Positions 1 through 64,000 of a stretch of DNA of 64,000 nt are shown here, one piece after another (position 1 is the first letter of the stretch; the number at the start of each line of letters is the position of its first letter). This DNA is from Sphaerisporangium album. Lineage in GTDB: Bacteria > Actinomycetota > Actinomycetes > Streptosporangiales > Streptosporangiaceae. Made by a program: the position numbers and the translations under genes. Under the pieces are notes generated by a model, which was not told the origin of the DNA, ran no database searches, and saw only the letters and a program-made list of their open reading frames with translations. The DNA lies in assembly GCF_003323745.1 (NCBI RefSeq), contig NZ_QOIL01000025.1, positions 51,200-115,199 of the forward strand, given 5' to 3'.

Positions 1-185
1 GCGCGGAAGACCGTCTCCTGTACGACATCCTCTGCCCATTGCTGGTCGCCTCCGGTCAGTCTGCGCACGTTGCGGAGGAGGGGGCCGCCGAACTCGCGGT
101 AGAGCGTCGCGACCAACTGCTCTTCCGACTCGTCGTGCCCTGCCTCCTGGCCGGACTGGACGCTGCGGTGACGCTGCACAGGCAC
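1..185 (-). CDS. ECF RNA polymerase sigma factor, N-terminal part (runs off left edge)
   Basis: Reading leftward from GTG at 185 the frame is open to the window edge (61 codons) and gives a typical sigma-70 region 2 start: Q-L-V-A-T-L-Y-R-E-F-G-G-P-L-L, then V-R-R-L-T-G-G-D, then the core-binding motif A-E-D-V-V-Q-E-T-V-F-R-A. This is the first helix pair of an extracytoplasmic-function sigma factor. The rest (regions 2.3-4) lies outside the window. An in-frame GTG at 203 is an alternative start; neither has a strong ribosome site. It is divergent from the DUF4142 gene at 344. Confidence 0.75.
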   Translation of the reverse strand, partial: MPVQRHRSVQSGQEAGHDESEEQLVATLYREFGGPLLRNVRRLTGGDQQWAEDVVQETVFR

Positions 186-343
186 ATGGTGGCAGCGACT
201 CACCCGTCACGCGGGCAAATCCCACAACTTCCGTAAAGTTTTAAAATCCATCCGAATCCATTGAACCGACCCCTGCGGGACGCCGTATCTCCGCCTGACA
301 GCGCGCCCGAGGGATCCGGGACAGGAAAGGGAGAGATCGTTCG

Positions 344-982
344 GTGAACCGACTTCAGCTCAGGTCCATGCGGCTCATCGAGGTACTCGCCGCACTCGCG
401 TTCCTGGTCATCGCCACGGTAACGGTCTTCGCCATCGCCCCCGGCATCGTGCCGGGCGCGAGCGGCTCGGCCGGCGACTGGACGCAGACCGAGTCGGGCC
501 CCCTCGGGCCCGCGGACCGCGACTTCCTGGTGAAGGTGCGCCAGGCGGGGCTCTGGGAGATTCCGACCGGCCAGCAGGCGCAGGAGCGGGCGGGCAGCGA
601 GCGCGTCAAGGAGGTCGGCCGCCACCTCATCGCCGACCACACCAAGCTGGACGAGCAGGTGCGCGCCCTCGCGGCCAAGCTGAACGTCCCGTTGCCGAGC
701 ACCCCGAACGCCGATCAGCAGGGCTGGATGGCCGAGCTGTCCGCCAGGACCGGCGAGGAGTACGACCGCGCCTTCGCCGACCGCCTGCGCTTCGCCCACG
801 GCAAGGTGTTCGCGGTCGTCGCAGCCGTGCGCGCCGGCACCAAGAACGACGAGATCCGCGCGTTCGCGCAGGTCGCGGTGGACGTGGTCATGAAACACAT
901 GACGCTTCTGGAGAGCACGGGCAAGGTCGACTTCGCGGCGCTGCCCACGCCCCCGCCTCCCTCCCCCAACCCCTCCAAATAG
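344..982 (+). CDS. DUF4142 family membrane-anchored protein
   Basis: 212 aa from GTG at 344, preceded by a GGGAGAG ribosome site. Residues about 7-35 form one hydrophobic segment (signal anchor or signal peptide). The remainder is the helical DUF4142 domain, a ferritin-like four-helix region found in actinobacterial envelope proteins, with the usual D-x-D-F-L near its start and an H-x-x-L-D/E helix in the middle; the C-terminus is a short Pro/Ser tail. Function is not established for the family. A possible ECF-type promoter (TGAACC at 262-267, 16 bp, CGTATC at 284-289) lies upstream, which would fit control by the divergent sigma factor; that link is inference. The gene is convergent with the GMC gene, with a shared hairpin between them. 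Confidence 0.8.
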   Translation: MNRLQLRSMRLIEVLAALAFLVIATVTVFAIAPGIVPGASGSAGDWTQTESGPLGPADRDFLVKVRQAGLWEIPTGQQAQERAGSERVKEVGRHLIADHTKLDEQVRALAAKLNVPLPSTPNADQQGWMAELSARTGEEYDRAFADRLRFAHGKVFAVVAAVRAGTKNDEIRAFAQVAVDVVMKHMTLLESTGKVDFAALPTPPPPSPNPSK

Positions 983-1048
983 GGGACGAAGGCGCAGGCG
1001 TCATCCGTCTCGCCGGGAAGACCACGCACAACCGCGACCGCGCCGCGA

Positions 1049-1119
1049 AAACCCGGAGCCGGCGGCCGATCGGCGGGGGATCCACCTCCCTCTCGACCGA
1101 TCGGCCGCCTCGGGGTTTC
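1049..1119. terminator. Bidirectional terminator hairpin between convergent genes
   Basis: A perfect 13-bp stem (GGCGGCCGATCGG at 1061-1073 with its complement at 1097-1109) encloses a 23-nt loop. A-rich sequence with AAACCC to the left and GGGGTTT to the right extend the symmetry. It sits between the DUF4142 stop (982) and the GMC stop (1124), as expected for a terminator serving both strands. Confidence 0.75.
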
Positions 1120-1123
1120 CGCC

Positions 1124-3508
1124 TCACCCCGGTCCGTAGACGTCCCAGAGCTGTCCGACGAAGAACCTCCCGAACCGGGCCAGCGCGGTCAGGCCGTGCG
1201 GACCCTCGGTCGAGAAGCTCTTCAGCGTCGCGGCGAGGTCCATGGGCTGGATGTGCAGCGTCCCCGCGCCGGCCACCACAGCCCTGTCGTCCTCACCCTC
1301 CGGGACGTGACCCTCCAGCAAGCGCGTGTAGAGGGTCGAGGTGTCGAGCCACAGCCGCGTGGCGGGCCCATGATGAACGTCCTTCCAGCCGGCGAGCGTG
1401 CGGGGCCGCCCCTCGCCGTCGGTGAACCACAGCCGGTAGCGCATCTCCCGCCGGTCCGGCGTCGCACCGGGCGCGAAAAGGTTGAACCAGCCCCGCTCCA
1501 CCGTGCGGCGGCCGCCGCAGAACTCCGCCTCGATCCAGCCCTCCGCCCGCGCGAGGTGCGCCGGCTGGGTCAGGAAGCGGTCGATGTCGTCCACCTGGAT
1601 GCCGAGCTGGAAAGAGAACCGGTCCCCGTGCGACCTGCCGGTCACGTGGCGGGACCGCGGGTCCTCCACCCCGAGCGAGACGAACCCCGTCATCTCCTCG
1701 GTGAACGACAGGGACGTGGGCTCGGGGGGCTCGCCCGCCATGAGCAGGACGGCGCCCTCCTCACGCGGCACGCCGCCGGCCCCTCCGGTTTCCATGGTCA
1801 CAAGAGCTCGACCTCCCTTCCTGCGCTGCCTGGCCGCGGGTCGGCGGCCCTCCAGCATGCGGGTGCACATGCGGTCGGCCAGCGCCGCGATGGTGAGAGA
1901 CGGGTTGGCCCCCACCGGTCCCGGCAGGGCCGCCCCGTCGGCGACGTACAACCCGGGATGGCCGAACATCTCGCCGTAGGCGTCACAGGTGCCCTCCCCG
2001 GCGTGACGTCCCATCGGCACGCCGCCGAGGGGGTGCACTGTGATGATCCGCTTCCCCAGCCAGGCCGGCATGTCGGAGTGCTCGGCCCCGAGCACGTCCG
2101 AGACGCGGCGCATGGTGGCCCGGATCCTGTCGAAGTGCTCGTCACTGCCCGCCGAGCTCCACTGCACGTCCAGCCTGCCTTCGCGCAGCCGGAGCCGCCC
2201 GTCCGGGACGTCCCTGCCCATGCCGAGCAGGGGAAGGGAACTGCCCGACAGCTCGCCGTCGCCGATCAGGCTCGCGATCTCGGCCGACATGTTGGTGTCG
2301 CGGGTGAGCAGGGCGCGCAGGCGGTCGGCCAGGAAGCGGGCGGCGCGCCGGAACTCGCTGCGGACGTCGGCGCCCTCGACCAGCCAGTCGATGAAGGCCG
2401 GGTAGCCGCCGTCCTGGATGTAGGCGCCGCGCCCGACGGCGTCGCGGGTGCCGTCCACCTCGTCGGCCAGCCGGATCGCGCTCGTGATCACCGGTCCCCG
2501 ACTGGCGTTGATCGTGCGGGTGCGGCTGCGGTCCTTGGCCCGCAGCAGGAACGTCAGCAGGTCGCCGTTTCCGGAGAACCGGGTGCCTAGCGTGTCGCTC
2601 AGCCCGGGAAGGCTCTCGCGGCTGCGCAGCAGGAGCAGCGTCGTGCCGTACGTGCCGGCCGCGAGCACCAGGCGGTCGCAGCGGATCGTGCGCCGCCCCG
2701 AGGCCGGGTGGTGGCGGATGTAGTCGACCTCGTACCCGCCGTCCGGGTGCGGCCGGATCGCCCGCGCCTCGCGCAGCGTACGCAGGTCGGCGCCGTGGTG
2801 GCGCGCCGCGGAGAGATAGGTGTGGTCGAGGCTGTTCTTGGAGCCGTCGTTGCAGCCGAAGTCGCACTCGCCGCACAACCGGCAGGTACGGCGCGTCACG
2901 CCGTGCAGGTTGCCGTACTCCGGGTCCGGGATCGGCAGCCCGATCCCCGGCTCGGCGCCGCGGAACGGCGCGAAGTTGATCGCCAGCGGGGGCAGCCGCC
3001 AGTCGAGGCCGAGCTCGGCCGCCGCGTCCTGCATGGCCCGCGTCTTCGGCGTGTCGGAGTAGACCGGATGGTCGAGGGGGTACGGCGTGACGCCGACCAT
3101 CTTCTCGACCGCGTCGTAGTGCGGGTCGAGCTCGGCGCGCGTCACCGGCCACGACTCGTACCCGCCGGAGGGCAGCGGCTCCTCGTGCACGAACCACCGC
3201 TCGTCCTTGCGGATCATCACGTTGGCGTAGATCAGCGAGCCGCCCCCGAGCCCGCTGCTCACCACCGAGTCGCAGCCGCTGAAGCTCCACACGTCGAACA
3301 TGCCGTAGTGGCCCTCGGCCGGGTCCCAGAACGCCCTGCTCATCTCGGCGGGGCTGCGCGGGAACGTGCCCGGTGCGTAGGCACGGCCCCGCTCCAGCAC
3401 CACCACCGACAGCCCGGCCGATGCCAGCCGGTACGCCGCGACCGAGCCCCCGAAACCGGACCCGACGACGACGGCGTCCACGTGTTCTGTGTTCCTGTGG
3501 CTGTTCAT
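1124..3508 (-). CDS. GMC-family FAD oxidoreductase (cholesterol oxidase-like) with extra C-terminal domain
   Basis: 794 aa from ATG at 3508 (GGTGA upstream). It starts with a Rossmann FAD motif (G16-x-G18-x-x-G21), then a glycine-rich S-S-G-L-G-G-G-S-L segment. A four-cysteine cluster (C209, C212, C215, C219) follows, of the kind seen in the ChoD-like branch. H492 in H-P-L-G-G is the expected catalytic His, followed by the GMC C-terminal signature V-A-D-G-A-A-L-P-G. Residues about 570-794 are an additional domain absent from minimal GMC enzymes. The alpha/beta hydrolase gene lies 14 bp upstream in the same operon. Substrate (sterol or other lipid alcohol) is inferred from family only. Confidence 0.85.
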   Translation of the reverse strand: MNSHRNTEHVDAVVVGSGFGGSVAAYRLASAGLSVVVLERGRAYAPGTFPRSPAEMSRAFWDPAEGHYGMFDVWSFSGCDSVVSSGLGGGSLIYANVMIRKDERWFVHEEPLPSGGYESWPVTRAELDPHYDAVEKMVGVTPYPLDHPVYSDTPKTRAMQDAAAELGLDWRLPPLAINFAPFRGAEPGIGLPIPDPEYGNLHGVTRRTCRLCGECDFGCNDGSKNSLDHTYLSAARHHGADLRTLREARAIRPHPDGGYEVDYIRHHPASGRRTIRCDRLVLAAGTYGTTLLLLRSRESLPGLSDTLGTRFSGNGDLLTFLLRAKDRSRTRTINASRGPVITSAIRLADEVDGTRDAVGRGAYIQDGGYPAFIDWLVEGADVRSEFRRAARFLADRLRALLTRDTNMSAEIASLIGDGELSGSSLPLLGMGRDVPDGRLRLREGRLDVQWSSAGSDEHFDRIRATMRRVSDVLGAEHSDMPAWLGKRIITVHPLGGVPMGRHAGEGTCDAYGEMFGHPGLYVADGAALPGPVGANPSLTIAALADRMCTRMLEGRRPAARQRRKGGRALVTMETGGAGGVPREEGAVLLMAGEPPEPTSLSFTEEMTGFVSLGVEDPRSRHVTGRSHGDRFSFQLGIQVDDIDRFLTQPAHLARAEGWIEAEFCGGRRTVERGWFNLFAPGATPDRREMRYRLWFTDGEGRPRTLAGWKDVHHGPATRLWLDTSTLYTRLLEGHVPEGEDDRAVVAGAGTLHIQPMDLAATLKSFSTEGPHGLTALARFGRFFVGQLWDVYGPG

Positions 3509-3522
3509 ATGGTTCACCGTGT

Positions 3523-4623
3523 TCAGCCGGCGTGGCGCTTGAGGAAGTCGAGGATGCGCGGGAACACGTCGACGTGGGCGTTCCTGCCGATGAGCGGGTC
3601 GATGTGCCCGTAGCCGGGGAGCACCTGGAGCTCGTGCCGGCCGGGCGCCCGCTTCGACAGGATCCTGTGGCAGACGATGTTGGAGTCGCTGAACACGTCG
3701 TTGTGGTCGCCGGTCATGAACAGGACCGGCGTCGTCACCTGCCCGGCCCTCGCGAGGTAGTCGTCGGGCAGACCGGCGTGCAGGGGGTTGCCGGGGTCGC
3801 ACTTCACGGCGCGCCCGGCGCGCACCATCTTGCCGATGTGGCGGTAGTAGTTGACGTCGGCCGCGCCGTTCAGGTCGGCGAGGCGCTCGTGAACGTGCGT
3901 CCGAGGCGCCAGGTTCCCGTGCCGGTACATCGCCGGCCTGCCGCTGCCCCACATGAAACTCTGCATGTGGCAGGCCGGCTCCCGGCACTCGGGATGGAAG
4001 TACGAGACCAGCCACGAGAGCAGCCGCCGCCGCGTGAACGGCGGGGCCTCGTTGAACCTCGGGTCCAGGTGGGAGAGCCCGAGGCCGTACTCCAGCAGGG
4101 CCGGCCCGAGCGTGAGCTTGACCCGTGCCCAGGCGGAGACCCGGGGGGTCAGGCCCACGCTGTTGGCCACCATGCTGGTGACGCCGTCCAGAGCGCCGCC
4201 GAACAGGCTCATCTGGAACGACACCGACCCCAGGCAGTGCGCGATGACGTGGATCCGCCGTGCCCCAACGTGACGGCGGAGCTCGGTCATGGCGGCCGGG
4301 TGGTCGAATGCGGCGATGTCGTCCAGGGACTGGCGCCGGGTCTCCAGGTTGTACGGGTACCGGTTGCTCATCCGGAAGTCGAGCGTCCAGACGTCGCCGA
4401 ACCCGCCGTCCAGCAGGAAGCTCACCAGGTTGCGGTGCTCCGGCATGACGAACATGTCGCTGGACGAGGTCAGGCCGTGGACGAGGAGCACGACGTCGTC
4501 GCAGTCCTCCCCGTGGAACCGCGTCAACGTCAGCCCGAGTTCGTCCTCGGTGGAGAAGGGGTGGACCGAAACCTCGGCTCCCCGCACGCCCTCCAGCGTG
4601 TACCGCGGTATGCGGTGCTCCAT
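3523..4623 (-). CDS. Alpha/beta hydrolase with cysteine in the nucleophile position
   Basis: 366 aa from ATG at 4623, chosen because AGGAGGA lies just upstream; the frame stays open further but without a better site. It has the alpha/beta-hydrolase strand and oxyanion motif V-H-G-L-T and a late His in G-Y-G-H-I-D. The elbow reads A128-H129-C130-L131-G132, so Cys replaces the usual nucleophilic Ser. It is co-transcribed with the GMC oxidoreductase downstream. I recall proteins in which a GMC enzyme, a linker domain and such a hydrolase are fused; here they are separate genes, which supports a joint role in lipid or sterol turnover (inference). Confidence 0.8.
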   Translation of the reverse strand: MEHRIPRYTLEGVRGAEVSVHPFSTEDELGLTLTRFHGEDCDDVVLLVHGLTSSSDMFVMPEHRNLVSFLLDGGFGDVWTLDFRMSNRYPYNLETRRQSLDDIAAFDHPAAMTELRRHVGARRIHVIAHCLGSVSFQMSLFGGALDGVTSMVANSVGLTPRVSAWARVKLTLGPALLEYGLGLSHLDPRFNEAPPFTRRRLLSWLVSYFHPECREPACHMQSFMWGSGRPAMYRHGNLAPRTHVHERLADLNGAADVNYYRHIGKMVRAGRAVKCDPGNPLHAGLPDDYLARAGQVTTPVLFMTGDHNDVFSDSNIVCHRILSKRAPGRHELQVLPGYGHIDPLIGRNAHVDVFPRILDFLKRHAG

Positions 4624-4793
4624 CTGACCGTCCTCCTGTGGTGACCCGCTCCAACAATGCCAACCGGCCGACCTCGGCGGCATCGTGGAAACCCCGTACA
4701 TCTGCCTGGGAACCCCCGTACACCGGGTGGGGATCCCCGTAGGTGAGACTGTGGATCAGGGGTTTCGGTTCACCATTTCTTGCAGCGTGAATG

Positions 4794-4813
4794 CCCCGCC
4801 GTTCACGGCGGGG
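4794..4813. repeat. Left-end hairpin of the TnpB element
   Basis: CCCCGCCG / TTCA loop / CGGCGGGG, a perfect 8-bp stem followed by AGGAAAC. The same layout (GC stem, TTCA-type loop, GGAG-like tail) recurs after tnpB at 5989-6015. I take it as the left subterminal structure of an IS200/IS605-group element; the exact left boundary is not visible. Confidence 0.5.
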
Positions 4814-4864
4814 AGGAAACGCGGAACAGCGCCGCACGTCGGCACTGAATGACATACTCAACCC

Positions 4865-5956
4865 GTGCTGGTGACGGAGATGCTGAAGCTCGCCCCGAGC
4901 GCTGAGCAGCGCGAGGCGCTGCTGGCGACGATGCGCGCCTGCAACGCCGCCGCCAACCGCGCCGCCGAGGTGGCGTTCGCGCACCGGACCGCCAACAAGA
5001 TGGCCTTGCAGAAGCTCGTCTACGCCGACCTGCGGGCCGGCTTCGGGCTGTCGGCGCAAATGGCCATCCGGTCCATTGCCAAGGCGTGTGAGGCCTACAA
5101 GCGGGACAAGGACATCAAGCCGGTGTTCCGGGAGCTGGGAGCGGTCGCCTACGACCCGCGCATCCTCACTTGGAAGGGCCGCGACGCGGTCAGCGTCCTC
5201 ACCCTGACCGGCCGGACCCTCATCCCCGTGGCCTACCAGGGCCGGTGGCTGAGGACCACCGGAGCCACCGCGCGCGGGCAAGCCGACCTGGTCCACCGCG
5301 ACGGCATGTTCTTCCTCGCCGTGGTGATCGACGTCCCCCAGCCCCCGCGCGGCGGCGAACCGGATGCGTGGCTGGGGGTGGATCTCGGTATCGCCAATCT
5401 GGCCACCGACTCCACCGGAGGCGAGCACACCGGTAAGGCAGTGCGGGCGGTCCGGTACCGCAACCGCTTGCTCCGCGCTCGCCTCCAGGCCAAGGGCACC
5501 AAATCCGCCAAGCGGCTGCTCAAGGCACGTCGCCGCAAGGAGTCCCGGTTCGCCCGGGACGTCAACCACGTCATCTCCAAACAGCTGGTCGGCAAGGCCA
5601 AAGACACCAGGTCCGGGATCGCTCTGGAAGACCTCCAGGGCATCCGGGACCGGGTAACGGTTTCCAAGGCCCGGCGTGCCGACCTGCACTCGTGGAGCTT
5701 CCACCAGCTCCGCACGTTCGTGACCTACAAGGCCGCCATCGCCGGGGTGCCCGTGCGACTGGTGGACCCGCGTAACACCTCACGTACCTGCCCCGGCTGC
5801 GGGCACATCGACAAGCGGAACCGTCCCACCCGGGACGACTTCCGCTGCATCCGCTGCGGGTTCGCCGGCCCGGCAGACCACATCGCGGCCATCAACATCG
5901 CCAGGCGCGCTGCTGATGGCGGGGCAGTGAGTCACGCTGCCGACGACGCGGCCTGA
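4865..5956 (+). CDS. tnpB: TnpB RNA-guided nuclease of the IS200/IS605 group
   Basis: 363 aa from GTG at 4865. The three RuvC acidic positions are all present: Asp in G-V-D-L-G-I, Glu in A-L-E-D-L, and Asp in A-D-H-I-A-A-I-N. A four-cysteine zinc finger (C-P-G-C ... C-I-R-C) lies between RuvC-II and RuvC-III. Length is typical for actinobacterial TnpB. Established knowledge: TnpB uses an RNA from the 3' end of its own gene and right end to cut DNA next to a short TAM motif, favouring retention of the element. The active site looks intact, so this is not a decayed copy. Confidence 0.9.
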   Translation: MLVTEMLKLAPSAEQREALLATMRACNAAANRAAEVAFAHRTANKMALQKLVYADLRAGFGLSAQMAIRSIAKACEAYKRDKDIKPVFRELGAVAYDPRILTWKGRDAVSVLTLTGRTLIPVAYQGRWLRTTGATARGQADLVHRDGMFFLAVVIDVPQPPRGGEPDAWLGVDLGIANLATDSTGGEHTGKAVRAVRYRNRLLRARLQAKGTKSAKRLLKARRRKESRFARDVNHVISKQLVGKAKDTRSGIALEDLQGIRDRVTVSKARRADLHSWSFHQLRTFVTYKAAIAGVPVRLVDPRNTSRTCPGCGHIDKRNRPTRDDFRCIRCGFAGPADHIAAINIARRAADGGAVSHAADDAA

Positions 5957-6020
5957 ACCGTCGAATCCATCGACGGCGAGGAGCTGCAAGCTCCGCCCTT
6001 CAGGGCGGAGAAGCTGACTT
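5840..6020 (+). ncRNA. Predicted omega (reRNA) guide scaffold at tnpB 3' end
   Basis: After the tnpB stop, two compact hairpins follow: a 7-bp stem at 5958-5976 (CCGTCGA / TCGACGG) and the 9-bp right-end stem at 5991-6010. This is where TnpB scaffold RNAs lie, overlapping the end of the gene and finishing at the element border so that flanking DNA becomes the guide. The guide would then read into TTTCGGTTGAG, which is the antisense 3' end of the LuxR gene. Extent is inferred by analogy. Confidence 0.45.
5989..6015. repeat. Right-end hairpin of the TnpB element
   Basis: CTCCGCCCT (5991-5999) pairs with AGGGCGGAG (6002-6010), flanked by AGCT on both sides. The leftward LuxR stop codon (complement of 6000-6002) is inside this hairpin. 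Confidence 0.65.
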
Positions 6021-8978
6021 TCGGTTGAGTTTGGTGGCCACTCCGACGCGGGAGGTGACCCCGAGCTTGGCGAAGACCCGGGACAGGTGGGTCTCGACGG
6101 TGCGCACGCTGAGGAAGAGCTGCTCGGCGATCTGCTGGTTGGTCAGGCCTTCGGCGACCAGCCCGGCGATCTCCAGCTCGCGCGGCGAGAGGCCCTGGGC
6201 GCCGCCGCCCTGCCCCGCCGGGGCCGTGGAGGAGACGCGCACGCCGAGCCGCCGCTGCTCGCGCGCGGCCTGGGCCGCCAGGGCGCGCGCGCCGGCGGTC
6301 TGGAAGATCTCGGCGGCGTCGCGCAGGCACTCGATGGCCACGGAGCGCCGGCCCGCGTCGCCGTAGGCCTGCCCGGCCGTGAGCAGGGCGCGCCCGGCGT
6401 CGATGCGGCGCTCGCCCGCGGTGAGCAGCCCGGCCGCCTCGCGGGCCAGCGCCGCCGCCTCGGCCGGGTCGGACGCGCGCAGGGCGTGGGCGCGGGCCAG
6501 TGGGACGAATCCGGAGAAGACCGGCAGTGCGGGATCGGTGATGCCGGTGGCCACCTCGGCCCAGCGGGCCGCCTCGGAGACGCGGCCGTGGGAGGCCTCG
6601 GCGAGGGCCAGCAGCTCGCAGCTCGCCACCAGCGTGCCGCGGTCCAGGCGGGGGGCGTCGAACCGGCCGCACGCGTCCAGGATCGCCTCGACGCCCTCGC
6701 CCATGCGCCCGGCCATCACCAGAGCGACGCCCCGGGCGTGCCGCGCCATGTCGCTCCAGACCTCGCCGCCGCCCACACCCGCTTGGATGGCCTCCTCGAC
6801 CGCCCGCAGCGCGGCCTCGTGCTCGCCGGCCCAGGCCGAGGAGACGCAGGACTGGGTGAGCGCGAAGACGAGCTGCTGGCCGGACTCCAGCAGCCGGGCG
6901 CCCTCGACGGACTCCTCGACGGTGGCGAGGGCCTCGGGGAGCCTGCCGAGCACGGTGAGCGTCCGCGCCTTGCCGGCGAGTAGGTTGGTCAGGATGTAGG
7001 TCTGCCCGGTCGAGCGGGCGACGGCGACGGCGCGCTCGAAGTGGCGCAGCGCCACCGAGTAGCGGCCGAGGTTGGTCTCGGCCCAGCACAGCCAGGCCAC
7101 GGCGTCCAGCCACTCGGCGAGGTGGTCGTCCAGGGCGGTGCCGACGAGCCGGTCGGCGGCGTCGGCCGCGCGCAGCGCCTCGACCATGCGCCCGGCGGCG
7201 TAGGCGGGCATCGGGCGCAGGGCCGCCACGGCCATGGCGAGGTCGGGCTCCCAGTCGTCGCCGGAGTCGGGCATCAGGTCGAGCACGGCCTGGGCGGCGC
7301 GGAAGTCGACGCGCATCATGCTCTCGGCGACCAGGCGCATGCGCAGGGGGACGGCGGCGGCGGCCCGCGGGTCGGGCATGCGGCGCAGCTCGTCCAGCAG
7401 CAGGGCCCTGGCCTCGTGGGGACGGTCGAGCTGGCGCTCCATCAGGGCGCAGATGCGGGCGGCGCGGGCGCGGCGGGCGTGGTCGTCGACGGGCAGCAGG
7501 CGCAGCAGCTCGCGGGCGGTGTCGCGGCCCTCGGCCAGGCGTCCGCTCACCCCCTGGGCGCGGCTGAGCTCCATCAGCAGCTCCAGGCGGTCCTCCAGCG
7601 TGGAGGGCTCCTCGGGGGTGAGGTCGAGGGCCTTGCGCAGCCAGTGGGCGGCGGTGACGGGGGCGTGGGTGGCCACCGCGCGTGCGGCCTCGACCAGAGT
7701 GGCGATGGCGCGCTGGTCGCCGAAGGAGCCCGACCGCTCCACGTGGTGGGCCTGGACGGTGGCCGGCGCGCCCAGCTCGGCCAGGTGGGCGGCCAGGCGG
7801 GCGTGCGCGGCGAGCTGCCACCCGGCGGCGGCGGACTCGTAGGCGGCGCGGCGGACCAGCGGGTGGCGGAAGCGGAACCGCCCCGCGGCGGCGGGGCGGA
7901 CGATGTCGCGGGCGACCAGCTCGTTGAGCCCGTCCAGGGCGGTGGCCTCGGGCACCTGCGCCGTGACGGCGGCCAGGGCGGGGACGAACTCGTCGGCGGT
8001 CACGGCGGCCGCCTGGGCGATCAGCAGCGAGCCGGGGGACAGGTCGGCCAGCTCCACGCGCAGCGCGGCGCGGACGGTGGGCGGCAGGTCGCCGACCTCG
8101 CGCTGGCTCATGCGCGCCAGCGCCTCCAGGTAGAACGGGTTGCCGCCGCTGGCCTCGTACAGGGCGCGGCCCCGGGTGCGGTTGACGCGCGGGCCGAGGA
8201 ACTCCTCGACCTCGGCCAGGTTGAGCGGGCCCACCGTGACCTGCCGCCCGCGCGCCCCCGCGCTCAGCGCCAGGGCGGCCAGGCGCGGGGTGACCTGGGC
8301 GGGCCGGTAGGCGATGGTGACCAGTACCTTGCCGCGCGGGGGATGGCGCACCAGGTGGTCCAGGAACTCCGCCGAGCTGTCGTCGGCCCAGTGGACGTCG
8401 TCCAGGATGAGCGCCAGCCCGCCGGGCGCGGCCAGCTCGTCGATGAGCTGCCGCAGCGCGCGGTACAGCCGGTAGCGGGCCATGCCGCTCTGGTCGGCGC
8501 TCTCGGGCGCCTCGGCGTCCTCGGGCCGCTCGGGCATCTTGGCGGCCAGCGCGGGGAAGACGCTGGCGAGCTGGCGGGCCTGCCCGGCGCCGAGCCGTCC
8601 CGACAGCTCGTCGCGCCGGGCCTCCAGGTGGTCGTCCAGGGCGTCGACCAGCGCGCTGAACGGCATGATCTGCTCGAACTCGGCCGCCCTGCCCCACAGC
8701 GTGGTCAGGCCCCGGCCGGTGGTGAGGCGCGCGAGCTCGGCCAGCAACCGGGTCTTGCCCGCGCCGGGCTCGCCGACCACGGCCAGGAACCGGAAACCGC
8801 CGGTCCCGGTGAGCACGGGGTACCCGGAGGAGCCGGTGAACTGGGGGAACCCGGGGAACATGGCCTCGACCGTCTGGGTGAATTCGCGCAGAGCGTCGTG
8901 TCGGCCGACGAGGGGGGTCCCGCCGGAGCGGGCCGTCTCGGTGCCCTCGCCGAATGGCAGCGTCTCAGGACCGTTCAT
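6000..8978 (-). CDS. LuxR-family LAL-type transcriptional regulator with AAA ATPase domain
   Basis: 992 aa from ATG at 8978. Near the N-terminus is a Walker A motif G-E-P-G-A-G-K-T, then a Walker B L-I-L-D-D-V-H-W. A long helical, TPR-like middle (roughly residues 380-900) follows, and a C-terminal LuxR helix-turn-helix has L-S-P-R-E-L-E-I and T-N-Q-Q-I-A then S-V-R-T-V-E-T-H. This is the MalT/LAL architecture, which activates target operons after ligand binding; targets are unknown. The last residues (about N-R-K-S-A-S-P-P) and the stop fall at the border of the TnpB element, so the natural C-terminus was probably altered slightly by insertion. The HTH itself is complete. Confidence 0.9.
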   Translation of the reverse strand: MNGPETLPFGEGTETARSGGTPLVGRHDALREFTQTVEAMFPGFPQFTGSSGYPVLTGTGGFRFLAVVGEPGAGKTRLLAELARLTTGRGLTTLWGRAAEFEQIMPFSALVDALDDHLEARRDELSGRLGAGQARQLASVFPALAAKMPERPEDAEAPESADQSGMARYRLYRALRQLIDELAAPGGLALILDDVHWADDSSAEFLDHLVRHPPRGKVLVTIAYRPAQVTPRLAALALSAGARGRQVTVGPLNLAEVEEFLGPRVNRTRGRALYEASGGNPFYLEALARMSQREVGDLPPTVRAALRVELADLSPGSLLIAQAAAVTADEFVPALAAVTAQVPEATALDGLNELVARDIVRPAAAGRFRFRHPLVRRAAYESAAAGWQLAAHARLAAHLAELGAPATVQAHHVERSGSFGDQRAIATLVEAARAVATHAPVTAAHWLRKALDLTPEEPSTLEDRLELLMELSRAQGVSGRLAEGRDTARELLRLLPVDDHARRARAARICALMERQLDRPHEARALLLDELRRMPDPRAAAAVPLRMRLVAESMMRVDFRAAQAVLDLMPDSGDDWEPDLAMAVAALRPMPAYAAGRMVEALRAADAADRLVGTALDDHLAEWLDAVAWLCWAETNLGRYSVALRHFERAVAVARSTGQTYILTNLLAGKARTLTVLGRLPEALATVEESVEGARLLESGQQLVFALTQSCVSSAWAGEHEAALRAVEEAIQAGVGGGEVWSDMARHARGVALVMAGRMGEGVEAILDACGRFDAPRLDRGTLVASCELLALAEASHGRVSEAARWAEVATGITDPALPVFSGFVPLARAHALRASDPAEAAALAREAAGLLTAGERRIDAGRALLTAGQAYGDAGRRSVAIECLRDAAEIFQTAGARALAAQAAREQRRLGVRVSSTAPAGQGGGAQGLSPRELEIAGLVAEGLTNQQIAEQLFLSVRTVETHLSRVFAKLGVTSRVGVATKLNRKSASPP

Positions 8979-9299
8979 ATCTGTACCCCACAGCGAGACG
9001 GAACACCACGAACAGCCGCGCCGCAATGCAATTCCGTGACGGACTTGCCGCGGGACTCCGACGGAGCCGGGGTGTTCACGGTCGAGGGCTCACCATGCGC
9101 ACGCCCTCGGAGCATGATTTTGTCGTAAAACAGACTGATGGCGGGCCGATCGGGCCGATCAGACCTTTTGTGACCAAATCGCGCGTCCTGTACCGCGATC
9201 GGTTAGGCTTTTGTGGCGGTTTCGTGTAGCCGTTCGCGGCGTATCATCGCGAGCCGCTCCGCCGGCCGTCCGGAAGCGGACACCGGCCCGCGCGGAGCC
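8979..9299. other. Intergenic region upstream of the LuxR gene
   Basis: About 320 bp between the LuxR start and the TetR stop, both leftward. It should carry the LuxR promoter. A partial direct repeat GGGCCGATC occurs twice in tandem near 9144-9160. I see no ORF with convincing codon bias and no clear operator. Confidence 0.4.
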
Positions 9300-10019
9300 T
9301 CAGCCGCAGCGGCCCGGGTCGTCCAGCGAACGCAGCCCGTGGACGGCGATCTCGACGCCCCTGCGCGCCGCCGCCCACATCATCTCCGGGGAGTCGCCCC
9401 GCTCGCGGCTGGCCATCGCCGCCAGCTTGGCCCCGCCGACGAACACGCCCACGGCCGCCGCGGCCTCGACGGGGTCGAGCTCGCCCTCGTAGGCCCGGCA
9501 CAGGGCCTCCGACAGCTCGCGCTGGACGTCGAACAGCAGGTGCAGCGCCCGCGCCTGCAGCGCGGGGACGGACATGATCAGACGGTTGCGGACCGGGGTC
9601 AGCTCCAGGGCCAGCCGGGTGTCCTCCGCGAGCTCGGCCGTGTCGGCGTCCTCCGTGCCCTTCAGGCCCTCCGCGCCCTGCGCCCGGCGGTCACCGTCGT
9701 CGCACAGCGTGCCGTCCAGGTGGACGAGGATGGCGTCGCCCACGCGGACCAGCAGGTCCACCAGCGGCTCGCCCGGCCGGCGGCCGCCGATGATCGCGAG
9801 CGCGCGCTCCAGCCGCGTCCGGGTGTCGAAGAAGAGCACGTCCTCCTTGCTCGGGAAGTAGCTGAAGAACGTGCGGGGCGAGACCTCCACGGCGGCGGCG
9901 ATCTCGGCCACGGTGGTCTCGTCGAAGCCCTTCTCCTCGAAGAGGCGCACGGCCGCCTCGACCAGCGCCCGGCGCGTGCGCAGCTTCTTGCGTTCCCTCA
10001 ACCCGGTGGCACCGCCCAT
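9300..10019 (-). CDS. TetR-family transcriptional repressor
   Basis: 239 aa from ATG at 10019. The N-terminal TetR helix-turn-helix is clear: [12 protein letters not shown], then [10 protein letters not shown] and [13 protein letters not shown]. The C-terminal ligand-binding part (residues about 75-239) is unlike a family I can name. It is divergent from the P450/ferredoxin operon across a 120-bp gap, the usual arrangement for a local repressor of that operon. Confidence 0.9.
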
Positions 10020-10033
10020 GGCCGAACTTTACT

Positions 10034-10130
10034 GCATCAGATGCTTCTTTTCATCCGTTGCAATTTCACAGGAGGTACTGTTTTCTTGGGAGAGCAATCC
10101 AGTCAAGTTCCGTAAGACCGTCCAGTCAAG
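10034..10130. promoter_or_regulatory. Divergent TetR/P450 control region
   Basis: The gap holds an 11-bp palindrome GCATCAGATGC (10034-10044) and two direct copies of TCCAGTCAAG (10098-10107 and 10121-10130). The second copy merges into the AAGGAG ribosome site of the P450 gene. These are the best candidates for the TetR operator; which one is used cannot be told from sequence. Confidence 0.35.
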
Positions 10131-10139
10131 GAGCGTGAC

Positions 10140-11336
10140 ATGACCAACGCCATGCCCGAGCCGGTCACCCTTCCCCTGTCGCGGGAGGAGCCGTTCGATC
10201 CTCCCGGGGACCTGGGGCGATGGCGCGAGGAGGGCCCGATCCGGCCGATGCTGTACGCCGACGACCACGTCGGCTGGCTCGCCACCGGATACTCCGCCGT
10301 GCGGGCGGTGCTGGCCGATCCCCGCTTCAGCACCGAGACCACCCGCCTGCACCCGCCGATCAGCCAGCGCGCGCGGCTGCAGGCCCTGGCCAAGCTGCCC
10401 GGGTTCTTCATCCGCGAGGACCCGCCCGAGCACACGCGCCTCCGCCGCCTGCTCACCGGCCAGTTCACCGTCCGCCGCATGCGGCAGCTCGAACCTCGGA
10501 TCGAGAAGATCACCGCCGACCGGCTCGACGCCATGGAACGGGAAGGCGCGCCCGCCGACCTCGTGCGGGAGTTCGCCCTGCCGATCCCGTCCTTGGTCAT
10601 CTGCGAGCTGCTCGGCGTGCCCTACGGCGACCACGAGCGGTTCCAGCGCGACTCGACGACCCTGCTGAGCCTCGAATCGTCGATCGAGCAGGTGCGGGAG
10701 GCCATGGAGGACCTGCTCGACTACATCCGCGGCCTGGTCGTCCGCAAGCGCGCCGAGCCGGGCGACGACCTGATCAGCGGCCTCATCGCGACCGGGCGGC
10801 TCACCGACGTCGAGATCGCCGGGGCCTCGGTGCTCATGCTCATCGCCGGCCACGAGACCACCGCCAACATGCTCGCGCTCGGCACCTACACCCTGCTGAA
10901 GAACCCCGCCCAGCTCGCCGCGCTGCGCGACGACCCCTCGCTGGCCGACGCCGCCGTCGAGGAGCTGCTGAGGTATCTCACGATCGTCCACATCGGCCCG
11001 GTCAGGACCGCCATGGAGGACGTCGAGATCGAGGGGTACACGATCAGGGCCGGCGAGTCCGTGACGCTCTCACTGGGCGCGGCCAACCGTGATCCCGAGC
11101 GGTTCGATTCCCCCGATACCCTGGACATCACGCGGCAGGCCACCGGGCACGTCTCGTTCGGCCACGGCGTCCACCAGTGCCTCGGGCAGCAGCTCGCCCG
11201 CATCGAGATGCGCATCGGATACCCGGCCCTGCTGCGGCGCTTCCCGGGGCTTCGCCTCGCGACGCCGGACGAGGAGGTCGCGATGCGGTCCAACATGGCC
11301 ATCTACGGCGTTCACCGGTTGCCGGTCGCCTGGTAG
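10140..11336 (+). CDS. Cytochrome P450 (bacterial class I, CYP105-like)
   Basis: 398 aa from ATG at 10140 with AAGGAG seven bases upstream. P450 landmarks are complete: I-helix A-G-H-E239-T240-T, K-helix E275-L-L-R278, and the heme loop S-F-G-H-G-V-H-Q-C347-L-G, where C347 is the heme thiolate. Soluble, no membrane segment. The 3Fe-4S ferredoxin gene begins 14 bp downstream and is the likely electron donor. Substrate is unknown; isolated P450/ferredoxin pairs of this type oxidise diverse small molecules in actinomycetes. Confidence 0.93.
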   Translation: MTNAMPEPVTLPLSREEPFDPPGDLGRWREEGPIRPMLYADDHVGWLATGYSAVRAVLADPRFSTETTRLHPPISQRARLQALAKLPGFFIREDPPEHTRLRRLLTGQFTVRRMRQLEPRIEKITADRLDAMEREGAPADLVREFALPIPSLVICELLGVPYGDHERFQRDSTTLLSLESSIEQVREAMEDLLDYIRGLVVRKRAEPGDDLISGLIATGRLTDVEIAGASVLMLIAGHETTANMLALGTYTLLKNPAQLAALRDDPSLADAAVEELLRYLTIVHIGPVRTAMEDVEIEGYTIRAGESVTLSLGAANRDPERFDSPDTLDITRQATGHVSFGHGVHQCLGQQLARIEMRIGYPALLRRFPGLRLATPDEEVAMRSNMAIYGVHRLPVAW

Positions 11337-11350
11337 GAGGTTTTCCCGTC

Positions 11351-11542
11351 ATGCGGATCAAAGCGGACACCGACGTCTGCATCGGCGCGGGCATGTGCGT
11401 GCTCACCGCCGCGGACGTGTTCGACCAGAGCGAGGAGGACGGCACGGTCGTGGTGCTCCTCCCCGAGCCCCCCGCCGACAAGGAGGGGGCGGTCCGGCGC
11501 GCCGTGCAGGTCTGCCCGTCCGGCGCGCTGTCCATCTCGTGA
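11351..11542 (+). CDS. 3Fe-4S ferredoxin
   Basis: 63 aa from ATG at 11351. The AGGAGG ribosome site at 11334-11339 overlaps the P450 stop, so the two genes are translationally close. Cluster ligands are C10, C16 and C55 with Pro after the last; the position between C10 and C16 that would be the fourth Cys of a 4Fe-4S ferredoxin is Gly/Ala, as in P450-partner 3Fe-4S ferredoxins. Small, acidic and cytoplasmic; partner of the upstream P450. Confidence 0.93.
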   Translation: MRIKADTDVCIGAGMCVLTAADVFDQSEEDGTVVVLLPEPPADKEGAVRRAVQVCPSGALSIS

Positions 11543-11601
11543 GGTCCGCGGGGTCCGCCGGCTCCGGGCGCCCGTGAGCGCCCGTCCGGCGCCCCCGCGC
11601 G

Positions 11602-12006
11602 TCACCGGGACCCGGCCGCGCCGCCGGACGGCATCACGTGCCCGTTGGACCTGACGCTGCCGCCGAGCGTCTGGCGGAAGGTCTCCAGCATCTCGGGGGT
11701 GTTGGCGAGCACGATCCAGCGGGTGCCTTCCAGGTAGGCGCCGCCGTAGCCGAGGGAGTCGTCCAGCCACTCCCGCTGGCCCCGGTCGGTGGCGAACGTC
11801 GTCACCGAGTACCGGCCCTTGCTCGTCGTGCACATCGCCTGCCGCAGCTCGGTGGCGTCGACCTGGATCTGCGGCTTCGGGCACCCGGTCATCGCCGCGA
11901 GCTCCTCGACGGTGGCCGGGCCGCCCTTGGCCGCGCACCCGCCGAGGGCCGCGGCGGCCGCGAAAGCCGCCGTGAGCGCCGCCAGGGCGCGCCGCCGCGC
12001 CCTCAC
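11602..12006 (-). CDS. Small secreted lipoprotein, paralogue of the next gene
   Basis: 134 aa from GTG at 12006, whose GTG overlaps the TGA of the upstream gene by four bases. An Arg-rich N-terminus, hydrophobic core and L-G-G-C lipobox mark it as an exported lipoprotein. The mature part aligns with its neighbour: L-x-x-x-T-G-C-x-K/P-P-Q, then E-L-R-Q-x-x-C, a Y-x-V-T-T-F strand and a G-T-R-W-V/I motif. Two conserved cysteines suggest a disulfide. Function unknown; it looks like a tandem duplication. Confidence 0.75.
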   Translation of the reverse strand: MRARRRALAALTAAFAAAAALGGCAAKGGPATVEELAAMTGCPKPQIQVDATELRQAMCTTSKGRYSVTTFATDRGQREWLDDSLGYGGAYLEGTRWIVLANTPEMLETFRQTLGGSVRSNGHVMPSGGAAGSR

Positions 12007-12449
12007 GGCGCGGCCGCCTCGATGTTGCCGCCCACCTTCTCGCTGAAGACCTGGAGCATCCCGGGATCATTGCCCGCGATTACCCACCGCGTGCCCACCA
12101 GGTAGTTGCCGCCCCACTTCTTGGCCTCCGCGAGCCATTCGTCCCTGCCCTTGTCGGTGGAGAACGTCGTCACGGTGTACTGGCCCTGGTCGGTCTTGCA
12201 CACGCCCTGGCGCAGTTCCTCCGCGTCGGTCTGCACCTGGGGCTTCTTGCAGCCGGTCCGGGTGGCGAGCTGCTTGAGGGTGGCGGGCGGACCCGGCTGG
12301 ACCTTGACCCCGCCCGCGGCGCCGACGGGGGTGACCGGAGTCCCGGCCCCGCCGCCGCATCCCGTGAGGAGCGCGAGCGCGAGGACGGACCCGAGAAGGG
12401 CGGACGCGCGGGTCACGGCGTGCGCGGGGGAGGAGGTGGGGCGTCCCAT
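12003..12449 (-). CDS. Small secreted lipoprotein (first of a tandem pair)
   Basis: 148 aa from ATG at 12449, chosen over an upstream in-frame GTG because GGGAG precedes it and the signal peptide then has normal length. Lipobox L-T-G-C is followed by a Gly/Pro/Val linker and a domain of about 95 aa shared with the downstream gene, including both conserved cysteines. The two genes overlap and are presumably co-translated. The domain is not one I can name. Confidence 0.75.
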   Translation of the reverse strand: MGRPTSSPAHAVTRASALLGSVLALALLTGCGGGAGTPVTPVGAAGGVKVQPGPPATLKQLATRTGCKKPQVQTDAEELRQGVCKTDQGQYTVTTFSTDKGRDEWLAEAKKWGGNYLVGTRWVIAGNDPGMLQVFSEKVGGNIEAAAP

Positions 12450-12751
12450 GGCAGATCTCCCATTCAGTCTGCGTGCGGAGTGCACGCGAAGTGCCTGCGA
12501 AAGTCACCGACAGCGGGTACGGCCCGCCGGGAGGTCCGGTTCAACCGGGACGGACATCCGTGCGCCGGGTTCCTCGTGCGCCCGTATGGGAGGTTTCGGG
12601 TCGTTTCGGATGTCGCCCCTCGTCGCCGGGGAATCCGGTCCGCGAAGAAAATCCCGCGAACCGTCGAACTGTTCCGGCCCGCGCCGCGTACCTCGTCCCG
12701 ATGGGGCACCACACCAGGCCTCCACGAGCACAGACTCCGGGAGGAGTTCGA
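12450..12751. other. Divergent intergenic region
   Basis: About 300 bp between the leftward lipoprotein pair and the rightward DUF1996 gene. It must hold both promoters. I see no palindrome or promoter box that stands out. Confidence 0.35.
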
Positions 12752-14422
12752 ATGATCCGAATCAGGCACAGAAGGCGGCTCAGGCCCGTCCTGAGCGCTC
12801 TGGCCCTGAGCGGGGCCGGGATCGGCCTCGTCCTGGCGAGCGTGACGCCGGCCGCTCAGGCGAGTGAGGCGGCGTCGTCCGCTCTCACCTCCGCCTCGCG
12901 CCTCGCCGGCGCCTCCACGGCCCAGGATCCAAGCCCCGCGCCCTCGGCCGCCGCCGAGCCCGAGGTGTCCGCCGCGCCGGACGCCGCCGCCGAGCCGTCG
13001 CCCACGGCCTCCGACTCCGCCGACAATGCGGACAACACAGACAACGCGGACAATGCGGAGCCGAGCGCCTCCCCGGAGGCCCAGAGCCTCTCCCGCCGCG
13101 CCGCGCGCAAGGTGAGCTGCCCCTCGGTGGCCGACAAGGTGAGCGGCTTCAGCTCGGCCGGCGACGCGGAGGTGCGCAGGAACCTGGCCCTGCTCGACCG
13201 GCAGATCGCCCAGGCCGACCAGCGCCTCGCCAGGCTCGGCTCACGCGCGAGCGACAGGCAGATCAGGAGCTTCGTCCTGAACCCGCTGAAGGCCCAGCGT
13301 TCCATCGTCGTCAACCGCATCGCGCGGGTGGCACGGCGGTCCGGCGACGACATCACCGCGCTGCGCGGGCTCACCACCTGCACGATCGCCGACGGCGCCG
13401 GCGGAGGCCAGAGCCCGTCCCCGAGCCCCACGGAGCAGCCGACCGGCGACCCGACGGCCTCCCCCTCGCCCACCGGCGGCGGCGGGACCGGCAGCCCGAG
13501 CCCGAGCGCCTCTCCGAGCGCGTCCCCGACCGGCGGAGCCACCACCGGGCCGTCCCCCGACGACTTCGTCGACATCCGCCGCGTCCGGCCCAACGTCAAC
13601 ACCCCCGCCGTACGGCAGGGCGGCTCGCGCGGGACGTTCGTCTCCCGGTGCGGCCGCAACGAGGAGGGCCACCACAACTCCGACAACGTGATCGTCGCCC
13701 CGGGCGTGACCAACGGCGCCCACCACGTGCACGACTACGTCGGCAACCTGGACACCAGCGGCTTCTCGACCAACGACAGCCTGCAGGGCGCCGACACGAC
13801 CTGCTCCAACGGCGACAAGTCCACGCACTACTGGCCGGTGCTGCGCCTGCGGAAGGGGCAGGGCGACGACGCGGACAAGCCGGGCGGCGGCCTGGACGGC
13901 AACGTCGGGACGATCGTCAAGCCCGCCTCGGTCACGCTGACGATGCGCGGCAACCCGGCGAGCAAGGTGGTCGCGATGCCGGTGTTCCTGCGCATCATCA
14001 CCGGCGACGCCAAGTCCTTCACCAACGGCCCGACCAACGCCAACGCCCGGTGGACCTGCACCGGCTTCGAGAACCGCCAGCTCAGGGACAAGTACCCGAT
14101 CTGCCCGCGCGGCAGCCAGGTCGTCCGGCTGCTGCAGTTCCAGAGCTGCTGGGACGGCAGGAACACCGACAGCGCCAACCACCGCACGCACGTCGCCTTC
14201 GCGGGGGCGGACGGCTCGTGCCCGGCCGGGTTCCAGGCGATCCCGGCGCTGGAGCAGCGCATCACCTACAACGTGCCCCCGGGCCCGGGATTCGCGCTGG
14301 ACAGCTTCCCCGAGCAGCTCCACAAGCCGGTGACCGACCACGGAGACTTCATCAACGTCATGCCAGAGGCGCTGATGAACCAGGCCGTCACCTGCATCAA
14401 CAGCGGCCGTCGCTGCGGCTGA
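12752..14422 (+). CDS. Secreted DUF1996 domain protein with long Ala/Pro/Ser linker
   Basis: 556 aa from ATG at 12752 with GGGAGGAG upstream. Residues 1-41 are a signal peptide ending A-Q-A. A low-complexity Ala/Pro/Ser region follows with short D-N-A-D-N type repeats near residues 90-105, then a helical stretch, then a Pro/Ser/Thr linker near residues 225-270. Residues about 270-556 are DUF1996, with its His-rich G-A-H-H-V-H-D-Y core and several cysteines. DUF1996 occurs in secreted bacterial and fungal proteins of unknown activity. A strong terminator follows. Confidence 0.88.
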   Translation: MIRIRHRRRLRPVLSALALSGAGIGLVLASVTPAAQASEAASSALTSASRLAGASTAQDPSPAPSAAAEPEVSAAPDAAAEPSPTASDSADNADNTDNADNAEPSASPEAQSLSRRAARKVSCPSVADKVSGFSSAGDAEVRRNLALLDRQIAQADQRLARLGSRASDRQIRSFVLNPLKAQRSIVVNRIARVARRSGDDITALRGLTTCTIADGAGGGQSPSPSPTEQPTGDPTASPSPTGGGGTGSPSPSASPSASPTGGATTGPSPDDFVDIRRVRPNVNTPAVRQGGSRGTFVSRCGRNEEGHHNSDNVIVAPGVTNGAHHVHDYVGNLDTSGFSTNDSLQGADTTCSNGDKSTHYWPVLRLRKGQGDDADKPGGGLDGNVGTIVKPASVTLTMRGNPASKVVAMPVFLRIITGDAKSFTNGPTNANARWTCTGFENRQLRDKYPICPRGSQVVRLLQFQSCWDGRNTDSANHRTHVAFAGADGSCPAGFQAIPALEQRITYNVPPGPGFALDSFPEQLHKPVTDHGDFINVMPEALMNQAVTCINSGRRCG

Positions 14423-14443
14423 CCCCCGGCCCGCGCACGGCCC

Positions 14444-14479
14444 GGCGCCGCCCCGCGACACCTCTCGCGGGGCGGCGCC
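14444..14479 (+). terminator. Rho-independent-type hairpin after the DUF1996 gene
   Basis: A perfect 15-bp stem (GGCGCCGCCCCGCGA and its complement) with a 6-nt loop, 22 bp after the DUF1996 stop. No U-tract follows, as is common in actinomycetes. It also lies just after the leftward 48-aa gene, so it may serve both. Confidence 0.8.
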
Positions 14480-14529
14480 CGCGCACCGCGCGCGACCGTC
14501 AGGCGGTCACGCGCGGCGGTGAGGCCGGC

Positions 14530-14676
14530 TCAGTAGTCCCAGTCGTCGTCCTCGTCGTCCCAGTCGTCGTCATCGTCGTAATCTCCGCCGCGCGTGCGGA
14601 TCGCGGAGGCCGGGGCCGTCATGGCGAGGACGGCGACCGTGAGCAGGATGCCGGTGGCGATGAGTCGTCTGAACAT
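14530..14676 (-). CDS. Small secreted Asp/Trp-rich peptide (48 aa)
   Basis: ATG at 14676, nine bases after GGAG, to TGA at 14530. Residues 1-25 form a clean signal peptide (R-R, hydrophobic core, A-P-A-S-A cleavage site). The mature peptide of about 23 residues is almost entirely Asp, Glu and Trp/Tyr: R-T-R-G-G-D-Y then D-run-W-D-D-E-D-run-W-D-Y. Such a tail could bind metal ions or cationic surfaces. The signal peptide and ribosome site argue that it is real despite its size. No family recognised. It is convergent with DUF1996 and divergent from cydA. Confidence 0.65.
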   Translation of the reverse strand: MFRRLIATGILLTVAVLAMTAPASAIRTRGGDYDDDDDWDDEDDDWDY

Positions 14677-15032
14677 GAGAATCAACTCCGTAACCAGACT
14701 CGTCTGTGGCCCTGAAGCTTGCTCCTGGGCCGACGGAGCGTCGCTATGGCTTCCCGGGATACGCCAAGACGGCGCGGTACAGCATTCACCCTAACCACGT
14801 CTTCGCGGCAGGGTCACCCGGCTGCGGGCAAACCGGCGGCATGGGTTCCGGCAAGAGGCGAGGCGCCGCCTGGCGCTTGCCCGACGCGCGTGGGAGGCCG
14901 CCTTCCGGCCCGGCGGGCATTGCCGCGACGCGCCGCCGCAGAAGCCGCCCGCGGGCGCGTCCACCGCTTAACCTGCAGAAACACGCGCGTGCCCGATCAC
15001 TGCCACGCGGGTGCGGCGCGGGGGAGGCGCGG
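14677..15032. other. Intergenic region upstream of cydAB
   Basis: About 355 bp containing the promoters for the leftward small peptide and for cydA. I looked for a Rex-type TTGTGAA...TTCACAA site, which controls cyd genes in streptomycetes, and did not find one. Confidence 0.35.
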
Positions 15033-16499
15033 ATGGGGACGTGGCAGTCGGCCGTGAGCCTGCTCGCCGAGACGGCGCGCATGGCCGGCTCGGCGGCGAG
15101 CCCGGGCGGCCCGGAGATCCTGGGGAACGCCGCCGCGGCGCCGGGCCTCGCCGGTCCGGCCAGCCCGCAGGACCTCCTCGCGGCGCGCACGCAGATGGCG
15201 CTGTCGCTCGGCTGGCACATCGTGCTCGCCTGCCTGGGCGTCGGCATGCCCGCGCTGATCCTGCTCGTCGAGTGGCGGGCGATCCGCACCGGCGACGACG
15301 CGTACATGCGGCTGGCCCGTCAGTGGGCCACGGCGATCGGCGTGCTGTTCGCGGCGGGCGCGGTGTCGGGCACGATCCTCAGCTTCGAGCTGGGCCTGCT
15401 GTGGCCCGCCATGATGGGCGTCTACGGCCAGGTGATCGGCCTGCCGTTCGCCGCCGAGGGCGTCGCCTTCTTCGTCGAGGCCATCTTCCTCGGCATCTAC
15501 CTCTACTCCTGGAACCGCGTCCCGCCGAAGGCCCACCTGCTCACCGGGCTGCCCGTGCTGATCGCGGGAACGGCGTCGGCCTTCCTCGTCGTGTGCGCCA
15601 ACGCCTGGATGAACACGCCGAGGGGCTTCACCGGCACGGGATCGGTGGTGCGGGACGTGAGCCCGTGGCGGGCGATGTTCAACCCGGCCGTGCCGCACGA
15701 GACCCTGCACATGATCGTGGCGGCGTTCATGGTCTCCGGCTTCCTCGTCGCGGGCGTGTACGCGGCGGGCATGCTGCGGGGACGGACGGACCGTCACCAC
15801 AGGCTGGGCTTCCTGGTCCCCTTCACGCTGGCCGCCGCGTTCACGCCCGTCCAGGTCGTCGTCGGCGACTGGGCGGGGAAGGAGATCGCCCGGCTCCAGC
15901 CGGCCAAGCTCGCCGCCGCCGAGGCGCTCTTCCAGACGCGGGCGGGCGCGCCGCTGAGCATCGGCGGGATCGTCTCAGGCGACCGGCTGCACTATTCCAT
16001 CGAGGTCCCGAAGGCGTTGTCCTTCCTGGCGCACGGCAGCTTCGACGCCGTCGTCCAGGGCCTCGACCGCGTTCCGAGGCCCGACCGCGCGCCGGTCGGG
16101 ATCGTCCACCTGGCCTTCGACCTGATGGTCGCGATGGGGTTCGGGCTGCTCCTGCTGTCCGCCTGGCTCGCCTGGAGCTGGTGGCGGCGGCGCGAGACGC
16201 CGCGCTCGCCCTGGTTCCTGCGGCTGGCGGCTCTGTCCGGCGTGGCGGCGGTGATCGCGGTCGAGGCCGGATGGACCGTCACCGAGGTCGGCAGGCAGCC
16301 CTGGACGGTGTACGGCCACATGCGCACCTCCGACGCGGTGAACCCCGCACCCGGGCTGTGGAACGGGTTCGTCATCGTGACGCTCGTCTACCTCGTGCTG
16401 ACCGTCGTGACCCTGTACGTCCTGCGGCTGCTCCGCCGGGCCGGCCGGCCGATCGCGCCACAGGAGCCGGAGCGCGCGCCCGCGCCGGAGCCGCGCTGA
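15033..16499 (+). CDS. cydA: Cytochrome bd-type quinol oxidase subunit I
   Basis: 488 aa from ATG at 15033 (GGGGAGG upstream). The frame is open further left but lacks a start with a ribosome site. Multi-pass membrane protein: A-R-T-Q-M-A-L-S near residue 50 leads into the first helix with its heme-ligand His (G-W-H), and the family signature G-R-Q-P-W-T-V lies near residue 420. The quinol-binding region is the short Q-loop form (G-D-W-A-G-K-E ... Q-P-A-K-L-A-A), as in the cyanide-insensitive/actinobacterial branch. It oxidises quinol and reduces oxygen to water with high affinity. cydB follows with a one-base overlap. Confidence 0.93.
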   Translation: MGTWQSAVSLLAETARMAGSAASPGGPEILGNAAAAPGLAGPASPQDLLAARTQMALSLGWHIVLACLGVGMPALILLVEWRAIRTGDDAYMRLARQWATAIGVLFAAGAVSGTILSFELGLLWPAMMGVYGQVIGLPFAAEGVAFFVEAIFLGIYLYSWNRVPPKAHLLTGLPVLIAGTASAFLVVCANAWMNTPRGFTGTGSVVRDVSPWRAMFNPAVPHETLHMIVAAFMVSGFLVAGVYAAGMLRGRTDRHHRLGFLVPFTLAAAFTPVQVVVGDWAGKEIARLQPAKLAAAEALFQTRAGAPLSIGGIVSGDRLHYSIEVPKALSFLAHGSFDAVVQGLDRVPRPDRAPVGIVHLAFDLMVAMGFGLLLLSAWLAWSWWRRRETPRSPWFLRLAALSGVAAVIAVEAGWTVTEVGRQPWTVYGHMRTSDAVNPAPGLWNGFVIVTLVYLVLTVVTLYVLRLLRRAGRPIAPQEPERAPAPEPR

Positions 16500-17512
16500 T
16501 GGACGTCGCACGCGTGGTGCTCGTGGTGATGTGGGTGGGGGTGACCCTGTACGCCCTGCTGGCCGGGGCCGACTTCGGCGCGGGGGCCTGGGACCTGATG
16601 GCCGGGCGCAGCCGTCCCGGCATGCCGCGGCGCAAGCTCATCGAGCGCGCGATCGGGCCGGTCTGGGAGGCGAACCACGTCTGGCTGATCTTCGTCCTCG
16701 TGGTGCTGTGGACGGCGTTCTCCGGGGTGTTCGCCTCGGTGATGTCCACCCTGTACATCCCGCTGACCCTCGCCGCGCTCGGGATCATCGCCCGGGGCAC
16801 GGCGTTCGCGTTCCGCAAGGCCGCGCGGGAGCTGTGGCAGCAGCGCCTGTTCGGCGGGGCCTTCGCGATCTCCTCCATCCTCACCCCCTTCTTCCTTGGC
16901 ACGGTCGCGGGCGGCATCGCCTCCGGCCGCGTGCCACCCGGTCTGGCCAGGGGGAACATCGTCACGAGCTGGCTGAACCCGACCTCTCTGCTCGGCGGCG
17001 TGCTCGCCGTCCTGGTCTGTGTGTACCTGGCCGGCGCCTACCTGTGCGACGACGCGGCCGAGGCGGGGAGACCGGACCTGTCGGAGTGGTTCCGCGCCCG
17101 CGCGCTCGTCGCGGCGCTGGTCATCGGCGCCGTCGCCCTCGGGGGCATCGCCGTGCTGCGCTGGGACGCCCGGCCGTTGTTCGACGGGCTCACCGGGCGC
17201 GCCCTGCCCGTGGTGATCGCGAGCGCGGTGTTCGGCGTGGCGTCGCTGGCGCTGCTGTGGCGGAGGGTCTACCCGCTGGTCAGGGCCGCGGCGATGCTCG
17301 GCGTCATCGCGATCCTTTGGGGGTGGCCGCTGGCGCAGTACCCCGTCATGCTGCCGCCGAACCTCACCTACCGTCAGGCGGCCGCGGAAATGTCGGTGCT
17401 GGTCGCCACAATGGTCGTGATCGCGGTGGGTGTGCTCCTGATCGCGCCGTCCATGGCGTGGCTGATCAACCTCCAGCGGCGCGAGCTGCGCGACGGCGAC
17501 CTGCCGGAGTGA
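16499..17512 (+). CDS. cydB: Cytochrome bd-type quinol oxidase subunit II
   Basis: 337 aa from ATG at 16499, overlapping the cydA stop as TGATG. About eight to nine membrane helices; family motifs G-A-D-F-G-A-G-A-W-D-L, W-E-A-N-H-V-W-L and G-T-A-F-A-F-R are intact. It pairs with CydA to form the oxidase. The cydDC exporter that matures this enzyme in other bacteria is not obviously here: only one half-transporter gene follows, and it has its own SoxR-type promoter. Confidence 0.93.
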   Translation: MDVARVVLVVMWVGVTLYALLAGADFGAGAWDLMAGRSRPGMPRRKLIERAIGPVWEANHVWLIFVLVVLWTAFSGVFASVMSTLYIPLTLAALGIIARGTAFAFRKAARELWQQRLFGGAFAISSILTPFFLGTVAGGIASGRVPPGLARGNIVTSWLNPTSLLGGVLAVLVCVYLAGAYLCDDAAEAGRPDLSEWFRARALVAALVIGAVALGGIAVLRWDARPLFDGLTGRALPVVIASAVFGVASLALLWRRVYPLVRAAAMLGVIAILWGWPLAQYPVMLPPNLTYRQAAAEMSVLVATMVVIAVGVLLIAPSMAWLINLQRRELRDGDLPE

Positions 17513-17549
17513 CGGCCCGGCCGTGGCCGCGGCGCCCCGCGGAGGCCGC

Positions 17550-17580
17550 TTGACCTCAACATTGGTTGAGGTTCTAGTGT
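17550..17580 (+). promoter_or_regulatory. SoxR/MerR-type promoter with operator in a 19-bp spacer
   Basis: -35 TTGACC (17550-17555) and -10 TAGTGT (17575-17580) are separated by 19 bp instead of 17. The spacer region holds the 20-bp dyad ACCTCAAC-ATTG-GTTGAGGT (17553-17572). Long spacer plus centred dyad is the hallmark of MerR-family activation, and the half-site ACCTCAA matches SoxR boxes. No soxR gene is in the window. Confidence 0.85.
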
Positions 17581-17709
17581 TTCCTCGTGGGCCGCCGCAT
17601 CGGCCGCGGAGCGCACCCGGTGATCTCGGCCGCCGCGAGGGCCGATGGACGACCGAGAGGGCCGGCGCATCCGAGGCGCCGGGCCGCAGAGACACGGGGT
17701 GTTGTGACG

Positions 17710-19593
17710 ATGGACATGGAAGTGACCGCGTGGCATTCGCTGTACAACGCGATGCACGCGCGTGAGGACCGGCGGCCCTTCTCGATGGCCACGTTGCGGC
17801 GCATCGGCGGGTTCGCGCGGCCGCGCCGCCGCATGCTGGGCTGGTTCCTGCTGCTGAGCGTCGTCGGGGCGGTGCTCGCGGTCGCCTCGCCCGTGCTCGC
17901 CGGTCGCGTCGTGGACGCGATCGTACGGGGCGAGGCGCTCGACACCGTGGTGACCCTGGCGGCGCTCATCGCCGTCATCGCGTTACTCGACGCCGGCCTC
18001 GGGCTGCTGACGCGCTGGCTGTCCGCGAGCATCGGCGAGGGGCTGATCCTCGACCTGCGCAGGGCCGTGTTCGACCACGTCCAGCGCATGCCCGTCGCCT
18101 TCTTCACCCGCACGAGGACCGGCGCGCTGGTCAGCCGCCTCAACAACGACGTCATCGGCGCCCAGCGCGCCTTCAGCAACACGCTGTCGGGCGTGGTCGG
18201 CAACATCGTCACGCTCGTGCTGACGCTGGTCGTCATGGTGGGCCTGTCCTGGCAGGTCACGCTGCTCGCGCTGGTGCTGCTGCCCGTGTTCGTCGTGCCC
18301 GCGCGGCGCATGGGCACGCGCCTGGCCCGCCTGGAGCGCGAGGCCGCCGGCCACAACGCGCAGATGAGCACCCAGATGACCGAGCGGTTCTCCGCGCCCG
18401 GCGCGACGCTGATCAAGCTGTTCGGCAGGCCCGCGAGCGAGTCGGCCGAGTTCGCGGCCCGGGCGCGTCGCGTCCGCGACATCGGCGTGCGCACGGCGAT
18501 GGTCCAGTCGGTGTTCGTCACGGCCCTGACGCTGGTCTCCGCGCTGGCGCTCGCCATCGTGTACGGCCTGGGCGGCTTCTACTCCCTGCGCGGCCAGCTC
18601 GAACCGGGCAACGTCGTCGCCCTCGCGCTGCTGCTCACCCGCCTGTACGCGCCGCTCACCGCCCTGGCCAGCGCGCGCGTCGAGGTGATGAGCGCGCTGG
18701 TGAGCTTCGAGCGGGTCTTCGAGGTGCTCGACCTGAAGCCGCTCATCGCCGACAGGCCCGGCGCCCGCGCCGTCCCCGACGGGCCGGTCGCGGTCGAGTT
18801 CGACGACGTGCGGTTCTCCTACCCGTCGGCCGACAAGGTGTCGCTGGCCTCGCTGGAGGAGGTCGCCACCCTCGACACGCGTGGCGGCGCCGAGGTCCTG
18901 CACGGCGTGTCGTTCGCGGTCGAGCCGGGCCGCATGGTGGCGCTGGTCGGGTCCTCGGGCGCGGGCAAGTCCACGATCGCCCAGCTCCTGGCCCGGCTGT
19001 ACGACGTCGACTCGGGCGCCGTGCGGCTGGCGGGCGTCGACCTGCGCGACCTGTCCGCCGAGTCGATCCGCGCGACGCTCGGCATGGTCACCCAGGACGG
19101 GCACCTGTTCCACGAGTCCGTCCGCGCCAACCTGCTGCTGGCCCGGCCGGAGGCGGGGGAGGACGAGCTGTGGGAGGTCCTGCGCCGCGCCCGGCTGGAC
19201 GACCTGGTGCGGTCCCTGCCCGACGGTCTGGACACCATCGTCGGCGAGCGGGGCTACCGGCTGTCCGGCGGCGAGCGTCAGAGGCTGACGATCGCGCGGC
19301 TGCTGCTCGCCCGCCCGCGCGTCGTGATCCTCGACGAGGCCACCGCGCACCTTGACTCGACCTCGGAGGCCGCGGTGCAGGAGGCGCTGGGGGAGGCGCT
19401 CGCGGGGCGGACGGCCGTGGTGATCGCCCACCGGCTCTCCACGATCCGCGCGGCGGACCTCATCCTGGTGATCGAGGACGGGCGGGTGGTCGAACGCGGC
19501 ACCCACCTGGACCTGCTCGCCGCGGGGGGCCGGTACGAGGAGCTGTACCGCACCCAGTTCGACGAGCGCGACGCCGCCGAAGCCGTCGCCTGA
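17710..19593 (+). CDS. ABC exporter, fused membrane and ATPase domains, probable SoxR target
   Basis: 627 aa from ATG at 17710. The N-terminal half has about six membrane helices (type 1 exporter fold). The C-terminal ATPase has Walker A G-S-S-G-A-G-K-S-T near residue 414, signature L-S-G-G-E-R-Q-R, Walker B V-V-I-L-D-E-A-T and the switch His. It would act as a homodimer or pair with a partner not visible here. The SoxR-like promoter suggests induction by redox-cycling compounds and therefore efflux of such compounds; a streptomycete SoxR regulon is known to include an ABC transporter. An alternative GTG at 17587 lies exactly at the predicted transcript start and would give a leaderless form with 41 extra residues. 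Confidence 0.88.
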   Translation: MDMEVTAWHSLYNAMHAREDRRPFSMATLRRIGGFARPRRRMLGWFLLLSVVGAVLAVASPVLAGRVVDAIVRGEALDTVVTLAALIAVIALLDAGLGLLTRWLSASIGEGLILDLRRAVFDHVQRMPVAFFTRTRTGALVSRLNNDVIGAQRAFSNTLSGVVGNIVTLVLTLVVMVGLSWQVTLLALVLLPVFVVPARRMGTRLARLEREAAGHNAQMSTQMTERFSAPGATLIKLFGRPASESAEFAARARRVRDIGVRTAMVQSVFVTALTLVSALALAIVYGLGGFYSLRGQLEPGNVVALALLLTRLYAPLTALASARVEVMSALVSFERVFEVLDLKPLIADRPGARAVPDGPVAVEFDDVRFSYPSADKVSLASLEEVATLDTRGGAEVLHGVSFAVEPGRMVALVGSSGAGKSTIAQLLARLYDVDSGAVRLAGVDLRDLSAESIRATLGMVTQDGHLFHESVRANLLLARPEAGEDELWEVLRRARLDDLVRSLPDGLDTIVGERGYRLSGGERQRLTIARLLLARPRVVILDEATAHLDSTSEAAVQEALGEALAGRTAVVIAHRLSTIRAADLILVIEDGRVVERGTHLDLLAAGGRYEELYRTQFDERDAAEAVA

Positions 19594-19617
19594 CCCGCCC
19601 ACCGGCGGCGTGCGTCC

Positions 19618-19641
19618 GGCGACCGCCACCCGCCGGTCGCC
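19618..19641 (+). terminator. Hairpin after the ABC exporter
   Basis: GGCGACCG / 8-nt loop / CGGTCGCC, a perfect 8-bp stem 25 bp after the stop codon. Probable terminator. Confidence 0.5.
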
Positions 19642-19737
19642 CGGAGGCGGTTCTCCATAGGCTGCCGGGCCCTGCCGTTTCCGGGAGTTGGCGGGGCGCC
19701 GGGTGCCGGGGGCGGGCCCGTGTACGAGGATGGAGGG

Positions 19738-21213
19738 GTGGGCAAGGACAGGCGGTGGCTGTTCGCCGACCAGCTCGGCGAGCACTTCCTCGATTCGGCC
19801 GAGCAGCCGGTGCTGCTGGTCGAGGCGCGGTCGGTGCTGCGCCGCAGGCGGTTCCACCGCCAGAAGGCCCACCTCGTGCTCTCCGCCCTGCGCCACCGCG
19901 CGGCGGAGCTCGGCGACCGGGCCCTGTTCCTCCAGGGCCACACCTACGGCGAGGCGCTGGACCGGGTGGGCGGGCGGATCAGCGTCTGCGGGCCCACCAG
20001 CCACGCCGCCGAAGCGTTCGTCCGCTCCCGCCGCGGGGTCACCGTCCTGCCGTCCCGCGGCTACACGACGAGCGCGCGCGAGTTCCGGTCCTGGGTGACC
20101 CGCGACCGGCACCGGCTGGTGATGGAGGGCTTCTACCGGGACGCGCGCCGCCGGCTCGGGGTGCTCATGGACGGCGACGAGCCGGCCGGCGGCCGGTGGA
20201 ACTTCGACGCCGACAACCGCCTGCCCGCCCCCTCGGCGGGCGTGCAGGTCCCCGGGCCGTGGCGGGCCGAGGAGGACGAGATCGACGAGCGAGTCCGGCA
20301 CGACCTGGACCGCTGGGAGCGCGACGGCGAGGTCTCCTTCGTCGGGCGCGACGGCCCGCGCCTCTTCCCCGCGACCGGGGCGGAGGCCCGCGCGGCGCTG
20401 GACCGGTTCGTCCGGCACCGGCTGCCGCTGTTCGGGCCGTACCAGGACGCGACGCTGTCCGGCGACCCGGCCATGGCGCACAGCATGCTCTCCCCGGCCC
20501 TCAACCTCGGCCTGCTCGACCCCATGGACTGCGTGCGCGCCGCCGAGGCCGCCTACCGGTCCGGGGCGGCGCCCCTCGCGAGCGTCGAGGGCTACATCCG
20601 GCAGATCATCGGCTGGCGTGACTACATGTGGCACCTCTACTGGCACTTCGGCGAGCAGTACCGCGTGCTCAACCGCATGTTCGCCCGCACGCCCCTGCCC
20701 GGGTGGTTCGCCGAGCTGGACGCCGACGCCGTCGAGGCCCGGTGCCTGTCCTGGGCGCTGCGGCAGGTCCGCGACACCGGGTTCACCCATCACATCGTCC
20801 GGCTGATGGTGCTCGGCAACTACGCGATGCAGCGCGGTCTCGACCCCGTGGCGCTCACCGACTGGTTCCACCGCTGCTTCGTCGACGGCTACGACTGGGT
20901 CATGGTGCCCAACGTGGTGGGCATGTCCCAGCACGCCGACGGCGGGCTGCTCACCACCAAGCCGTACGCGGCGGGCGGCGCCTACATCAACCGCATGAGC
21001 GACTTCTGCGGGGGCTGCCGCTACCGTCCCTCGCGGCGGACCGGCGGGGACGCGTGCCCGTTCACCGCGGGCTACTGGTGGTTCGTCGCCCGCAACGAGG
21101 AGCGCCTGGCCGGCAACCCGCGCATGTCCCGCAGCGTCCATGGCATGCGTGGCCTGCGCGACATCGGCGAGGTGTGCGCCCAGGAGGCCGAGCGCGGCGT
21201 CTCACCCCCGTGA
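19738..21213 (+). CDS. FeS-type bacterial cryptochrome/photolyase (PhrB-like)
   Basis: 491 aa from GTG at 19738 (GAGGA seven bases upstream); in-frame GTG at 19720 is possible. The N-terminus W-L-F-A-D-Q-L-G is the usual start of this family. Four cysteines, C336, C424, C427 and C440, are spaced 88, 3 and 13 residues apart, the spacing I recall for the 4Fe-4S ligands of Agrobacterium PhrB (C350, C438, C441, C454). Conserved M-V-P-N-V-V-G-M and W-x-x-Y-M-W-H regions of the FAD domain are present. Expected activity is light-driven repair of (6-4) photoproducts. Single gene. Confidence 0.92.
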   Translation: MGKDRRWLFADQLGEHFLDSAEQPVLLVEARSVLRRRRFHRQKAHLVLSALRHRAAELGDRALFLQGHTYGEALDRVGGRISVCGPTSHAAEAFVRSRRGVTVLPSRGYTTSAREFRSWVTRDRHRLVMEGFYRDARRRLGVLMDGDEPAGGRWNFDADNRLPAPSAGVQVPGPWRAEEDEIDERVRHDLDRWERDGEVSFVGRDGPRLFPATGAEARAALDRFVRHRLPLFGPYQDATLSGDPAMAHSMLSPALNLGLLDPMDCVRAAEAAYRSGAAPLASVEGYIRQIIGWRDYMWHLYWHFGEQYRVLNRMFARTPLPGWFAELDADAVEARCLSWALRQVRDTGFTHHIVRLMVLGNYAMQRGLDPVALTDWFHRCFVDGYDWVMVPNVVGMSQHADGGLLTTKPYAAGGAYINRMSDFCGGCRYRPSRRTGGDACPFTAGYWWFVARNEERLAGNPRMSRSVHGMRGLRDIGEVCAQEAERGVSPP

Positions 21214-21320
21214 CCGGCTCTGCTCAGCGGTCCCAGGGGGCCGTGTCGCCCATCTCGGCGAGTACCCGGCGAGATGTGCCTGGACGACTTTCAAGGGAAA
21301 GGCGCCGGCGGGAAAGCCGG

Positions 21321-21692
21321 TCAGGAGAAGGTGAGGGAGGCCCGGCTCTCCAGCGGCCCGCCCGCCATCGCGGCGTCCAGCGAGGGGTAGATGTCGAAGG
21401 CGGCGTCGATGCCGGTGAGGTTCAGGATACGCCTCGGGGTGGGGCACAAACAGCAGAGCGCGCAGCTGCCGCCGCACTTGGCGGCCTTGGCGCCGGCCTG
21501 GACCAGAACCCGCAGGCCGGAGGAGTCGATGAAGCTCATGCGTGACAGGTCGAAGATCAACTGGGGAGTCTTGCGACGGAACGCCTCGTCGATGTACTCA
21601 CCCAGCCTGGGAACACCGTTGCGGTCCACCTCGCCGATGATGGCGATCACGGTGAACTCGCGCCGGTTCTCCCGACTTACCGTCAACGGCAT
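21321..21692 (-). CDS. STAS-domain anti-sigma factor antagonist with cysteine-rich insert
   Basis: 123 aa from ATG at 21692 (GGAGG upstream). The anti-anti-sigma fold is clear: L-I-F-D-L-S-R-M-S-F-I-D-S57-S58-G-L, where the serine is the site phosphorylated by an RsbW/SpoIIAB-type kinase, and I-L-N-L-T-G-I-D later. Between them, where relatives have a G-G-x-L-x-L-V strand, lies C73-G-G-S-C77-A-L-C80-C81-L-C83, five cysteines in eleven residues. This suggests a metal or redox switch on sigma-factor control. The cognate kinase and sigma genes are not adjacent. Confidence 0.85.
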   Translation of the reverse strand: MPLTVSRENRREFTVIAIIGEVDRNGVPRLGEYIDEAFRRKTPQLIFDLSRMSFIDSSGLRVLVQAGAKAAKCGGSCALCCLCPTPRRILNLTGIDAAFDIYPSLDAAMAGGPLESRASLTFS

Positions 21693-22029
21693 GTCGTGAC
21701 CTCCACGGCTGGGGACCTGCCCCTCTCAGTCTGTTCCCGGTCGACAGGCAATTACAAGGACGTGGGACTCCCAAAACGTCCGGGAGTCAAGTATCCACCC
21801 CCGGTCGCCGGGGAGGACCGCCGCCCGGCGGCCGGCGCGGCGGCCGGTCTCGTGTCCGGCCCCACCAGGCGGTGGCCGTCTTTTGGACGGGTCTGGGGCG
21901 GTCTTTGCCCGGGGAGGACGAAGCTGGTGTCGACGGGCCCGAACTCCCTGGGCCTCGGCGTGGTGCGGACCGGTCACGGACACCTGCGGACGGACATCGG
22001 CGGGGCTCATCGGGGGAGTGGAGGTGGGC
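21693..22029. other. Divergent intergenic region
   Basis: About 340 bp between the leftward STAS gene and the rightward sulfotransferase gene. I see no ORF with consistent codon bias, and no clear operator. Confidence 0.35.
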
Positions 22030-22755
22030 ATGCGGATCATCGGCGCGGGATTCGGGCGTACGGGGACGCTTTCGCTGAAGGCGGCCCTGGAGCGGCTGGG
22101 CTTCGCCCCCTGCAACCACATGCTGGAGGTCATGGACCGGCCCGAGCTGATACACCGGTGGCTCGACATCGCCGAGGGCCGCTCGGCCGACTGGGACGGG
22201 GTGCTCGGCGGGTTCGACGCCACCCTGGACTGGCCGGCGTCCGCCTACTGGCGCGAGCTCGCCGCGCACTACCCCGACGCGAAGGTCCTGCTCACGGTCA
22301 GGGATCCGGAGGAGTGGTACGAGAGCATGCGCGCGACGATCTTCCGGCGCCGAGGCGGGAGGACACCCCTGGGAGGGCTGATGGCGAAGATCAGCCCGGA
22401 TTTCCGTGCCTTCCGCCGCATGGCGCGGGCCGCCTTGGTCGAGCGCGCGCTAGGCGGGGAGACCGCGGACCGCGCGCGGCTGGTCCGCCGGTTCCAGGAC
22501 CACGTGCGCGAGGTGCGGGAGGCGATCCCCGCCGCGCGGCTGCTGGTCTACGACGTGCGGCAGGGCTGGGAGCCGTTGTGCGCCTTCCTCGGCGTGCCCG
22601 TGCCGTCCGAGCCGTTCCCGAGGCTCAACGACCGCGAGCACTTCGGCCGTCACACCCGCCGGTTCATGCTGCGCACCGCGCTGCGCCTGTCGCCCGCGCG
22701 CGGGCGCCGCCCTCCGGTCCTGCCGGTGTTTCCGGGAGGCCGCCCGCGCCGCTGA
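22030..22755 (+). CDS. Sulfotransferase-family protein
   Basis: 241 aa from ATG at 22030, with GGAGG five bases upstream. The N-terminal loop G-A-G-F-G-R-T-G-T-L-S is the PAPS 5'-phosphosulfate-binding loop of the actinobacterial sulfotransferase family, and V-R-D-P-E-E-W-Y is the 3'-phosphate-binding motif. Cytoplasmic. The acceptor is unknown. The basic C-terminal tail (R/P-rich) may be unstructured. It ends nine bases from the stop of the convergent Spo0M-like gene. Confidence 0.85.
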   Translation: MRIIGAGFGRTGTLSLKAALERLGFAPCNHMLEVMDRPELIHRWLDIAEGRSADWDGVLGGFDATLDWPASAYWRELAAHYPDAKVLLTVRDPEEWYESMRATIFRRRGGRTPLGGLMAKISPDFRAFRRMARAALVERALGGETADRARLVRRFQDHVREVREAIPAARLLVYDVRQGWEPLCAFLGVPVPSEPFPRLNDREHFGRHTRRFMLRTALRLSPARGRRPPVLPVFPGGRPRR

Positions 22756-22764
22756 GCCGCCTTC

Positions 22765-23778
22765 TTACCAGTCGCCGCCGCCGTCGCCCTCGTCGCCCTC
22801 GAAGAAGTCGCCGATCTCGTCGATCGCCTCCGCCGCGACGATGCCGCCGACGATGCCGGCCGCCCCCGCCGCGGCCACCACTCCCCAGCCGGGCCCGTCG
22901 TGGCGCCGGTCGTGGTCGTGGTGCCCGTAATGGGGCTGGCCGTAGTGCCCGCCGTAGTGGCCACCGTCTCCGTACGGGGCGTGGCCGCCCATCACGTGGC
23001 CGCCGTGGTGGTGGGCCAGCCCGTCCATCCAGCGGCCGATCTCGGCGGCCCAGTCCATCTGCGCCGCCTGCTCGTGGCCGACCTGGAAGCGGCCGTAGGC
23101 GTCGTGCCCGGAGGTGAACAGCCCGCCGCGCTTGTCGGCCTCCAGGACCACGGCCAGCTCGTGGGGGTCGGCGACGAACGTCAGCTCGACCTCGTTGACG
23201 CGCCCGGCCCACTGGGCGGGCGGGTAGAACTCGATCTCCTGGAAGAACGGCAGCCGCTGGTGCACGCCGTGGATGCGGCCCGCCTCCATGTCGGCCTTCT
23301 TGAGGTGGAAGCCGAGCCGGGCGAAGCCGTCCAGCACCCGCTCCTGCGAGGGCAGCGGCGCGACCGAGAGGGCGTCGAGGTCACCCTTGTCGACGGCCCT
23401 GGCGACCGACAGCTCGGTGCGCACGCCGACGGTCGCGCCGTGCAGCGCGCCGCCGTGGAACTCGGTGATCGGCGTCTCCCACGGGACGGGAAGGTGGAAC
23501 GGGATGGTGTGCTGCCCGCCCTCGGGGAGGTGGAACGGCCCGGAGACCTGCGCCCTGAAGAACTCGGCGGTGCCGGTGTGCTCGGAGTCGCCGTGCTCGA
23601 CCTCGACGCGCGTGACCAGCGCCAGCGCGACGTACTCGATGTCGGAGGGGATCTCGCCGCCCTTGACGCGCACCTCTCCGCTCAGCGTCCCGCCGGGCAG
23701 CACGCGCGGTGTGGCCAGGACCGTGTCGACCGAAGGGCCCCCGACGCCCAAGGCTCCCAGCATCCGTTTGAAGACCAC
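22765..23778 (-). CDS. Spo0M-like (SpoOM) protein with His/Gly-rich tail
   Basis: 337 aa from GTG at 23778 (GGAGAGGG upstream). Residues 1-250 are the arrestin-like SpoOM fold: F-K-R-M-L-G-A-L-G-V-G start, V-L-P-G-G-T-L-S-G-E-V, and I-P-F-H-L-P-V-P-W-E-T-P. In Bacillus, Spo0M is linked to sporulation control and septation. The C-terminus adds a His/Gly/Tyr-rich segment (residues about 270-305) and a Gly/Ala-rich hydrophobic stretch ending in an acidic tail. That tail may bind metal or membranes; this is inference. Confidence 0.88.
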   Translation of the reverse strand: MVFKRMLGALGVGGPSVDTVLATPRVLPGGTLSGEVRVKGGEIPSDIEYVALALVTRVEVEHGDSEHTGTAEFFRAQVSGPFHLPEGGQHTIPFHLPVPWETPITEFHGGALHGATVGVRTELSVARAVDKGDLDALSVAPLPSQERVLDGFARLGFHLKKADMEAGRIHGVHQRLPFFQEIEFYPPAQWAGRVNEVELTFVADPHELAVVLEADKRGGLFTSGHDAYGRFQVGHEQAAQMDWAAEIGRWMDGLAHHHGGHVMGGHAPYGDGGHYGGHYGQPHYGHHDHDRRHDGPGWGVVAAAGAAGIVGGIVAAEAIDEIGDFFEGDEGDGGGDW

Positions 23779-24263
23779 GGTTTCCCTCTCCTGCTGTCGT
23801 CGGACTTGAATGACCGAACTGGGAACGAGCAGGGCGGGGCGGCGGTTCCCCGCCGGAGGCCCGGTCCCGGTGGAACAATCGTCGGCCTCCCGGCCGGTCA
23901 CACGGACGGACTCCGGCCGGCCGGGCACGCGCGGCCCCCGTCGGGCCGGCGGCGGAGACGCGGGTGAGGCCTGACGACATCGGCGCCCGGCCGCCCCGGA
24001 ACATTTCCGCGAGGCCGGATGTTGAGCGGTCCAGTTTCCTCAGTGTCGCCTGGTCGACGGCATCGCACCGCCGGCGACCGGGCGCTGTTCCACTCGCGGC
24101 CCGTGCCGGGGACGGGCCCGCGCGCCGGGCTGGAGGCACGGGCCGTGGACGTCCGCGACCCGCCGCCTCGCCGGCTGATTCCGCTGTTCGGTACGTCGCT
24201 TGTCCGGTTCATGCCATGTGAACCGGAGTCGGGTCCCGGAAGGATCGAGGAGGACGGTGGGCA
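23779..24263. other. Divergent region between Spo0M-like and StrR-like genes
   Basis: About 485 bp. Apart from the inverted repeat at 24204-24226 I see no convincing gene. Small open frames here have arginine/proline-rich shadow composition and no ribosome sites. Confidence 0.4.
24204..24226. promoter_or_regulatory. Inverted repeat upstream of the StrR-like gene
   Basis: CCGGTTCA - 7 bp - TGAACCGG, a perfect 8-bp dyad 37 bp before the start codon. Possible operator for autoregulation or for another regulator. Confidence 0.45.
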
Positions 24264-25295
24264 ATGACCATGGTCGAGATGGAACCGGCCGAACACCTGG
24301 CCACTGGAGAGCGGTGTTCGTCGGCGCAGTTGTGGGACGTCCTGGTGGACCGGCTGCCCGTGGAACGCGTGCCGATCGCGTCGATACGCGCGGCCGACTC
24401 GCCGCGGCTGGCCGGCGAGAGCGCGGAACACGCCCGGTTGCTGGCGCAGTCGGACGAGATCCTGCCGCCGATCATCGTGCACCGGCGGACGATGCGCGTC
24501 ATCGACGGAATGCACCGGCTGAAGGCGGCCGAGCTGAGAAACCAGCACGAGATCGACGTGCGGTTCTTCGACGGCGACGAGGACGAGGTGTTCGTGCTCG
24601 CCGTCCGGGCGAACACCAGGCACGGCCTGCCGTTGACGCACGCGGACCGGACGGCCGCGGCGACGCGCATCGTCCGGTCGCACCCGCAGTGGTCGGACCG
24701 GATGATCGCGGGCACCACGGGGCTGTCGCCGAAGACGGTGGGCGGCATACGCCGGCGTCTGACCGAAGAGCTTCCCCAGATGAACCTGCGGCTCGGCCAT
24801 GACGGCAGGATGCGTCCCGTCGACAGCGCGGAGGGCCGCAGGCTGGCGGCCAAGTTCATCGTGGAGAACCCCGAGGCGACGCTGCGGCAGATCGCCAAGG
24901 CCGTGGGCGTCTCGCTCGCGACGGCCCGTGACGTGCGCAATCGGGTCCGCCGTGGTGAGAGCCCCATGCTGCCCAAGCGCGGGGAACGCGCGGACGGCCC
25001 CGTGGCCGCCGAGCCGCGCGAGGAGGCGGCGGTGGAACGGCCCGCGGGCGACCGATCTCCCGGGATGGCGCGCATCATGCCGATCCTGAAGAGGGACCCC
25101 TCCATCAGGTACACCGACCAGGGCCGTCTGCTGCTGCGATTACTGGACGCCAACACCATGTTGGGTCCCGACCAGTGGAACAGCCTTATCGAGAACGTGC
25201 CGCCGCATTGCAGGGAGCTGGTCGCGAACGCCGCCCGGGAGTGCGCGGAGGTCTGGCGGCAGGTCGCGCAGCAGATGCGGAACCGCGCCGGCTGA
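24264..25295 (+). CDS. StrR-like ParB-domain pathway activator
   Basis: 343 aa from ATG at 24264, with GAGGAGG upstream. Residues about 30-115 form a ParB/Srx-like domain with I-I-V-H-R-R-T and V-I-D-G-M-H-R-L-K-A-A. This is followed by a first HTH (A-G-T-T-G-L-S-P-K-T-V) and a second HTH-like segment near residue 210 (L-R-Q-I-A-K-A-V-G-V-S). This architecture is that of StrR, Bbr and Tei15*, pathway-specific activators of antibiotic gene clusters. The genes from 25363 to 29970 are the obvious targets, and a site with StrR geometry lies between them at 26768-26796. Confidence 0.85.
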   Translation: MTMVEMEPAEHLATGERCSSAQLWDVLVDRLPVERVPIASIRAADSPRLAGESAEHARLLAQSDEILPPIIVHRRTMRVIDGMHRLKAAELRNQHEIDVRFFDGDEDEVFVLAVRANTRHGLPLTHADRTAAATRIVRSHPQWSDRMIAGTTGLSPKTVGGIRRRLTEELPQMNLRLGHDGRMRPVDSAEGRRLAAKFIVENPEATLRQIAKAVGVSLATARDVRNRVRRGESPMLPKRGERADGPVAAEPREEAAVERPAGDRSPGMARIMPILKRDPSIRYTDQGRLLLRLLDANTMLGPDQWNSLIENVPPHCRELVANAARECAEVWRQVAQQMRNRAG

Positions 25296-25362
25296 GACCT
25301 CCCCGTCCCCCAGAGGGGCATGCTCGTGGCCCCGCCGGCGCCGACGCCCGTGCGACGGCGCG

Positions 25363-26592
25363 TCAGACGAGGAAGCTGATCTCCCGCGGATCCCGCCCGA
25401 CCAGGGCCCGGCCGTGGACCTGCTGCGGGATCCCCATGCCGAACCCGGCGTGCCTGCCGCCGACGTTGACGTCGCGCCAGATGCGCTGGAGCGGGCTCGA
25501 CTCGTCGAACGCCGAGGTGCCGTACGCGGTGACCAGGATGTCGACCGCCTCGCGGCACTGCCGGGCGACGTAGGTCGCGTCCATGCGGACGCGGGCGCGG
25601 GTCTCCAGGTCCGCGTTCACCTTGGCGCGCGCGAACTCGTCGATCGTGTCGGCGACGCGCCGCGCGTGCATCCGCGCGGTGTCGATCTTCATGGCCGCCT
25701 CGCTCAGGTCGAGTTGCAGCGTCGGCGACTCGGCCTGGCTGGCGTAGGTGGACCCGGCGACGGGACGGTCGTGCGCCCGCTCGCGCACGTACGCGAACGC
25801 CGCCTCGGCGCCGCCGACGAGCGAGCCGATCACCGCGAGCGAGAAGACGCCGGTCAGGCTGTTGCGGTACAGGTGGCCCTCGTCGACCAGGCCGTCGGTC
25901 TCGCCGTTGAGAACCGGCGCGTACGGAAGCAGGCGGTGCCGGGGGACGGCCACGCGGTCGGCGACCACCGTGTTGCTGCCGGTGCCGCGCATGCCGACGA
26001 AGAACCAGGTGTCCTCGACGTCCACCTCGTCGCGGCGCAGCAGCGCGATGTGCACGGACGGCCTGCCCGCCTCGGTGGGGACCGCGACGAGGACGCCGAT
26101 CCAGTCGGAGTGCAGGGAGCCGGACGCGTAGGCCCACCGGCCGCTGAGGACGACCCCCTCCCCGGTCTCCTCCACCGACCGGGACGGCAGGCCGAGCACC
26201 AGCGCGATCCGCGCGTCCCGGTTCGTCCCCCACACCTCCTCCTGGGCGCGGTGGGGGAACAGGGAGACGACGAAGCCGCCGGCGTTGAGCAGACCGGTGA
26301 CCCACGAGGCCGAGCAGCAGCCGCGGCCGAGCTCCGAGGTGACCGCGAGCAGCGTGCGCGTGCCGGTCTCGTGACCGCCGAACCGCGCCGGCGTCAGCAG
26401 CCGCGTCAGGCCCGCGCCGGTGATCTTCTCGACGACGGCGTCGGTGAGACGGCGGGAACGGTCGCATTCCGCGGCGTCCGCCCATAAAGGCTCGCGCAGG
26501 GCGGCGGCCCGGCCCACGAGTTCCTCATGGCCGGGGAGGGGAACGCCCGCCGCGCCGCCGCCTGGGATTTCGGCGCCCGTCGGATTCTCCAT
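25363..26592 (-). CDS. Acyl-CoA dehydrogenase-fold flavin monooxygenase (class D-like)
   Basis: 409 aa from ATG at 26592 (AGGAAGGA upstream). Three-part acyl-CoA dehydrogenase fold with the type 2 C-terminal domain used by flavin-dependent hydroxylases such as HsaA or DszC. Visible features are S-G-R-W-A-Y-A-S-G in the middle domain, a V-G-M-R-G-T-G-S-N-T turn, and the late Y-G-T-S-A-F-D-E-S-S-P-L-Q-R-I-W-R-D helix. I do not see the catalytic Glu of true dehydrogenases in its usual place, which favours hydroxylation or N-oxidation. It needs reduced flavin from a separate reductase. It is divergent from the 27067 operon across the StrR-like site. Confidence 0.75.
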   Translation of the reverse strand: MENPTGAEIPGGGAAGVPLPGHEELVGRAAALREPLWADAAECDRSRRLTDAVVEKITGAGLTRLLTPARFGGHETGTRTLLAVTSELGRGCCSASWVTGLLNAGGFVVSLFPHRAQEEVWGTNRDARIALVLGLPSRSVEETGEGVVLSGRWAYASGSLHSDWIGVLVAVPTEAGRPSVHIALLRRDEVDVEDTWFFVGMRGTGSNTVVADRVAVPRHRLLPYAPVLNGETDGLVDEGHLYRNSLTGVFSLAVIGSLVGGAEAAFAYVRERAHDRPVAGSTYASQAESPTLQLDLSEAAMKIDTARMHARRVADTIDEFARAKVNADLETRARVRMDATYVARQCREAVDILVTAYGTSAFDESSPLQRIWRDVNVGGRHAGFGMGIPQQVHGRALVGRDPREISFLV

Positions 26593-27066
26593 GAGCTCAT
26601 GTTCCTTCCTGGCCGGGATCGACGGAAAAAGCTAACACGGCCGTATGGGCGCGAATACGGCGACGCGGGCGCGGGGTAATGGCAACGCGCACGACGAGGG
26701 TACGTTGTCGGGGAGGCGTGCGAATACGCCGTGCCGGACGGTGTGAATCCGCGCCGGGCGCGGGTACGTCCAACCGAGGAGAATCCTCGTTCGAACCTCG
26801 CGGCCGCGCGCCCTGCCGGATCGCCCGCAGGTCCGCGCCGTCGGCCGGTCCTTCGCGGTCCCGGGCGTTCGCGCCGTCCATGTCCTCGTCCCCCGAACAC
26901 GCGCCCGGGGTGTCACAGTGGCTGCGTCACGGAGCCCTGCCCGCCGAAATCGATCCACCGCGCCCGCCTTACGTCCCCAGGCGGCGGACGGGCCCGCATT
27001 GTTCGCGCACCGGGACCGTGTTCCGCGCGTGCGTGGCCCAAGAAAAGACAAGGAGGGCGGGATGCC
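26593..27066. promoter_or_regulatory. Divergent promoter region of the putative natural-product locus
   Basis: About 475 bp between the monooxygenase gene and the rightward four-gene operon. It contains the 29-bp StrR-like site at 26768-26796 and a nested CGAGGA-GAA-TCCTCG dyad (26775-26789). No ORF with good codon bias is seen. Confidence 0.5.
26768..26796. promoter_or_regulatory. Candidate StrR-family operator
   Basis: Left arm GTCCAACCG, 11 bp, right arm CGTTCGAAC. The StrR consensus as I recall it is GTTCGActG-N11-CagTCGAAC. Arm length and spacing are the same (9-11-9), with 6/9 and 7/9 matches. The 29 bp are also an imperfect palindrome with 10 of 13 pairs. Confidence 0.5.
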
Positions 27067-27420
27067 ATGAGCCCGGTCGACTGGACGGTCGTCGCGAATC
27101 GCATTTCCTTCGTTCCGATCGGGTTCGGCAGGCCGTCCGTGGACCGGCGGACCGCCCGCGACATTCTCGGGCGCGACGACGACGGCCGTCCGAAGGCCGT
27201 TGACGTGACCACCGCCCAGCTCGCGGCCCGGCTCTCGCCCGGCACCCGGGCGTTCCGGGAGCTGTGCGCAGGCTCGGCGTTCAACCGCGTCGTGCTCTGC
27301 GACGCCCCCGCGGACGAGCCGCTCGCCGCGCACGCCTGCGGGGGCGACCCGGCACGGGTCGTGGCCCGCTCCGACATCCGCGCCGCGCACGCCGGGACGG
27401 GAGGGACCGCCAATGTCTGA
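27067..27420 (+). CDS. Unknown 117-aa protein, first gene of the operon
   Basis: From ATG at 27067 after AAGGAGG (27049-27055); its last eight bases overlap the start of the next gene. No signal peptide or membrane segment. The sequence opens W-T-V-V-A-N-R-I-S-F-V-P-I-G-F-G and has a mid segment F-R-E-L-C-A-G-S-A-F-N-R-V-V. I recognise no family and no phosphopantetheine D-S-L site, so it is not an obvious carrier protein. The overlap with the hydrolase implies a shared role. Confidence 0.65.
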   Translation: MSPVDWTVVANRISFVPIGFGRPSVDRRTARDILGRDDDGRPKAVDVTTAQLAARLSPGTRAFRELCAGSAFNRVVLCDAPADEPLAAHACGGDPARVVARSDIRAAHAGTGGTANV

Positions 27421-28054
27421 GACGCCGGATCCGCGCCGCTGCGCGCTTCTCGCGGTCAACGTCCAGAACGACTTCACGCGCCACAACTCCCTGCACGCCC
27501 TGCCCGGCACCGACGAGATCGTCCCGGTCATGGGCGCGGTCGTGGACGGCTTCCGGGCGCTGAGGCTCCCGGTGGTCCACATGGTCCGGCTCTACCACGC
27601 GGACGGCTCCAACGCCGAGGTCACCCGGCGCTCCCTCGTCGCCGCCGGCGTGCCGGTCGTCCGGCCCGGTACGGAGGGCAGCGAGGTGCGGCCCGAGCTG
27701 CAGCCGCCCGACGGGTTCCTGCTCGACCACGAGGCGCTGCTCGAAGGGAAGGCCCAGCCCGTCGCGCCCCGCGAGTGGGTGATGTACAAGCCGCGGTGGG
27801 GAGCCTTCTACGACACCGGGCTCGCCGCCCACCTGCGCGCCCTCGACGTCGACACGGTCGCCGTCATCGGGACCAACTTCCCCAACTGCCCGAGGACGAC
27901 CATCTACGAGGCGAGCGAGCGGGACTTCCACGTCGTGGTCGTCTCGGACGCCATCTCCCGCATCTACCCCCGGGGCCTGGACGAGTGCGCGAGCATCGGC
28001 GCCCGTGTGCTGACCTCGGACCGGCTTCTGGACTGGCTGCGCGCCGCCCGATGA
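27413..28054 (+). CDS. Isochorismatase-like cysteine hydrolase
   Basis: 213 aa from ATG at 27413, overlapping the preceding stop by eight bases. The catalytic triad of the superfamily is in place: D20 in V-Q-N-D-F, K126 in Y-K-P-R-W, and C159 in F-P-N-C-P-R. Members split C-N or ether bonds (nicotinamidase, N-carbamoyl amidase, isochorismatase). Substrate is not predictable, but the operon context suggests an amide or ether bond in a small metabolite. Confidence 0.88.
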   Translation: MSETPDPRRCALLAVNVQNDFTRHNSLHALPGTDEIVPVMGAVVDGFRALRLPVVHMVRLYHADGSNAEVTRRSLVAAGVPVVRPGTEGSEVRPELQPPDGFLLDHEALLEGKAQPVAPREWVMYKPRWGAFYDTGLAAHLRALDVDTVAVIGTNFPNCPRTTIYEASERDFHVVVVSDAISRIYPRGLDECASIGARVLTSDRLLDWLRAAR

Positions 28055-28097
28055 CCTCCGGCCCGCCGCCCCTCACCCCGGCCACCGAAGGATCCAG

Positions 28098-28185
28098 CCG
28101 ATGACGACGACCCCCGCCCCGGACCCTCCCGCGCACGACCAGCACCCGCTTGCCGGAACGGACGGTGACCCGATGACGACGACCC
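28098..28185 (+). repeat. 16-bp direct repeat spanning two possible start codons
   Basis: CCGATGACGACGACCC occurs at 28098-28113 and again at 28170-28185, each containing an in-frame ATG of the ligase gene (M-T-T-T at residues 1 and 25). A local duplication has copied the translation start. Confidence 0.75.
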
Positions 28186-29033
28186 GCGGCGTGAACGACC
28201 GGGTGGGCGACCGGGGGAACGAGGGCCTGGACGTGCTCGGCCCCGACGAGCTTCGGCTGCTGCGGGAGTTCGACGCGCTGATCCTGTCCTGGGCCGACGA
28301 GGCCGGAGCCGTCGAGCGCCGGTACCCGTTCCTGCTGCGGCCGGACTTCCTCGACGGCGTCGGCCACTTCCAGGAGTTCCCCCACCTCAGCCTGCCGGTG
28401 TCGGCGGCCGACCCCGAGCGGCTGCTGAAGTCGCTGCGGATGGCCGAGCGTCCGCTGGGGGCGGTGCCGGCCGAGGCGCTCGACGACGCCCGGTACGTCC
28501 TGCCGTCGGCCGCCTGCCACTCGATCTACCAGAGCCTGGCCGGGCAGGCCGTGCCGGGCGAGGGCGCCGTGCACACCACCCTCGCGACCTGCTTCCGCAT
28601 CGAGGAGCGGTACGGGGGCCCGCGCCGGCCGCTCGCGCTCTCCATGCGCGAGATCGTGCACGTGGGGACGGCCGAGGGGGCCAAGGAGCACGTCGCCCGC
28701 TCCAAGGAGCGGGTGCTGGAGCTGGCCGCGCGGCTCGGCCTGGAGATGAGGACCGAGGTCGCGACCGACCCGTTCTTCGACAGGACCTCCTCGCGTGCCA
28801 TCATGCAGCTCCTGTTCCCCGACAAGGAGGAGTTCGTCGTCGGCGGCCTGGTCGTCGGCTCGGTCGACCACCAAGGCGATCTCTTCGGGAAGCGCTGCGG
28901 CATCCGGCTTCCGGACGGCACGGCCGCGCGCACCGGCTGCGTCGCGTTCCACCTGGAGCGCTGGGTCCACGTCCTGACGGCCCGGTTCGGCGACGCGAGC
29001 GCGGCCGCCGACGCGATCCTCGAACTACGGTGA
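28101..29033 (+). CDS. Amino acid:[carrier protein] ligase-like enzyme (class II aaRS homologue)
   Basis: 310 aa from ATG at 28101 (GAAGGA upstream); a second in-frame ATG at 28173 has its own near-identical context. The catalytic core resembles atypical seryl-tRNA synthetase without a tRNA-binding arm. Motif 2 is C-F-R-I-E-E with R-E-I-V-H-V-G-T; motif 3 is around A-F-H-L-E-R-W. Zinc ligands of this family can be assigned to C139, E184 and C280; the 45-residue C-to-E spacing fits the characterised Bradyrhizobium enzyme as I recall it. Relatives activate an amino acid and load it on a stand-alone carrier protein. No carrier gene is seen nearby. Confidence 0.75.
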   Translation: MTTTPAPDPPAHDQHPLAGTDGDPMTTTRGVNDRVGDRGNEGLDVLGPDELRLLREFDALILSWADEAGAVERRYPFLLRPDFLDGVGHFQEFPHLSLPVSAADPERLLKSLRMAERPLGAVPAEALDDARYVLPSAACHSIYQSLAGQAVPGEGAVHTTLATCFRIEERYGGPRRPLALSMREIVHVGTAEGAKEHVARSKERVLELAARLGLEMRTEVATDPFFDRTSSRAIMQLLFPDKEEFVVGGLVVGSVDHQGDLFGKRCGIRLPDGTAARTGCVAFHLERWVHVLTARFGDASAAADAILELR

Positions 29034-29112
29034 GGCGATGCGGGCGAGCCGGCCGCGTCCCCGGATCGACCACGCACCTGCTCGTCGCCATTCCCACCGC
29101 GGAGGGGACCCG

Positions 29113-29970
29113 ATGATCGACCTGACCGCCGACGACGGCACGATAGAGACCGGCAGGGTGGAGGTGAGCCCCGGCGTCGAGCTGCACTACGAGCGGCGCG
29201 GGGGCGGGCCCGACGTCGTCCTGGTCAACGACTTCCTCATGGAGAGCAGCTCGTGGAGGCCCTTCACCTCCCGGTTGCAGAACGAGTGCCGCCTGCTGAG
29301 CTACGACCTGCGCGGCCAGGGCGCGTCCTCCCGCGCCGACGCCGTCTGGGCCGACCACGTCGCGGACCTCACCGCGCTGCTGGACCGGCTCGGCGTCAGG
29401 GAGGCGTTCCTGCTCGGCAGCTCGTCCGCGGCCATGCTCTGCCGCGACTTCGCCCTGGCGCACCCGGAGCGGACCCGGGGCCTGCTCCTCGCGGGCCCGG
29501 CGCTGAGCCCGTTCGGCAAGGGCCGCATCCGCCGGATCGTCACCTCCTGGATCAGGACGCTGGACGGCCTGGGGCTGCCGGCCCTGTTCGACCAGCTCTA
29601 CCCGCTGATCTGGGGCGACTACAGCGCGGAGGCGGCGGGCATGACCGGGTTCCTCGGCCGCAAGCAGGCGTTCCTGGCGCTCCACACGCCCGAGACGGTC
29701 AGGACGGGAATGACGGTCTCGCTGATGGCCGAAAACGACCCCGCGCTGCTCGCCGGGGTCCTGTGCCCGGTGCTGGTGGTGGCGGGGGACGACGACTTCG
29801 TTCTCGGAGTCGGCGCGGCCGAGCGGCTCGCCGAGCTGTTCCCGAGGGGCCGTGCGGTGATCTTCCCCCGCACCGGGCACCTGCCCTTCATCGAACAGCC
29901 CCACCGGTTCCAGGAGGAGGCCGCCGCGTTCGTCGCCGAGGTCGTGAAGGAAGGACGACCCGGCGACTGA
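29113..29970 (+). CDS. Alpha/beta hydrolase
   Basis: 285 aa from ATG at 29113, with GGAGGGG five bases upstream. Classic fold: strand V-V-L-V-N-D-F, D-L-R-G-Q-G-A-S-S motif, nucleophile elbow G102-S-S104-S-A, acid near G-D-D-D-F and catalytic H256 in T-G-H-L-P-F. The oxyanion motif normally H-G is N-D here, and the elbow lacks the final Gly, so it is an unusual member. Last gene of the 27067-29970 operon; it could release or transfer an acyl product. Confidence 0.8.
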   Translation: MIDLTADDGTIETGRVEVSPGVELHYERRGGGPDVVLVNDFLMESSSWRPFTSRLQNECRLLSYDLRGQGASSRADAVWADHVADLTALLDRLGVREAFLLGSSSAAMLCRDFALAHPERTRGLLLAGPALSPFGKGRIRRIVTSWIRTLDGLGLPALFDQLYPLIWGDYSAEAAGMTGFLGRKQAFLALHTPETVRTGMTVSLMAENDPALLAGVLCPVLVVAGDDDFVLGVGAAERLAELFPRGRAVIFPRTGHLPFIEQPHRFQEEAAAFVAEVVKEGRPGD

Positions 29971-30045
29971 GCAGGCCGGCGAGGCACGTCGGCACGCCGG
30001 ACGAACAGGGAGTACATCACCGGCCGCGCGTCATCCGGCGCACGG

Positions 30046-30723
30046 TCAGGGAGGGGTGACGCCGTCGAGGTCGGCGCGCTGGGTGGCCCGCAGCCGTTCG
30101 ATGGCGGCGGCGAGCCGCCTGGTGTCCCGGTTCAGGCCGGAGGCCTGCTCGCCGCGGGATACCGTGACGGACTGGTCCAGGTGCTCGCGCAACCGCTCGG
30201 CGAACCGGCGGTCGAACTCCGCGCCGGCGGTCCTGCCGAGCTCGGCCAGGTCGGCGGCGTTCACCATGCCGGGCATGCTGTGGCCCTCGTGGGGGTTCGT
30301 GGAGGGCAGGCCGGTGCGGGCCAGCAGCCGCCGCAGGCCGGTGAGCTCGGCGGTGTGGCTGTCCTTGACGCGCGCGGCGAGCCGCTTCAGCTCCGGGTCC
30401 GTGCCGCGCGCCCGCGCCAGGTCCAGAAGGGCGAGCGTCTGGCCGTCCATGGGGATCATCAGCTGGAGCCAGGCGACGTCGGTGCCGTTGAAGCCGGGAG
30501 GGATCGTGGCCACGGCGGCGGTCATCGCGGGGTCCGGCGGGGAGACGGCCGGGGATCCGGGGGAGGGCCCGCCGGGGGAGCCGGAACCGGTGGCGGCGCG
30601 GGAGGACGGCGCCGCGGGGCCCGTGCCGGTGCCGCCGCATCCGCCCGAGAGCAGGACGGCCGCAAGTAGGACGGCCGGAAGCAGGACGGCCCGCCACCCG
30701 CGCGCGGGCCGGCTCGTCCTCAC
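30046..30723 (-). CDS. DUF305-like secreted lipoprotein lacking the His-His motif
   Basis: 225 aa from GTG at 30723, which gives a normal lipoprotein signal (core L-L-P-A-V-L-L-A-A-V-L-L, then S-G-G-C). A TTG at 30774 is possible. After a Ser/Pro/Gly linker come two DUF305 half-repeats: D-V-A-W-L-Q-L-M-I-P-M-D ... D-P-E-L-K-R-L-A, and M-P-G-M-V ... F-D-R-R-F. In typical members each half ends M-I-x-H-H; here they read M-I-P-M-D and L-R-E-H-L-D, so the metal-binding His pairs are gone. It has probably lost ferritin-like metal binding. Confidence 0.78.
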   Translation of the reverse strand: MRTSRPARGWRAVLLPAVLLAAVLLSGGCGGTGTGPAAPSSRAATGSGSPGGPSPGSPAVSPPDPAMTAAVATIPPGFNGTDVAWLQLMIPMDGQTLALLDLARARGTDPELKRLAARVKDSHTAELTGLRRLLARTGLPSTNPHEGHSMPGMVNAADLAELGRTAGAEFDRRFAERLREHLDQSVTVSRGEQASGLNRDTRRLAAAIERLRATQRADLDGVTPP

Positions 30724-30878
30724 GTTCTCGTACGCGCGTACGCGCGCGGGCGCCCGGCCTCGCGCGTGTCTCAAGGGTCACCTGCCTTCGCGGGGCCGTC
30801 CCGGGGCGGGGGACGGTGTCGACGGTGGGAGCGGCGAGCGGGACCGGACGGCTCCGTTCCGATCGCTGGAGCGAAAAT

Positions 30879-30890
30879 GAGAGCGCTCTC
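30879..30890. promoter_or_regulatory. LacI-type operator, perfect GAGAGCGCTCTC
   Basis: Perfect 12-bp palindrome identical to the sites at 31100, 38854, 41382, 41550 and 54134. Located 221 bp before the promoter-proximal operator; probable auxiliary site. Confidence 0.75.
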
Positions 30891-30988
30891 CTACGAGAGT
30901 TACGCCCATGTTACGTATCTGTCAACCGGCCCCGACCACTTTGACTACCAGGTCTTTCGGTGTCCGTCGTTTGGGCCCTGACGACCAA

Positions 30989-31000
30989 GAGAGCGTTCTC
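30989..31000. promoter_or_regulatory. LacI-type operator, one-mismatch copy
   Basis: GAGAGCGTTCTC, differing at one base from the perfect palindrome; 111 bp before the site at 31100. Confidence 0.6.
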
Positions 31001-31063
31001 GCGGGCATACGGCATGTTTCGGCGGGGTGAGCAGCGGGTTTCGAAAGGATCATTGGGCGCCTG

Positions 31064-31111
31064 TTGACAATGCCCTACAGAGCGGACAATCTCTGTCTGG
31101 AGAGCGCTCTC
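31064..31111 (+). promoter_or_regulatory. LacI-controlled promoter of the beta-helix/importer operon
   Basis: -35 TTGACA (31064-31069), 17-bp spacer, -10 CAATCT (31087-31092), then the perfect operator GAGAGCGCTCTC at 31100-31111, covering the expected transcript start. The operator starts 36 bp after the -35 box, matching the geometry at 41515 and 54273. Confidence 0.75.
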
Positions 31112-31161
31112 CCTTCCTGTCGTCCCCCCCGGCAGGTACCCCCCTTTCACGAGGAGAGGCT

Positions 31162-33354
31162 GTGTATCCATCACGCAGTCGCGGTCTGTACCGCCTGAGC
31201 CTGCTCATCGCCGGCCTGGTCGCGCTGATCGTGTCCGGTCTGGCGGTCATCGGGCCCGCCACGGCCGCCGACACGCTGCTGTCCCAGGGCAAGCCCGCGT
31301 CCGCCTCCTCCACCGAGGCCCCCGGAACCCCCGCCTCGGCGGCGTTCGACGGCAACACCACCGGCTCCCGGTGGTCCAGCGCCTTCAGCGACCCGCAGTG
31401 GATCCAGGTCGACCTGGGTCAGCCCGCGACGATCAGCCAGGTCGTGCTCACCTGGGAGGCCGCCTACGGCCGGGCGTTCAAGCTCCAGACGTCCGCCGAC
31501 GGCACCACCTGGACCGACATCTACTCGACCACGACGGGCACCGGCGGCACCCAGACCCTCGCCGTCTCCGGCAACGGCCGGTACGTCCGCATGTACGGGA
31601 CGACCCGGGCCACCGCGTACGGCTACTCGCTGTGGGAGTTCCAGGTTTACGGCAGCTACGGCACCGTGACGCCCACGGCCACGCCGACGGTGACCCCGAC
31701 CGGGAACCCGGGCCAGTGCACCACCGGCTTCGGCCCGAACGTCTTCATCTTCGACCCCTCCATGCCGGTCGCCACCATTCAGGACCGCCTGAACCAGGTG
31801 TTCACCCAGCAGGAGACCAACCAGTTCGGGACCCAGCGCTACGCGCTGCTGTTCAAGCCGGGCACCTACAACGTCGGAACCCGGGTGGGCTTCTACACCC
31901 AGGTCGCGGGCCTCGGAATGTCGCCCGACAACGTGGTGATCAACGGCCCCGTCCTCGTCGACGCCCGCTGGTTCAACGGCAACGCCACCCAGAACTTCTG
32001 GCGCTCGGTCGAGAACATGAACCTCAGGCCGAACGAGGGCTACAACCGCTGGGCCGTCTCCCAGGCCGCGCCGTTCCGCCGCATGCACGTCCAGGGCGAC
32101 ATGCAGCTCGACGACGGCGGCTGGTCGAGCGGTGGCTTCATCTCCGACTCCAAGATCGACGGCCAGATCCGCTCCGGCTCGCAGCAGCAGTGGTTCACCC
32201 GCAACAGCGAGCTCGGCAGCTGGTCCGGCTCGGTGTGGAACATGGTCTTCGCCGGTGTCACCGGCGCGCCGCCGCAGAACTTCCCGAACCCCTCCCACAC
32301 CGTCGTGAACAACGCGCCGGTCACCCGGGAGAAGCCGTTCCTGTACGTCGACGGCGCCGGGAACTACAACGTCTTCACGCCCGCGCTGCGCACCAACTCG
32401 CGCGGCGCGAGCTGGACGGGCGGCTCCACCGCCGGGTCGTCGATCCCGATCAGTGACTTCTGCGTCGCCAAGCCCGGTGACTCGGCCGCCACGCTGAACG
32501 CGGCGCTCGCCTCCGGCAAACACCTGCTGTTCACGCCCGGTATCTACCACCTGGACCAGCCGCTGCGGGTGACCCGCGCCAACACCGTGATCCTCGGTCT
32601 CGGCCTCGCGACGCTGATCCCCGACAACGGCGTCACCGCCCTCCAGGTGGCCGACGTCGACGGCGTGAAGGTCGCCGGCATCCTCATCGACGCCGGTCCG
32701 GTCAACTCGCCGACGCTGATCGAGGTGGGCCCGGCCGGGTCGTCCGCGAGCCACGCGGCCAACCCGACCACCCTGCAGGACGTGTTCGTCCGCGTCGGCG
32801 GCGCCCACGTCGGCAAGGCGACGACCAGCGTGGTCGTCAACAGCAACAACGTCATCGGCGACAACCTCTGGCTGTGGCGCGGTGACCACGGCACCGGCAT
32901 CGGCTGGACCACCAACACCGCGGACACCGGCCTGATCGTCAACGGCGCCGACGTCACCATGTACGGCCTGTTCGTCGAGCACTACCAGAAGTACGAGGTG
33001 ATCTGGAACGGCGAGCGGGGCCGCACCTACTTCTTCCAGAACGAGTTCCCCTACGACCCGCCGAACCAGGCGGCGTGGATGAACGGGGCATCCCGGGGCT
33101 ACGCGGCCTACAAGGTGGCCGACTCCGTCAACACCCACGAGGCGTGGGGAGTCGGCAGCTACTGCTACTTCAACGTGAACACCGCCGTCGTCGCGGAGCG
33201 CTCCTTCGAGGTGCCCGTGAAGGCGGGAGTCCGGTTCCACGATCTGGTGAGCGTCTCGCTCGGCGGGGTCGGCACGATCGCGCACGTGGTCAACAACACG
33301 GGCGGACCGGCCAACACCGCGAACCAGGTGATCTATCTGGTCAGCAACCCGTAG
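31162..33354 (+). CDS. Secreted F5/8-type-C plus beta-helix protein, probable beta-1,3-glucanase
   Basis: 730 aa from GTG at 31162 (GAGGAGAGG upstream). Signal peptide residues 1-35 end A-T-A. Residues 36-165 are an F5/8-type-C (discoidin, CBM32-like) module, followed by a Thr/Pro linker. Residues about 183-730 look like a tandem right-handed beta-helix: F-D-P-S-M, Q-E-T-N-Q-F-G-T-Q-R, L-F-K-P-G-T-Y-N-V, and a second start N-A-A-L-A-S-G-K-H-L-L-F-T-P-G. Homologues are often labelled adenylyl cyclase, for which I see no support. Two-beta-helix architecture and neighbours suggest a GH55-like exo-beta-1,3-glucanase; this is inference. The same domain recurs at 63053. Confidence 0.75.
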   Translation: MYPSRSRGLYRLSLLIAGLVALIVSGLAVIGPATAADTLLSQGKPASASSTEAPGTPASAAFDGNTTGSRWSSAFSDPQWIQVDLGQPATISQVVLTWEAAYGRAFKLQTSADGTTWTDIYSTTTGTGGTQTLAVSGNGRYVRMYGTTRATAYGYSLWEFQVYGSYGTVTPTATPTVTPTGNPGQCTTGFGPNVFIFDPSMPVATIQDRLNQVFTQQETNQFGTQRYALLFKPGTYNVGTRVGFYTQVAGLGMSPDNVVINGPVLVDARWFNGNATQNFWRSVENMNLRPNEGYNRWAVSQAAPFRRMHVQGDMQLDDGGWSSGGFISDSKIDGQIRSGSQQQWFTRNSELGSWSGSVWNMVFAGVTGAPPQNFPNPSHTVVNNAPVTREKPFLYVDGAGNYNVFTPALRTNSRGASWTGGSTAGSSIPISDFCVAKPGDSAATLNAALASGKHLLFTPGIYHLDQPLRVTRANTVILGLGLATLIPDNGVTALQVADVDGVKVAGILIDAGPVNSPTLIEVGPAGSSASHAANPTTLQDVFVRVGGAHVGKATTSVVVNSNNVIGDNLWLWRGDHGTGIGWTTNTADTGLIVNGADVTMYGLFVEHYQKYEVIWNGERGRTYFFQNEFPYDPPNQAAWMNGASRGYAAYKVADSVNTHEAWGVGSYCYFNVNTAVVAERSFEVPVKAGVRFHDLVSVSLGGVGTIAHVVNNTGGPANTANQVIYLVSNP

Positions 33355-33363
33355 GGGATCTCC

Positions 33364-33392
33364 GGCCCCGCCGCCCTGGTGGCGGCGGGGCC
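33364..33392 (+). terminator. Hairpin between beta-helix gene and binding-protein gene
   Basis: GGCCCCGCCGCC / CTGGT / GGCGGCGGGGCC, a perfect 12-bp stem ten bases after the stop. Likely a partial terminator that sets different expression of enzyme and transporter. A tandem CAGGCCTTT repeat follows near 33427. Confidence 0.7.
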
Positions 33393-33543
33393 GGGTCCTC
33401 GCGTAGGAAAGTGGAGGTGCGATTCCAGGCCTTTCAGGCCTTTGTGGCATTTCACGGCTTCCCGCGACCTGGCGGTGGGGCCGCTGTGGCATATGCGACG
33501 TCATGGCATCCGGCCAGGAGTCGCGATCAGTAAGGGGATCGTT

Positions 33544-34875
33544 GTGCGTATAGGCAAGAACGTCGGCTACATCGCCGTCGCCGGGGCGCTCCTGGCGGCG
33601 GCCTCCGCATGCGGCGGCGAGGACACGAACGCGGGAGGGGGAGGCGCGTCGAACTCGGCGGAGGCCGTGACCCTGACCTACTGGGCGTCCAACCAGGGGC
33701 CCAGCGTGGACGCCGACAAGCAGATCCTGCAGCCGGAGCTCGACAAGTTCCAGCAGCAGACCGGCATCAAGGTCAACGTCGAGGTGGTCCCGTGGGCGGA
33801 CCTGCTCAACCGCATCCTGGCCGCCACCACCTCCGGCAAGGGCCCGGACGTCGTCAACATCGGCAACACCTGGTCGGCCTCCCTGCAGGCCACCGGCGCC
33901 TTCCTGCCGATGGACGACACCGTGCTCACCGGGCTGGGCGGCAAGGAGCGCTTCCTCGGCCCGAGCCTGGCCGCCGCCGGCGCCGCCGGCAAGCCGCCCG
34001 TCGGAGTGCCGATCTACGGCATGACCTACGGCCTGTACTACAACAAGAAGATGTTCGCGGACGCCGGCATCGACAAGCCGCCGGCGACGTGGGACGAACT
34101 GGTCGCGGACGGCAAGAAGCTCACCAAGGACGGCAAGTGGGGGCTGGCCGTCGAGGGCGCCAGCGTCAGCGAGAACTCCCACCACGCCTTCATCTTCGGC
34201 CAGCAGCACGGCGGCGACCTGTTCGACGCCAGTGGCAAGCCGCAGTTCGACTCGCCGCAGAACGTCGCGGCCATCAAGCAGTACCTCGACCTGATGGCGG
34301 TCCACAAGATCGTCAACCCCAGCAACGCCGAGTACGCCAACGGCACCGAGGCCGTGCAGGACTTCGTCAACGGCAAGGCCGGGATGCTGATGTGGCAGTC
34401 CATCGCGTCCAACATCAAGGCCGCCGGGGTGAACGAGGCCGACTTCGGCCTGGCGCCGATCCCCCTGCCCGACCCGAGCTCCGGGGGCAGGCAGGTCAAC
34501 GGCATGGTCGCGGGCATCAACCTGTCGGTGTTCAACTACACCAAGAACAAGGACGCCGCGCTGAAGTTCGTCAAGTTCATGACGAGCCCGGAGGAGCAGA
34601 AGATCCTCAACAAGACGTACGGCTCGCTGCCCACCGTCACGGACGGCTATGACGACCCGGCGTTCCAGACCGAGAACATCAAGGCGTTCCAGCAGATCCT
34701 CGCCACCACCGCCGCGCCGCTGCCGCAGGTGCCCGAGGAGAGCCAGTTCGAGACCCTCGTCGGCACCGCGATGAACCAGCTCTGGGCCGACGCCGCCAGC
34801 GGCAAGCCGATCACCGACGCGACGGTCAAGGCGAAGCTGACGCAGGCCAACCAGCAGGTCCAGCCCGGGAGCTGA
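33544..34875 (+). CDS. Sugar ABC transporter substrate-binding lipoprotein
   Basis: 443 aa from GTG at 33544. Signal peptide with lipobox A-S-A-C; the mature part is a family 1 solute-binding protein (L-T-Y-W-A-S-N, G-P-D-V-V-N-I, P-I-Y-G-M-T-Y-G-L-Y-Y-N-K, T-W-D-E-L). It captures oligosaccharides outside the cell for the permeases at 35053 and 36065. Context (GH3, beta-helix enzyme, GH16-like enzyme, LacI sites) suggests beta-glucan oligosaccharides as ligand; that is inference. Confidence 0.9.
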   Translation: MRIGKNVGYIAVAGALLAAASACGGEDTNAGGGGASNSAEAVTLTYWASNQGPSVDADKQILQPELDKFQQQTGIKVNVEVVPWADLLNRILAATTSGKGPDVVNIGNTWSASLQATGAFLPMDDTVLTGLGGKERFLGPSLAAAGAAGKPPVGVPIYGMTYGLYYNKKMFADAGIDKPPATWDELVADGKKLTKDGKWGLAVEGASVSENSHHAFIFGQQHGGDLFDASGKPQFDSPQNVAAIKQYLDLMAVHKIVNPSNAEYANGTEAVQDFVNGKAGMLMWQSIASNIKAAGVNEADFGLAPIPLPDPSSGGRQVNGMVAGINLSVFNYTKNKDAALKFVKFMTSPEEQKILNKTYGSLPTVTDGYDDPAFQTENIKAFQQILATTAAPLPQVPEESQFETLVGTAMNQLWADAASGKPITDATVKAKLTQANQQVQPGS

Positions 34876-34910
34876 CCTGCCTCCGTGTCCTGCGACGACA
34901 CCGCCGGGAC

Positions 34911-34940
34911 GGGCGCCACACCGATCGCGGATCGGCGCCC
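34911..34940 (+). terminator. Intercistronic hairpin between binding-protein and permease genes
   Basis: Inner dyad CCGATC-GCG-GATCGG (34921-34935) with the alternative outer pair GGGCGCC (34911-34917)/GGCGCCC (34934-34940). Such structures commonly raise binding-protein mRNA relative to permease mRNA. Confidence 0.5.
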
Positions 34941-35052
34941 GCCCGGCTCCTCCATGACTCCCACCGGCCCGTACGCGACCCCGTCCGGGCCGGAGGGCAC
35001 GATCCACCAGCAACGCCGAGAACGACCGGCCCAGCCGAAGCGAGAGGGATAG

Positions 35053-36072
35053 ATGGTCGCGCGCACCACGCCTCACCATGACGAGCGGCGCACCGCGCCG
35101 CCGGAAGGCGGGCCGCGCCCGCCCGGAGCAGGGCTGCACGGCCGGGTCGTCTCCCGGATCCCGTTAAGGCTGCGCCGGCTGGGGCTGCCCTACATGCTGA
35201 TCCTCCCGGCCATCCTCCTGGAGCTGCTGATCCACGTGGTCCCGATGCTGGTCGGCGTCGGGATGAGCTTCCTGCGGCTCACACAGCTCTACATCCGCAA
35301 CTGGACGGCGGCCCCGTTCGCCGGGCTGTCGAACTACCAGGTCGCGGTGAACTTCGACTCCGCGGTCGGCGCCTCGCTGCTGCACTCGTTCTTCGTCACC
35401 GTCGTGTTCACCATCCTCGCGGTGGGGATGTCCTGGCTGTTCGGGACGGCCGGGGCGGTGCTGATGCAGGGCGCCTTCCGCGGCAGGGGCCTGCTGCGCA
35501 CGCTGTTCCTGGTGCCGTACGCGCTGCCCGTGTACGCGGGCGTGATCACCTGGAGCTTCATGCTCCAGCGCGACACCGGCCTGGTGAACCACGTCCTGGT
35601 CGACCAGCTCCACCTGTTCGGCGGCGACCGCCCGTTCTGGCTGATCGGCGGCAACAGCTTCGCCGCCGTGGTGATCGTCGCGGTGTGGAAGTCCTGGCCG
35701 TTCGCGTTCCTGATCCTCATGGCCGGGCTGCAGAACATAGACAAGGACCTCTACGAGGCCTCCGCCATCGACGGCGCCGGCTGGTGGCGGCAGCTGCGGT
35801 CGGTCACGCTGCCCATGCTGCGGCCGGTGAACCAGGTGCTGATCCTGGTGCTGTTCCTGTGGACCTTCAACGACTTCAACACCCCGTACGTGCTGTTCGG
35901 GAACGCGGCTCCGCAGGAGGCGGACCTCATCTCGGTGCACATCTACCAGAGCTCGTTCATCACCTGGAACTTCGGCTCGGGCTCGGCGATGTCCGTCCTG
36001 CTGCTGCTGTTCCTGCTGCTGGTGACCGCGGTGTACCTGGTGGCGACCTCCCGGAGGAAGAGCGATGCATGA
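35053..36072 (+). CDS. Sugar ABC transporter permease (MalF-like)
   Basis: 339 aa from ATG at 35053. About six membrane helices; the cytoplasmic coupling motif is E-A-S-A-I-D-G-A-G with R-S-V-T-L-P. It overlaps the next permease gene by eight bases. It forms the heterodimeric channel with the 36065 product. No ATPase gene is in the operon, so a shared MsiK-type ATPase must supply energy. Confidence 0.9.
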   Translation: MVARTTPHHDERRTAPPEGGPRPPGAGLHGRVVSRIPLRLRRLGLPYMLILPAILLELLIHVVPMLVGVGMSFLRLTQLYIRNWTAAPFAGLSNYQVAVNFDSAVGASLLHSFFVTVVFTILAVGMSWLFGTAGAVLMQGAFRGRGLLRTLFLVPYALPVYAGVITWSFMLQRDTGLVNHVLVDQLHLFGGDRPFWLIGGNSFAAVVIVAVWKSWPFAFLILMAGLQNIDKDLYEASAIDGAGWWRQLRSVTLPMLRPVNQVLILVLFLWTFNDFNTPYVLFGNAAPQEADLISVHIYQSSFITWNFGSGSAMSVLLLLFLLLVTAVYLVATSRRKSDA

Positions 36073-36904
36073 GCCCCGCTGGCTGCCCTGGGCGCGCTGG
36101 TTCGGCCTGGGCTTCCTGGCCCTGTTCACGCTGATCCCGATCTACGTGATGATCAGCTCGTCGGTCAAGCCGCTGCGGGACGTGCAGAACGGGTTCAGCT
36201 GGATCCCCACGACGTTCACGCTGCGGCCCTTCGCCGACATCTGGAAGACCGTGCCGCTCGGCACCTACTTCGTCAACAGCCTGATCGTGGCGTCGATCTC
36301 GGCGGTGGCGTCGGTGGCGGTGGCGATCTTCGCGGCGTACGCCGTCAGCCGCTACCGCTTCCCCGGGCGGCGGGTCTTCACCGTGACCGTCCTGTCCACC
36401 CAGATGTTCCCCGGCATCCTGTTCCTGCTGCCGCTGTTCATGATCTTCGTGAACCTGGGCAACGTCACCGGCGTCGAGTTGTACGGCAGCCGTCTCGGCC
36501 TGATCATCACCTACCTGACGTTCTCGCTGCCGTTCGCGATCTGGATGCTGGTCGGCTACTTCGACTCCATCCCGCGCGCGCTCGACGAGGCCGCCAAGGT
36601 GGACGGCAGCGGGCCGCTCGGCGCGCTGTTCCGCGTGGTGATCCCGGCCGCGGTCCCCGGCATCGTGGCGGTGACCATCTACGCGTTCATGACCGCGTGG
36701 GGAGAGGTGCTGTTCGCCTCCGTCATGACCGACGACAACACCCGCACCCTGGCCGTCGGCCTGCGCGGGTACGCGACGCTGAACGACGTCTACTGGAACC
36801 AGGTCATGGCCGCCTCGCTGGTGGTCAGCATCCCGGTCGTCGTCGGCTTCCTCCTCCTCCAGCGCTACCTGGTCCAGGGCCTCACCGCCGGCGCGGTGAA
36901 GTAA
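36065..36904 (+). CDS. Sugar ABC transporter permease (MalG-like)
   Basis: 279 aa from ATG at 36065, overlapping the previous gene. Six membrane helices; coupling motif D-E-A-A-K-V-D-G-S-G ... V-I-P-A-A-V-P-G. C-terminus V-Q-G-L-T-A-G-A-V-K is typical of MalG-like subunits. Last gene of the importer operon. Confidence 0.9.
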   Translation: MHEPRWLPWARWFGLGFLALFTLIPIYVMISSSVKPLRDVQNGFSWIPTTFTLRPFADIWKTVPLGTYFVNSLIVASISAVASVAVAIFAAYAVSRYRFPGRRVFTVTVLSTQMFPGILFLLPLFMIFVNLGNVTGVELYGSRLGLIITYLTFSLPFAIWMLVGYFDSIPRALDEAAKVDGSGPLGALFRVVIPAAVPGIVAVTIYAFMTAWGEVLFASVMTDDNTRTLAVGLRGYATLNDVYWNQVMAASLVVSIPVVVGFLLLQRYLVQGLTAGAVK

Positions 36905-37004
36905 GAAGACCATCCTCGGGCTCTCCGAGCTTCTCCCCGCAGTCCGTCGCCGACGGCAACGAATTGGATACGCTGAGTGAGGTGAATGTGGGAAGGAGCC
37001 TCGG

Positions 37005-37370
37005 GTGCGTGAGCCGTACGGCTTTGAGATCGAGTCTGAGGTCCGTGAGTGGCTCGACAACCTGAGCGACAGCGACTTCAAGCGGGTTGACGAGGTGGCC
37101 GGTCTGCTGGCGGAGAGAGGGACTGAACTCGGTGGTCCATGGTCGGACCACCTGGAAGGGCCGGTCTGGGAACTGAGGGTTCGGCTCCGTGACCTTGCAG
37201 CCCGGGTGACGTACTGGTGTACTCCGGATAGGAGAATTGTGTTACTCACGGTCTTTCGCAAGACCAAGCAGCATGATCAGCGGCAGATCGACAGGGCGGT
37301 CCGGGCGCAGAAGATCTGTGAACGCGACCATCGGGGGCCGGTGGCCGAGACGTATGAAAGGCAGGCGTGA
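37005..37370 (+). CDS. HigB/RelE-like toxin
   Basis: 121 aa from GTG at 37005 (GGAAGGAG upstream). Gp49/HigB-like core: W-E-L-R-V-R-L-R-D, then A-R-V-T-Y-W, then I-V-L-L-T-V-F-R-K-T and a basic Q-I-D-R-A-V-R-A C-terminal helix. Members are ribosome-dependent mRNA interferases. Toxin-first order with the HTH antitoxin overlapping by one base (TGATG) is the host-inhibition (hig) arrangement. Its codon use is less G/C-extreme than the flanking sugar genes, suggesting separate arrival. Confidence 0.85.
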   Translation: MREPYGFEIESEVREWLDNLSDSDFKRVDEVAGLLAERGTELGGPWSDHLEGPVWELRVRLRDLAARVTYWCTPDRRIVLLTVFRKTKQHDQRQIDRAVRAQKICERDHRGPVAETYERQA

Positions 37371-37678
37371 TGGCCAGCTATCACACCCGCTGGGTGCGAC
37401 CTGAACCTCAGGCCGAGGACCCCGAACGGATCATGATCCGAGAGGCACTGGCCTTCGGTAAGGCTCTGTACGACCGACGTGAGGAGCTCGGGCTGACCGT
37501 CGCGGAACTGGCCGAGCGGTCAGGCTTGACCGTGGACGATATCGAGTGCATCGAGGAGGGCGGCACCGCGCCGACGATCGCCTTGCTGCGCCGCCTCGCC
37601 GCGGCGCTGAACGCCGACGTTCGTCTCACTTCCGGCCATGATGTGGGCTCGGTGTGGTTCGAGCCACACGCGGCCTGA
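37370..37678 (+). CDS. HigA-like HTH antitoxin
   Basis: 102 aa from ATG at 37370 (GTG at 37367 also in frame). An XRE-type HTH lies at residues about 45-95: L-T-V-A-E-L-A-E-R-S-G-L and T-V-D-D-I-E-C-I-E-E-G. It is expected to bind and neutralise the upstream toxin and repress their shared promoter. Convergent with the LacI gene. Confidence 0.85.
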   Translation: MASYHTRWVRPEPQAEDPERIMIREALAFGKALYDRREELGLTVAELAERSGLTVDDIECIEEGGTAPTIALLRRLAAALNADVRLTSGHDVGSVWFEPHAA

Positions 37679-37779
37679 TCGAAGGACCTGGTCACCCGGC
37701 GCGCGAGCAAGCCGATCGCTGCCGAGGCGCTGTGGGCAGGTGCGCCTGGTTCTTGCCTTGGAGGCCAGGCCGCGCCGGG

Positions 37780-38832
37780 TCAGGCGGACTCCCGGACCAC
37801 CAGGGACGGCTCGAAGATGACGGAGGTCATGGGCTTGCCGGGCTCGTCGACGTGCTCCAGCAGCAGGCGGGCCATCTCCGCGGCCATGTCCTCCACGGGG
37901 TGGCGGATCGTGGTGAGCATGGGACGGCTCGCGGTGGCGGCGCTGCTGTCGTCGAAGCCGACCACGGCGACGTCCTCGGGGACGCGGCGCCCGTGGTGGC
38001 GCAGCACCAGCAGCGCGCCCTGGGCCATCAGGTCGTTGGCGACGAAGACGCCGTCGAGGCCGGGCTGCTCGCTCAGCAGGCGCTCCATCGCGGTCTCGCC
38101 GCTGGCGTAGGTGAACTGCCCCTCCACGCAGGGGATGTACGGGTGGCCGTGCGCCGCCATCGCGTCGCGGAAGCCGGCCAGCCGGTCCTGGGCGGCGAGC
38201 ACGTCGAGGGGCCCGGCGATGGTCGCCACCCGGCGGCACCCGCGGGCCACCAGGTGGTCGGCGGCGAGCTTGGCGCCCGTCCGGTGCGCGACGTCGACGT
38301 AGCTGATGGGGATGGCCTCGCCGGGCCGGGCGAACAGCACCGACGGCAGCGCGGCCTCGACGAGCTGGCGGGGGAGCGGGTCCCGCGACTGGGTGGACAC
38401 CAGGACGGCGCCGTCGGCGTACCCCTGGCGCAGGAACGAGATGACCTGCGTGCGCGCCTCGTCGGTCTCGGCGAACATCAGGATCGGGTGGATGCCGCGC
38501 GGGCGCAGGAAGCCCACCACGCCGCTGGCCACGCGCCCGAAGAACGGGTCGGCGAAGACCTGGCTGTGGAAGGGGTTGGCCTCGTCCTCCTCGCCCGCGC
38601 CGGAGACCACCAGGGCGATCGCGCCCGTGCGGCGGGTGACCAGGGACCGGGCCGCCCGGTTCGGGACGTACCCGGTGTCGGCGATCGCCCGCCGGACCGT
38701 CTCCTGGATCGCCGGGTCGACGTTGCGGATTCCGTTGATCACCCGGGAGACCGTCGCGCGCGAGACGCCCGCCGCGCGAGCGACGTCCTCCAGAGTGGGG
38801 GCTGCCGTCACGGGCGGGCGACCTTCGCTCAT
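37780..38832 (-). CDS. LacI-family repressor of the first glucan locus
   Basis: 350 aa from ATG at 38832. The N-terminal HTH is L-E-D-V-A-R-A-A-G-V-S-R-A-T-V-S-R-V-I-N-G; a periplasmic-binding-like effector domain follows, with F-V-A-N-D-L-M-A-Q-G-A and V-A-V-V-G-F-D-D. A perfect GAGAGCGCTCTC operator lies 22 bp upstream, so it probably represses itself, the GH3 gene, the 41613 gene and the importer operon. The ATG lacks a ribosome site but lies six bases after TATAAA on its strand, suggesting leaderless translation. GTG at 38811 is the alternative start. Confidence 0.9.
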   Translation of the reverse strand: MSEGRPPVTAAPTLEDVARAAGVSRATVSRVINGIRNVDPAIQETVRRAIADTGYVPNRAARSLVTRRTGAIALVVSGAGEEDEANPFHSQVFADPFFGRVASGVVGFLRPRGIHPILMFAETDEARTQVISFLRQGYADGAVLVSTQSRDPLPRQLVEAALPSVLFARPGEAIPISYVDVAHRTGAKLAADHLVARGCRRVATIAGPLDVLAAQDRLAGFRDAMAAHGHPYIPCVEGQFTYASGETAMERLLSEQPGLDGVFVANDLMAQGALLVLRHHGRRVPEDVAVVGFDDSSAATASRPMLTTIRHPVEDMAAEMARLLLEHVDEPGKPMTSVIFEPSLVVRESA

Positions 38833-38853
38833 GTGGCTTTTATAGCATGGCGG

Positions 38854-38865
38854 GAGAGCGCTCTC
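38854..38865. promoter_or_regulatory. LacI-type operator upstream of its own repressor gene
   Basis: Perfect GAGAGCGCTCTC within the sequence leading to the LacI start and just beyond the GH3 stop (38894). It indicates autoregulation. Confidence 0.75.
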
Positions 38866-38893
38866 CACAAACCGGCCGCACGGGCGGCCCTCG

Positions 38894-41359
38894 TCACGCC
38901 GACGGGCCGTCCCCGCTCCACGTCTTGGTGGTCAGCGGGAGATCGTCGGCGCTGCCGCCCGCGTGCACGGTGAACATGCCCGGCTCGGCCTGCCAGCCGA
39001 GCCCCGGCGACCAGTGCTCCAGCGCGCGCGCCTGGACTTCCACGGCGACCTCCACGCTCTCGCCCGGCGCGGCCTGTGCCCGCGCGAACCCCGCGAGCCA
39101 GCGTACCGGGCGCTCGACCTCGCTCTCGGGGCGGGACAGGTAGACCTGCACGAGCTCCGCGCCCGCCCGCCCGCCGGTGTTGCGCAGCCGCACCCGCGCC
39201 GTGAACGGCCGGCCCGGCTCCACGCGCTCGGGCGCGAGGACGGTCTCGTACGCCCAGGTGGTGTACCCCAGCCCGTGGCCGAACCAGTAGGAAGGCGCCT
39301 CGCCCCCGCGCAGCCGCCCCCGGTGGCCGATGTGCAGCCCCTCGGTGTACTCCAGCACGCCGCCGACGGGCGTCGTGCCGACCAGCGCCTCGTCCGCCCA
39401 CGTGGTGGGCAGCCGCCCGCCGGGCTCGCACGCGCCCAGCAGCACGTCCGCCAGGCCGTGCCCGTACTCCTGGCCGGGGAACCAGCTCAGCAGGAGGGCG
39501 GGCACCTCCTCGCGCCAGGGCATGGCGACCGGGCCGCCCGCGTTGACCACCACGACGGTGTCGGGGTTGGCCGCGGCCACCGCGCGTACCAGCTCGTCCT
39601 GGCCGCCGGGCAGGCGCAGGTCCGCACGGTCGTAGCCCTCGCTCTCGGTCTCCTCGGTCGTGCCGATCACCAGGATCACGGCGTCGGAGGCCCGGGCCAG
39701 GTCCACGGCCTCGGCGAGCAGCTCGCCGGCGTCGCGCACGGGGGGGTCGGCGGCCAGCACCGAGGCCAGCCCGCTGTCGGGGTCGAGCCGCCGCCAGGCG
39801 ACCAGCTCGACCTCGCGGCCCTCGGTGAGCTCCAGCGCCGCGTGCCGGTAGGGCGGGTGCAGGTGCACCGTCGCCGGGTCGTCGGTGTCGCGCCCGACCT
39901 CGTCGTCGATCAGCGTCACTCCGTCCGCGTCCAGCCGGACGTGGCCCCAGCCCGCGACGGCGAGGTCCCACAGGCCGCTCACCGGCGGGCGCAGGCGCGC
40001 GCTGATCTCCACGGTGTGCGAGCCCTCGACGATCGCGGTCTCCAGCACGTTGCCCGTGTAGCGGCGCTCGCTGTGCAGCTCCTCGCCCGTGGCCGACAGC
40101 AGCCGGACGCGCAGGCCCGGCTCGCCGGTCAGCGGGTCGCGGGCCGCGTCCAGGCCGAGCGGAGTGGGACGGCCCGGGATGTGGATGCCCGCGGCGTGGG
40201 TCACCTCGGCGCGCCCGGCGAGCGCGTCGCTCAGGCCCTCCAGGGGGGAGACCGAGGAGACGGGGTAGACGCCCGCGCTGCCGCCGCCCTGGATGCGCGG
40301 CGCGGCGGCGCTCGGGCCGATCAGCGCGACCCTGCGCAGCCGCGCGGGGTCGAGGGGCAGCAGCGCCCGCTCGTTGCGGACGAGGACGGTGCTCGCCACG
40401 ACGGTCTCGCGCAGCAGTGCCCGGGTGGGGGCGTCGTTGGCCGGGTCGAGGGGGCCGGAGGGCGGGGCCTCTCCCGTGCCGAGCGCGCCCACGCGGGTGG
40501 CCAGACGCAGCAGCCGCAGGACCTTCTCGTCGATCGCCTCCTCGGGCACCTCGCCCGCGCGGACCGCCGCCAGCAGGGCGTCGCCCCACGGGCCGTCCGG
40601 GCCGGGCATGGCGAGGTCCTGCGCGGCGCGCCCGGCGGGGACCGTGCTGCGCACCGCGCCCCAGTCGGACACCACCATGCCGTCGAAGCCCCACTCGCCC
40701 TTCAGCGGCTCGGCCAGCAGCGGGTTCTCGCTCATGGTGGCGCCGTTCACGCCGTTGTAGGCGGACATGACCACCCACACCCCGGCCTGGACGGCGGCCT
40801 CGAACGGCGGCATGTAGACCTCGCGCAGCGTGCGCTCGTCGACGCGCGCGTCCAGCGTGAGCCGCTCGGTCTCCGAGTCGTTGGCCACGTAGTGCTTGGC
40901 GGTCGCGGCGACGCCGCGCGACTGTACGCCCCTGATGTACGCCGCGCCGATCCTCGCCGTGAGCAGCGGGTCCTCGGAGTAGCACTCGAAGTGGCGCCCG
41001 CCGAGCGCCGAGCGGTGCAGGTTGATCGTCGGCGCCAGCAGGACGTCGACGCCCTTGCGCCGCGCCTCCGCCGCGAGCAGCTCGCCGAGCCGGGCGACCA
41101 GGCCCTCGTCCCAGGTCGCGGCCAGCGCGGAGGGGGAGGGCAGGGTCAGCGAGGTGCTCCGCTCGTCCCATCCCTGGCCGCGCACGCCGATCGGCCCGTC
41201 GGAGACCACGATGGAGCGCAGGCCGATGGCCGGCTCGTCGTAGGTCCGCCACGCGGTGGCCCCGGTGAGCAGCCTCACCTTCCGCTCCAGGCTCAGCGTC
41301 CGCACCGCGTCAGCGAGGTCGGCATGGCCACCGAGGTCGGCGAGCTCGTCGTCGGTCAC
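38894..41359 (-). CDS. GH3 beta-glucosidase with PA14 insert, cytoplasmic
   Basis: 821 aa from GTG at 41359 (AGAGGA eight bases upstream). GH3 N-domain motifs: L-L-A-P-T-I-N-L-H-R, F-E-C-Y-S-E-D-P, K-H-Y-V-A-N-D, and nucleophile D232 in V-V-S-D-W-G. A PA14-like insert lies around residues 380-520, then the GH3 C-domain and a C-terminal fibronectin-III-like domain (V-R-L-R-N-T-G). No signal peptide, so it hydrolyses imported glucan oligosaccharides. The operator at 41382-41393 lies just before the start. Confidence 0.93.
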   Translation of the reverse strand: MTDDELADLGGHADLADAVRTLSLERKVRLLTGATAWRTYDEPAIGLRSIVVSDGPIGVRGQGWDERSTSLTLPSPSALAATWDEGLVARLGELLAAEARRKGVDVLLAPTINLHRSALGGRHFECYSEDPLLTARIGAAYIRGVQSRGVAATAKHYVANDSETERLTLDARVDERTLREVYMPPFEAAVQAGVWVVMSAYNGVNGATMSENPLLAEPLKGEWGFDGMVVSDWGAVRSTVPAGRAAQDLAMPGPDGPWGDALLAAVRAGEVPEEAIDEKVLRLLRLATRVGALGTGEAPPSGPLDPANDAPTRALLRETVVASTVLVRNERALLPLDPARLRRVALIGPSAAAPRIQGGGSAGVYPVSSVSPLEGLSDALAGRAEVTHAAGIHIPGRPTPLGLDAARDPLTGEPGLRVRLLSATGEELHSERRYTGNVLETAIVEGSHTVEISARLRPPVSGLWDLAVAGWGHVRLDADGVTLIDDEVGRDTDDPATVHLHPPYRHAALELTEGREVELVAWRRLDPDSGLASVLAADPPVRDAGELLAEAVDLARASDAVILVIGTTEETESEGYDRADLRLPGGQDELVRAVAAANPDTVVVVNAGGPVAMPWREEVPALLLSWFPGQEYGHGLADVLLGACEPGGRLPTTWADEALVGTTPVGGVLEYTEGLHIGHRGRLRGGEAPSYWFGHGLGYTTWAYETVLAPERVEPGRPFTARVRLRNTGGRAGAELVQVYLSRPESEVERPVRWLAGFARAQAAPGESVEVAVEVQARALEHWSPGLGWQAEPGMFTVHAGGSADDLPLTTKTWSGDGPSA

Positions 41360-41381
41360 TCTGTAATCCTCTCGAGGTCTG

Positions 41382-41434
41382 GAGAGCGCTCTCCCTCCAC
41401 CGCCTAGACTCACCGTCCCGTGCGGGGATGTCAA
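41382..41434 (-). promoter_or_regulatory. LacI-controlled promoter of the GH3 gene
   Basis: On the reverse strand, TTGACA (41434-41429) is followed after 35 bp by a perfect GAGAGCGCTCTC (41393-41382), placing the operator at or after the transcript start and before the ribosome site. Confidence 0.65.
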
Positions 41435-41514
41435 TGGTGACGGGGCGTCCGTTTCGCGGACGGCCCGGTTTCGGCAAGATGAGCAAGACGTTTCGTCCGG
41501 ATTGCGGGGGAGCC

Positions 41515-41561
41515 TTGACGAGGGTCGGCACGCAGGTGCACTCTCCTTGGAGAGCGCTCTC
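41515..41561 (+). promoter_or_regulatory. LacI-controlled promoter of the 41613 glucanase gene
   Basis: TTGACG (41515-41520), weak -10 near CACTCT (41539-41544), and perfect GAGAGCGCTCTC at 41550-41561. The operator begins 35 bp after the -35 box, as at the other two regulated promoters. Confidence 0.7.
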
Positions 41562-41612
41562 CCTCGCTTGCCCCGCCCCTCACGGCGCCACCCCCTTCCC
41601 CCAGGAGAGACC

Positions 41613-44600
41613 GTGCATCCATCCCGAGGCCCGGGCCGTCACCGCCCGGGCGCCGTCGTCTACACCTTGATCACCTTGCTGGCCCTGCTCGCCACGGCCC
41701 TGGTGTCGGCCGCGGCTACCGCCGCGGCCGCCGACACGCTGCTGTCCCAGGGCAGGCCCGCCACCGCGTCCTCCACCGAGGGCGCCGCCTGGGCGGCGTC
41801 CGCGGCCGTCGACGGCAACCCCGGCACCCGCTGGGCCAGTACCTTCAGCGACCCGCAGTGGCTCCAGGTGGACCTCGGCGCGACCGCGACCGTGAGCCAG
41901 GTCGTGCTGCAGTGGGAGGCCGCGTACGGCAAGGCCTTCAAGATCCAGCTTTCCGCCGACGGCGCCGCCTGGACCGACGCCTACTCCACCACCACCGGCA
42001 CGGGCGGCACGCAGACGCTGGCGGTGTCCGGCAGCGGCCGGTACGTGCGCATGTACGGCACCGCCCGGGGCACCGGCTACGGCTACTCGCTGTGGGAGTT
42101 CCAGGTGTACGGCACCACGGGCACGACGCCGCCGACAGACCCGCCGACCCAGCCGCCCGGCAACTGGACCTCCATCTGGCGGGACGACTTCGACGGCGCC
42201 GCGGGCACCTCCCCGTCGGCGGCGAACTGGATCCTGCGCACCGGCACCCAGTACCCGGGCGGCGCCGCCAACTGGGGCACCGGCGAGGTCGAGACCATGA
42301 GCGCCTCGACCGCCAACGTCTCCCTCGACGGCGCGGGCCGGCTGTCCATCAAGGCGATCAGGGACGGCGCCGGGAACTGGACCTCCGGCCGGATCGAGAC
42401 CCAGCGCACCGACTTCGCTCCCCAGCCCGGTGAGCAGCTCAAGTTCACCGCGCGGCTCAAGCAGCCCGACGTCGCCAACGCCCTCGGCTACTGGCCGGGC
42501 TTCCGCGCGACCGGCGCCGCCTACCGGGGCAACTACAACAACTGGCCCGGCGTCGGCGAGACCGACATCATGACCGACGTCAACGGCCGCGACCAGCTCG
42601 CCAACACCCTGCACTGCGGCACCGCGCCGGGCGGCGTGTGCAACGAGTACGACGGCCGCACCAGCGGCTTCGCCTCCTGCACCGGCTGCCAGACCGGCTA
42701 CCACGACTACACCCAGATCATCGACCGCACGAAGACCGACGAGGAGATCCGCTTCTACCTCGACGGCAGGCAGACCTGGGTCGTGCGCGAGAGCCAGGTC
42801 GGTGTCGCCGCCTGGCAGGCCGCCGTGCAACACGGCTTCTACCTGCGCCTGGACCTCGCCATCGGCGGCTCGCTGCCCAACGCCCTCGCCGGCACCACCA
42901 CGCCCACCGCCGCGACGACCTCCGGCGGCGTCCTCAGCGTGGAATCCATCGCCGTCGAGAAGAGCGTCGGCGCCGCGGCCCCGGCCATGACCGACCCGCC
43001 GGTCCCCGCCGGGCCCAGCACCGTCCGCGTGACCGGGACCCAGGGCAACTGGCAGCTCACCTGCAACGGCCTGCCCTACATCGTCAAGGGCCTCACCTAC
43101 GGCCCGCCGCAGGGCGCCGCCGACGGGTACATGCGCGACCTCGCGTCCATGGGCGTCAACACCATCCGCACCTGGGGCGTGGACGACGCGCAGACCCCCG
43201 CCCTGCTCGACCGGGCCGCCCGGCACGGCATCAGGGTGGTCGTCGGGCACTGGCTCAACCAGGGCGCGGACTACGTCAACGACACGACCTACAAGAACAA
43301 CGTCAAGAACGAGATCGTCGCCCGGGTCAACGCGCTGAAGAACAAGCAGGGCGTGCTGATGTGGGACGTCGGCAACGAGGTCATCCTCACCATGCAGGAC
43401 CACGGCCTCCCGGCCGCAGAGGTCGAGGCGCGCCGCGTCGCCTACGCCAAGTTCGTCAACGAGGTCGCGGTCGCCATCCACGCCGCCGACCCCAACCACC
43501 CCGTCACCTCCACCGACGCCTGGACGGGCGCGTGGCCGTACTACAAGAACCACGCCCCCGCGCTCGACCTGCTGGCCGTCAACTCCTACGGCGCGATCGG
43601 CGGCGTCAAGCAGGCGTGGATCGACGGCGGCTACACCAAGCCGTACATCATCACCGAGGGCGGCCCGGCAGGCGAGTGGGAGGTTCCCAACGACGTCAAC
43701 GGCGTGCCCACCGAGCCCACCGACATGCAGAAGCGGGCCGGCTACACGGCGAGCTGGAACGCGATCAACGCGCACCCGGGCGTCGCGCTCGGCGCCACCG
43801 AGTTCCACTACGGCCTGGAGAACGACTTCGGCGGCGTGTGGCTCAATACCTTCACCGGCGGGTGGCGGCGCCTCGGCTACCACGCGCTGAAGCAGGCCTA
43901 CACCGGCCAGCCCTCCGGCAACACCCCGCCGGAGATCACCGCCATGAACGTCGGCTCGCAGACGAGCGTCCCGGCGGGCGGGCAGTTCACCGTCGACGTC
44001 ACCGCCTCCGACCCGAACGGCGACCCGCTGCGCTACAACCTGATGTTCAGCGACAAGCACATCACCGGCGCCACCGGCTTCAAGCACGTCCGGTTCACCG
44101 AGACCGCGCCCGGCCGCTTCACGGTGACCGCGCCGCAGCAGATGGGCGTGTGGAAGGTCTACGTCTACGCCTACGACGGCCAGGGCAACGTGGGCATCGA
44201 GCAGAAGTCGTTCCGGGTCGTGCCGCCGGTGCCGCCCGGCACCAACGTGGCGATCGGCAAGCCCACCACCGCCTCGACCTACCAGGCCACCGGTGACGGC
44301 GCGCCGTTCCTGCCCTCCAAGGCGACCGACGGCAGCTTCACCACGCGCTGGGCCAGCGAGTGGAGCGACGCGCAGTGGATCCAGGTCGACCTCGGGAGCA
44401 ACGTGCCGGTCAGGCACGTGCAGCTCGGCTGGGAGGCCGCCTACGGCAAGTCCTACCAGATCCGGACCTCCACCGACGGGACCACCTGGAGCGTCCCCTT
44501 CTCCACCACGACCGGCGACGGCGGCTTCGACGACATCGACCTCAACGTCACGGCCCGCTACGTCCGCGTCGAGCTCTCCCAGCGCGGCACCCCGTGGGGC

Positions 44601-44633
44601 TACTCGCTCTGGGAGTTCGGGGTCTACCGGTGA
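41613..44633 (+). CDS. Secreted multidomain glycosidase: F5/8C, GH16-like, TIM barrel, Ig-like, F5/8C
   Basis: 1006 aa from GTG at 41613 (AGGAGAG upstream). Signal peptide 1-39; F5/8-type-C 40-165; GH16-like jelly roll about 185-455; TIM-barrel domain about 469-765; Ig-like domain about 770-870; second F5/8-type-C about 876-1006. In the GH16-like part the usual E-x-D-x-x-E reads E316-T-D318-I-M-T321, so the acid/base Glu is missing. The barrel (V-K-G-L-T-Y-G, N-T-I-R-T-W-G) has E589 in G-N-E and E682 in I-T-E-G-G as likely acid/base and nucleophile, resembling GH2/GH5/GH72 clan A. Probably a beta-1,3-glucan hydrolase or transglycosylase. Confidence 0.8.
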   Translation: MHPSRGPGRHRPGAVVYTLITLLALLATALVSAAATAAAADTLLSQGRPATASSTEGAAWAASAAVDGNPGTRWASTFSDPQWLQVDLGATATVSQVVLQWEAAYGKAFKIQLSADGAAWTDAYSTTTGTGGTQTLAVSGSGRYVRMYGTARGTGYGYSLWEFQVYGTTGTTPPTDPPTQPPGNWTSIWRDDFDGAAGTSPSAANWILRTGTQYPGGAANWGTGEVETMSASTANVSLDGAGRLSIKAIRDGAGNWTSGRIETQRTDFAPQPGEQLKFTARLKQPDVANALGYWPGFRATGAAYRGNYNNWPGVGETDIMTDVNGRDQLANTLHCGTAPGGVCNEYDGRTSGFASCTGCQTGYHDYTQIIDRTKTDEEIRFYLDGRQTWVVRESQVGVAAWQAAVQHGFYLRLDLAIGGSLPNALAGTTTPTAATTSGGVLSVESIAVEKSVGAAAPAMTDPPVPAGPSTVRVTGTQGNWQLTCNGLPYIVKGLTYGPPQGAADGYMRDLASMGVNTIRTWGVDDAQTPALLDRAARHGIRVVVGHWLNQGADYVNDTTYKNNVKNEIVARVNALKNKQGVLMWDVGNEVILTMQDHGLPAAEVEARRVAYAKFVNEVAVAIHAADPNHPVTSTDAWTGAWPYYKNHAPALDLLAVNSYGAIGGVKQAWIDGGYTKPYIITEGGPAGEWEVPNDVNGVPTEPTDMQKRAGYTASWNAINAHPGVALGATEFHYGLENDFGGVWLNTFTGGWRRLGYHALKQAYTGQPSGNTPPEITAMNVGSQTSVPAGGQFTVDVTASDPNGDPLRYNLMFSDKHITGATGFKHVRFTETAPGRFTVTAPQQMGVWKVYVYAYDGQGNVGIEQKSFRVVPPVPPGTNVAIGKPTTASTYQATGDGAPFLPSKATDGSFTTRWASEWSDAQWIQVDLGSNVPVRHVQLGWEAAYGKSYQIRTSTDGTTWSVPFSTTTGDGGFDDIDLNVTARYVRVELSQRGTPWGYSLWEFGVYR

Positions 44634-44727
44634 GGTGAGCCCCCTCTGTCCTCGTTCGTGACCTCACCCGGCCGGCCCTCTGCGCACGCGCCCCGGGGGC
44701 CGGTCGTCCGGTAGGGTCCGAGCGCGG

Positions 44728-44764
44728 GCGGCCGCGGGCGCGAGATGGACGCGCCCGCGGCCGC
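44728..44764 (+). terminator. Strong hairpin upstream of the thioesterase gene
   Basis: GCGGCCGCGGGCGCG / 7-nt loop / CGCGCCCGCGGCCGC, a perfect 15-bp stem 95 bp after the glucanase stop and 40 bp before the thioesterase start. Terminator of the former, or a leader structure of the latter. Confidence 0.55.
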
Positions 44765-44803
44765 GGCCCGCCCGGCCGATCGAGCGAGCAGAGTGGGGGA
44801 GAC

Positions 44804-45646
44804 GTGTCCGTCCAGTCCGGCCAGAGCAGCCAGCCCGGCGAGTCCAGCGGCGCCGGGAGCGCTTCGCGTTCGGGACCGATCAAGAGGACCGCGCCGTTAC
44901 GCAGCGGCCGGTCGTCCTGGGCCACCTGGTTCCCGACCGCCAGGTCGCGGCCGTTCGCCAGGCTGCGCCTGCTCTGCTTTCCCCACGCGGGCGGGTCCGC
45001 CGCCGTCTACCACCAGTGGCACCTGGCGCTCTCTCCCGCGATCGAGGTCCGCTCCGTGCAGTACCCCGGCCGGGCCGACCGCATGTCCGAGCCCCTGATC
45101 TCCGACGCCGCGCGCATGGTGGGGCTTGTCACGGAGGCGATGGGCCCGCTGCTCGACCGCCCGGTCGCGTTGTTCGGCCACAGCATGGGCGCCGTCCTCG
45201 CCTACGAGACCGCCCGCGCGCTGCACGACCTCGGCACGCCGCCCGTCCACCTGTTCGTCTCCGGCAGGCGGGCGCCGCAGATCCCCCCGCGCGAGGAGCC
45301 GGTGGCCCGCGCCGACGACGAGACGTTCATGCGCAGCCTGCGCGCCCTCGGCGGCACCGACGCCGACGTGCTGGACGACCCCGAGATCCGGGACCTGACG
45401 TTCCCGTACGTGCGCAACGACTTCGAGCTGATCGAGTCCTACGTCCACCGGGACGGCCCGCCGCTGGGCTGCCCGGTCACCGTGCTCGCCGGCGACGAGG
45501 ACGCGCAGGTGACGCCCGAGGACGCCGGGCGCTGGCGCGAGGTGACGACCGAGGAGGTCACCGTGCGCTTCCTGCCGGGCGACCACTTCTACCTGGTGCC
45601 GCGGCAGGCCGAGGTCCTCGCCGAGATCGACCGCGCGCTGGACTGA
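44804..45646 (+). CDS. Type II thioesterase (GrsT-like)
   Basis: 280 aa from GTG at 44804 (GGGGGAG upstream). Motifs of editing thioesterases: C-F-P-H-A-G-G-S-A, Y-P-G-R-A-D-R, nucleophile in G-H-S-M-G, and the late G-D-H-F-Y-L His. The N-terminal 40 residues are an extra Ser/Gly/Arg-rich stretch. Such enzymes clear misloaded carrier proteins in NRPS/PKS clusters, but no such cluster is in the window. It could serve the ligase locus 15 kb away or a distant assembly line; this is speculation. Confidence 0.88.
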   Translation: MSVQSGQSSQPGESSGAGSASRSGPIKRTAPLRSGRSSWATWFPTARSRPFARLRLLCFPHAGGSAAVYHQWHLALSPAIEVRSVQYPGRADRMSEPLISDAARMVGLVTEAMGPLLDRPVALFGHSMGAVLAYETARALHDLGTPPVHLFVSGRRAPQIPPREEPVARADDETFMRSLRALGGTDADVLDDPEIRDLTFPYVRNDFELIESYVHRDGPPLGCPVTVLAGDEDAQVTPEDAGRWREVTTEEVTVRFLPGDHFYLVPRQAEVLAEIDRALD

Positions 45647-45674
45647 CCCCGCCCCGCCCGGTCCCGTGCGGGCG

Positions 45675-47147
45675 TCAGCGCGGCGCGGCGTCCCGCTCCA
45701 GGAGCAGGACGGTGACGCCCCGGAAGTGCCGGACCTGGCGGGCCGTGAAGCGGTTCCGCAGCAGGAGGTCCACCTTGGGGATCGCCGCCTGCGCCAGCCC
45801 GTACCGGGAGGGGACCGAGGTGCCGGGGCGCACGGGACGGTCGGTGCGCTCGCGCACCAGCCAGACGCGCCCGCCGATCGCCTGGCGCGCGCTCATCTCC
45901 GGCGGCATCGCCGCGTAGTGGGTCAGGCCCTCGCGCGCCCACGGCACCGCGTAGGCGACCAGGTCGCCCGGCCGCGCCTCCGCCGCGACGAGGGCGGCGG
46001 CGTCCCGGTAGTTCACCTGGTGCCCGGAGGCGGTCCGCGCGTGCGCCTGCTGGGGCAGGGCGAGGGCCGCGGCCACGGCCAGCGCGGCGAGCCGGACGGG
46101 CAGACGGGCGCGGCCCAGGGCCATCCCGGCGAGCAGGGCGAAGGCCGGGGCGGCGGCCAGCACGTACCGGGAGTTGTAGACCGGCGTGCCGAGATAGGAC
46201 ACCGCGCACAGCACGGCCGTGGGCAGCACACCCCACACCACCGCGCCCGCCACGAAGGCCCGCTCGCCCGGTCTCGCGCGCCACAGGTGCACGGCCGCCG
46301 CCAGCCCCGCGAGCGCGACCAGCCAGCCGAGGACCACCGCGGGCAGGTCGCCGGGCTCGGGCTCGGGCATCCACGCGGTGACCGCGCTGCGCACCAGGAC
46401 CAGGTTCTGCCAGGCCGGCGGGCCGAGCCAGCCCACCTGCCCGACCTGCCCGGCCGACAGCGCCGCGAGCGCGAGGGCCGGCGGGGAGCCGAGGGCCAGC
46501 CACGGCAGGCACCGCCGGGTGATCACCAGATGCGCGGGAAGGACGAGCACGGCGAACAGGTGCGCGCAGGGCAGCAGCGCGACGGCGAGGACGTACCGCC
46601 CCCACCGGCCGGTCTCGGTGGCCCGGCGCAGCGCCCAGAACGAGAACACCGCGGCGGCGACGGCCAGCGTGTACGGCCGGGCCTCCTGGCCGAACCGGGC
46701 CATCGACGGCAGCACCAGCAGCGCGGCCCCCGCCACCACGCCCGCCCGGGCTCCCGCCAGACGGCGGCCGAGATCGGTGAGCAGCCCCGTGGCCGCGGCG
46801 ACGGCGAGCGCGGAGGGCAGCCGCACCCACCAGTCCGCCGTCCCCAGCCGGGTCCAGACGTACATGAGCAGGTAGTAGGGGAGGAAGACGGCGTCGCGCT
46901 CACGCAGCGTGTCCCACAGGACGTCCAGGGACGACACCGAGCCCACGGTGGCGAGCTCGTCGGCCCACATCGACGGCTCCCAGGACCACGCGACCGTGAT
47001 GACGAAGGCCGCCGCGGTCATCACGGCCACGGCGGCGTCCACGCGCGGGACGACGCGCCCCCGGCCCGCGTGCGCGGCCCGGCCCCGCTCCGGCGTGGTC
47101 ACCGCGCGATCGCCGCCCCCTGCCACGCCCGGTACCGAGATGTCCAT
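45675..47147 (-). CDS. GT39-like membrane glycosyltransferase
   Basis: 490 aa from ATG at 47147; upstream in-frame starts exist and no ribosome site is strong. Ten or more membrane helices with the first-loop acidic motif W-A-D-E-L-A-T and R-F-G-Q-E-A-R-P-Y-T-L near residue 150, typical of ArnT/PMT-like GT-C enzymes that use polyprenyl-phosphate sugars. The C-terminal part (about 370-490) is a soluble extracytoplasmic domain. It is convergent with the thioesterase and not obviously tied to the glucan genes. Confidence 0.8.
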   Translation of the reverse strand: MDISVPGVAGGGDRAVTTPERGRAAHAGRGRVVPRVDAAVAVMTAAAFVITVAWSWEPSMWADELATVGSVSSLDVLWDTLRERDAVFLPYYLLMYVWTRLGTADWWVRLPSALAVAAATGLLTDLGRRLAGARAGVVAGAALLVLPSMARFGQEARPYTLAVAAAVFSFWALRRATETGRWGRYVLAVALLPCAHLFAVLVLPAHLVITRRCLPWLALGSPPALALAALSAGQVGQVGWLGPPAWQNLVLVRSAVTAWMPEPEPGDLPAVVLGWLVALAGLAAAVHLWRARPGERAFVAGAVVWGVLPTAVLCAVSYLGTPVYNSRYVLAAAPAFALLAGMALGRARLPVRLAALAVAAALALPQQAHARTASGHQVNYRDAAALVAAEARPGDLVAYAVPWAREGLTHYAAMPPEMSARQAIGGRVWLVRERTDRPVRPGTSVPSRYGLAQAAIPKVDLLLRNRFTARQVRHFRGVTVLLLERDAAPR

Positions 47148-47285
47148 GGACGCCCATACTGTCCGAGACGCGGTGCGGGTACCAAAACGAACCACACCGA
47201 ACCCGAACGAAATGGTGCGGCCCGGCCCCGGGGAGAGAGTCACCGAGGCCGGGCCGAGTGCGGGGAGTGTTACTTCAGGGACGGC

Positions 47286-48908
47286 TCAGTAGCCGTAGAC
47301 CTCCAGCTCCCACAGCGAGTAGCCGTAGCCGGTGGCGCGCTGCGTGCCGTACACGCGGACGTAGCGGGCGCTGACGTTGGTGGACAGGGTGATGTCGTCC
47401 ACGCCGCCGTCGGAGGCCGTCGTGGTGTAGGCGGGCGTCCAGGTCGTGCCGTCGGTCGAGGTCTCGATCCGGTACGCCTTGCCGTAGGCCGCCTCCCAGG
47501 TCAGCTTGACCCGGCTGACCGGGTGCGGCGCGCCCAGGTCCACCGAGATCCACTGCGGGTCGGAGAAGGCCGAGGACCAGCGGGTCCCGGCGTTGCCGTC
47601 CACCGCGGCCGAGCCGGGCGTGCCGGCGTTCTCGGTCGAGGAGACGGTCACCGGGCGGCCCTGCGACAGCAGCTTGACCGTCGGCACCGGGTCGCTCGGC
47701 GTCGGGGTGGGCGTCGGGGTCGGGCCCTTGACCAGGGTGAACTCGTCGATGTCGAACAGCGAGCCCGCGCCGCCGGTGAACGCCAGGAACAGCGGCCCGG
47801 TCGCGGTGCCGGTCAGCGTGCCGGAGACGGTCGCCCAGTTCTCCCAGCCGCCGGTCGGGGCGACCGCGATCGAGCCGAGCAGCGTGCCGGTGGCCGAGCC
47901 GGACCGCACCTGGATGGTGCCGCCCACGCCCGCCGACGCGACCCGCGCCGAGAAGCCCGTCACGCCGGCGGTGGAGACGCCGGAGAAGCCGAGCCAGTCG
48001 CCGTTCTCGATGTAGCCGACCGCCTGGCCGCCGCGCGCGGAGGCCTTGGCGACGACCTGCGTGCCGAACTGCGAGGTGAAGGCCTCGGCTTGCGTCGTGC
48101 CCGGGTTCGGCGTCACAGTCGGAGTCGGCGTCGGCGTGGGACCGCCGCCCCCGCAGTCACCGGCCGCGACGCCCGCCGCCCAGCGGATGCCGCCGAGGAC
48201 GTGGCCGCGGAACAGCGGCTCGGCGTAGGACTGCTGGGTGTGGCCGAGGCCGGTGTACCAGGCGCGCCCGCCCTGGAAGGGGTGGCACCAGGTGATCGGG
48301 TGGTCGGCGCCCATCGAGCCGCCGGTGTAGGTCGACTCGTCCAGGCGGGCCAGGACGCGCGCGACGCCGCGCGGGTTGGTGCGGTAGTTGTACAGCTCGT
48401 CGGTCCGCACCCAGGCGGCGGGCAGGCCCGTCGTGGACGGGTGCGTCTGGTCGTCCACCCGGACCGTGACCTGCTGGATCGCGGGGTGCGAGGCGAACCA
48501 GGCGCCGACGAGCTGGCCGTAGAACGGCCAGTCGTACTCGGTGTCCGCCGCGGCGTGGACGCCGACGTAGCCGCCGCCCGAGCCGATGTAGGACTCGAAG
48601 GCCGTCTGCTGGGCGGCGTTGAGCACGTCGCCGGTGGTGCTCAGGAAGATCACGACCTTGTACTGCGCCAGGTTGGCGGTCGTGAACGCGGCGGCGTCCT
48701 CGGTGGCGTCGACGGTGAAGTTGTTCGCCGCGCCGAGGTCCCGGACCATCTGGATGCCGACCGGGATCGAGTCGTGCCGGAACCCGGCGGTCTTGCTGAA
48801 GACGAGCACCTTGTACGGCGGGTCGGCGGCGAGCGCCGCCTGCGCGCCGAGACCGAGCACGGTCACGAGCAGTCCTGCGATGAGGGTGAAGAGGATTCTT
48901 TTAGGCAC
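47286..48908 (-). CDS. Secreted ThuA-domain protein with CBM6-like and F5/8-type-C modules
   Basis: 540 aa from ATG at 48908. Signal peptide 1-28; ThuA-like (glutamine-amidotransferase fold) domain about 30-245 with V-L-V-F-S-K-T-A-G-F-R-H and G-V-H-A-A-A-D-T; Thr/Pro linker; CBM6-like domain about 269-405 (Y-I-E-N-G-D-W-L); Thr/Pro linker; F5/8-type-C about 411-540. It overlaps the upstream dehydrogenase gene by eight bases. ThuA and PQQ-type sugar dehydrogenase domains are often fused in one protein; here they are separate partners carrying the same accessory modules. Confidence 0.87.
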   Translation of the reverse strand: MPKRILFTLIAGLLVTVLGLGAQAALAADPPYKVLVFSKTAGFRHDSIPVGIQMVRDLGAANNFTVDATEDAAAFTTANLAQYKVVIFLSTTGDVLNAAQQTAFESYIGSGGGYVGVHAAADTEYDWPFYGQLVGAWFASHPAIQQVTVRVDDQTHPSTTGLPAAWVRTDELYNYRTNPRGVARVLARLDESTYTGGSMGADHPITWCHPFQGGRAWYTGLGHTQQSYAEPLFRGHVLGGIRWAAGVAAGDCGGGGPTPTPTPTVTPNPGTTQAEAFTSQFGTQVVAKASARGGQAVGYIENGDWLGFSGVSTAGVTGFSARVASAGVGGTIQVRSGSATGTLLGSIAVAPTGGWENWATVSGTLTGTATGPLFLAFTGGAGSLFDIDEFTLVKGPTPTPTPTPSDPVPTVKLLSQGRPVTVSSTENAGTPGSAAVDGNAGTRWSSAFSDPQWISVDLGAPHPVSRVKLTWEAAYGKAYRIETSTDGTTWTPAYTTTASDGGVDDITLSTNVSARYVRVYGTQRATGYGYSLWELEVYGY

Positions 48909-51726
48909 CGTAGACCTCCATCTCCCAGAGGGAGTAGCCGTAGCCGGTGGCGCGCTGCGTGCCGTACACGCGCACGTAGCGGGCGCTGACCGCGGCGAAG
49001 GTGACGTCGTCGACGCCGCCGTCCGACGCGGTGGTCGAGTATGCGGGTGTCCAGGTCGTGCCGTCGGCCGAGGTCTCGATCCGGTAGGCCTTGCCGTAGG
49101 CGGCCTCCCATGTGAGCTTCACGCGGCTGACCGAGCGGCCGGCGCCGAGGTCGACCGAGATCCACTGCGGGTCGGAGAAGGCCGAGGACCAGCGGGTTCC
49201 GGCGTTGCCGTCGACCGCCGCCGAGCCGGGGGTGCCGGCGTTCTCGGTGGAGGAGACGGTGACCGGGCGGTTCAGCGACAGCAGCCCTCCGGGGGGCGGC
49301 GGGGCGCTCCCGCCGTTCAGGGTGAAGTCGTCGAGGTCGAACAGCGGCCCCGCCCCGCCGGTGAACACCAGGTACAGCTTCGTCGTGCCCGCCGGGGCCG
49401 GCCCGTTCAGTGTGGTGGTGACGTCGGTGAACGTCTCCCAGCCTCCGGTGACGGGCACGGTGGCGGTGCCGAGCAGCGTGCCGGTCGGGGAGCCCGCCCG
49501 CACCTGGATGGAGCCGCCGGCCCCTCCCGAGCTGACCCGGGCGCCGAACGTCGTGATGCCCGACAGGACGTAGGGGTCGAAGGAGATCCAGTCGCCGTTC
49601 TCGATGTTGCCCACCGTCTTGGCGCCGTGCGCGGTGGCCTTGTCGAACAGCGCGATCCCCTGTGAGGTGGTGTAGTGCTCCGCCTGACGGGTCCTCGGCT
49701 GGGTGACGACCTGCGCGTGCGTGGTCAGCCCGCCCGCGTCGGTGTACTCGGCGTCCCAGACCCCGAACAGGTTGGCCGCCCCGTCGTGCTCGCCGTTGGG
49801 CGGCGTCTGGATCGTCCCGGTGCAGCCGGTCGCGGAGGCCATCGGGTGGCCGTGCGTGTCGTGGCCCAGGATGTAGTTCATCTTGACCCGGGCGCAGTCG
49901 ATCGTGCCGTCCTCGGCGTCGGTCGCGGTGATCCGGTACGGCACGGCGTCGCCGAAGGAGAACACCTGGCCGTTCTGCGGGAGCTGGATGCTCACGGCGG
50001 GCGCGGTGTTGCCGACGGTGATCGTCACGTTGGCCGTGGCGGTCTTGCCCGTGCCGTCGCGCACCGTCAGCGTGACGACGTAGGTGCCGTTGGCGGTGTA
50101 GGTGTGCGCCGGGTTGGCCGCCGTCGAGGTGCCGCCGTCGCCGAACGCCCACGAGAAGGTGATGGCGTCGCCGTCGGGGTCGGAGGTGCCGGCCGAGGAG
50201 AACGCCACGTTGAGCGGCGCCCTGCCGCTCGTCGGCGTGCCCGACGCGACCGCGACCGGGGCACGCCCGCCCGCGCCGCCGCCGATGTACTCGATGCGGT
50301 AGAGGGCCGAGTCGGCGTTGCCGTTGAACCAGCCCGTCCCGTAGTCGAGGACGTACAGCGCGCCGTCGGGGCCGAAGGCCATGTCCATCACGGTCTTGCC
50401 CGACCACGGGAACGGCTGGATCGCGCCGCGGCCGCCGTCGGGGTTGACGACGATGTCCTTGATCCACCCGCGCTGCAGCTCGCCCGCGAAGAAGTGGCCG
50501 TCCAGCGTCTGCGGGAACTTGACCGGCGAGCTGACGTTGGTGTTGTACCGGTAGACCACGCCGCCCATCGGCGACTCGGCGCCGCAGCCGAACTCCGGCA
50601 GCGAACAACCGTCGTACTTGATCCACGCCGGCTGCGCGGGCGGCAGCTTGGCCTGGCCGGTGTTCTTGCGGGAGCCGTTGGTGGGCCCGCCCGCGCAGTC
50701 GTACTTGGCGCCGACCGTGCCGGTCGCGTAGTCGTAGTGCGCGTAGGTCTCCGCCGGGGTGTTGCCGCCGGTGCAGTACGGCCAGCCGAAGAAGCCGGGC
50801 GCGGTGATCCGGTTGAACTCCACCTGGCCGCCGGGGCCGCGGTTGCTCGCCGCGCCGGCGTCGGGGCCGTAGTCGCCCAGGTAGACCACGCCGGTGGCCT
50901 TGTCCACGCTCATACGGAACGGGTTGCGAAAGCCCATGGCGTAGATCTCGGGCCGGGTGTTGGGCGTCCCGGGCGGGAACATGTTGCCGGCCGGGATCGA
51001 GTACGTGCCGTCGGCGTTGACCTTGACGCGCAGGACCTTGCCGCGCAGGTCGTTGGTGTTGGCGGCGCCGCGCTGCGCGTCCAGGAAGGGAGCGCGGCCG
51101 GGGCGGTCGTCCAGCGGGGCGTAGCCGTCGTTGAAGCCGGGCTCGGTGTCGTCGCCGGTCGTCAGGTACAGGTTGCCCGCGGCGTCGAAGTCGATGTCGC
51201 CGCCGACGTGACAGCAGGCGCCCCGGTTGGTCTTGACCTCCAGGACGGTCTTCTCGCTGGCGGTGTTGAGCGTGTTGTCCGCGTTCAGCGTGAAGCGCGA
51301 CAGCCGGTTGACGCCCTCGAAGCGGGCGAAGTCGGCGTCGGTGCCGTCCAGCGGGGAGCCGTTCGGCGGGGTGTTCAGCGGCGGGGCGTAGTACAGGTAG
51401 ATGAACCTGTTGGTGGCGAAGCCGGGATCGACGCCGACGCCCTGCAGGCCCTCCTCGTCGTTGAAGTAGACCGGCAGCTTGCCGGAGACCTTGGTGTTGC
51501 CGGCGGCGTCGGTGACGCGCACCGTGCCGTCGCGGGCCGTGTGCACGACCGTGCGGTCGGGCAGGACGGCCATGGACATGGGCTCGCCCACCTCGGCCAC
51601 GCCCTTGGCGAGCGTGACCTGCTGGAACTGGGCGGGGTCGACGGGTGCGGCGAGCGCCGCGAGCGGTTGGGCGGTCAGGGCCAGCGCCACCAGGGCGGCG
51701 CCGGCCCATCTGCGTACGGAACGCAT
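48901..51726 (-). CDS. Secreted PQQ-dependent sugar dehydrogenase-like protein with PKD, CBM6-like and F5/8-type-C modules
   Basis: 941 aa from ATG at 51726. Signal peptide 1-26; beta-propeller of the glucose/sorbosone dehydrogenase family about 35-480 (E-P-M-S-M-A-V-L-P-D, G-D-I-D-F-D, Y-L-T-T-G-D-D, E-I-Y-A-M-G-F-R-N-P-F); PKD domain about 487-570; a further beta domain; CBM6-like about 679-805; F5/8-type-C about 809-941. It would oxidise sugars at the polymer surface. Second gene of the leftward GH16-dehydrogenase-ThuA group. Confidence 0.87.
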   Translation of the reverse strand: MRSVRRWAGAALVALALTAQPLAALAAPVDPAQFQQVTLAKGVAEVGEPMSMAVLPDRTVVHTARDGTVRVTDAAGNTKVSGKLPVYFNDEEGLQGVGVDPGFATNRFIYLYYAPPLNTPPNGSPLDGTDADFARFEGVNRLSRFTLNADNTLNTASEKTVLEVKTNRGACCHVGGDIDFDAAGNLYLTTGDDTEPGFNDGYAPLDDRPGRAPFLDAQRGAANTNDLRGKVLRVKVNADGTYSIPAGNMFPPGTPNTRPEIYAMGFRNPFRMSVDKATGVVYLGDYGPDAGAASNRGPGGQVEFNRITAPGFFGWPYCTGGNTPAETYAHYDYATGTVGAKYDCAGGPTNGSRKNTGQAKLPPAQPAWIKYDGCSLPEFGCGAESPMGGVVYRYNTNVSSPVKFPQTLDGHFFAGELQRGWIKDIVVNPDGGRGAIQPFPWSGKTVMDMAFGPDGALYVLDYGTGWFNGNADSALYRIEYIGGGAGGRAPVAVASGTPTSGRAPLNVAFSSAGTSDPDGDAITFSWAFGDGGTSTAANPAHTYTANGTYVVTLTVRDGTGKTATANVTITVGNTAPAVSIQLPQNGQVFSFGDAVPYRITATDAEDGTIDCARVKMNYILGHDTHGHPMASATGCTGTIQTPPNGEHDGAANLFGVWDAEYTDAGGLTTHAQVVTQPRTRQAEHYTTSQGIALFDKATAHGAKTVGNIENGDWISFDPYVLSGITTFGARVSSGGAGGSIQVRAGSPTGTLLGTATVPVTGGWETFTDVTTTLNGPAPAGTTKLYLVFTGGAGPLFDLDDFTLNGGSAPPPPGGLLSLNRPVTVSSTENAGTPGSAAVDGNAGTRWSSAFSDPQWISVDLGAGRSVSRVKLTWEAAYGKAYRIETSADGTTWTPAYSTTASDGGVDDVTFAAVSARYVRVYGTQRATGYGYSLWEMEVYGA

Positions 51727-51750
51727 TGCACATCCAGGGGGAGGGGGGTG

Positions 51751-51780
51751 ACCGGGGCCCCGCCGTGGCGGGGCCCCGGT
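51751..51780 (-). terminator. Attenuator hairpin between GH16 and dehydrogenase genes
   Basis: ACCGGGGCCCCGCC / GT / GGCGGGGCCCCGGT, fourteen complementary pairs, in the 93-bp gap after the GH16 stop. It should reduce read-through from the LacI-controlled GH16 promoter into the dehydrogenase and ThuA genes. Confidence 0.65.
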
Positions 51781-51819
51781 GGCGATCTATCGGCGTGACG
51801 GATCAGGCGGTGCCGGTGC

Positions 51820-53991
51820 TCACTGGTAGACGCGGACGTAGTCCACGAGCATCTTCTGCGGGAACACCGTGGTGCCGTCGGGCGGGCCGGGCCAGTCGCC
51901 GCCCACGGCGTTGTTGAGGATGATGAAGAACGGGTGGTCGAACACCCACGGGCCCTTGGTGGTCTCCAGGGTGGCGCGGTCGACGGTGTGGATCACGTTG
52001 CCGTCCACCGTGAACTTCATGCCCTGGCTGTTCCAGTCGACCGCGAAGACGTGGTAGTCGCTCGCGAAGTCGCCGGCGATGGAGTACGGCGAGCCGAAGC
52101 CGCCGCCGCCGAAGTACGCCGGGGCGTGGATCGTGGAGTACACGGTCTGCGGCTCGCGGCCCAAGTGCTCCATGATGTCGATCTCACCCACGTATGGCCA
52201 GGGGCGGTTCTGGGAGAAGAAGTCGGCGCCGAGCAGCCAGAACGCGGGCCACAGGCCCTTGGTGCCCGAAACCTTGATCCTCGCCTCGACGCGGCCGTAG
52301 GTGAAGTTGAACTTCCCGTAGGTGTTGAGCCGTGAGGAGGTGTACTGGCACGGGCCGCCGGGGCAGGCCGAGCCGGGGGTGGTCTCGCGGCGGGCCTCCA
52401 TCACGAGGCTGCCGTTGCCGTCCATCGTCGCGTTGTTGTTGTTGGTGTAGTACTGCAGCTCGTTGTTGACGCCGGGACCGACCTCCGGAGTCCACTTGGC
52501 CGCGTCAGGCTTGGAGCCCGCCGCGCCGTTGAACTCGTCGCTCCAGACCAGCTGCGGGGGAGTGCGCGGGTCGGGCGGGAGCGGCGGCGGGGTGATCGGC
52601 GCGCCGCCCGTGCCCCAGACCTGGAACTCCCACAGCGAGTAGCCGTAGGCGGTGCCGCGCTGGGTGCCGTACATGCGCACGTAGCGGCCGGTGCCGTTCA
52701 CGGTCAGGGTCTGCTTGAAGCCCGTGCCCGTGGTGGTGGAGTAGATCGGGGTCCAGTTGACCGCGTCGGGCGAGGTCTGGATCTGGAAGGCCTTGGCGTA
52801 CGCCGGGTCCCACTGCAGGATGACCTTGTGGATCTGCGCGGTGGCGCCGAGGTCGACATAGATCCAGCCCGGGTCGACCCAGCCGGTGGTGGAGCTGGTG
52901 GCCCAGCGGGTGGCGGGGTCACGGTCGAAGGCCCTGGCCTCGGTGCAGTTGCCGCAGTTCACATCGTTCTGCGTGCTGGAGGCGACGCCCGGCTTGTTGT
53001 AGGACAGCAGCTTGTCGCCGCCCGGGTCGGGCGGCGGGGTGATCGTCGGGGTGATGGTCGGCGTCGGCGACGGGGTCGAGCCGCCGGAGCCGGTGCGGAT
53101 GGCGAACTCCCACAGCGAGTAGCCGTACGCGGTGGCGCGCTGGGTGCCGTACAGGCGCACGTACCGGCCGTTGCCGGTCACGTCCAGGGTCTGGGTGCCG
53201 CCGGTGCCGGTGGTGGTGCTGTAGATCGGCGTCCAGGCGTTGCCGTCGGGGGACGTCTGGATCTGGAAGGCGCGCGCGTAGGCGGGCTCCCAGGTGAGGG
53301 TGACGCCGCAGATGGCCTGGGAGGAGCCGAGGTCGACCTGGATCCACTGCGGGTCGCTGAACGCGCTGGCCCACCGCGTGCCGGCGTTGCCGTCGACGGC
53401 GGCCGAGGCGGGGAAGGCGGCGTTCTCGGACGAGGAGGCGGTGGCGGGCTTGCCCTGCGCCGCGTTCGCCGTGCCGCAGCCCGGCGGGTTCGAGGTCCCG
53501 GTCGAGCCGTAGACCTGGAACTCGAACAGCGAGTAGCCGTAGGCGGTGGCCCGTTGTGTGCCGTACATCCGGACGTAGCGGCCGTTTCCGGCTACGGTGA
53601 GGTCCTGGGTGCCGCCGGTGCCGGTGGTGGTGGTGTAGACGGGCGTCCAGGTCGTGCCGTCGGGGGACGTCTGGATCTGGAAGGCGCGCGCGTACGCGGC
53701 CTCCCAGGTCAGCACCACGCGGCTGACGCTCGCGGTGGCGCCGAGGTCGACCTGGATCCACTGCGGGTCGCTGAACGCACTGGCCCACCGCGTGCCGGCG
53801 TTGCCGTCCACGGCCGCGGAGGCGGGGAAGGCGGCGTTCTCGGACGAGGACGCGGTGACGGTCTTGCCCTGGGACAGGAGGGTGTCGGCCGCCAAGGCCG
53901 GGACGAGGGTGAAGCAGGACGTGATCAGGACGATCGCGGTCGCGAAGAGCAGGCCCAAGCGGGTTCGGCTCGGGCCGCGGGAAGAACTCAC
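51820..53991 (-). CDS. Secreted GH16 beta-1,3-glucanase (laminarinase) with three F5/8-type-C modules
   Basis: 723 aa from GTG at 53991 (GAGGAGA six bases upstream). Signal peptide 1-33; F5/8-type-C modules at about 34-160, 171-295 and 324-455, the third preceded by a Thr/Pro linker; GH16 domain about 477-723. The active site is complete: G-E603-I-D605-I-M-E608, with W-P-A-F-W-L-L-G before it. It should cut internal beta-1,3 (or mixed-linked) glucan bonds outside the cell. Two operators lie 30-65 bp upstream of the start. First gene of the leftward group. Confidence 0.93.
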   Translation of the reverse strand: MSSSRGPSRTRLGLLFATAIVLITSCFTLVPALAADTLLSQGKTVTASSSENAAFPASAAVDGNAGTRWASAFSDPQWIQVDLGATASVSRVVLTWEAAYARAFQIQTSPDGTTWTPVYTTTTGTGGTQDLTVAGNGRYVRMYGTQRATAYGYSLFEFQVYGSTGTSNPPGCGTANAAQGKPATASSSENAAFPASAAVDGNAGTRWASAFSDPQWIQVDLGSSQAICGVTLTWEPAYARAFQIQTSPDGNAWTPIYSTTTGTGGTQTLDVTGNGRYVRLYGTQRATAYGYSLWEFAIRTGSGGSTPSPTPTITPTITPPPDPGGDKLLSYNKPGVASSTQNDVNCGNCTEARAFDRDPATRWATSSTTGWVDPGWIYVDLGATAQIHKVILQWDPAYAKAFQIQTSPDAVNWTPIYSTTTGTGFKQTLTVNGTGRYVRMYGTQRGTAYGYSLWEFQVWGTGGAPITPPPLPPDPRTPPQLVWSDEFNGAAGSKPDAAKWTPEVGPGVNNELQYYTNNNNATMDGNGSLVMEARRETTPGSACPGGPCQYTSSRLNTYGKFNFTYGRVEARIKVSGTKGLWPAFWLLGADFFSQNRPWPYVGEIDIMEHLGREPQTVYSTIHAPAYFGGGGFGSPYSIAGDFASDYHVFAVDWNSQGMKFTVDGNVIHTVDRATLETTKGPWVFDHPFFIILNNAVGGDWPGPPDGTTVFPQKMLVDYVRVYQ

Positions 53992-54021
53992 GGCGTCTCC
54001 TCGTAAAACATGGGGGGTTCG

Positions 54022-54072
54022 GGGAGCGCTCCCTGGCTTCCGAGAGTGCGCTCTCCCGCGAGCCTCTGTCAA
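54022..54072 (-). promoter_or_regulatory. LacI-controlled promoter of the GH16 gene
   Basis: Reverse-strand TTGACA (54072-54067), operator variant GAGAGTGCGCTCTC over the expected -10 region (54055-54042) and GGGAGCGCTCCC at 54033-54022, the latter starting 39 bp after the -35 box. Confidence 0.65.
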
Positions 54073-54133
54073 GACCTGAATTAACTCAAAGGAAATGTCC
54101 GGCACATTTGTGCGCTACTTGTGATGCATCGTG

Positions 54134-54145
54134 GAGAGCGCTCTC
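54134..54145. promoter_or_regulatory. LacI-type operator, perfect GAGAGCGCTCTC
   Basis: Perfect palindrome in the middle of the divergent region; possible bridge site between the two promoters. Confidence 0.7.
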
Positions 54146-54205
54146 TCTGAACGCGAAAACGACCGTTGATCATGCGCTGACATGCGGAAACACTGCGGGG
54201 AAGGT

Positions 54206-54217
54206 GTGAGCGCTCTC
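54206..54217. promoter_or_regulatory. LacI-type operator, one-mismatch copy
   Basis: GTGAGCGCTCTC, with the GAGCGCTC core intact. Confidence 0.5.
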
Positions 54218-54272
54218 TTCAGCTTGATCGTTACCTCACAGTAGGTCACGGCGATCGTTACCCTCCAACCCG

Positions 54273-54319
54273 TTGACATGACCGTCACAATCGCATGAAC
54301 CTTCTCAGGGAGCGCTCCC
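54273..54319 (+). promoter_or_regulatory. LacI/CebR-type promoter of the second importer operon
   Basis: TTGACA (54273-54278) with GGGAGCGCTCCC at 54308-54319, operator start 35 bp after the -35 box. The site equals the core of the CebR box TGGGAGCGCTCCCA known from cellobiose regulation in actinomycetes. Confidence 0.75.
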
Positions 54320-54352
54320 TCCAAGATCAATAAAAGCCCCCAGGGAGGGTCT

Positions 54353-55666
54353 ATGGGCAAGCTTCGCGCCGGGGTGGTCACCCCGCTGCTGGCCGTTGCC
54401 GTACTCGCCGCAAGCGTGGCCGCCTGTGGCGGTGGCGGCAGTGACGCCACGAACGCGGGCGCCTCGTCAGGCGCCGCTCAACCGGCCGAGAAGATCAAGC
54501 TGACGGTCGCGCTGTTCAGCGACTTCCACTTCGCTCCCATCTACGAGGAGTTCAAGAAGACGCACCCGAACGTCGAGATCGTCGAGCGCCGCGCGCAGTT
54601 CAACGACCACCACAAGAACCTCACCACGCAGCTGGCCACGGGGGCGGGAGCTGCCGACGTCGAGGCGGTCGAGGCCGGGTACATCGCCCAGTTCACGCCG
54701 CTGGCCGACAAGTTCTACGACCTCAACGAGTACGGCCTGACCAAGCGCCAGGGCGACTACCTGGACTGGAAGTGGAAGCAGGGCCTGTCTCCCGACGGCT
54801 CCAAGCTGCTCGGCCTCGGCACCGACGTCGGCGGCCTGGCCATGTGCTACCGCACCGACCTGTTCAAGAAGGCCGGCCTGCCGACCGACCGCGCGGAGGT
54901 CTCCCAGCTCTGGCCCACCTGGGAGCAGTACATGGAGGCCGGCAAGAAGTTCGTCGCCGCCAAGGTCGACGGCGCCAAGTGGTTCGACGGCCCGGGCGAG
55001 AACTTCCGCGCCATGGTCGACCAGGCCCCCGTCGGCTTCTACGACCAGCAGAACAACCTCGTCGCGGGCACCAACCCCGATGTGAAGAAGGCGTTCGACC
55101 TGAACGCCGCGATGGTCCAGGCCGACGAGTCCGCCAAGCTCGCCGCCTTCAGCCCGCCGTGGAACACCGGCCTCACCAAGGGCTCGTTCGCCACCATCAT
55201 CTGCCCGGCCTGGAAGCTCGGCAGCATCAAGGACGCCGCCCCCACGACCTCCGGCAAGTGGGACGTGGCCGCGGTGCCCGGCGGTGGCGGCGGCAACCAG
55301 GGCGGCACGCACCTCATGGCCCCCAAGCAGGGTAAGCACCCCAAGGAGGCCGCCGAGCTGATCGACCTGCTCACCAGCAAGGACAATCAGCTCAAGCTGT
55401 TCACCGAGGCCGGAGCGCTGCCGTCGATCCCGGCGCTCTACGACGACCCGACGATCACCGGGTTCAAGAACCCGTTCTTCAGCGACGCGCCCACCGGCAA
55501 GATCTTCACCGATGCCGCCAAGGCGCTGAAGCCGCAGTACGTCGGTCCCAAGGCCGGTGACGTGCTCACCACGTTCGGCAACGCGCTCCAGCGCATCGAG
55601 CAGGGCAAGCAGTCTCCCGACGAGGCGTGGGCACAGGCGCTCAAGGACCTCGAAAGGATCAAGTAA
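54353..55666 (+). CDS. CebE-like oligosaccharide-binding lipoprotein
   Basis: 437 aa from ATG at 54353 (GGGAGGG upstream). Signal peptide with lipobox V-A-A-C, Gly/Ser linker, then a family 1 solute-binding fold (L-F-S-D-F-H-F-A-P-I-Y-E-E-F, A-D-V-E-A-V-E, L-G-T-D-V-G-G-L-A-M-C-Y-R-T-D). Sequence style and gene order (binding protein, two permeases, GH1, LacI) match cebEFG-bglC-cebR of streptomycetes, so cellobiose or laminari-oligosaccharides are likely ligands. Confidence 0.9.
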   Translation: MGKLRAGVVTPLLAVAVLAASVAACGGGGSDATNAGASSGAAQPAEKIKLTVALFSDFHFAPIYEEFKKTHPNVEIVERRAQFNDHHKNLTTQLATGAGAADVEAVEAGYIAQFTPLADKFYDLNEYGLTKRQGDYLDWKWKQGLSPDGSKLLGLGTDVGGLAMCYRTDLFKKAGLPTDRAEVSQLWPTWEQYMEAGKKFVAAKVDGAKWFDGPGENFRAMVDQAPVGFYDQQNNLVAGTNPDVKKAFDLNAAMVQADESAKLAAFSPPWNTGLTKGSFATIICPAWKLGSIKDAAPTTSGKWDVAAVPGGGGGNQGGTHLMAPKQGKHPKEAAELIDLLTSKDNQLKLFTEAGALPSIPALYDDPTITGFKNPFFSDAPTGKIFTDAAKALKPQYVGPKAGDVLTTFGNALQRIEQGKQSPDEAWAQALKDLERIK

Positions 55667-55676
55667 GCCGCCGGAG

Positions 55677-55707
55677 GTGGCCGGCCCGCGACAACCGGGC
55701 CGGCCAC
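55677..55707 (+). terminator. Intercistronic hairpin after the binding-protein gene
   Basis: GTGGCCGGCCCG / 7 nt / CGGGCCGGCCAC, a perfect 12-bp stem ten bases after the stop. Probable mRNA stabiliser or partial terminator raising binding-protein output over the permeases. Confidence 0.7.
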
Positions 55708-55841
55708 GTCCTCGCGGGATCCTACGGCGGACGTCCCCGGTCCGGTCGCGTGGCCCCCGCCCCGCGACCGGACCGCACAGGTCCGCCGGTCCCCGTGGCC
55801 TGCCAAGGCCACACCCCTGTGGCCTGCCGAAAGGAGCTGCC

Positions 55842-56816
55842 ATGGCCACCCGTGCCCCCGACAACGTGGCGGCGATCCCGCCCGCCCCGCCGGTGCGGTC
55901 AAGCCCCGGAACCAACCGGCGGCATCTGGTCCACCGGCTGGACGTCAAGGGCTCCCCCTACGCCTATGTCGCCCCGTTCTTCCTGCTCTTCTGTGCTTTC
56001 GGGCTGTTCCCGCTGGCGTACACCGCGTGGGTCAGCCTCCACGAGTGGACGCTGCTGTCCGACGTGCACACCTTCGTCGGGCTCGACAACTTCCGCACGC
56101 TGCTCGCCGACGACTACTTCTGGAACGCGACGTTCAACACCGTCTCCATCGGCGTGTTCTCGACGGCGCCGCAGTTGCTGCTGGCCATCTGGCTGGCCCA
56201 CCTGCTGAACCGCCCGCTGAAGGCCCAGACCATCTTCCGCGTGACACTGCTGCTGCCCAACGTCACCAGCGTCGTCGCGGTCGTCGTCATCTTCAGCCAG
56301 CTCTTCGGCCGTGACTACGGCCTGATCAACTGGGTGCTGTCCTGGTTCGGCGCCGGCGCCGTCGACTGGAACGCCGGGACCGCGACCTCCCACGCCGCCA
56401 TCTCCGTCATGATCATGTGGCGGTGGACCGGCTACAACACGCTGATCTTCCTCGCCGCCATGCAGGCCGTGCCCCGCGAGCTGTACGAGGCCGCGACCAT
56501 CGACGGCGCCAGCGGGTTCACGCAGCTACGCAAGATCACCGTTCCGATGATCCGGCCCACGATCGTGTTCGTCGTCATCACCTCCACGATCGGCGCGATG
56601 CAGATCCTCGCCGAGCCGCTGCTCTTCGGCACCTACAGCCTCACCGGCGGACCCGACCGCCAGTACCAGACCCTGGCGCTGTTCATCTACGAGAACTTCA
56701 CCAAGCTGGACTTCGGGTACGCGTCCGCCGTGTCCTGGATGATGTTCGTCTTCATCGTCATCGTCGCGGCCATCAACTACCTGCTGACCCGCCGGACGCG
56801 AGGGAGCCTGACGTGA
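55842..56816 (+). CDS. Sugar ABC transporter permease (CebF-like)
   Basis: 324 aa from ATG at 55842 with AAGGAG upstream. Six membrane helices; coupling motif Y-E-A-A-T-I-D-G-A-S with K-I-T-V-P-M. N-terminal 30 residues are a Pro/Ala-rich cytoplasmic extension. The TGA overlaps the next ATG by one base. Confidence 0.9.
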   Translation: MATRAPDNVAAIPPAPPVRSSPGTNRRHLVHRLDVKGSPYAYVAPFFLLFCAFGLFPLAYTAWVSLHEWTLLSDVHTFVGLDNFRTLLADDYFWNATFNTVSIGVFSTAPQLLLAIWLAHLLNRPLKAQTIFRVTLLLPNVTSVVAVVVIFSQLFGRDYGLINWVLSWFGAGAVDWNAGTATSHAAISVMIMWRWTGYNTLIFLAAMQAVPRELYEAATIDGASGFTQLRKITVPMIRPTIVFVVITSTIGAMQILAEPLLFGTYSLTGGPDRQYQTLALFIYENFTKLDFGYASAVSWMMFVFIVIVAAINYLLTRRTRGSLT

Positions 56817-57646
56817 TGCCGCGGAACGGCGCGGGCACGGCCCGCACGCTCACGTATCTGACGCTGATGGCGGTGGCGTTCTTCTCGGCGCTCCCGCTCT
56901 ACTACAGCGTGGTGGTCGCCTCCCGCGACAACTCGGCGCTCGCGGACGTGCCGCCCCCGCTGGTGCCCGGCGGCAACCTGGTCGCGAACATCGGCCGCGT
57001 CTTCGACACCGTGCCCTTCGCCCTGGCGCTGTTCAACTCGGTCCTCGTCGCCGGCGGCATCGCGATCTCGGTGATGTTCTTCTCCACCCTGGCCGGGTTC
57101 GCCTTCGCCAAGCTGCGCTTCCGCGGCAGCAGGATCCTGCTGGTGATCACCGTCGCGACGATGATGGTGCCGACCCAGCTCGGCATCATCCCGCTGTACC
57201 TGCTCATGGTGAAGCTCGAGTGGACCGGCTCCATGTACGCGCTGGTCGTCCCGGCGCTCACCAACGCCTTCGGCGTCTTCTTCATGACGCAGTACCTGTC
57301 GCGGGCCCTGCCGACCGAGCTGCTGGAGGCCGGGCGGGTCGACGGGTGCAGCACCTGGGGCCTGGTTTGGCACGTGGTCCTGCCGGCCGCGCGCCCGGCG
57401 GCGGCCGTCCTCGGCATGCTGACCTTCATGTCGGCCTGGAACGACTACTTCTGGCCCCTGGTCGTGCTCACCCCGGAGAACCCCACCGTGCAGGTGGCGC
57501 TGTCGACGCTGGCCGCCGGATACGTCAGCGACTACGCCCTCAGCCTGGCCGGCACGGCGCTCGGAACGCTGCCGCTGGTCATCGTGTTCGCCCTGCTCGG
57601 CAAGCAGGTCATCGGAGGAATCATGCAAGGAGCTGTGAAGGGATGA
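56816..57646 (+). CDS. Sugar ABC transporter permease (CebG-like)
   Basis: 276 aa from ATG at 56816 (TGATG overlap). Six membrane helices; coupling motif L-E-A-G-R-V-D-G-C-S and C-terminus G-G-I-M-Q-G-A-V-K-G. It overlaps the GH1 gene by four bases. No ATPase follows. Confidence 0.9.
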   Translation: MPRNGAGTARTLTYLTLMAVAFFSALPLYYSVVVASRDNSALADVPPPLVPGGNLVANIGRVFDTVPFALALFNSVLVAGGIAISVMFFSTLAGFAFAKLRFRGSRILLVITVATMMVPTQLGIIPLYLLMVKLEWTGSMYALVVPALTNAFGVFFMTQYLSRALPTELLEAGRVDGCSTWGLVWHVVLPAARPAAAVLGMLTFMSAWNDYFWPLVVLTPENPTVQVALSTLAAGYVSDYALSLAGTALGTLPLVIVFALLGKQVIGGIMQGAVKG

Positions 57647-59085
57647 CCATGACCGTCACCACTCGGGGGACCCTGCCTTCATATCTGACGGAGGGGCGTG
57701 CGGTCTTCCCCGAAGGCTTCGTCTGGGGCGCCGCGACGGCGTCCTACCAGATCGAGGGGGCGGCCAGGGACGACGGCCGCGCCCCCTCGGTCTGGGACAC
57801 CTTCGCGCGCACGCCCGGCAAGGTGGCCTTCGGCCACACCGGTGACGTCGCCTGCGACCACTACCACCGGTACGCCGACGACGTGCGGCTCATGCGGGAG
57901 CTGGGCCTGCGCGCCTACCGCTTCTCGATCTCCTGGCCCCGCGTACAGCCCGACGGCACCGGGCCGATCAACCCGCGCGGCCTGGACTTCTACGACCGGC
58001 TCGTGGACGAGCTGGCCGGCGCGGGCATCACGCCGTACGTCACGCTCTACCACTGGGACCTGCCCCAGACGCTGGAGGACCGCGGCGGGTGGACCTCCCG
58101 TGAGACCGCGCACCGGCTCGCCGACTACGCCGAGGCCGTGTACGCGCGCCTCGGCGACCGCGTGAGCAACTGGGCCACGCTCAACGAGCCGTGGGTCCAG
58201 GCGTTCCTCGGGTACGGCTCGGGCATCCACGCGCCGGGACGCACCGACGCCGCCTCGGCCCTGCGCGCCGCCCACCACTTCCTGCTCGGGCACGGCCTGG
58301 CCACCCAGGCCCTGCGGGCGGCCGGGGCGCAGGAGATCATGCTGGTCATCAACTCCTCGCCGGTGGTCACCCCGGCGCAGAGCGCCGACCCGGCGGCCGA
58401 GCTGTCGGAGGCCGACGCCGAGGCGGTGCACCGCGTCGACTGCCTGCTCAACAAGCAGATGCTCGACCCGGTGCTGCGCGGCTCCTACCCCGAGGAGGTG
58501 CTGCGGATCGTCGAGCGGCACGGCGGGCTGGACCACATCCACGACGGCGACCTGGCGGACATCCACCAGCGCACCGACCTGATCGGCATCAACTACTACA
58601 ACCCATGCGTCGTCCGGTCGAGTCCGGGCGAGCCGGCCAACCCCGCCTGGCCCGGCACCGAGGACATCCTGTTCGACGGCGTCGACGCTCCCAAGACCGC
58701 CATGGACTGGCCGATCGTCCCGACCGGCCTGTCCCGCCTGCTCGTGCGCCTGTCCGCCGACTACCCCGAGGTCGGGCTGATGGTCACGGAGAACGGCGCG
58801 GCGTTCGAGGACGTCGTCACCAAGGACGCCACCGGCGAGCACGTCCACGACACCGACCGCACCGCCTACCTGGAGTCCCACCTGCGGGCGGTGCACGCGG
58901 CGGTCGAGGCGGGCGCCGACATGCGTGGCTACCTCGTCTGGTCGCTGCTGGACAACTTCGAGTGGGCGGAGGGCTACAACCGCCGGTTCGGCATCGTCCA
59001 CGTCGACTACGCGACGCAGCGCCGCCTGCCCAAGGACAGCGCCCTGTGGTACCGCGGCGTCATCCGGGAGAATGGGCTGGCATGA
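57643..59085 (+). CDS. GH1 beta-glucosidase, cytoplasmic
   Basis: 480 aa from ATG at 57643, overlapping the permease stop (ATGA). GH1 signature F-V-W-G-A-A-T-A-S-Y-Q-I-E-G at the N-terminus, acid/base E182 in T-L-N-E-P-W, nucleophile E383 in V-T-E-N-G, and the aglycone-site W-S-L-L-D-N-F-E-W. No signal peptide, so it splits imported cellobiose or laminaribiose. Position and sequence match BglC of cellobiose loci. It overlaps the first LacI gene by four bases. Confidence 0.94.
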   Translation: MTMTVTTRGTLPSYLTEGRAVFPEGFVWGAATASYQIEGAARDDGRAPSVWDTFARTPGKVAFGHTGDVACDHYHRYADDVRLMRELGLRAYRFSISWPRVQPDGTGPINPRGLDFYDRLVDELAGAGITPYVTLYHWDLPQTLEDRGGWTSRETAHRLADYAEAVYARLGDRVSNWATLNEPWVQAFLGYGSGIHAPGRTDAASALRAAHHFLLGHGLATQALRAAGAQEIMLVINSSPVVTPAQSADPAAELSEADAEAVHRVDCLLNKQMLDPVLRGSYPEEVLRIVERHGGLDHIHDGDLADIHQRTDLIGINYYNPCVVRSSPGEPANPAWPGTEDILFDGVDAPKTAMDWPIVPTGLSRLLVRLSADYPEVGLMVTENGAAFEDVVTKDATGEHVHDTDRTAYLESHLRAVHAAVEAGADMRGYLVWSLLDNFEWAEGYNRRFGIVHVDYATQRRLPKDSALWYRGVIRENGLA

Positions 59086-60071
59086 GACGACCCACCTTGG
59101 AGGCGGTCGCCGCCCGGGCGGGGGTGTCGAAGTCGAGCGTGTCGCGGGTGGTGAACGGTGACGCCACCGTCACCCCCGAGATCCGCGAGCTGGTGATCCA
59201 GGCGGTGCGGGAGCTCGGCTACGTCCCCAACGGGGCGGCGCGCAGCCTGGCGACGCAGCGGACCAACACGGTCGCCGTCATCGTCTCCGACCCCCCGATG
59301 GGCGTGATCTCCGACGACCCGATGTTCTCGACCGTCGTGCGCACGATGAGCCGGGGGCTGGAGGAGGCGGGCAAGCAGGTCACGCTCGTCCTCGCGGGAT
59401 CGTCGGAGAGCCAGCTCCGGGTGGAGCAGTTCGTGGCCGCCGGGCACGTCGCCGGCGTCCTCCTGCTGTCGATGCACGGCGCCGACCCGCTGCCCGCCTC
59501 GCTCGCGCGCATGGGCGTGCCCATGGTCTCGCACGGGCGGTCCGCCCCCGGGGTGCCCTACGTGGACAACGACAACCTGGGTGGCGCCCGCGTCGCGGTG
59601 CGCCACCTGCTCGGCCTGGGGCGGCGCCGGATCGCCACGATCACCGGGCCGCTCGACATGCGCGCCGCCCAGGACCGGCTCGCCGGCTACCGCGAGACCC
59701 TGCGGGACACCGGGCGCCGGTCCATCGTCGCCATCGGCGACTTCACCCGCGTCTCCGGGTACGCGGGCATGCGGCAGCTGCTGGAGGACGACCCGGCGCT
59801 GGACGCGGTGTTCGCCGCCAACGACCTCATGGCGATCGGCGCCCTGCGCGCGCTGCACGAGGCGGGGCGGCGGGTGCCGGAGGACGTCGCGGTGGTGGGC
59901 TTCGACGACATCGAGGCCGCGCTCTACACCACGCCGCGGCTCACGACCGTGCGGAGCCCCATGACCGACCAGGCCGCGGCGACCACCCGGCTGCTGCTCG
60001 GCCTGCTGGAAGGGGCGAGCGGCGAGCCCGTCATCATGCCGAACGAGCTGGTCGTCAGGGAATCGGCGTGA
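59082..60071 (+). CDS. LacI-family regulator, first of a tandem pair (CebR-like)
   Basis: 329 aa from ATG at 59082, overlapping the GH1 stop, so co-translated with the enzyme. HTH: L-E-A-V-A-A-R-A-G-V-S-K-S-S-V-S-R-V-V-N-G. Effector-domain landmarks are Y-V-D-N-D-N, F-A-A-N-D-L-M-A-I-G and V-G-F-D-D-I. Its recognition helix starts S-K-S-S, unlike the S-R-A-T of the other two LacI proteins here. Likely regulator of the operon it sits in. Confidence 0.92.
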   Translation: MRRPTLEAVAARAGVSKSSVSRVVNGDATVTPEIRELVIQAVRELGYVPNGAARSLATQRTNTVAVIVSDPPMGVISDDPMFSTVVRTMSRGLEEAGKQVTLVLAGSSESQLRVEQFVAAGHVAGVLLLSMHGADPLPASLARMGVPMVSHGRSAPGVPYVDNDNLGGARVAVRHLLGLGRRRIATITGPLDMRAAQDRLAGYRETLRDTGRRSIVAIGDFTRVSGYAGMRQLLEDDPALDAVFAANDLMAIGALRALHEAGRRVPEDVAVVGFDDIEAALYTTPRLTTVRSPMTDQAAATTRLLLGLLEGASGEPVIMPNELVVRESA

Positions 60072-60093
60072 CACAACCAGGGAGGGCACAGCG

Positions 60094-61089
60094 ATGAAGC
60101 GCCCGACTCTCGAAGCCGTGGCGGCACGGGCGGGGGTCTCCCGCGCCACGGTCTCCCGGGTGGTCAACGGTGGCACCACCGTGACACCCGAGCTCCGCGA
60201 CGCCGTGATGCGCGCGGTCGACGAGATGGGGTACGTCCCGAACCTAGCGGCGCGCAGCCTGGTCACCCAGCGCACCGACTCGATCGCCCTGGTGGTCTCC
60301 GAACCGCCCACCAGGGTGTTCTCCGACGACCCGATGTTCGCGACCGTCATACGCGCGGCCAGCTCCGAGCTGGAGGAGGCCGACAGGCAGGTCATCCTCA
60401 TGCTCGCCGGCACCCCGGCGGGGCACGCGCGGGTGGAACGCTACCTGACCGGCGGGCACGTGGACGGCGTCATGCTCGTCTCGATGCACGGCGCCGACCC
60501 GCTTCCCGCGGCGATCACCCGCATGCGCGTCCCCGCGGTGTCGCTGGGGCGGCCCGCCGTGAACGTCAACCTGCCGTACGTCGACAACGACAACGTGGGC
60601 GGCGCCGAGGCGGCCGTGCGCCACCTGCTCGAACGCGGGCGGCGGCGCATCGCCACGATCGCCGGGCCGCCCGACATGGTGGGCGGCCAGGACCGGCTCG
60701 CCGGGTACCGCGCGGTGCTCCAGGGCTCCGACCGGCGCTCCATCGTCGCGATCGGCGACTTCACCCGCGAGTCCGGCCTGGTCGCGATGCGGCAGCTCCT
60801 GGAGGACGACCCCGGGCTCGACGCGGTGTTCGTCGCCAACGACCTGATGGCGCTCGGGGCGATGAAGGCGCTGCGGCAGGCGGGGCGGCGGGTGCCGGAC
60901 GACGTCGCGGTGGTGGGCTTCGACGACATCGAGGCCGCCCGCTACACCGAGCCGCCGCTGACGACGATCCGCCAGCCGTTCCGCGAGCAGGCGGCGGCGA
61001 CGGTGCGACTGCTGCTCGGCATCATGGACGGGGGCGACGTCGCTCCCGTGGTGCTGCCGACCGAGCTCATCGTGCGCGAGTCGGCGTGA
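60094..61089 (+). CDS. LacI-family regulator, second of the tandem pair
   Basis: 331 aa from ATG at 60094 (GGGAGGG upstream), 22 bp after its paralogue. HTH: L-E-A-V-A-A-R-A-G-V-S-R-A-T-V-S-R-V-V-N-G; the recognition helix is the same as that of the 37780-38832 repressor. The effector half retains S-M-H-G-A-D-P-L-P and Y-V-D-N-D-N-V-G-G shared with the first copy. A tandem duplication with diverged DNA-reading residues suggests split operator preference or heterodimers. Confidence 0.92.
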   Translation: MKRPTLEAVAARAGVSRATVSRVVNGGTTVTPELRDAVMRAVDEMGYVPNLAARSLVTQRTDSIALVVSEPPTRVFSDDPMFATVIRAASSELEEADRQVILMLAGTPAGHARVERYLTGGHVDGVMLVSMHGADPLPAAITRMRVPAVSLGRPAVNVNLPYVDNDNVGGAEAAVRHLLERGRRRIATIAGPPDMVGGQDRLAGYRAVLQGSDRRSIVAIGDFTRESGLVAMRQLLEDDPGLDAVFVANDLMALGAMKALRQAGRRVPDDVAVVGFDDIEAARYTEPPLTTIRQPFREQAAATVRLLLGIMDGGDVAPVVLPTELIVRESA

Positions 61090-61411
61090 CGATCCCGGGC
61101 GGCGTGCGGATTGTGGGCTTATTACGTCAATTGTCGCGTTTAACAGGAGAAAGTGGGTCGTACCACCAGGTTGAGTGACTTTTCGGTGGTGATATCGCCG
61201 GGTCCGTGAAAGCGCCGCGCATGGTCATTCGACGTGCGCCGCGCCTCGATACGCGGTCCCGGACCCGCGGTAATGCGCAATTCGGTCCTGTCTCCGGTGA
61301 GCCGTAAGGCGGCCTCGCGGTGCCGCGCCGGGCTGTTCCGGCTCCGGTACGATCGGCGTAGACTGCTCTGCCACGGCGATCCCGGGCGCCCGCCGGTGCC
61401 GGACGAGGACG
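61090..61411. other. Intergenic region after the LacI pair
   Basis: About 320 bp, AT-richer near 61110-61200 than the surroundings. A possible promoter, TTCCGG (61336-61341), 17 bp, TAGACT (61359-61364), points to the ORF at 61412. I see no gene in it. Confidence 0.4.
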
Positions 61412-61693
61412 GTGACGATGCTGGTCGAGGTGACGATGCACAGCGCCGGGCTCGGTCCCGCGGCGAATTCGCCGATCGACGGCATCCGTATTTTGGCCCT
61501 TCTGCCCGAACAATGGCGAAAAGACCTCCGGCAGGCCAACGGAGAGATCGTCATCCGGGTCGAGACCGACGACGACATCACCAGCGCCCAGGTCCACGCC
61601 ATGGTCACCGAGGCGCTCAGTGACCCCGCCGTCAGCCACTGGCGCCTGCGCGCCTGCCGTCCCGTCGGGGCCGGGCCGCCCGTCGAAGGCTGA
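61412..61693 (+). CDS. Small protein of unknown function
   Basis: 93 aa from GTG at 61412 (ATG at 61418 also possible; GAGGA nearby). Soluble, alpha/beta composition: M-L-V-E-V-T-M-H-S-A-G, then I-R-I-L-A-L-L-P-E-Q-W, a strand G-E-I-V-I-R-V-E-T-D-D-D and an amphipathic helix. Codon bias is normal for the window and a TAGACT-type -10 lies upstream, so it is probably real. No family recognised. Confidence 0.55.
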   Translation: MTMLVEVTMHSAGLGPAANSPIDGIRILALLPEQWRKDLRQANGEIVIRVETDDDITSAQVHAMVTEALSDPAVSHWRLRACRPVGAGPPVEG

Positions 61694-61773
61694 CCGCGGC
61701 GGCGCCGGCGCGGGAGCGAAGCCGCCGGGGCTCGCCGGGTGGCGTTCGAGCGGTCCGCCCCCGCCCGGCCCGG

Positions 61774-62646
61774 TCACTCCCGGATGAGTTTCCGCAGCCT
61801 GCCGGGCCTGTTGGTGAGGATTCCGTCCACCCGGTAGGAGATCAGGCGGCGCGCGGCCGTCCGGCTGTCGACGGTCCAGGTGTAGACCTGCATGCCGAGG
61901 CGGTGGACGTCGCGGACGTACCGGGCGGTGAGGTGGTGGTACGGCGGGTTGATCTGGCGGGCGAACTTCGCGAGCTCCGGCAGCCGCGCGGGGGCCGGCG
62001 TGCCGAGCAGGCCGACCGGGACCTCGGGCATGACGCGGTGGAAGCGGCGCATGGAGTTCCAGTCGAACGACTGGACGACCAGGCGGCCCGGACGCAGCCA
62101 CGCCGGGTGGCGCCGCAGCTCGCGGGCGACGCGCGCCTCGATGCCGGGGTACAGATGCGGCGCCTTGACCTCCAGCAGCATGCCGATCCCGCTGCCGCCG
62201 AGGGCGTCCAGCGTCTCGCCGAGCGTGGGCACCCGCTCGCCCCGGTACTTCTGCGAGAACCACGAGCCCGCGTCGAGTCTCTTGACCTGGGCGAGCGTGA
62301 GGTCGCGGACCCGCCAGGGCGCGCGGCCGGGGAGGACCCGCTCGGCGTCGGTGGTGCGGGCCAGGGTCGTGTCGTGCATCACGACCAGCCTGTGGTCCCT
62401 GGTCTCCTGGACGTCCAGCTCGAACATGTCGGCGTGCCGCCGCGCGGCGAGCCGGAAGGCCGCGATGGTGTTCTCCGGCGCCTCCTTGGACGCCCCGCGG
62501 TGGGCGACGTCGGCGACGGCCGCCGGGGTCGTGGTGGGGCCGCCGGTGTGGGCGGCGGCCGGGGACGCGGGGGTCGTCGTGATGATCGTGGTGGTGGCGA
62601 GCGCGGTCAGGGTGGTCGTGACGATGAGGCCGAGTCGTCGGAACAT
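61774..62646 (-). CDS. Secreted glycerophosphodiester phosphodiesterase
   Basis: 290 aa from ATG at 62646. Signal peptide 1-32 (Thr/Ala-rich, A-A-A-H). GDPD catalytic motifs: A-H-R-G-A ... P-E-N-T, E-L-D-V-Q and M-H-D-T-T, giving the metal-binding E, D and H and the general acid/base His pair. The C-terminal part closes the TIM barrel (V-Y-T-W-T-V-D, V-D-G-I-L-T-N-R-P). It releases glycerol-3-phosphate from phospholipid head groups outside the cell, possibly under phosphate control; no pho box was seen. Confidence 0.9.
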   Translation of the reverse strand: MFRRLGLIVTTTLTALATTTIITTTPASPAAAHTGGPTTTPAAVADVAHRGASKEAPENTIAAFRLAARRHADMFELDVQETRDHRLVVMHDTTLARTTDAERVLPGRAPWRVRDLTLAQVKRLDAGSWFSQKYRGERVPTLGETLDALGGSGIGMLLEVKAPHLYPGIEARVARELRRHPAWLRPGRLVVQSFDWNSMRRFHRVMPEVPVGLLGTPAPARLPELAKFARQINPPYHHLTARYVRDVHRLGMQVYTWTVDSRTAARRLISYRVDGILTNRPGRLRKLIRE

Positions 62647-63052
62647 GCGTCTCCCCGGGCTTGGCGCGGCATCTCCGCACCTTGAATCTGACCCCTGGGC
62701 GCGACCGTCAGTTGATGGTTGGGTAACCCTTTGGTGCCGGATAAATGAGTATTTGTCGCTCGCAGGTACGCCCTATATGCCCGGGATCGTGACGCGCCGG
62801 CGCCGCCGGTCGCACGAGCGCCACTACCCGCCTCAGGCTTTGTCGCAGGTAGGGCGGGTGGTTATTGACAAAGAAACTTTACAGTAATACCGTCCCCTCG
62901 GTGGCCGTACCTGGCCATGGCCGGTATGGGACAGCATGCCGCGCCGTGCGCCGGGCGCCGCCGCACCACCTCGCCCGGACGGCGCCGGGCGGTGATCCGC
63001 TCGCCTTTTCACGGCAGCGGCCGCCTCATGCCCGACCGTAAGGAGAGGTTTC
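62647..63052. other. Divergent intergenic region
   Basis: About 400 bp between the GDPD gene and the ricin/beta-helix gene. An AT-rich island near 62861-62890 (TTGACA at 62865-62870, AAAG-AAA-CTTT dyad, TAATAC at 62885-62890) is the probable promoter of the rightward gene, but its -35/-10 spacing of 14 bp is non-standard. No GAGAGCGCTCTC-type operator is present. Confidence 0.4.
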
Positions 63053-64000
63053 GTGACTTTTCCGTTTCCCCGCGACGGCCACCCCCGGCCCCGTCGCCCC
63101 CGTCGCCTTCGCCGGCTGGTGCCCGTGCCGGCGCTGCTCGCCGCCCTCGCCCTGCTGACGGCGCCGCCCGCCGGCGCGGCCACAACGGAGGCGACGGCGG
63201 CGACGAGCGGGACGACGGCCGCCGCGTCCGCGCGCGCCGCCGCCCTCGCCCCGCCCACCGGCTGGACCACCGTCGTCAGCAAGAACAGCGGCAAGTGCGT
63301 GGACGCCCGCGCCGCCGCCTCCGCCAACGGCACGGCCGTGCAGCAGTACGCGTGCAACGGCAGCGCCGCCCAGCTGTGGCAGTTCCAGGCCACCAGCGGC
63401 GGGTACTACCGCGTCAACACCAACCTCAACGCCGCCCAGGCCTGGGACGTCACCAACGTCTCCACCGCCGACGCCGCGCCCGTCCAGCTGTGGAACTACA
63501 CCGGCGGCAACAACCAGCAGTGGCAGCCCGTCGAGGAGGCCGGCGGGTCGTACCACTTCGTGAACCGCAACAGCGGCAAGTGCCTCGACGTGCCCGCCGC
63601 CTCGACCGCCGACAGCGTCCAGCTCCAGCAGTACACCTGCAACGGAACGGCGGCACAATCCTTCACCATGGGTACCAGCACTCCTCCGCCCGGCGGCGGC
63701 CCCGACCTCGGCCCGAACGTCAGCGTCTTCGACCCGTCGATGTCCGCCTCGACCATCCAGAGCAGGCTGAACTCGGTCTTCTCCCAGCAGCAGACCAACC
63801 AGTTCGGCGGCAACCGGTTCGCGCTGCTGTTCAAGCCCGGCACCTACAACGTCGACGTCAACGTGGGCTTCTACACCCAGGTGCTGGGCCTCGGCCTCTC
63901 CCCGGACAACGTCACCATCAACGGCGGCGTGCACGTCGAGGCGGACTGGTTCCAGGGCAACGCCACGCAGAACTTCTGGCGCGGGGCCGAGAACCTGTCG
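63053..64000 (+). CDS. Secreted ricin-lectin plus beta-helix protein (cut by right edge)
   Basis: 316 codons visible from GTG at 63053 (AAGGAGAGG upstream), frame open at the window end. Signal peptide to about residue 45; ricin-type (CBM13) lectin about 68-205 with repeated S-G-K-C-V-D / S-G-K-C-L-D and Q-x-W motifs; Pro/Gly linker; then from about residue 217 the same beta-helix domain as the 31162 protein (F-D-P-S-M, Q-Q-T-N-Q-F-G-G-N-R, L-F-K-P-G-T-Y-N-V, F-Y-T-Q-V). The binding module is swapped: lectin here, F5/8-type-C there. Likely a second glucan-active enzyme. Confidence 0.85.
   Translation, partial: MTFPFPRDGHPRPRRPRRLRRLVPVPALLAALALLTAPPAGAATTEATAATSGTTAAASARAAALAPPTGWTTVVSKNSGKCVDARAAASANGTAVQQYACNGSAAQLWQFQATSGGYYRVNTNLNAAQAWDVTNVSTADAAPVQLWNYTGGNNQQWQPVEEAGGSYHFVNRNSGKCLDVPAASTADSVQLQQYTCNGTAAQSFTMGTSTPPPGGGPDLGPNVSVFDPSMSASTIQSRLNSVFSQQQTNQFGGNRFALLFKPGTYNVDVNVGFYTQVLGLGLSPDNVTINGGVHVEADWFQGNATQNFWRGAENLS

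Follow-up and report, generated by a model that had tools for sequence, protein, structure and literature searches.

How can an enzyme that belongs with carrier-protein-loading ligases sit in a natural-product locus that encodes no carrier protein? The question is raised by six genes (24264-29970) in the window, by which we mean the whole 64-kb stretch of the Sphaerisporangium album genome that was analysed; an earlier note had read the six as a minimal pathway. The six genes predicted there do exist: all six ORFs carry coding-type third-position GC (0.91-0.96, from a simple GC-frame script and not a standard gene predictor), all frames are open, and Shine-Dalgarno-like sequences precede the genes. 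Open frames and a high GC3 make it probable that the proteins are still being produced. Known families can be assigned to five of the six (a regulator, an ACAD-fold monooxygenase, an isochorismatase-like hydrolase, an aminoacyl-tRNA synthetase (aaRS)-like ligase and an alpha/beta hydrolase), and the earlier view that these are genes of natural-product type holds. The description of the locus as free of NRPS and PKS genes holds for the locus itself but not for the genome, because the latter contains 66 PP-binding matches in other contexts, many of them in long NRPS/PKS-sized frames.

The ligase gene (28101-29033, forward strand) encodes a homologue of the glycine:[carrier protein] ligase Bll0957 of Bradyrhizobium (structures 3mey, 3mf1 and 4h2s), a relative of seryl-tRNA synthetase and the best match by both sequence and fold, and the homology claimed earlier is thus sound. 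It is seen in a match to 3mey (E 1e-16), in a score of 97.2 bits against NF005479, which falls short of the curated cut-off of 357 bits, and in an AlphaFold model (mean pLDDT 77.5, and under 50 for residues 1-43 and 170-177) whose best fold match is 4h2s at about 26% identity. Sequence and fold matches both place a class II aaRS catalytic core in the protein, without the tRNA-binding domain. The four nearest homologues align from 28173-28218, and the gene may start at 28173 rather than at 28101. Residues C139, E184, C280, R166 and E168 are invariant in an alignment of 11 proteins that includes the window ligase; we take the first three to be the likely zinc ligands and R166 and E168 to be the class II motif 2 Arg and Glu, features that Bll0957 shares. 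The window ligase differs from Bll0957 in having D, Q and H where the latter has N, H and G, and in having no carrier protein beside its gene.

The extent of this absence becomes apparent from the neighbourhoods of related ligases. An initial similarity search matched 42 of 345 genomes, the window's own included, and wide neighbourhoods were taken for 20 of the other 41; a further 80 ligase loci are the best 80 of 247. For the neighbourhood counts, 100 loci were reduced to 91 by removing nine that represented the same contigs fetched twice. At a loose cut-off of 25 bits, 88 of these 91 distinct loci (77 of the 78 with full flanks) encode a carrier protein of about 84 aa no more than 6 kb from the ligase, and an AurF-type diiron N-oxygenase lies near the ligase in 83; stricter cut-offs give 85 of 91 for the carrier (75 bits) and 82 of 91 for AurF (150 bits). 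Three divergent loci (L056-L058) have carrier scores of 27-49 bits, and the three other than the window without a carrier match are L114, L127 and L130, of which L114 and L130 are near a contig end. Two loci from Chloroflexi (L117 and L120) were counted by six-frame profile only. The carrier, AurF and F6 (see below) profiles draw on sequences from these very loci, so the counts characterise the family and provide no independent test.

Neither a carrier protein gene nor an AurF gene was found in the window by a six-frame search at maximum HMMER sensitivity, and a hidden copy of either there was rejected. It is highly improbable that an assembly or annotation artefact conceals them: the genome is in 62 contigs, but the locus lies inside a contig of 148.7 kb, there is no ambiguous base between the monooxygenase and alpha/beta hydrolase genes, and the place of the missing genes is filled by an intact cysteine hydrolase gene, which overlaps the gene for a 117-aa protein, itself carrying an in-frame deletion, by 8 bp.

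The missing carrier that the earlier note had remarked on is absent not only from the locus but also, as far as the ligase's partner family is concerned, from the assembled genome. The best match there scores 30.7 bits, versus 94-128 bits in six of six control genomes (the 128-bit genome had contributed to the carrier profile; the other five score 94-106 bits), and a dedicated carrier of that family elsewhere in the assembly is accordingly rejected. The assembly has 99.4% completeness; given its division into contigs, a carrier gene could still lie in a gap. Two AurF genes are present far from the locus, and next to neither was a partner carrier or ligase recognised. The carrier profile's three top matches (26-31 bits) belong to another family and could serve in trans, and this bears on the proposal that the locus is a working minimal pathway, in which an amino acid would be loaded by the ligase onto a carrier from another locus, oxidised by the ACAD-fold enzyme and released by the hydrolases. 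ACAD-fold enzymes can act on carrier-bound substrates, other small carrier proteins are encoded in the genome, and the fold and zinc-site residues of the ligase are kept. Nevertheless we regard this proposal as improbable: those matches score far below true partners, two of them have FkbH-like genes in their clusters (judged by eye), XiaF and HsaA, to which the monooxygenase is closest among solved structures, are aromatic hydroxylases, and the ligase is altered at sites that are conserved throughout its similarity-found relatives, as set out below.

The 117-aa protein (27067-27420, forward strand), left as unknown in the earlier note, is an internally deleted member of a transglutaminase-like family, F6. 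It covers positions 8-40 and then 254-324 of the F6 profile in one frame (72.9 bits in total, with the first piece weak at 7.3 bits), such that some 213 positions have been deleted in frame. In F6 proteins C175, H212 and D228 are invariant (32 of 32) and presumed to be catalytic; the Cys and His fall within the deletion and the Asp is kept. Transglut_core is found in seven of 20 F6 proteins at E values up to 1 (best 5e-6), and a structure model of F6 (pLDDT 90) has as its best PDB match a putative cysteine protease, with an E value of 3e-6 but a TM-score of only 0.40. F6 is an optional part of these clusters, present in 37 of the 91 ligase loci. A reading of the 117-aa gene as encoding a precursor peptide was dropped once it had been aligned to this family.

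The ligase itself has changed at conserved sites, with substitutions F180L, A251V, N256D, H258Q and G284H, the last three altering the conserved N-x-H strand and the motif 3 glycine. Similarity alone, through the whole-protein search, supplied one comparison set, the 29 other ligases for which loci were returned; against these the window ligase departs from the consensus at six of 36 conserved columns. Here F180, A251, N256 and G284 are conserved in 29 of 29 and H258 in 28. The ligase of a contig-edge locus, L035, also shows six deviations in this comparison, as a mixture of changes and gaps. In a larger set that overlaps the first, F180, N256 and G284 are conserved in 88 of 88, and the window ligase deviates at 13 of the 54 columns that are conserved in at least 92% of the 88 others (the next highest count is 8, and the nearest kin have 0-1), a count that is biased at H258-R265 because one of the two conserved peptide patterns by which its loci (the best 80 of 247) were picked covers those residues. 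For this count frames shorter than 250 aa and identical rows were dropped, leaving 98 by length and 89 distinct sequences including that of the window. In the ligase tree the window protein falls in a clade with four Streptomyces ligases (support 100/97), its path from the shared fork being 0.53 versus about 0.24-0.31 for those four, and the next clade out consists mostly of full operons.

A long-dead pseudogene is disfavoured by the open frames and by a neutral-drift simulation with the same number of conserved changes, in which GC3 never exceeded 0.95, compared with 0.97 for the ligase gene; the simulation, which assumed an unbiased mutation spectrum and ignored indels, gave 2.1-2.3 stops on average, with 10-12% of runs lacking a stop. 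The open frames, the Shine-Dalgarno-like sequences, the high GC3 and the retention of the motif 2 Arg and Glu and of the likely zinc ligands also count against the reading as a reduced descendant that we favour below. The G284H change lies in motif 3, two residues ahead of the E-R pair, at a position that we take to be normally part of the class II ATP site, and it weighs against another possibility, that the ligase has been repurposed and either adenylates but acylates a small molecule, or is a non-catalytic binding protein like several aaRS paralogues. Such a role would fit a gene that maintains its frame and GC3 although core sites change; seven conserved columns also differ in the second of the tandem ligases of Nonomuraea soli (L085), and HisZ, described in PMC9437257 as an aaRS paralogue that lacks adenylation activity, provides a precedent. 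Any new activity would be conjecture, however, and we consider a repurposed ligase of this kind doubtful.

Comparison with relatives indicates what the locus may have been. In clusters of the type found in Actinomadura mexicana (L077) and N. soli (L085), AurF, carrier and ligase are encoded together; the ligase and hydrolase families are common to these and the window, and their first gene corresponds to the 117-aa gene, but the window lacks AurF, the carrier protein and the nitronate monooxygenase, and has only a remnant of the amide synthase. The nearest ligases (56-58%, one clade) are those of Streptomyces griseoluteus (L062), S. bauhiniae (L061), Streptomyces sp. APSN-46.1 (L059) and S. 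triticagri (L060). Monooxygenase, ligase, hydrolase and regulator occur together in three of the four (L059, L061 and L062), so the homologues are clustered rather than scattered; in L060 the sequence stops shortly after the hydrolase, and no monooxygenase lies in the 10 kb of its upstream flank. All four Streptomyces clusters keep a methyltransferase, AurF and the carrier protein, which are absent from the window, and L059, L061 and L062 also keep a phosphopantetheinyl transferase.

In all four of these Streptomyces genomes PHZA_PHZB shares a contig with the carrier protein gene of the cassette, which serves as a positive control, while the S. album genome has no PHZA_PHZB match, and a phenazine pathway of griseolutein type in its own genome is therefore rejected. 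As a guess from gene adjacency and PMC12380601, oxidation of a glycyl-carrier might be linked to the hydroxyacetyl group of the griseoluteins, for which the available text of that paper names no gene cluster. A further parallel is offered by the natural-product cluster for valanimycin. Like the ancestral cassette, the VlmL/VlmA/VlmB system combines a serine-class synthetase paralogue with an AurF-like oxidase, but VlmL charges tRNA, whereas the window ligase is too small to have a tRNA-binding domain. VlmL and VlmB are both named in PMC2922099. Inspection of the locus by eye revealed no transferase of the MprF/VlmA type.

The remaining genes also have relatives in ligase loci. The regulator (24264-25295, forward strand), previously called StrR-like, is labelled ParB-like/HTH here: Pfam HTH_23 is matched at E 7e-6 and ParB-family structures only weakly (E 0.001), and the ParBc domain is absent from the Pfam results for five of five homologues. 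Regulator homologues occur in eight of the 91 ligase loci, with identities of 52-60% to those in L049, L050, L059, L061, L062 and L133. The monooxygenase gene (25363-26592, reverse strand) is divergent from the operon, and its orthologue, 62-66% identical, has the same divergent position in L059, L061 and L062. Its product is a flavin-dependent enzyme of the HsaA/XiaF type, related over its full length to XiaF, the nearest solved structure (5lvu, E 1e-58); it is not HsaA itself, judging by an NCBIfam HsaA score of 221 bits, below the cut-off of 450. No flavin reductase gene adjoining it was recognised by eye. The isochorismatase-like cysteine hydrolase (27413-28054, forward strand; PF00857, E 3e-24) conserves D20, K126 and C159, presumably its catalytic triad, and is 50% and 48% identical to hydrolases of two other ligase clusters (L044/L102 and L051, respectively). 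The alpha/beta hydrolase, of thioesterase/esterase type (PF12697, E 2e-21), most likely begins at 29113 and not at 29038, since GGAGG precedes 29113 and this is where the alignment with the homologues of L059, L061 and L062 begins, and its gene thus spans 29113-29970 on the forward strand. It has matches in 31 of the 91 ligase loci and is changed at five of 65 conserved columns (30 others: median 1, maximum 9); two of the five, at positions 106 and 107, come just after Ser104, which from the motif as judged by eye is presumably the nucleophile.

We conclude that the locus is probably a reduced descendant, repurposed or decaying, of an AurF/carrier-protein/ligase pathway, and not a complete minimal pathway, because partner genes are missing, neither the Cys nor the His presumed to be catalytic is left in the 117-aa remnant, and several near-invariant residues are gone from the ligase. 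The ancestral operon would have encoded a transglutaminase-like amide synthase, an AurF N-oxygenase, a carrier protein, the aaRS-like ligase, in some cases a nitronate monooxygenase, and an alpha/beta hydrolase. Judging from the families involved, a small amino acid (glycine for the relative of solved structure) would have been adenylated by the ligase, loaded onto the carrier protein and oxidised there by the diiron enzyme, its transfer on or off falling to the transglutaminase-like enzyme or the hydrolase. In the window lineage the oxygenase and carrier genes appear to have been lost, with the isochorismatase-like hydrolase now occupying their place, the amide synthase to have been cut to a remnant and the ligase to have changed at otherwise invariant core sites, so that carrier loading by this ligase has most likely come to an end. 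The genes that remain intact, those of the regulator, the flavin monooxygenase, the altered ligase and the two hydrolases, are probably expressed and could support a reduced or altered reaction or represent early decay. A bolder version, which we think unlikely, is that the ligase has been freed from its carrier, its remodelled site acylating a soluble acceptor or binding a ligand non-catalytically, with the ACAD-fold monooxygenase and the cysteine hydrolase replacing the AurF and amide-synthase steps; if true, this would be a pathway caught shifting from carrier-bound to free-substrate chemistry.

In summary, descent from an AurF/carrier-protein/ligase pathway would explain the odd ligase without a carrier and names the missing partners. 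The comparison also exposes a widespread, mainly actinobacterial cassette of aaRS-like ligase, carrier protein and AurF, one branch of which lies on the same contigs as a phenazine gene; we found no description of this cassette in the titles and abstract openings of the open-access papers searched. Should the ligase of the window still be active, nature would have provided a test case for how an enzyme that loads carriers can come to lose its own.

The six genes that the earlier note placed at 24264-29970 are present on reading of the ORFs: an HTH regulator gene comes first, and an ACAD-fold flavin monooxygenase gene diverges from a four-gene run encoding, in order, a 117-aa protein, an isochorismatase-like hydrolase, an aaRS-like ligase and an alpha/beta hydrolase. 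For the alpha/beta hydrolase, 29113 is the better start, and the ligase may start at 28173. A genome search found this one ligase gene; across the order, 42 of 345 genomes, this one counted, encode a homologue.

We pooled 20 wide ligase neighbourhoods and 80 from named genomes (the best 80 of 247), which gave 91 distinct loci after removal of duplicate contigs. In this set a carrier protein lies within 6 kb of the ligase in 88 loci (and in 77 of the 78 with at least 3 kb of flank on each side). Over the same distance, 83 loci have a diiron oxygenase of the AurF family and 37 have F6, a transglutaminase-like protein whose fold match is modest (TM 0.40); strict cut-offs give 85, 82 and 37. None of the three is intact within the 64 kb window, in agreement with the earlier remark that a carrier is missing. 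Homologues of the window genes at E 1e-10 were found in the same 91 loci for the monooxygenase (three), regulator (eight), isochorismatase-like hydrolase (two) and alpha/beta hydrolase (31). An operon is highly conserved in 28 loci (L063-L090) from Streptomyces, Micromonospora, Frankia, Saccharopolyspora and others, in the order F6, AurF, carrier, ligase, usually nitronate monooxygenase, and hydrolase; a phosphopantetheinyl transferase is usual, an 86-aa and ~900-aa gene pair frequent, and the literature searched named no product. Loci L133/L047, L049 and L050, a separate branch of ligase clusters in the genus of the window, encode a ligase and a carrier but no AurF inside the 6 kb limit, together with KAS III and FAD oxidoreductase genes and a regulator of the window type. 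A relative in a Rhodospirillales MAG (L127), on a long tree branch (0.86), showed neither carrier nor AurF within 6 kb.

The earlier note proposed to seek stand-alone carriers in the genome, and none of the partner family was found: a profile of nine partner carriers scored at most 30.7 bits anywhere, against 94-128 bits for the partner carrier in six of six control genomes, the 128-bit control having supplied one of the nine profile rows and the other five giving 94-106. Three carrier matches adjoin other genes, two of them, by eye, FkbH-like. Both AurF-family genes of the genome lie away from the locus, with no ligase or partner-type carrier recognised beside them. A small carrier protein also lies inside a gene run at C1:541500-560500 (L146) with, by eye, AMP-binding, acyl-CoA-dehydrogenase-like, transglutaminase-like, cupin and pseudouridine-glycosidase-like neighbours, possibly a separate small natural-product cluster.

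The 117-aa protein, previously listed as unknown, aligns with the F6 profile in two ordered pieces in one frame, at positions 8-40 (weak by itself, 7.3 bits) and 254-324. About 213 F6 positions are absent, among them the Cys and His invariant in 32 of 32 F6 proteins, while the Asp is retained. The best reading is thus an F6 remnant with an internal deletion, rather than a new family.

When 89 ligases are placed in a tree, the window sequence forms one clade with four from Streptomyces (support 100/97), the path from the shared fork being 0.53 for the window and about 0.24-0.31 for the others; in the neighbouring outer clade, which has 29 rows from 28 loci, most have the F6-AurF-carrier-ligase-(nitronate monooxygenase)-hydrolase arrangement. 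Most simply, the ancestor would have had F6, AurF, carrier, ligase and hydrolase in one operon, and AurF, the carrier and the core of F6 would have been lost in the lineage of the window. All four Streptomyces genomes have the phenazine gene PHZA_PHZB, in each case on one contig with a carrier of the partner family; the distance is about 4 kb or less in three and about 27 kb in S. triticagri. The genome of the window gave no match. In S. bauhiniae (L061) PHZA_PHZB adjoins the monooxygenase gene, with DAHP synthase and isochorismatase genes further out. In L059, L061 and L062 (S. griseoluteus JCM 4765 and relatives) about 4 kb at most separates PHZA_PHZB from the AurF/carrier/ligase cassette, and because griseoluteins bear a hydroxyacetyl group, according to PMC12380601, we would guess that the cassette may form a two-carbon unit from glycine.

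Compared with 88 others, a set drawn in part from the best 80 of 247, the window ligase departs at 13 of 54 conserved columns, the highest count, the next being eight and its four closest kin having 0-1. Since the 88 were partly picked by a peptide pattern covering the same stretch, the test was redone on 29 ligases found by similarity alone: there it departs at six of 36 columns (L174P, F180L, A251V, N256D, H258Q and G284H), equalled by L035, which is truncated by a contig end. F180, A251, N256 and G284 occur in 29 of 29, and R259 is variable (R in 20 of 29). Unlike the window ligase, the glycine:[carrier protein] ligase Bll0957 has N, H and G at the N256D, H258Q and G284H places, as does an archaeal seryl-tRNA synthetase. 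The residues that we take to be the zinc site and motif 2 are retained, and a glycine:[carrier protein] ligase is still the best match of the fold model. A tandem second ligase (L085, Nonomuraea soli, 10906-11733; also L040, 9993-10820) has seven conserved-column departures and may be a further case of a ligase whose function is being lost or altered.

The window ligase has changed at 13 of 54 conserved sites and, relative to L061, at 99 of 225 others (L060 against L061: one of 54 and 72 of 225), and the proportionally fewer changes at conserved sites indicate that some constraint persists. Neutral drift simulated from three relatives until 13 conserved changes were reached gave 2.1-2.3 stop codons on average, zero stops in 10-12% of runs, and GC3 averaging 0.83-0.88 (maximum 0.95; observed ligase 0.97), a suggestive result only, as the model takes the mutation spectrum as unbiased and ignores indels. 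Together with Shine-Dalgarno-like sequences at the genes of the locus, it speaks for continued production of the proteins.

Judging from the families, in the parent type the ligase would activate a probably small amino acid, such as glycine, and put it on the carrier, where AurF would N-oxygenate it before transfer by the transglutaminase-like enzyme and release by the hydrolase. In the window this route is broken at three places; what is left could hydroxylate an aromatic substrate, through the monooxygenase, and cleave amide or ester bonds. AurF, the ACAD monooxygenases and the family of the ligase are already known; the open-access literature searched gave no description of an AurF/carrier/aaRS-like ligase cassette. 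In passages of PMC2922099 the neighbours of this synthetase paralogue are a carrier protein, an oxidoreductase with a Rossmann fold and a putative ligase that is uncharacterised, and AurF is not named there. The window locus is a reduced variant of this cassette, its ligase either idle or altered.
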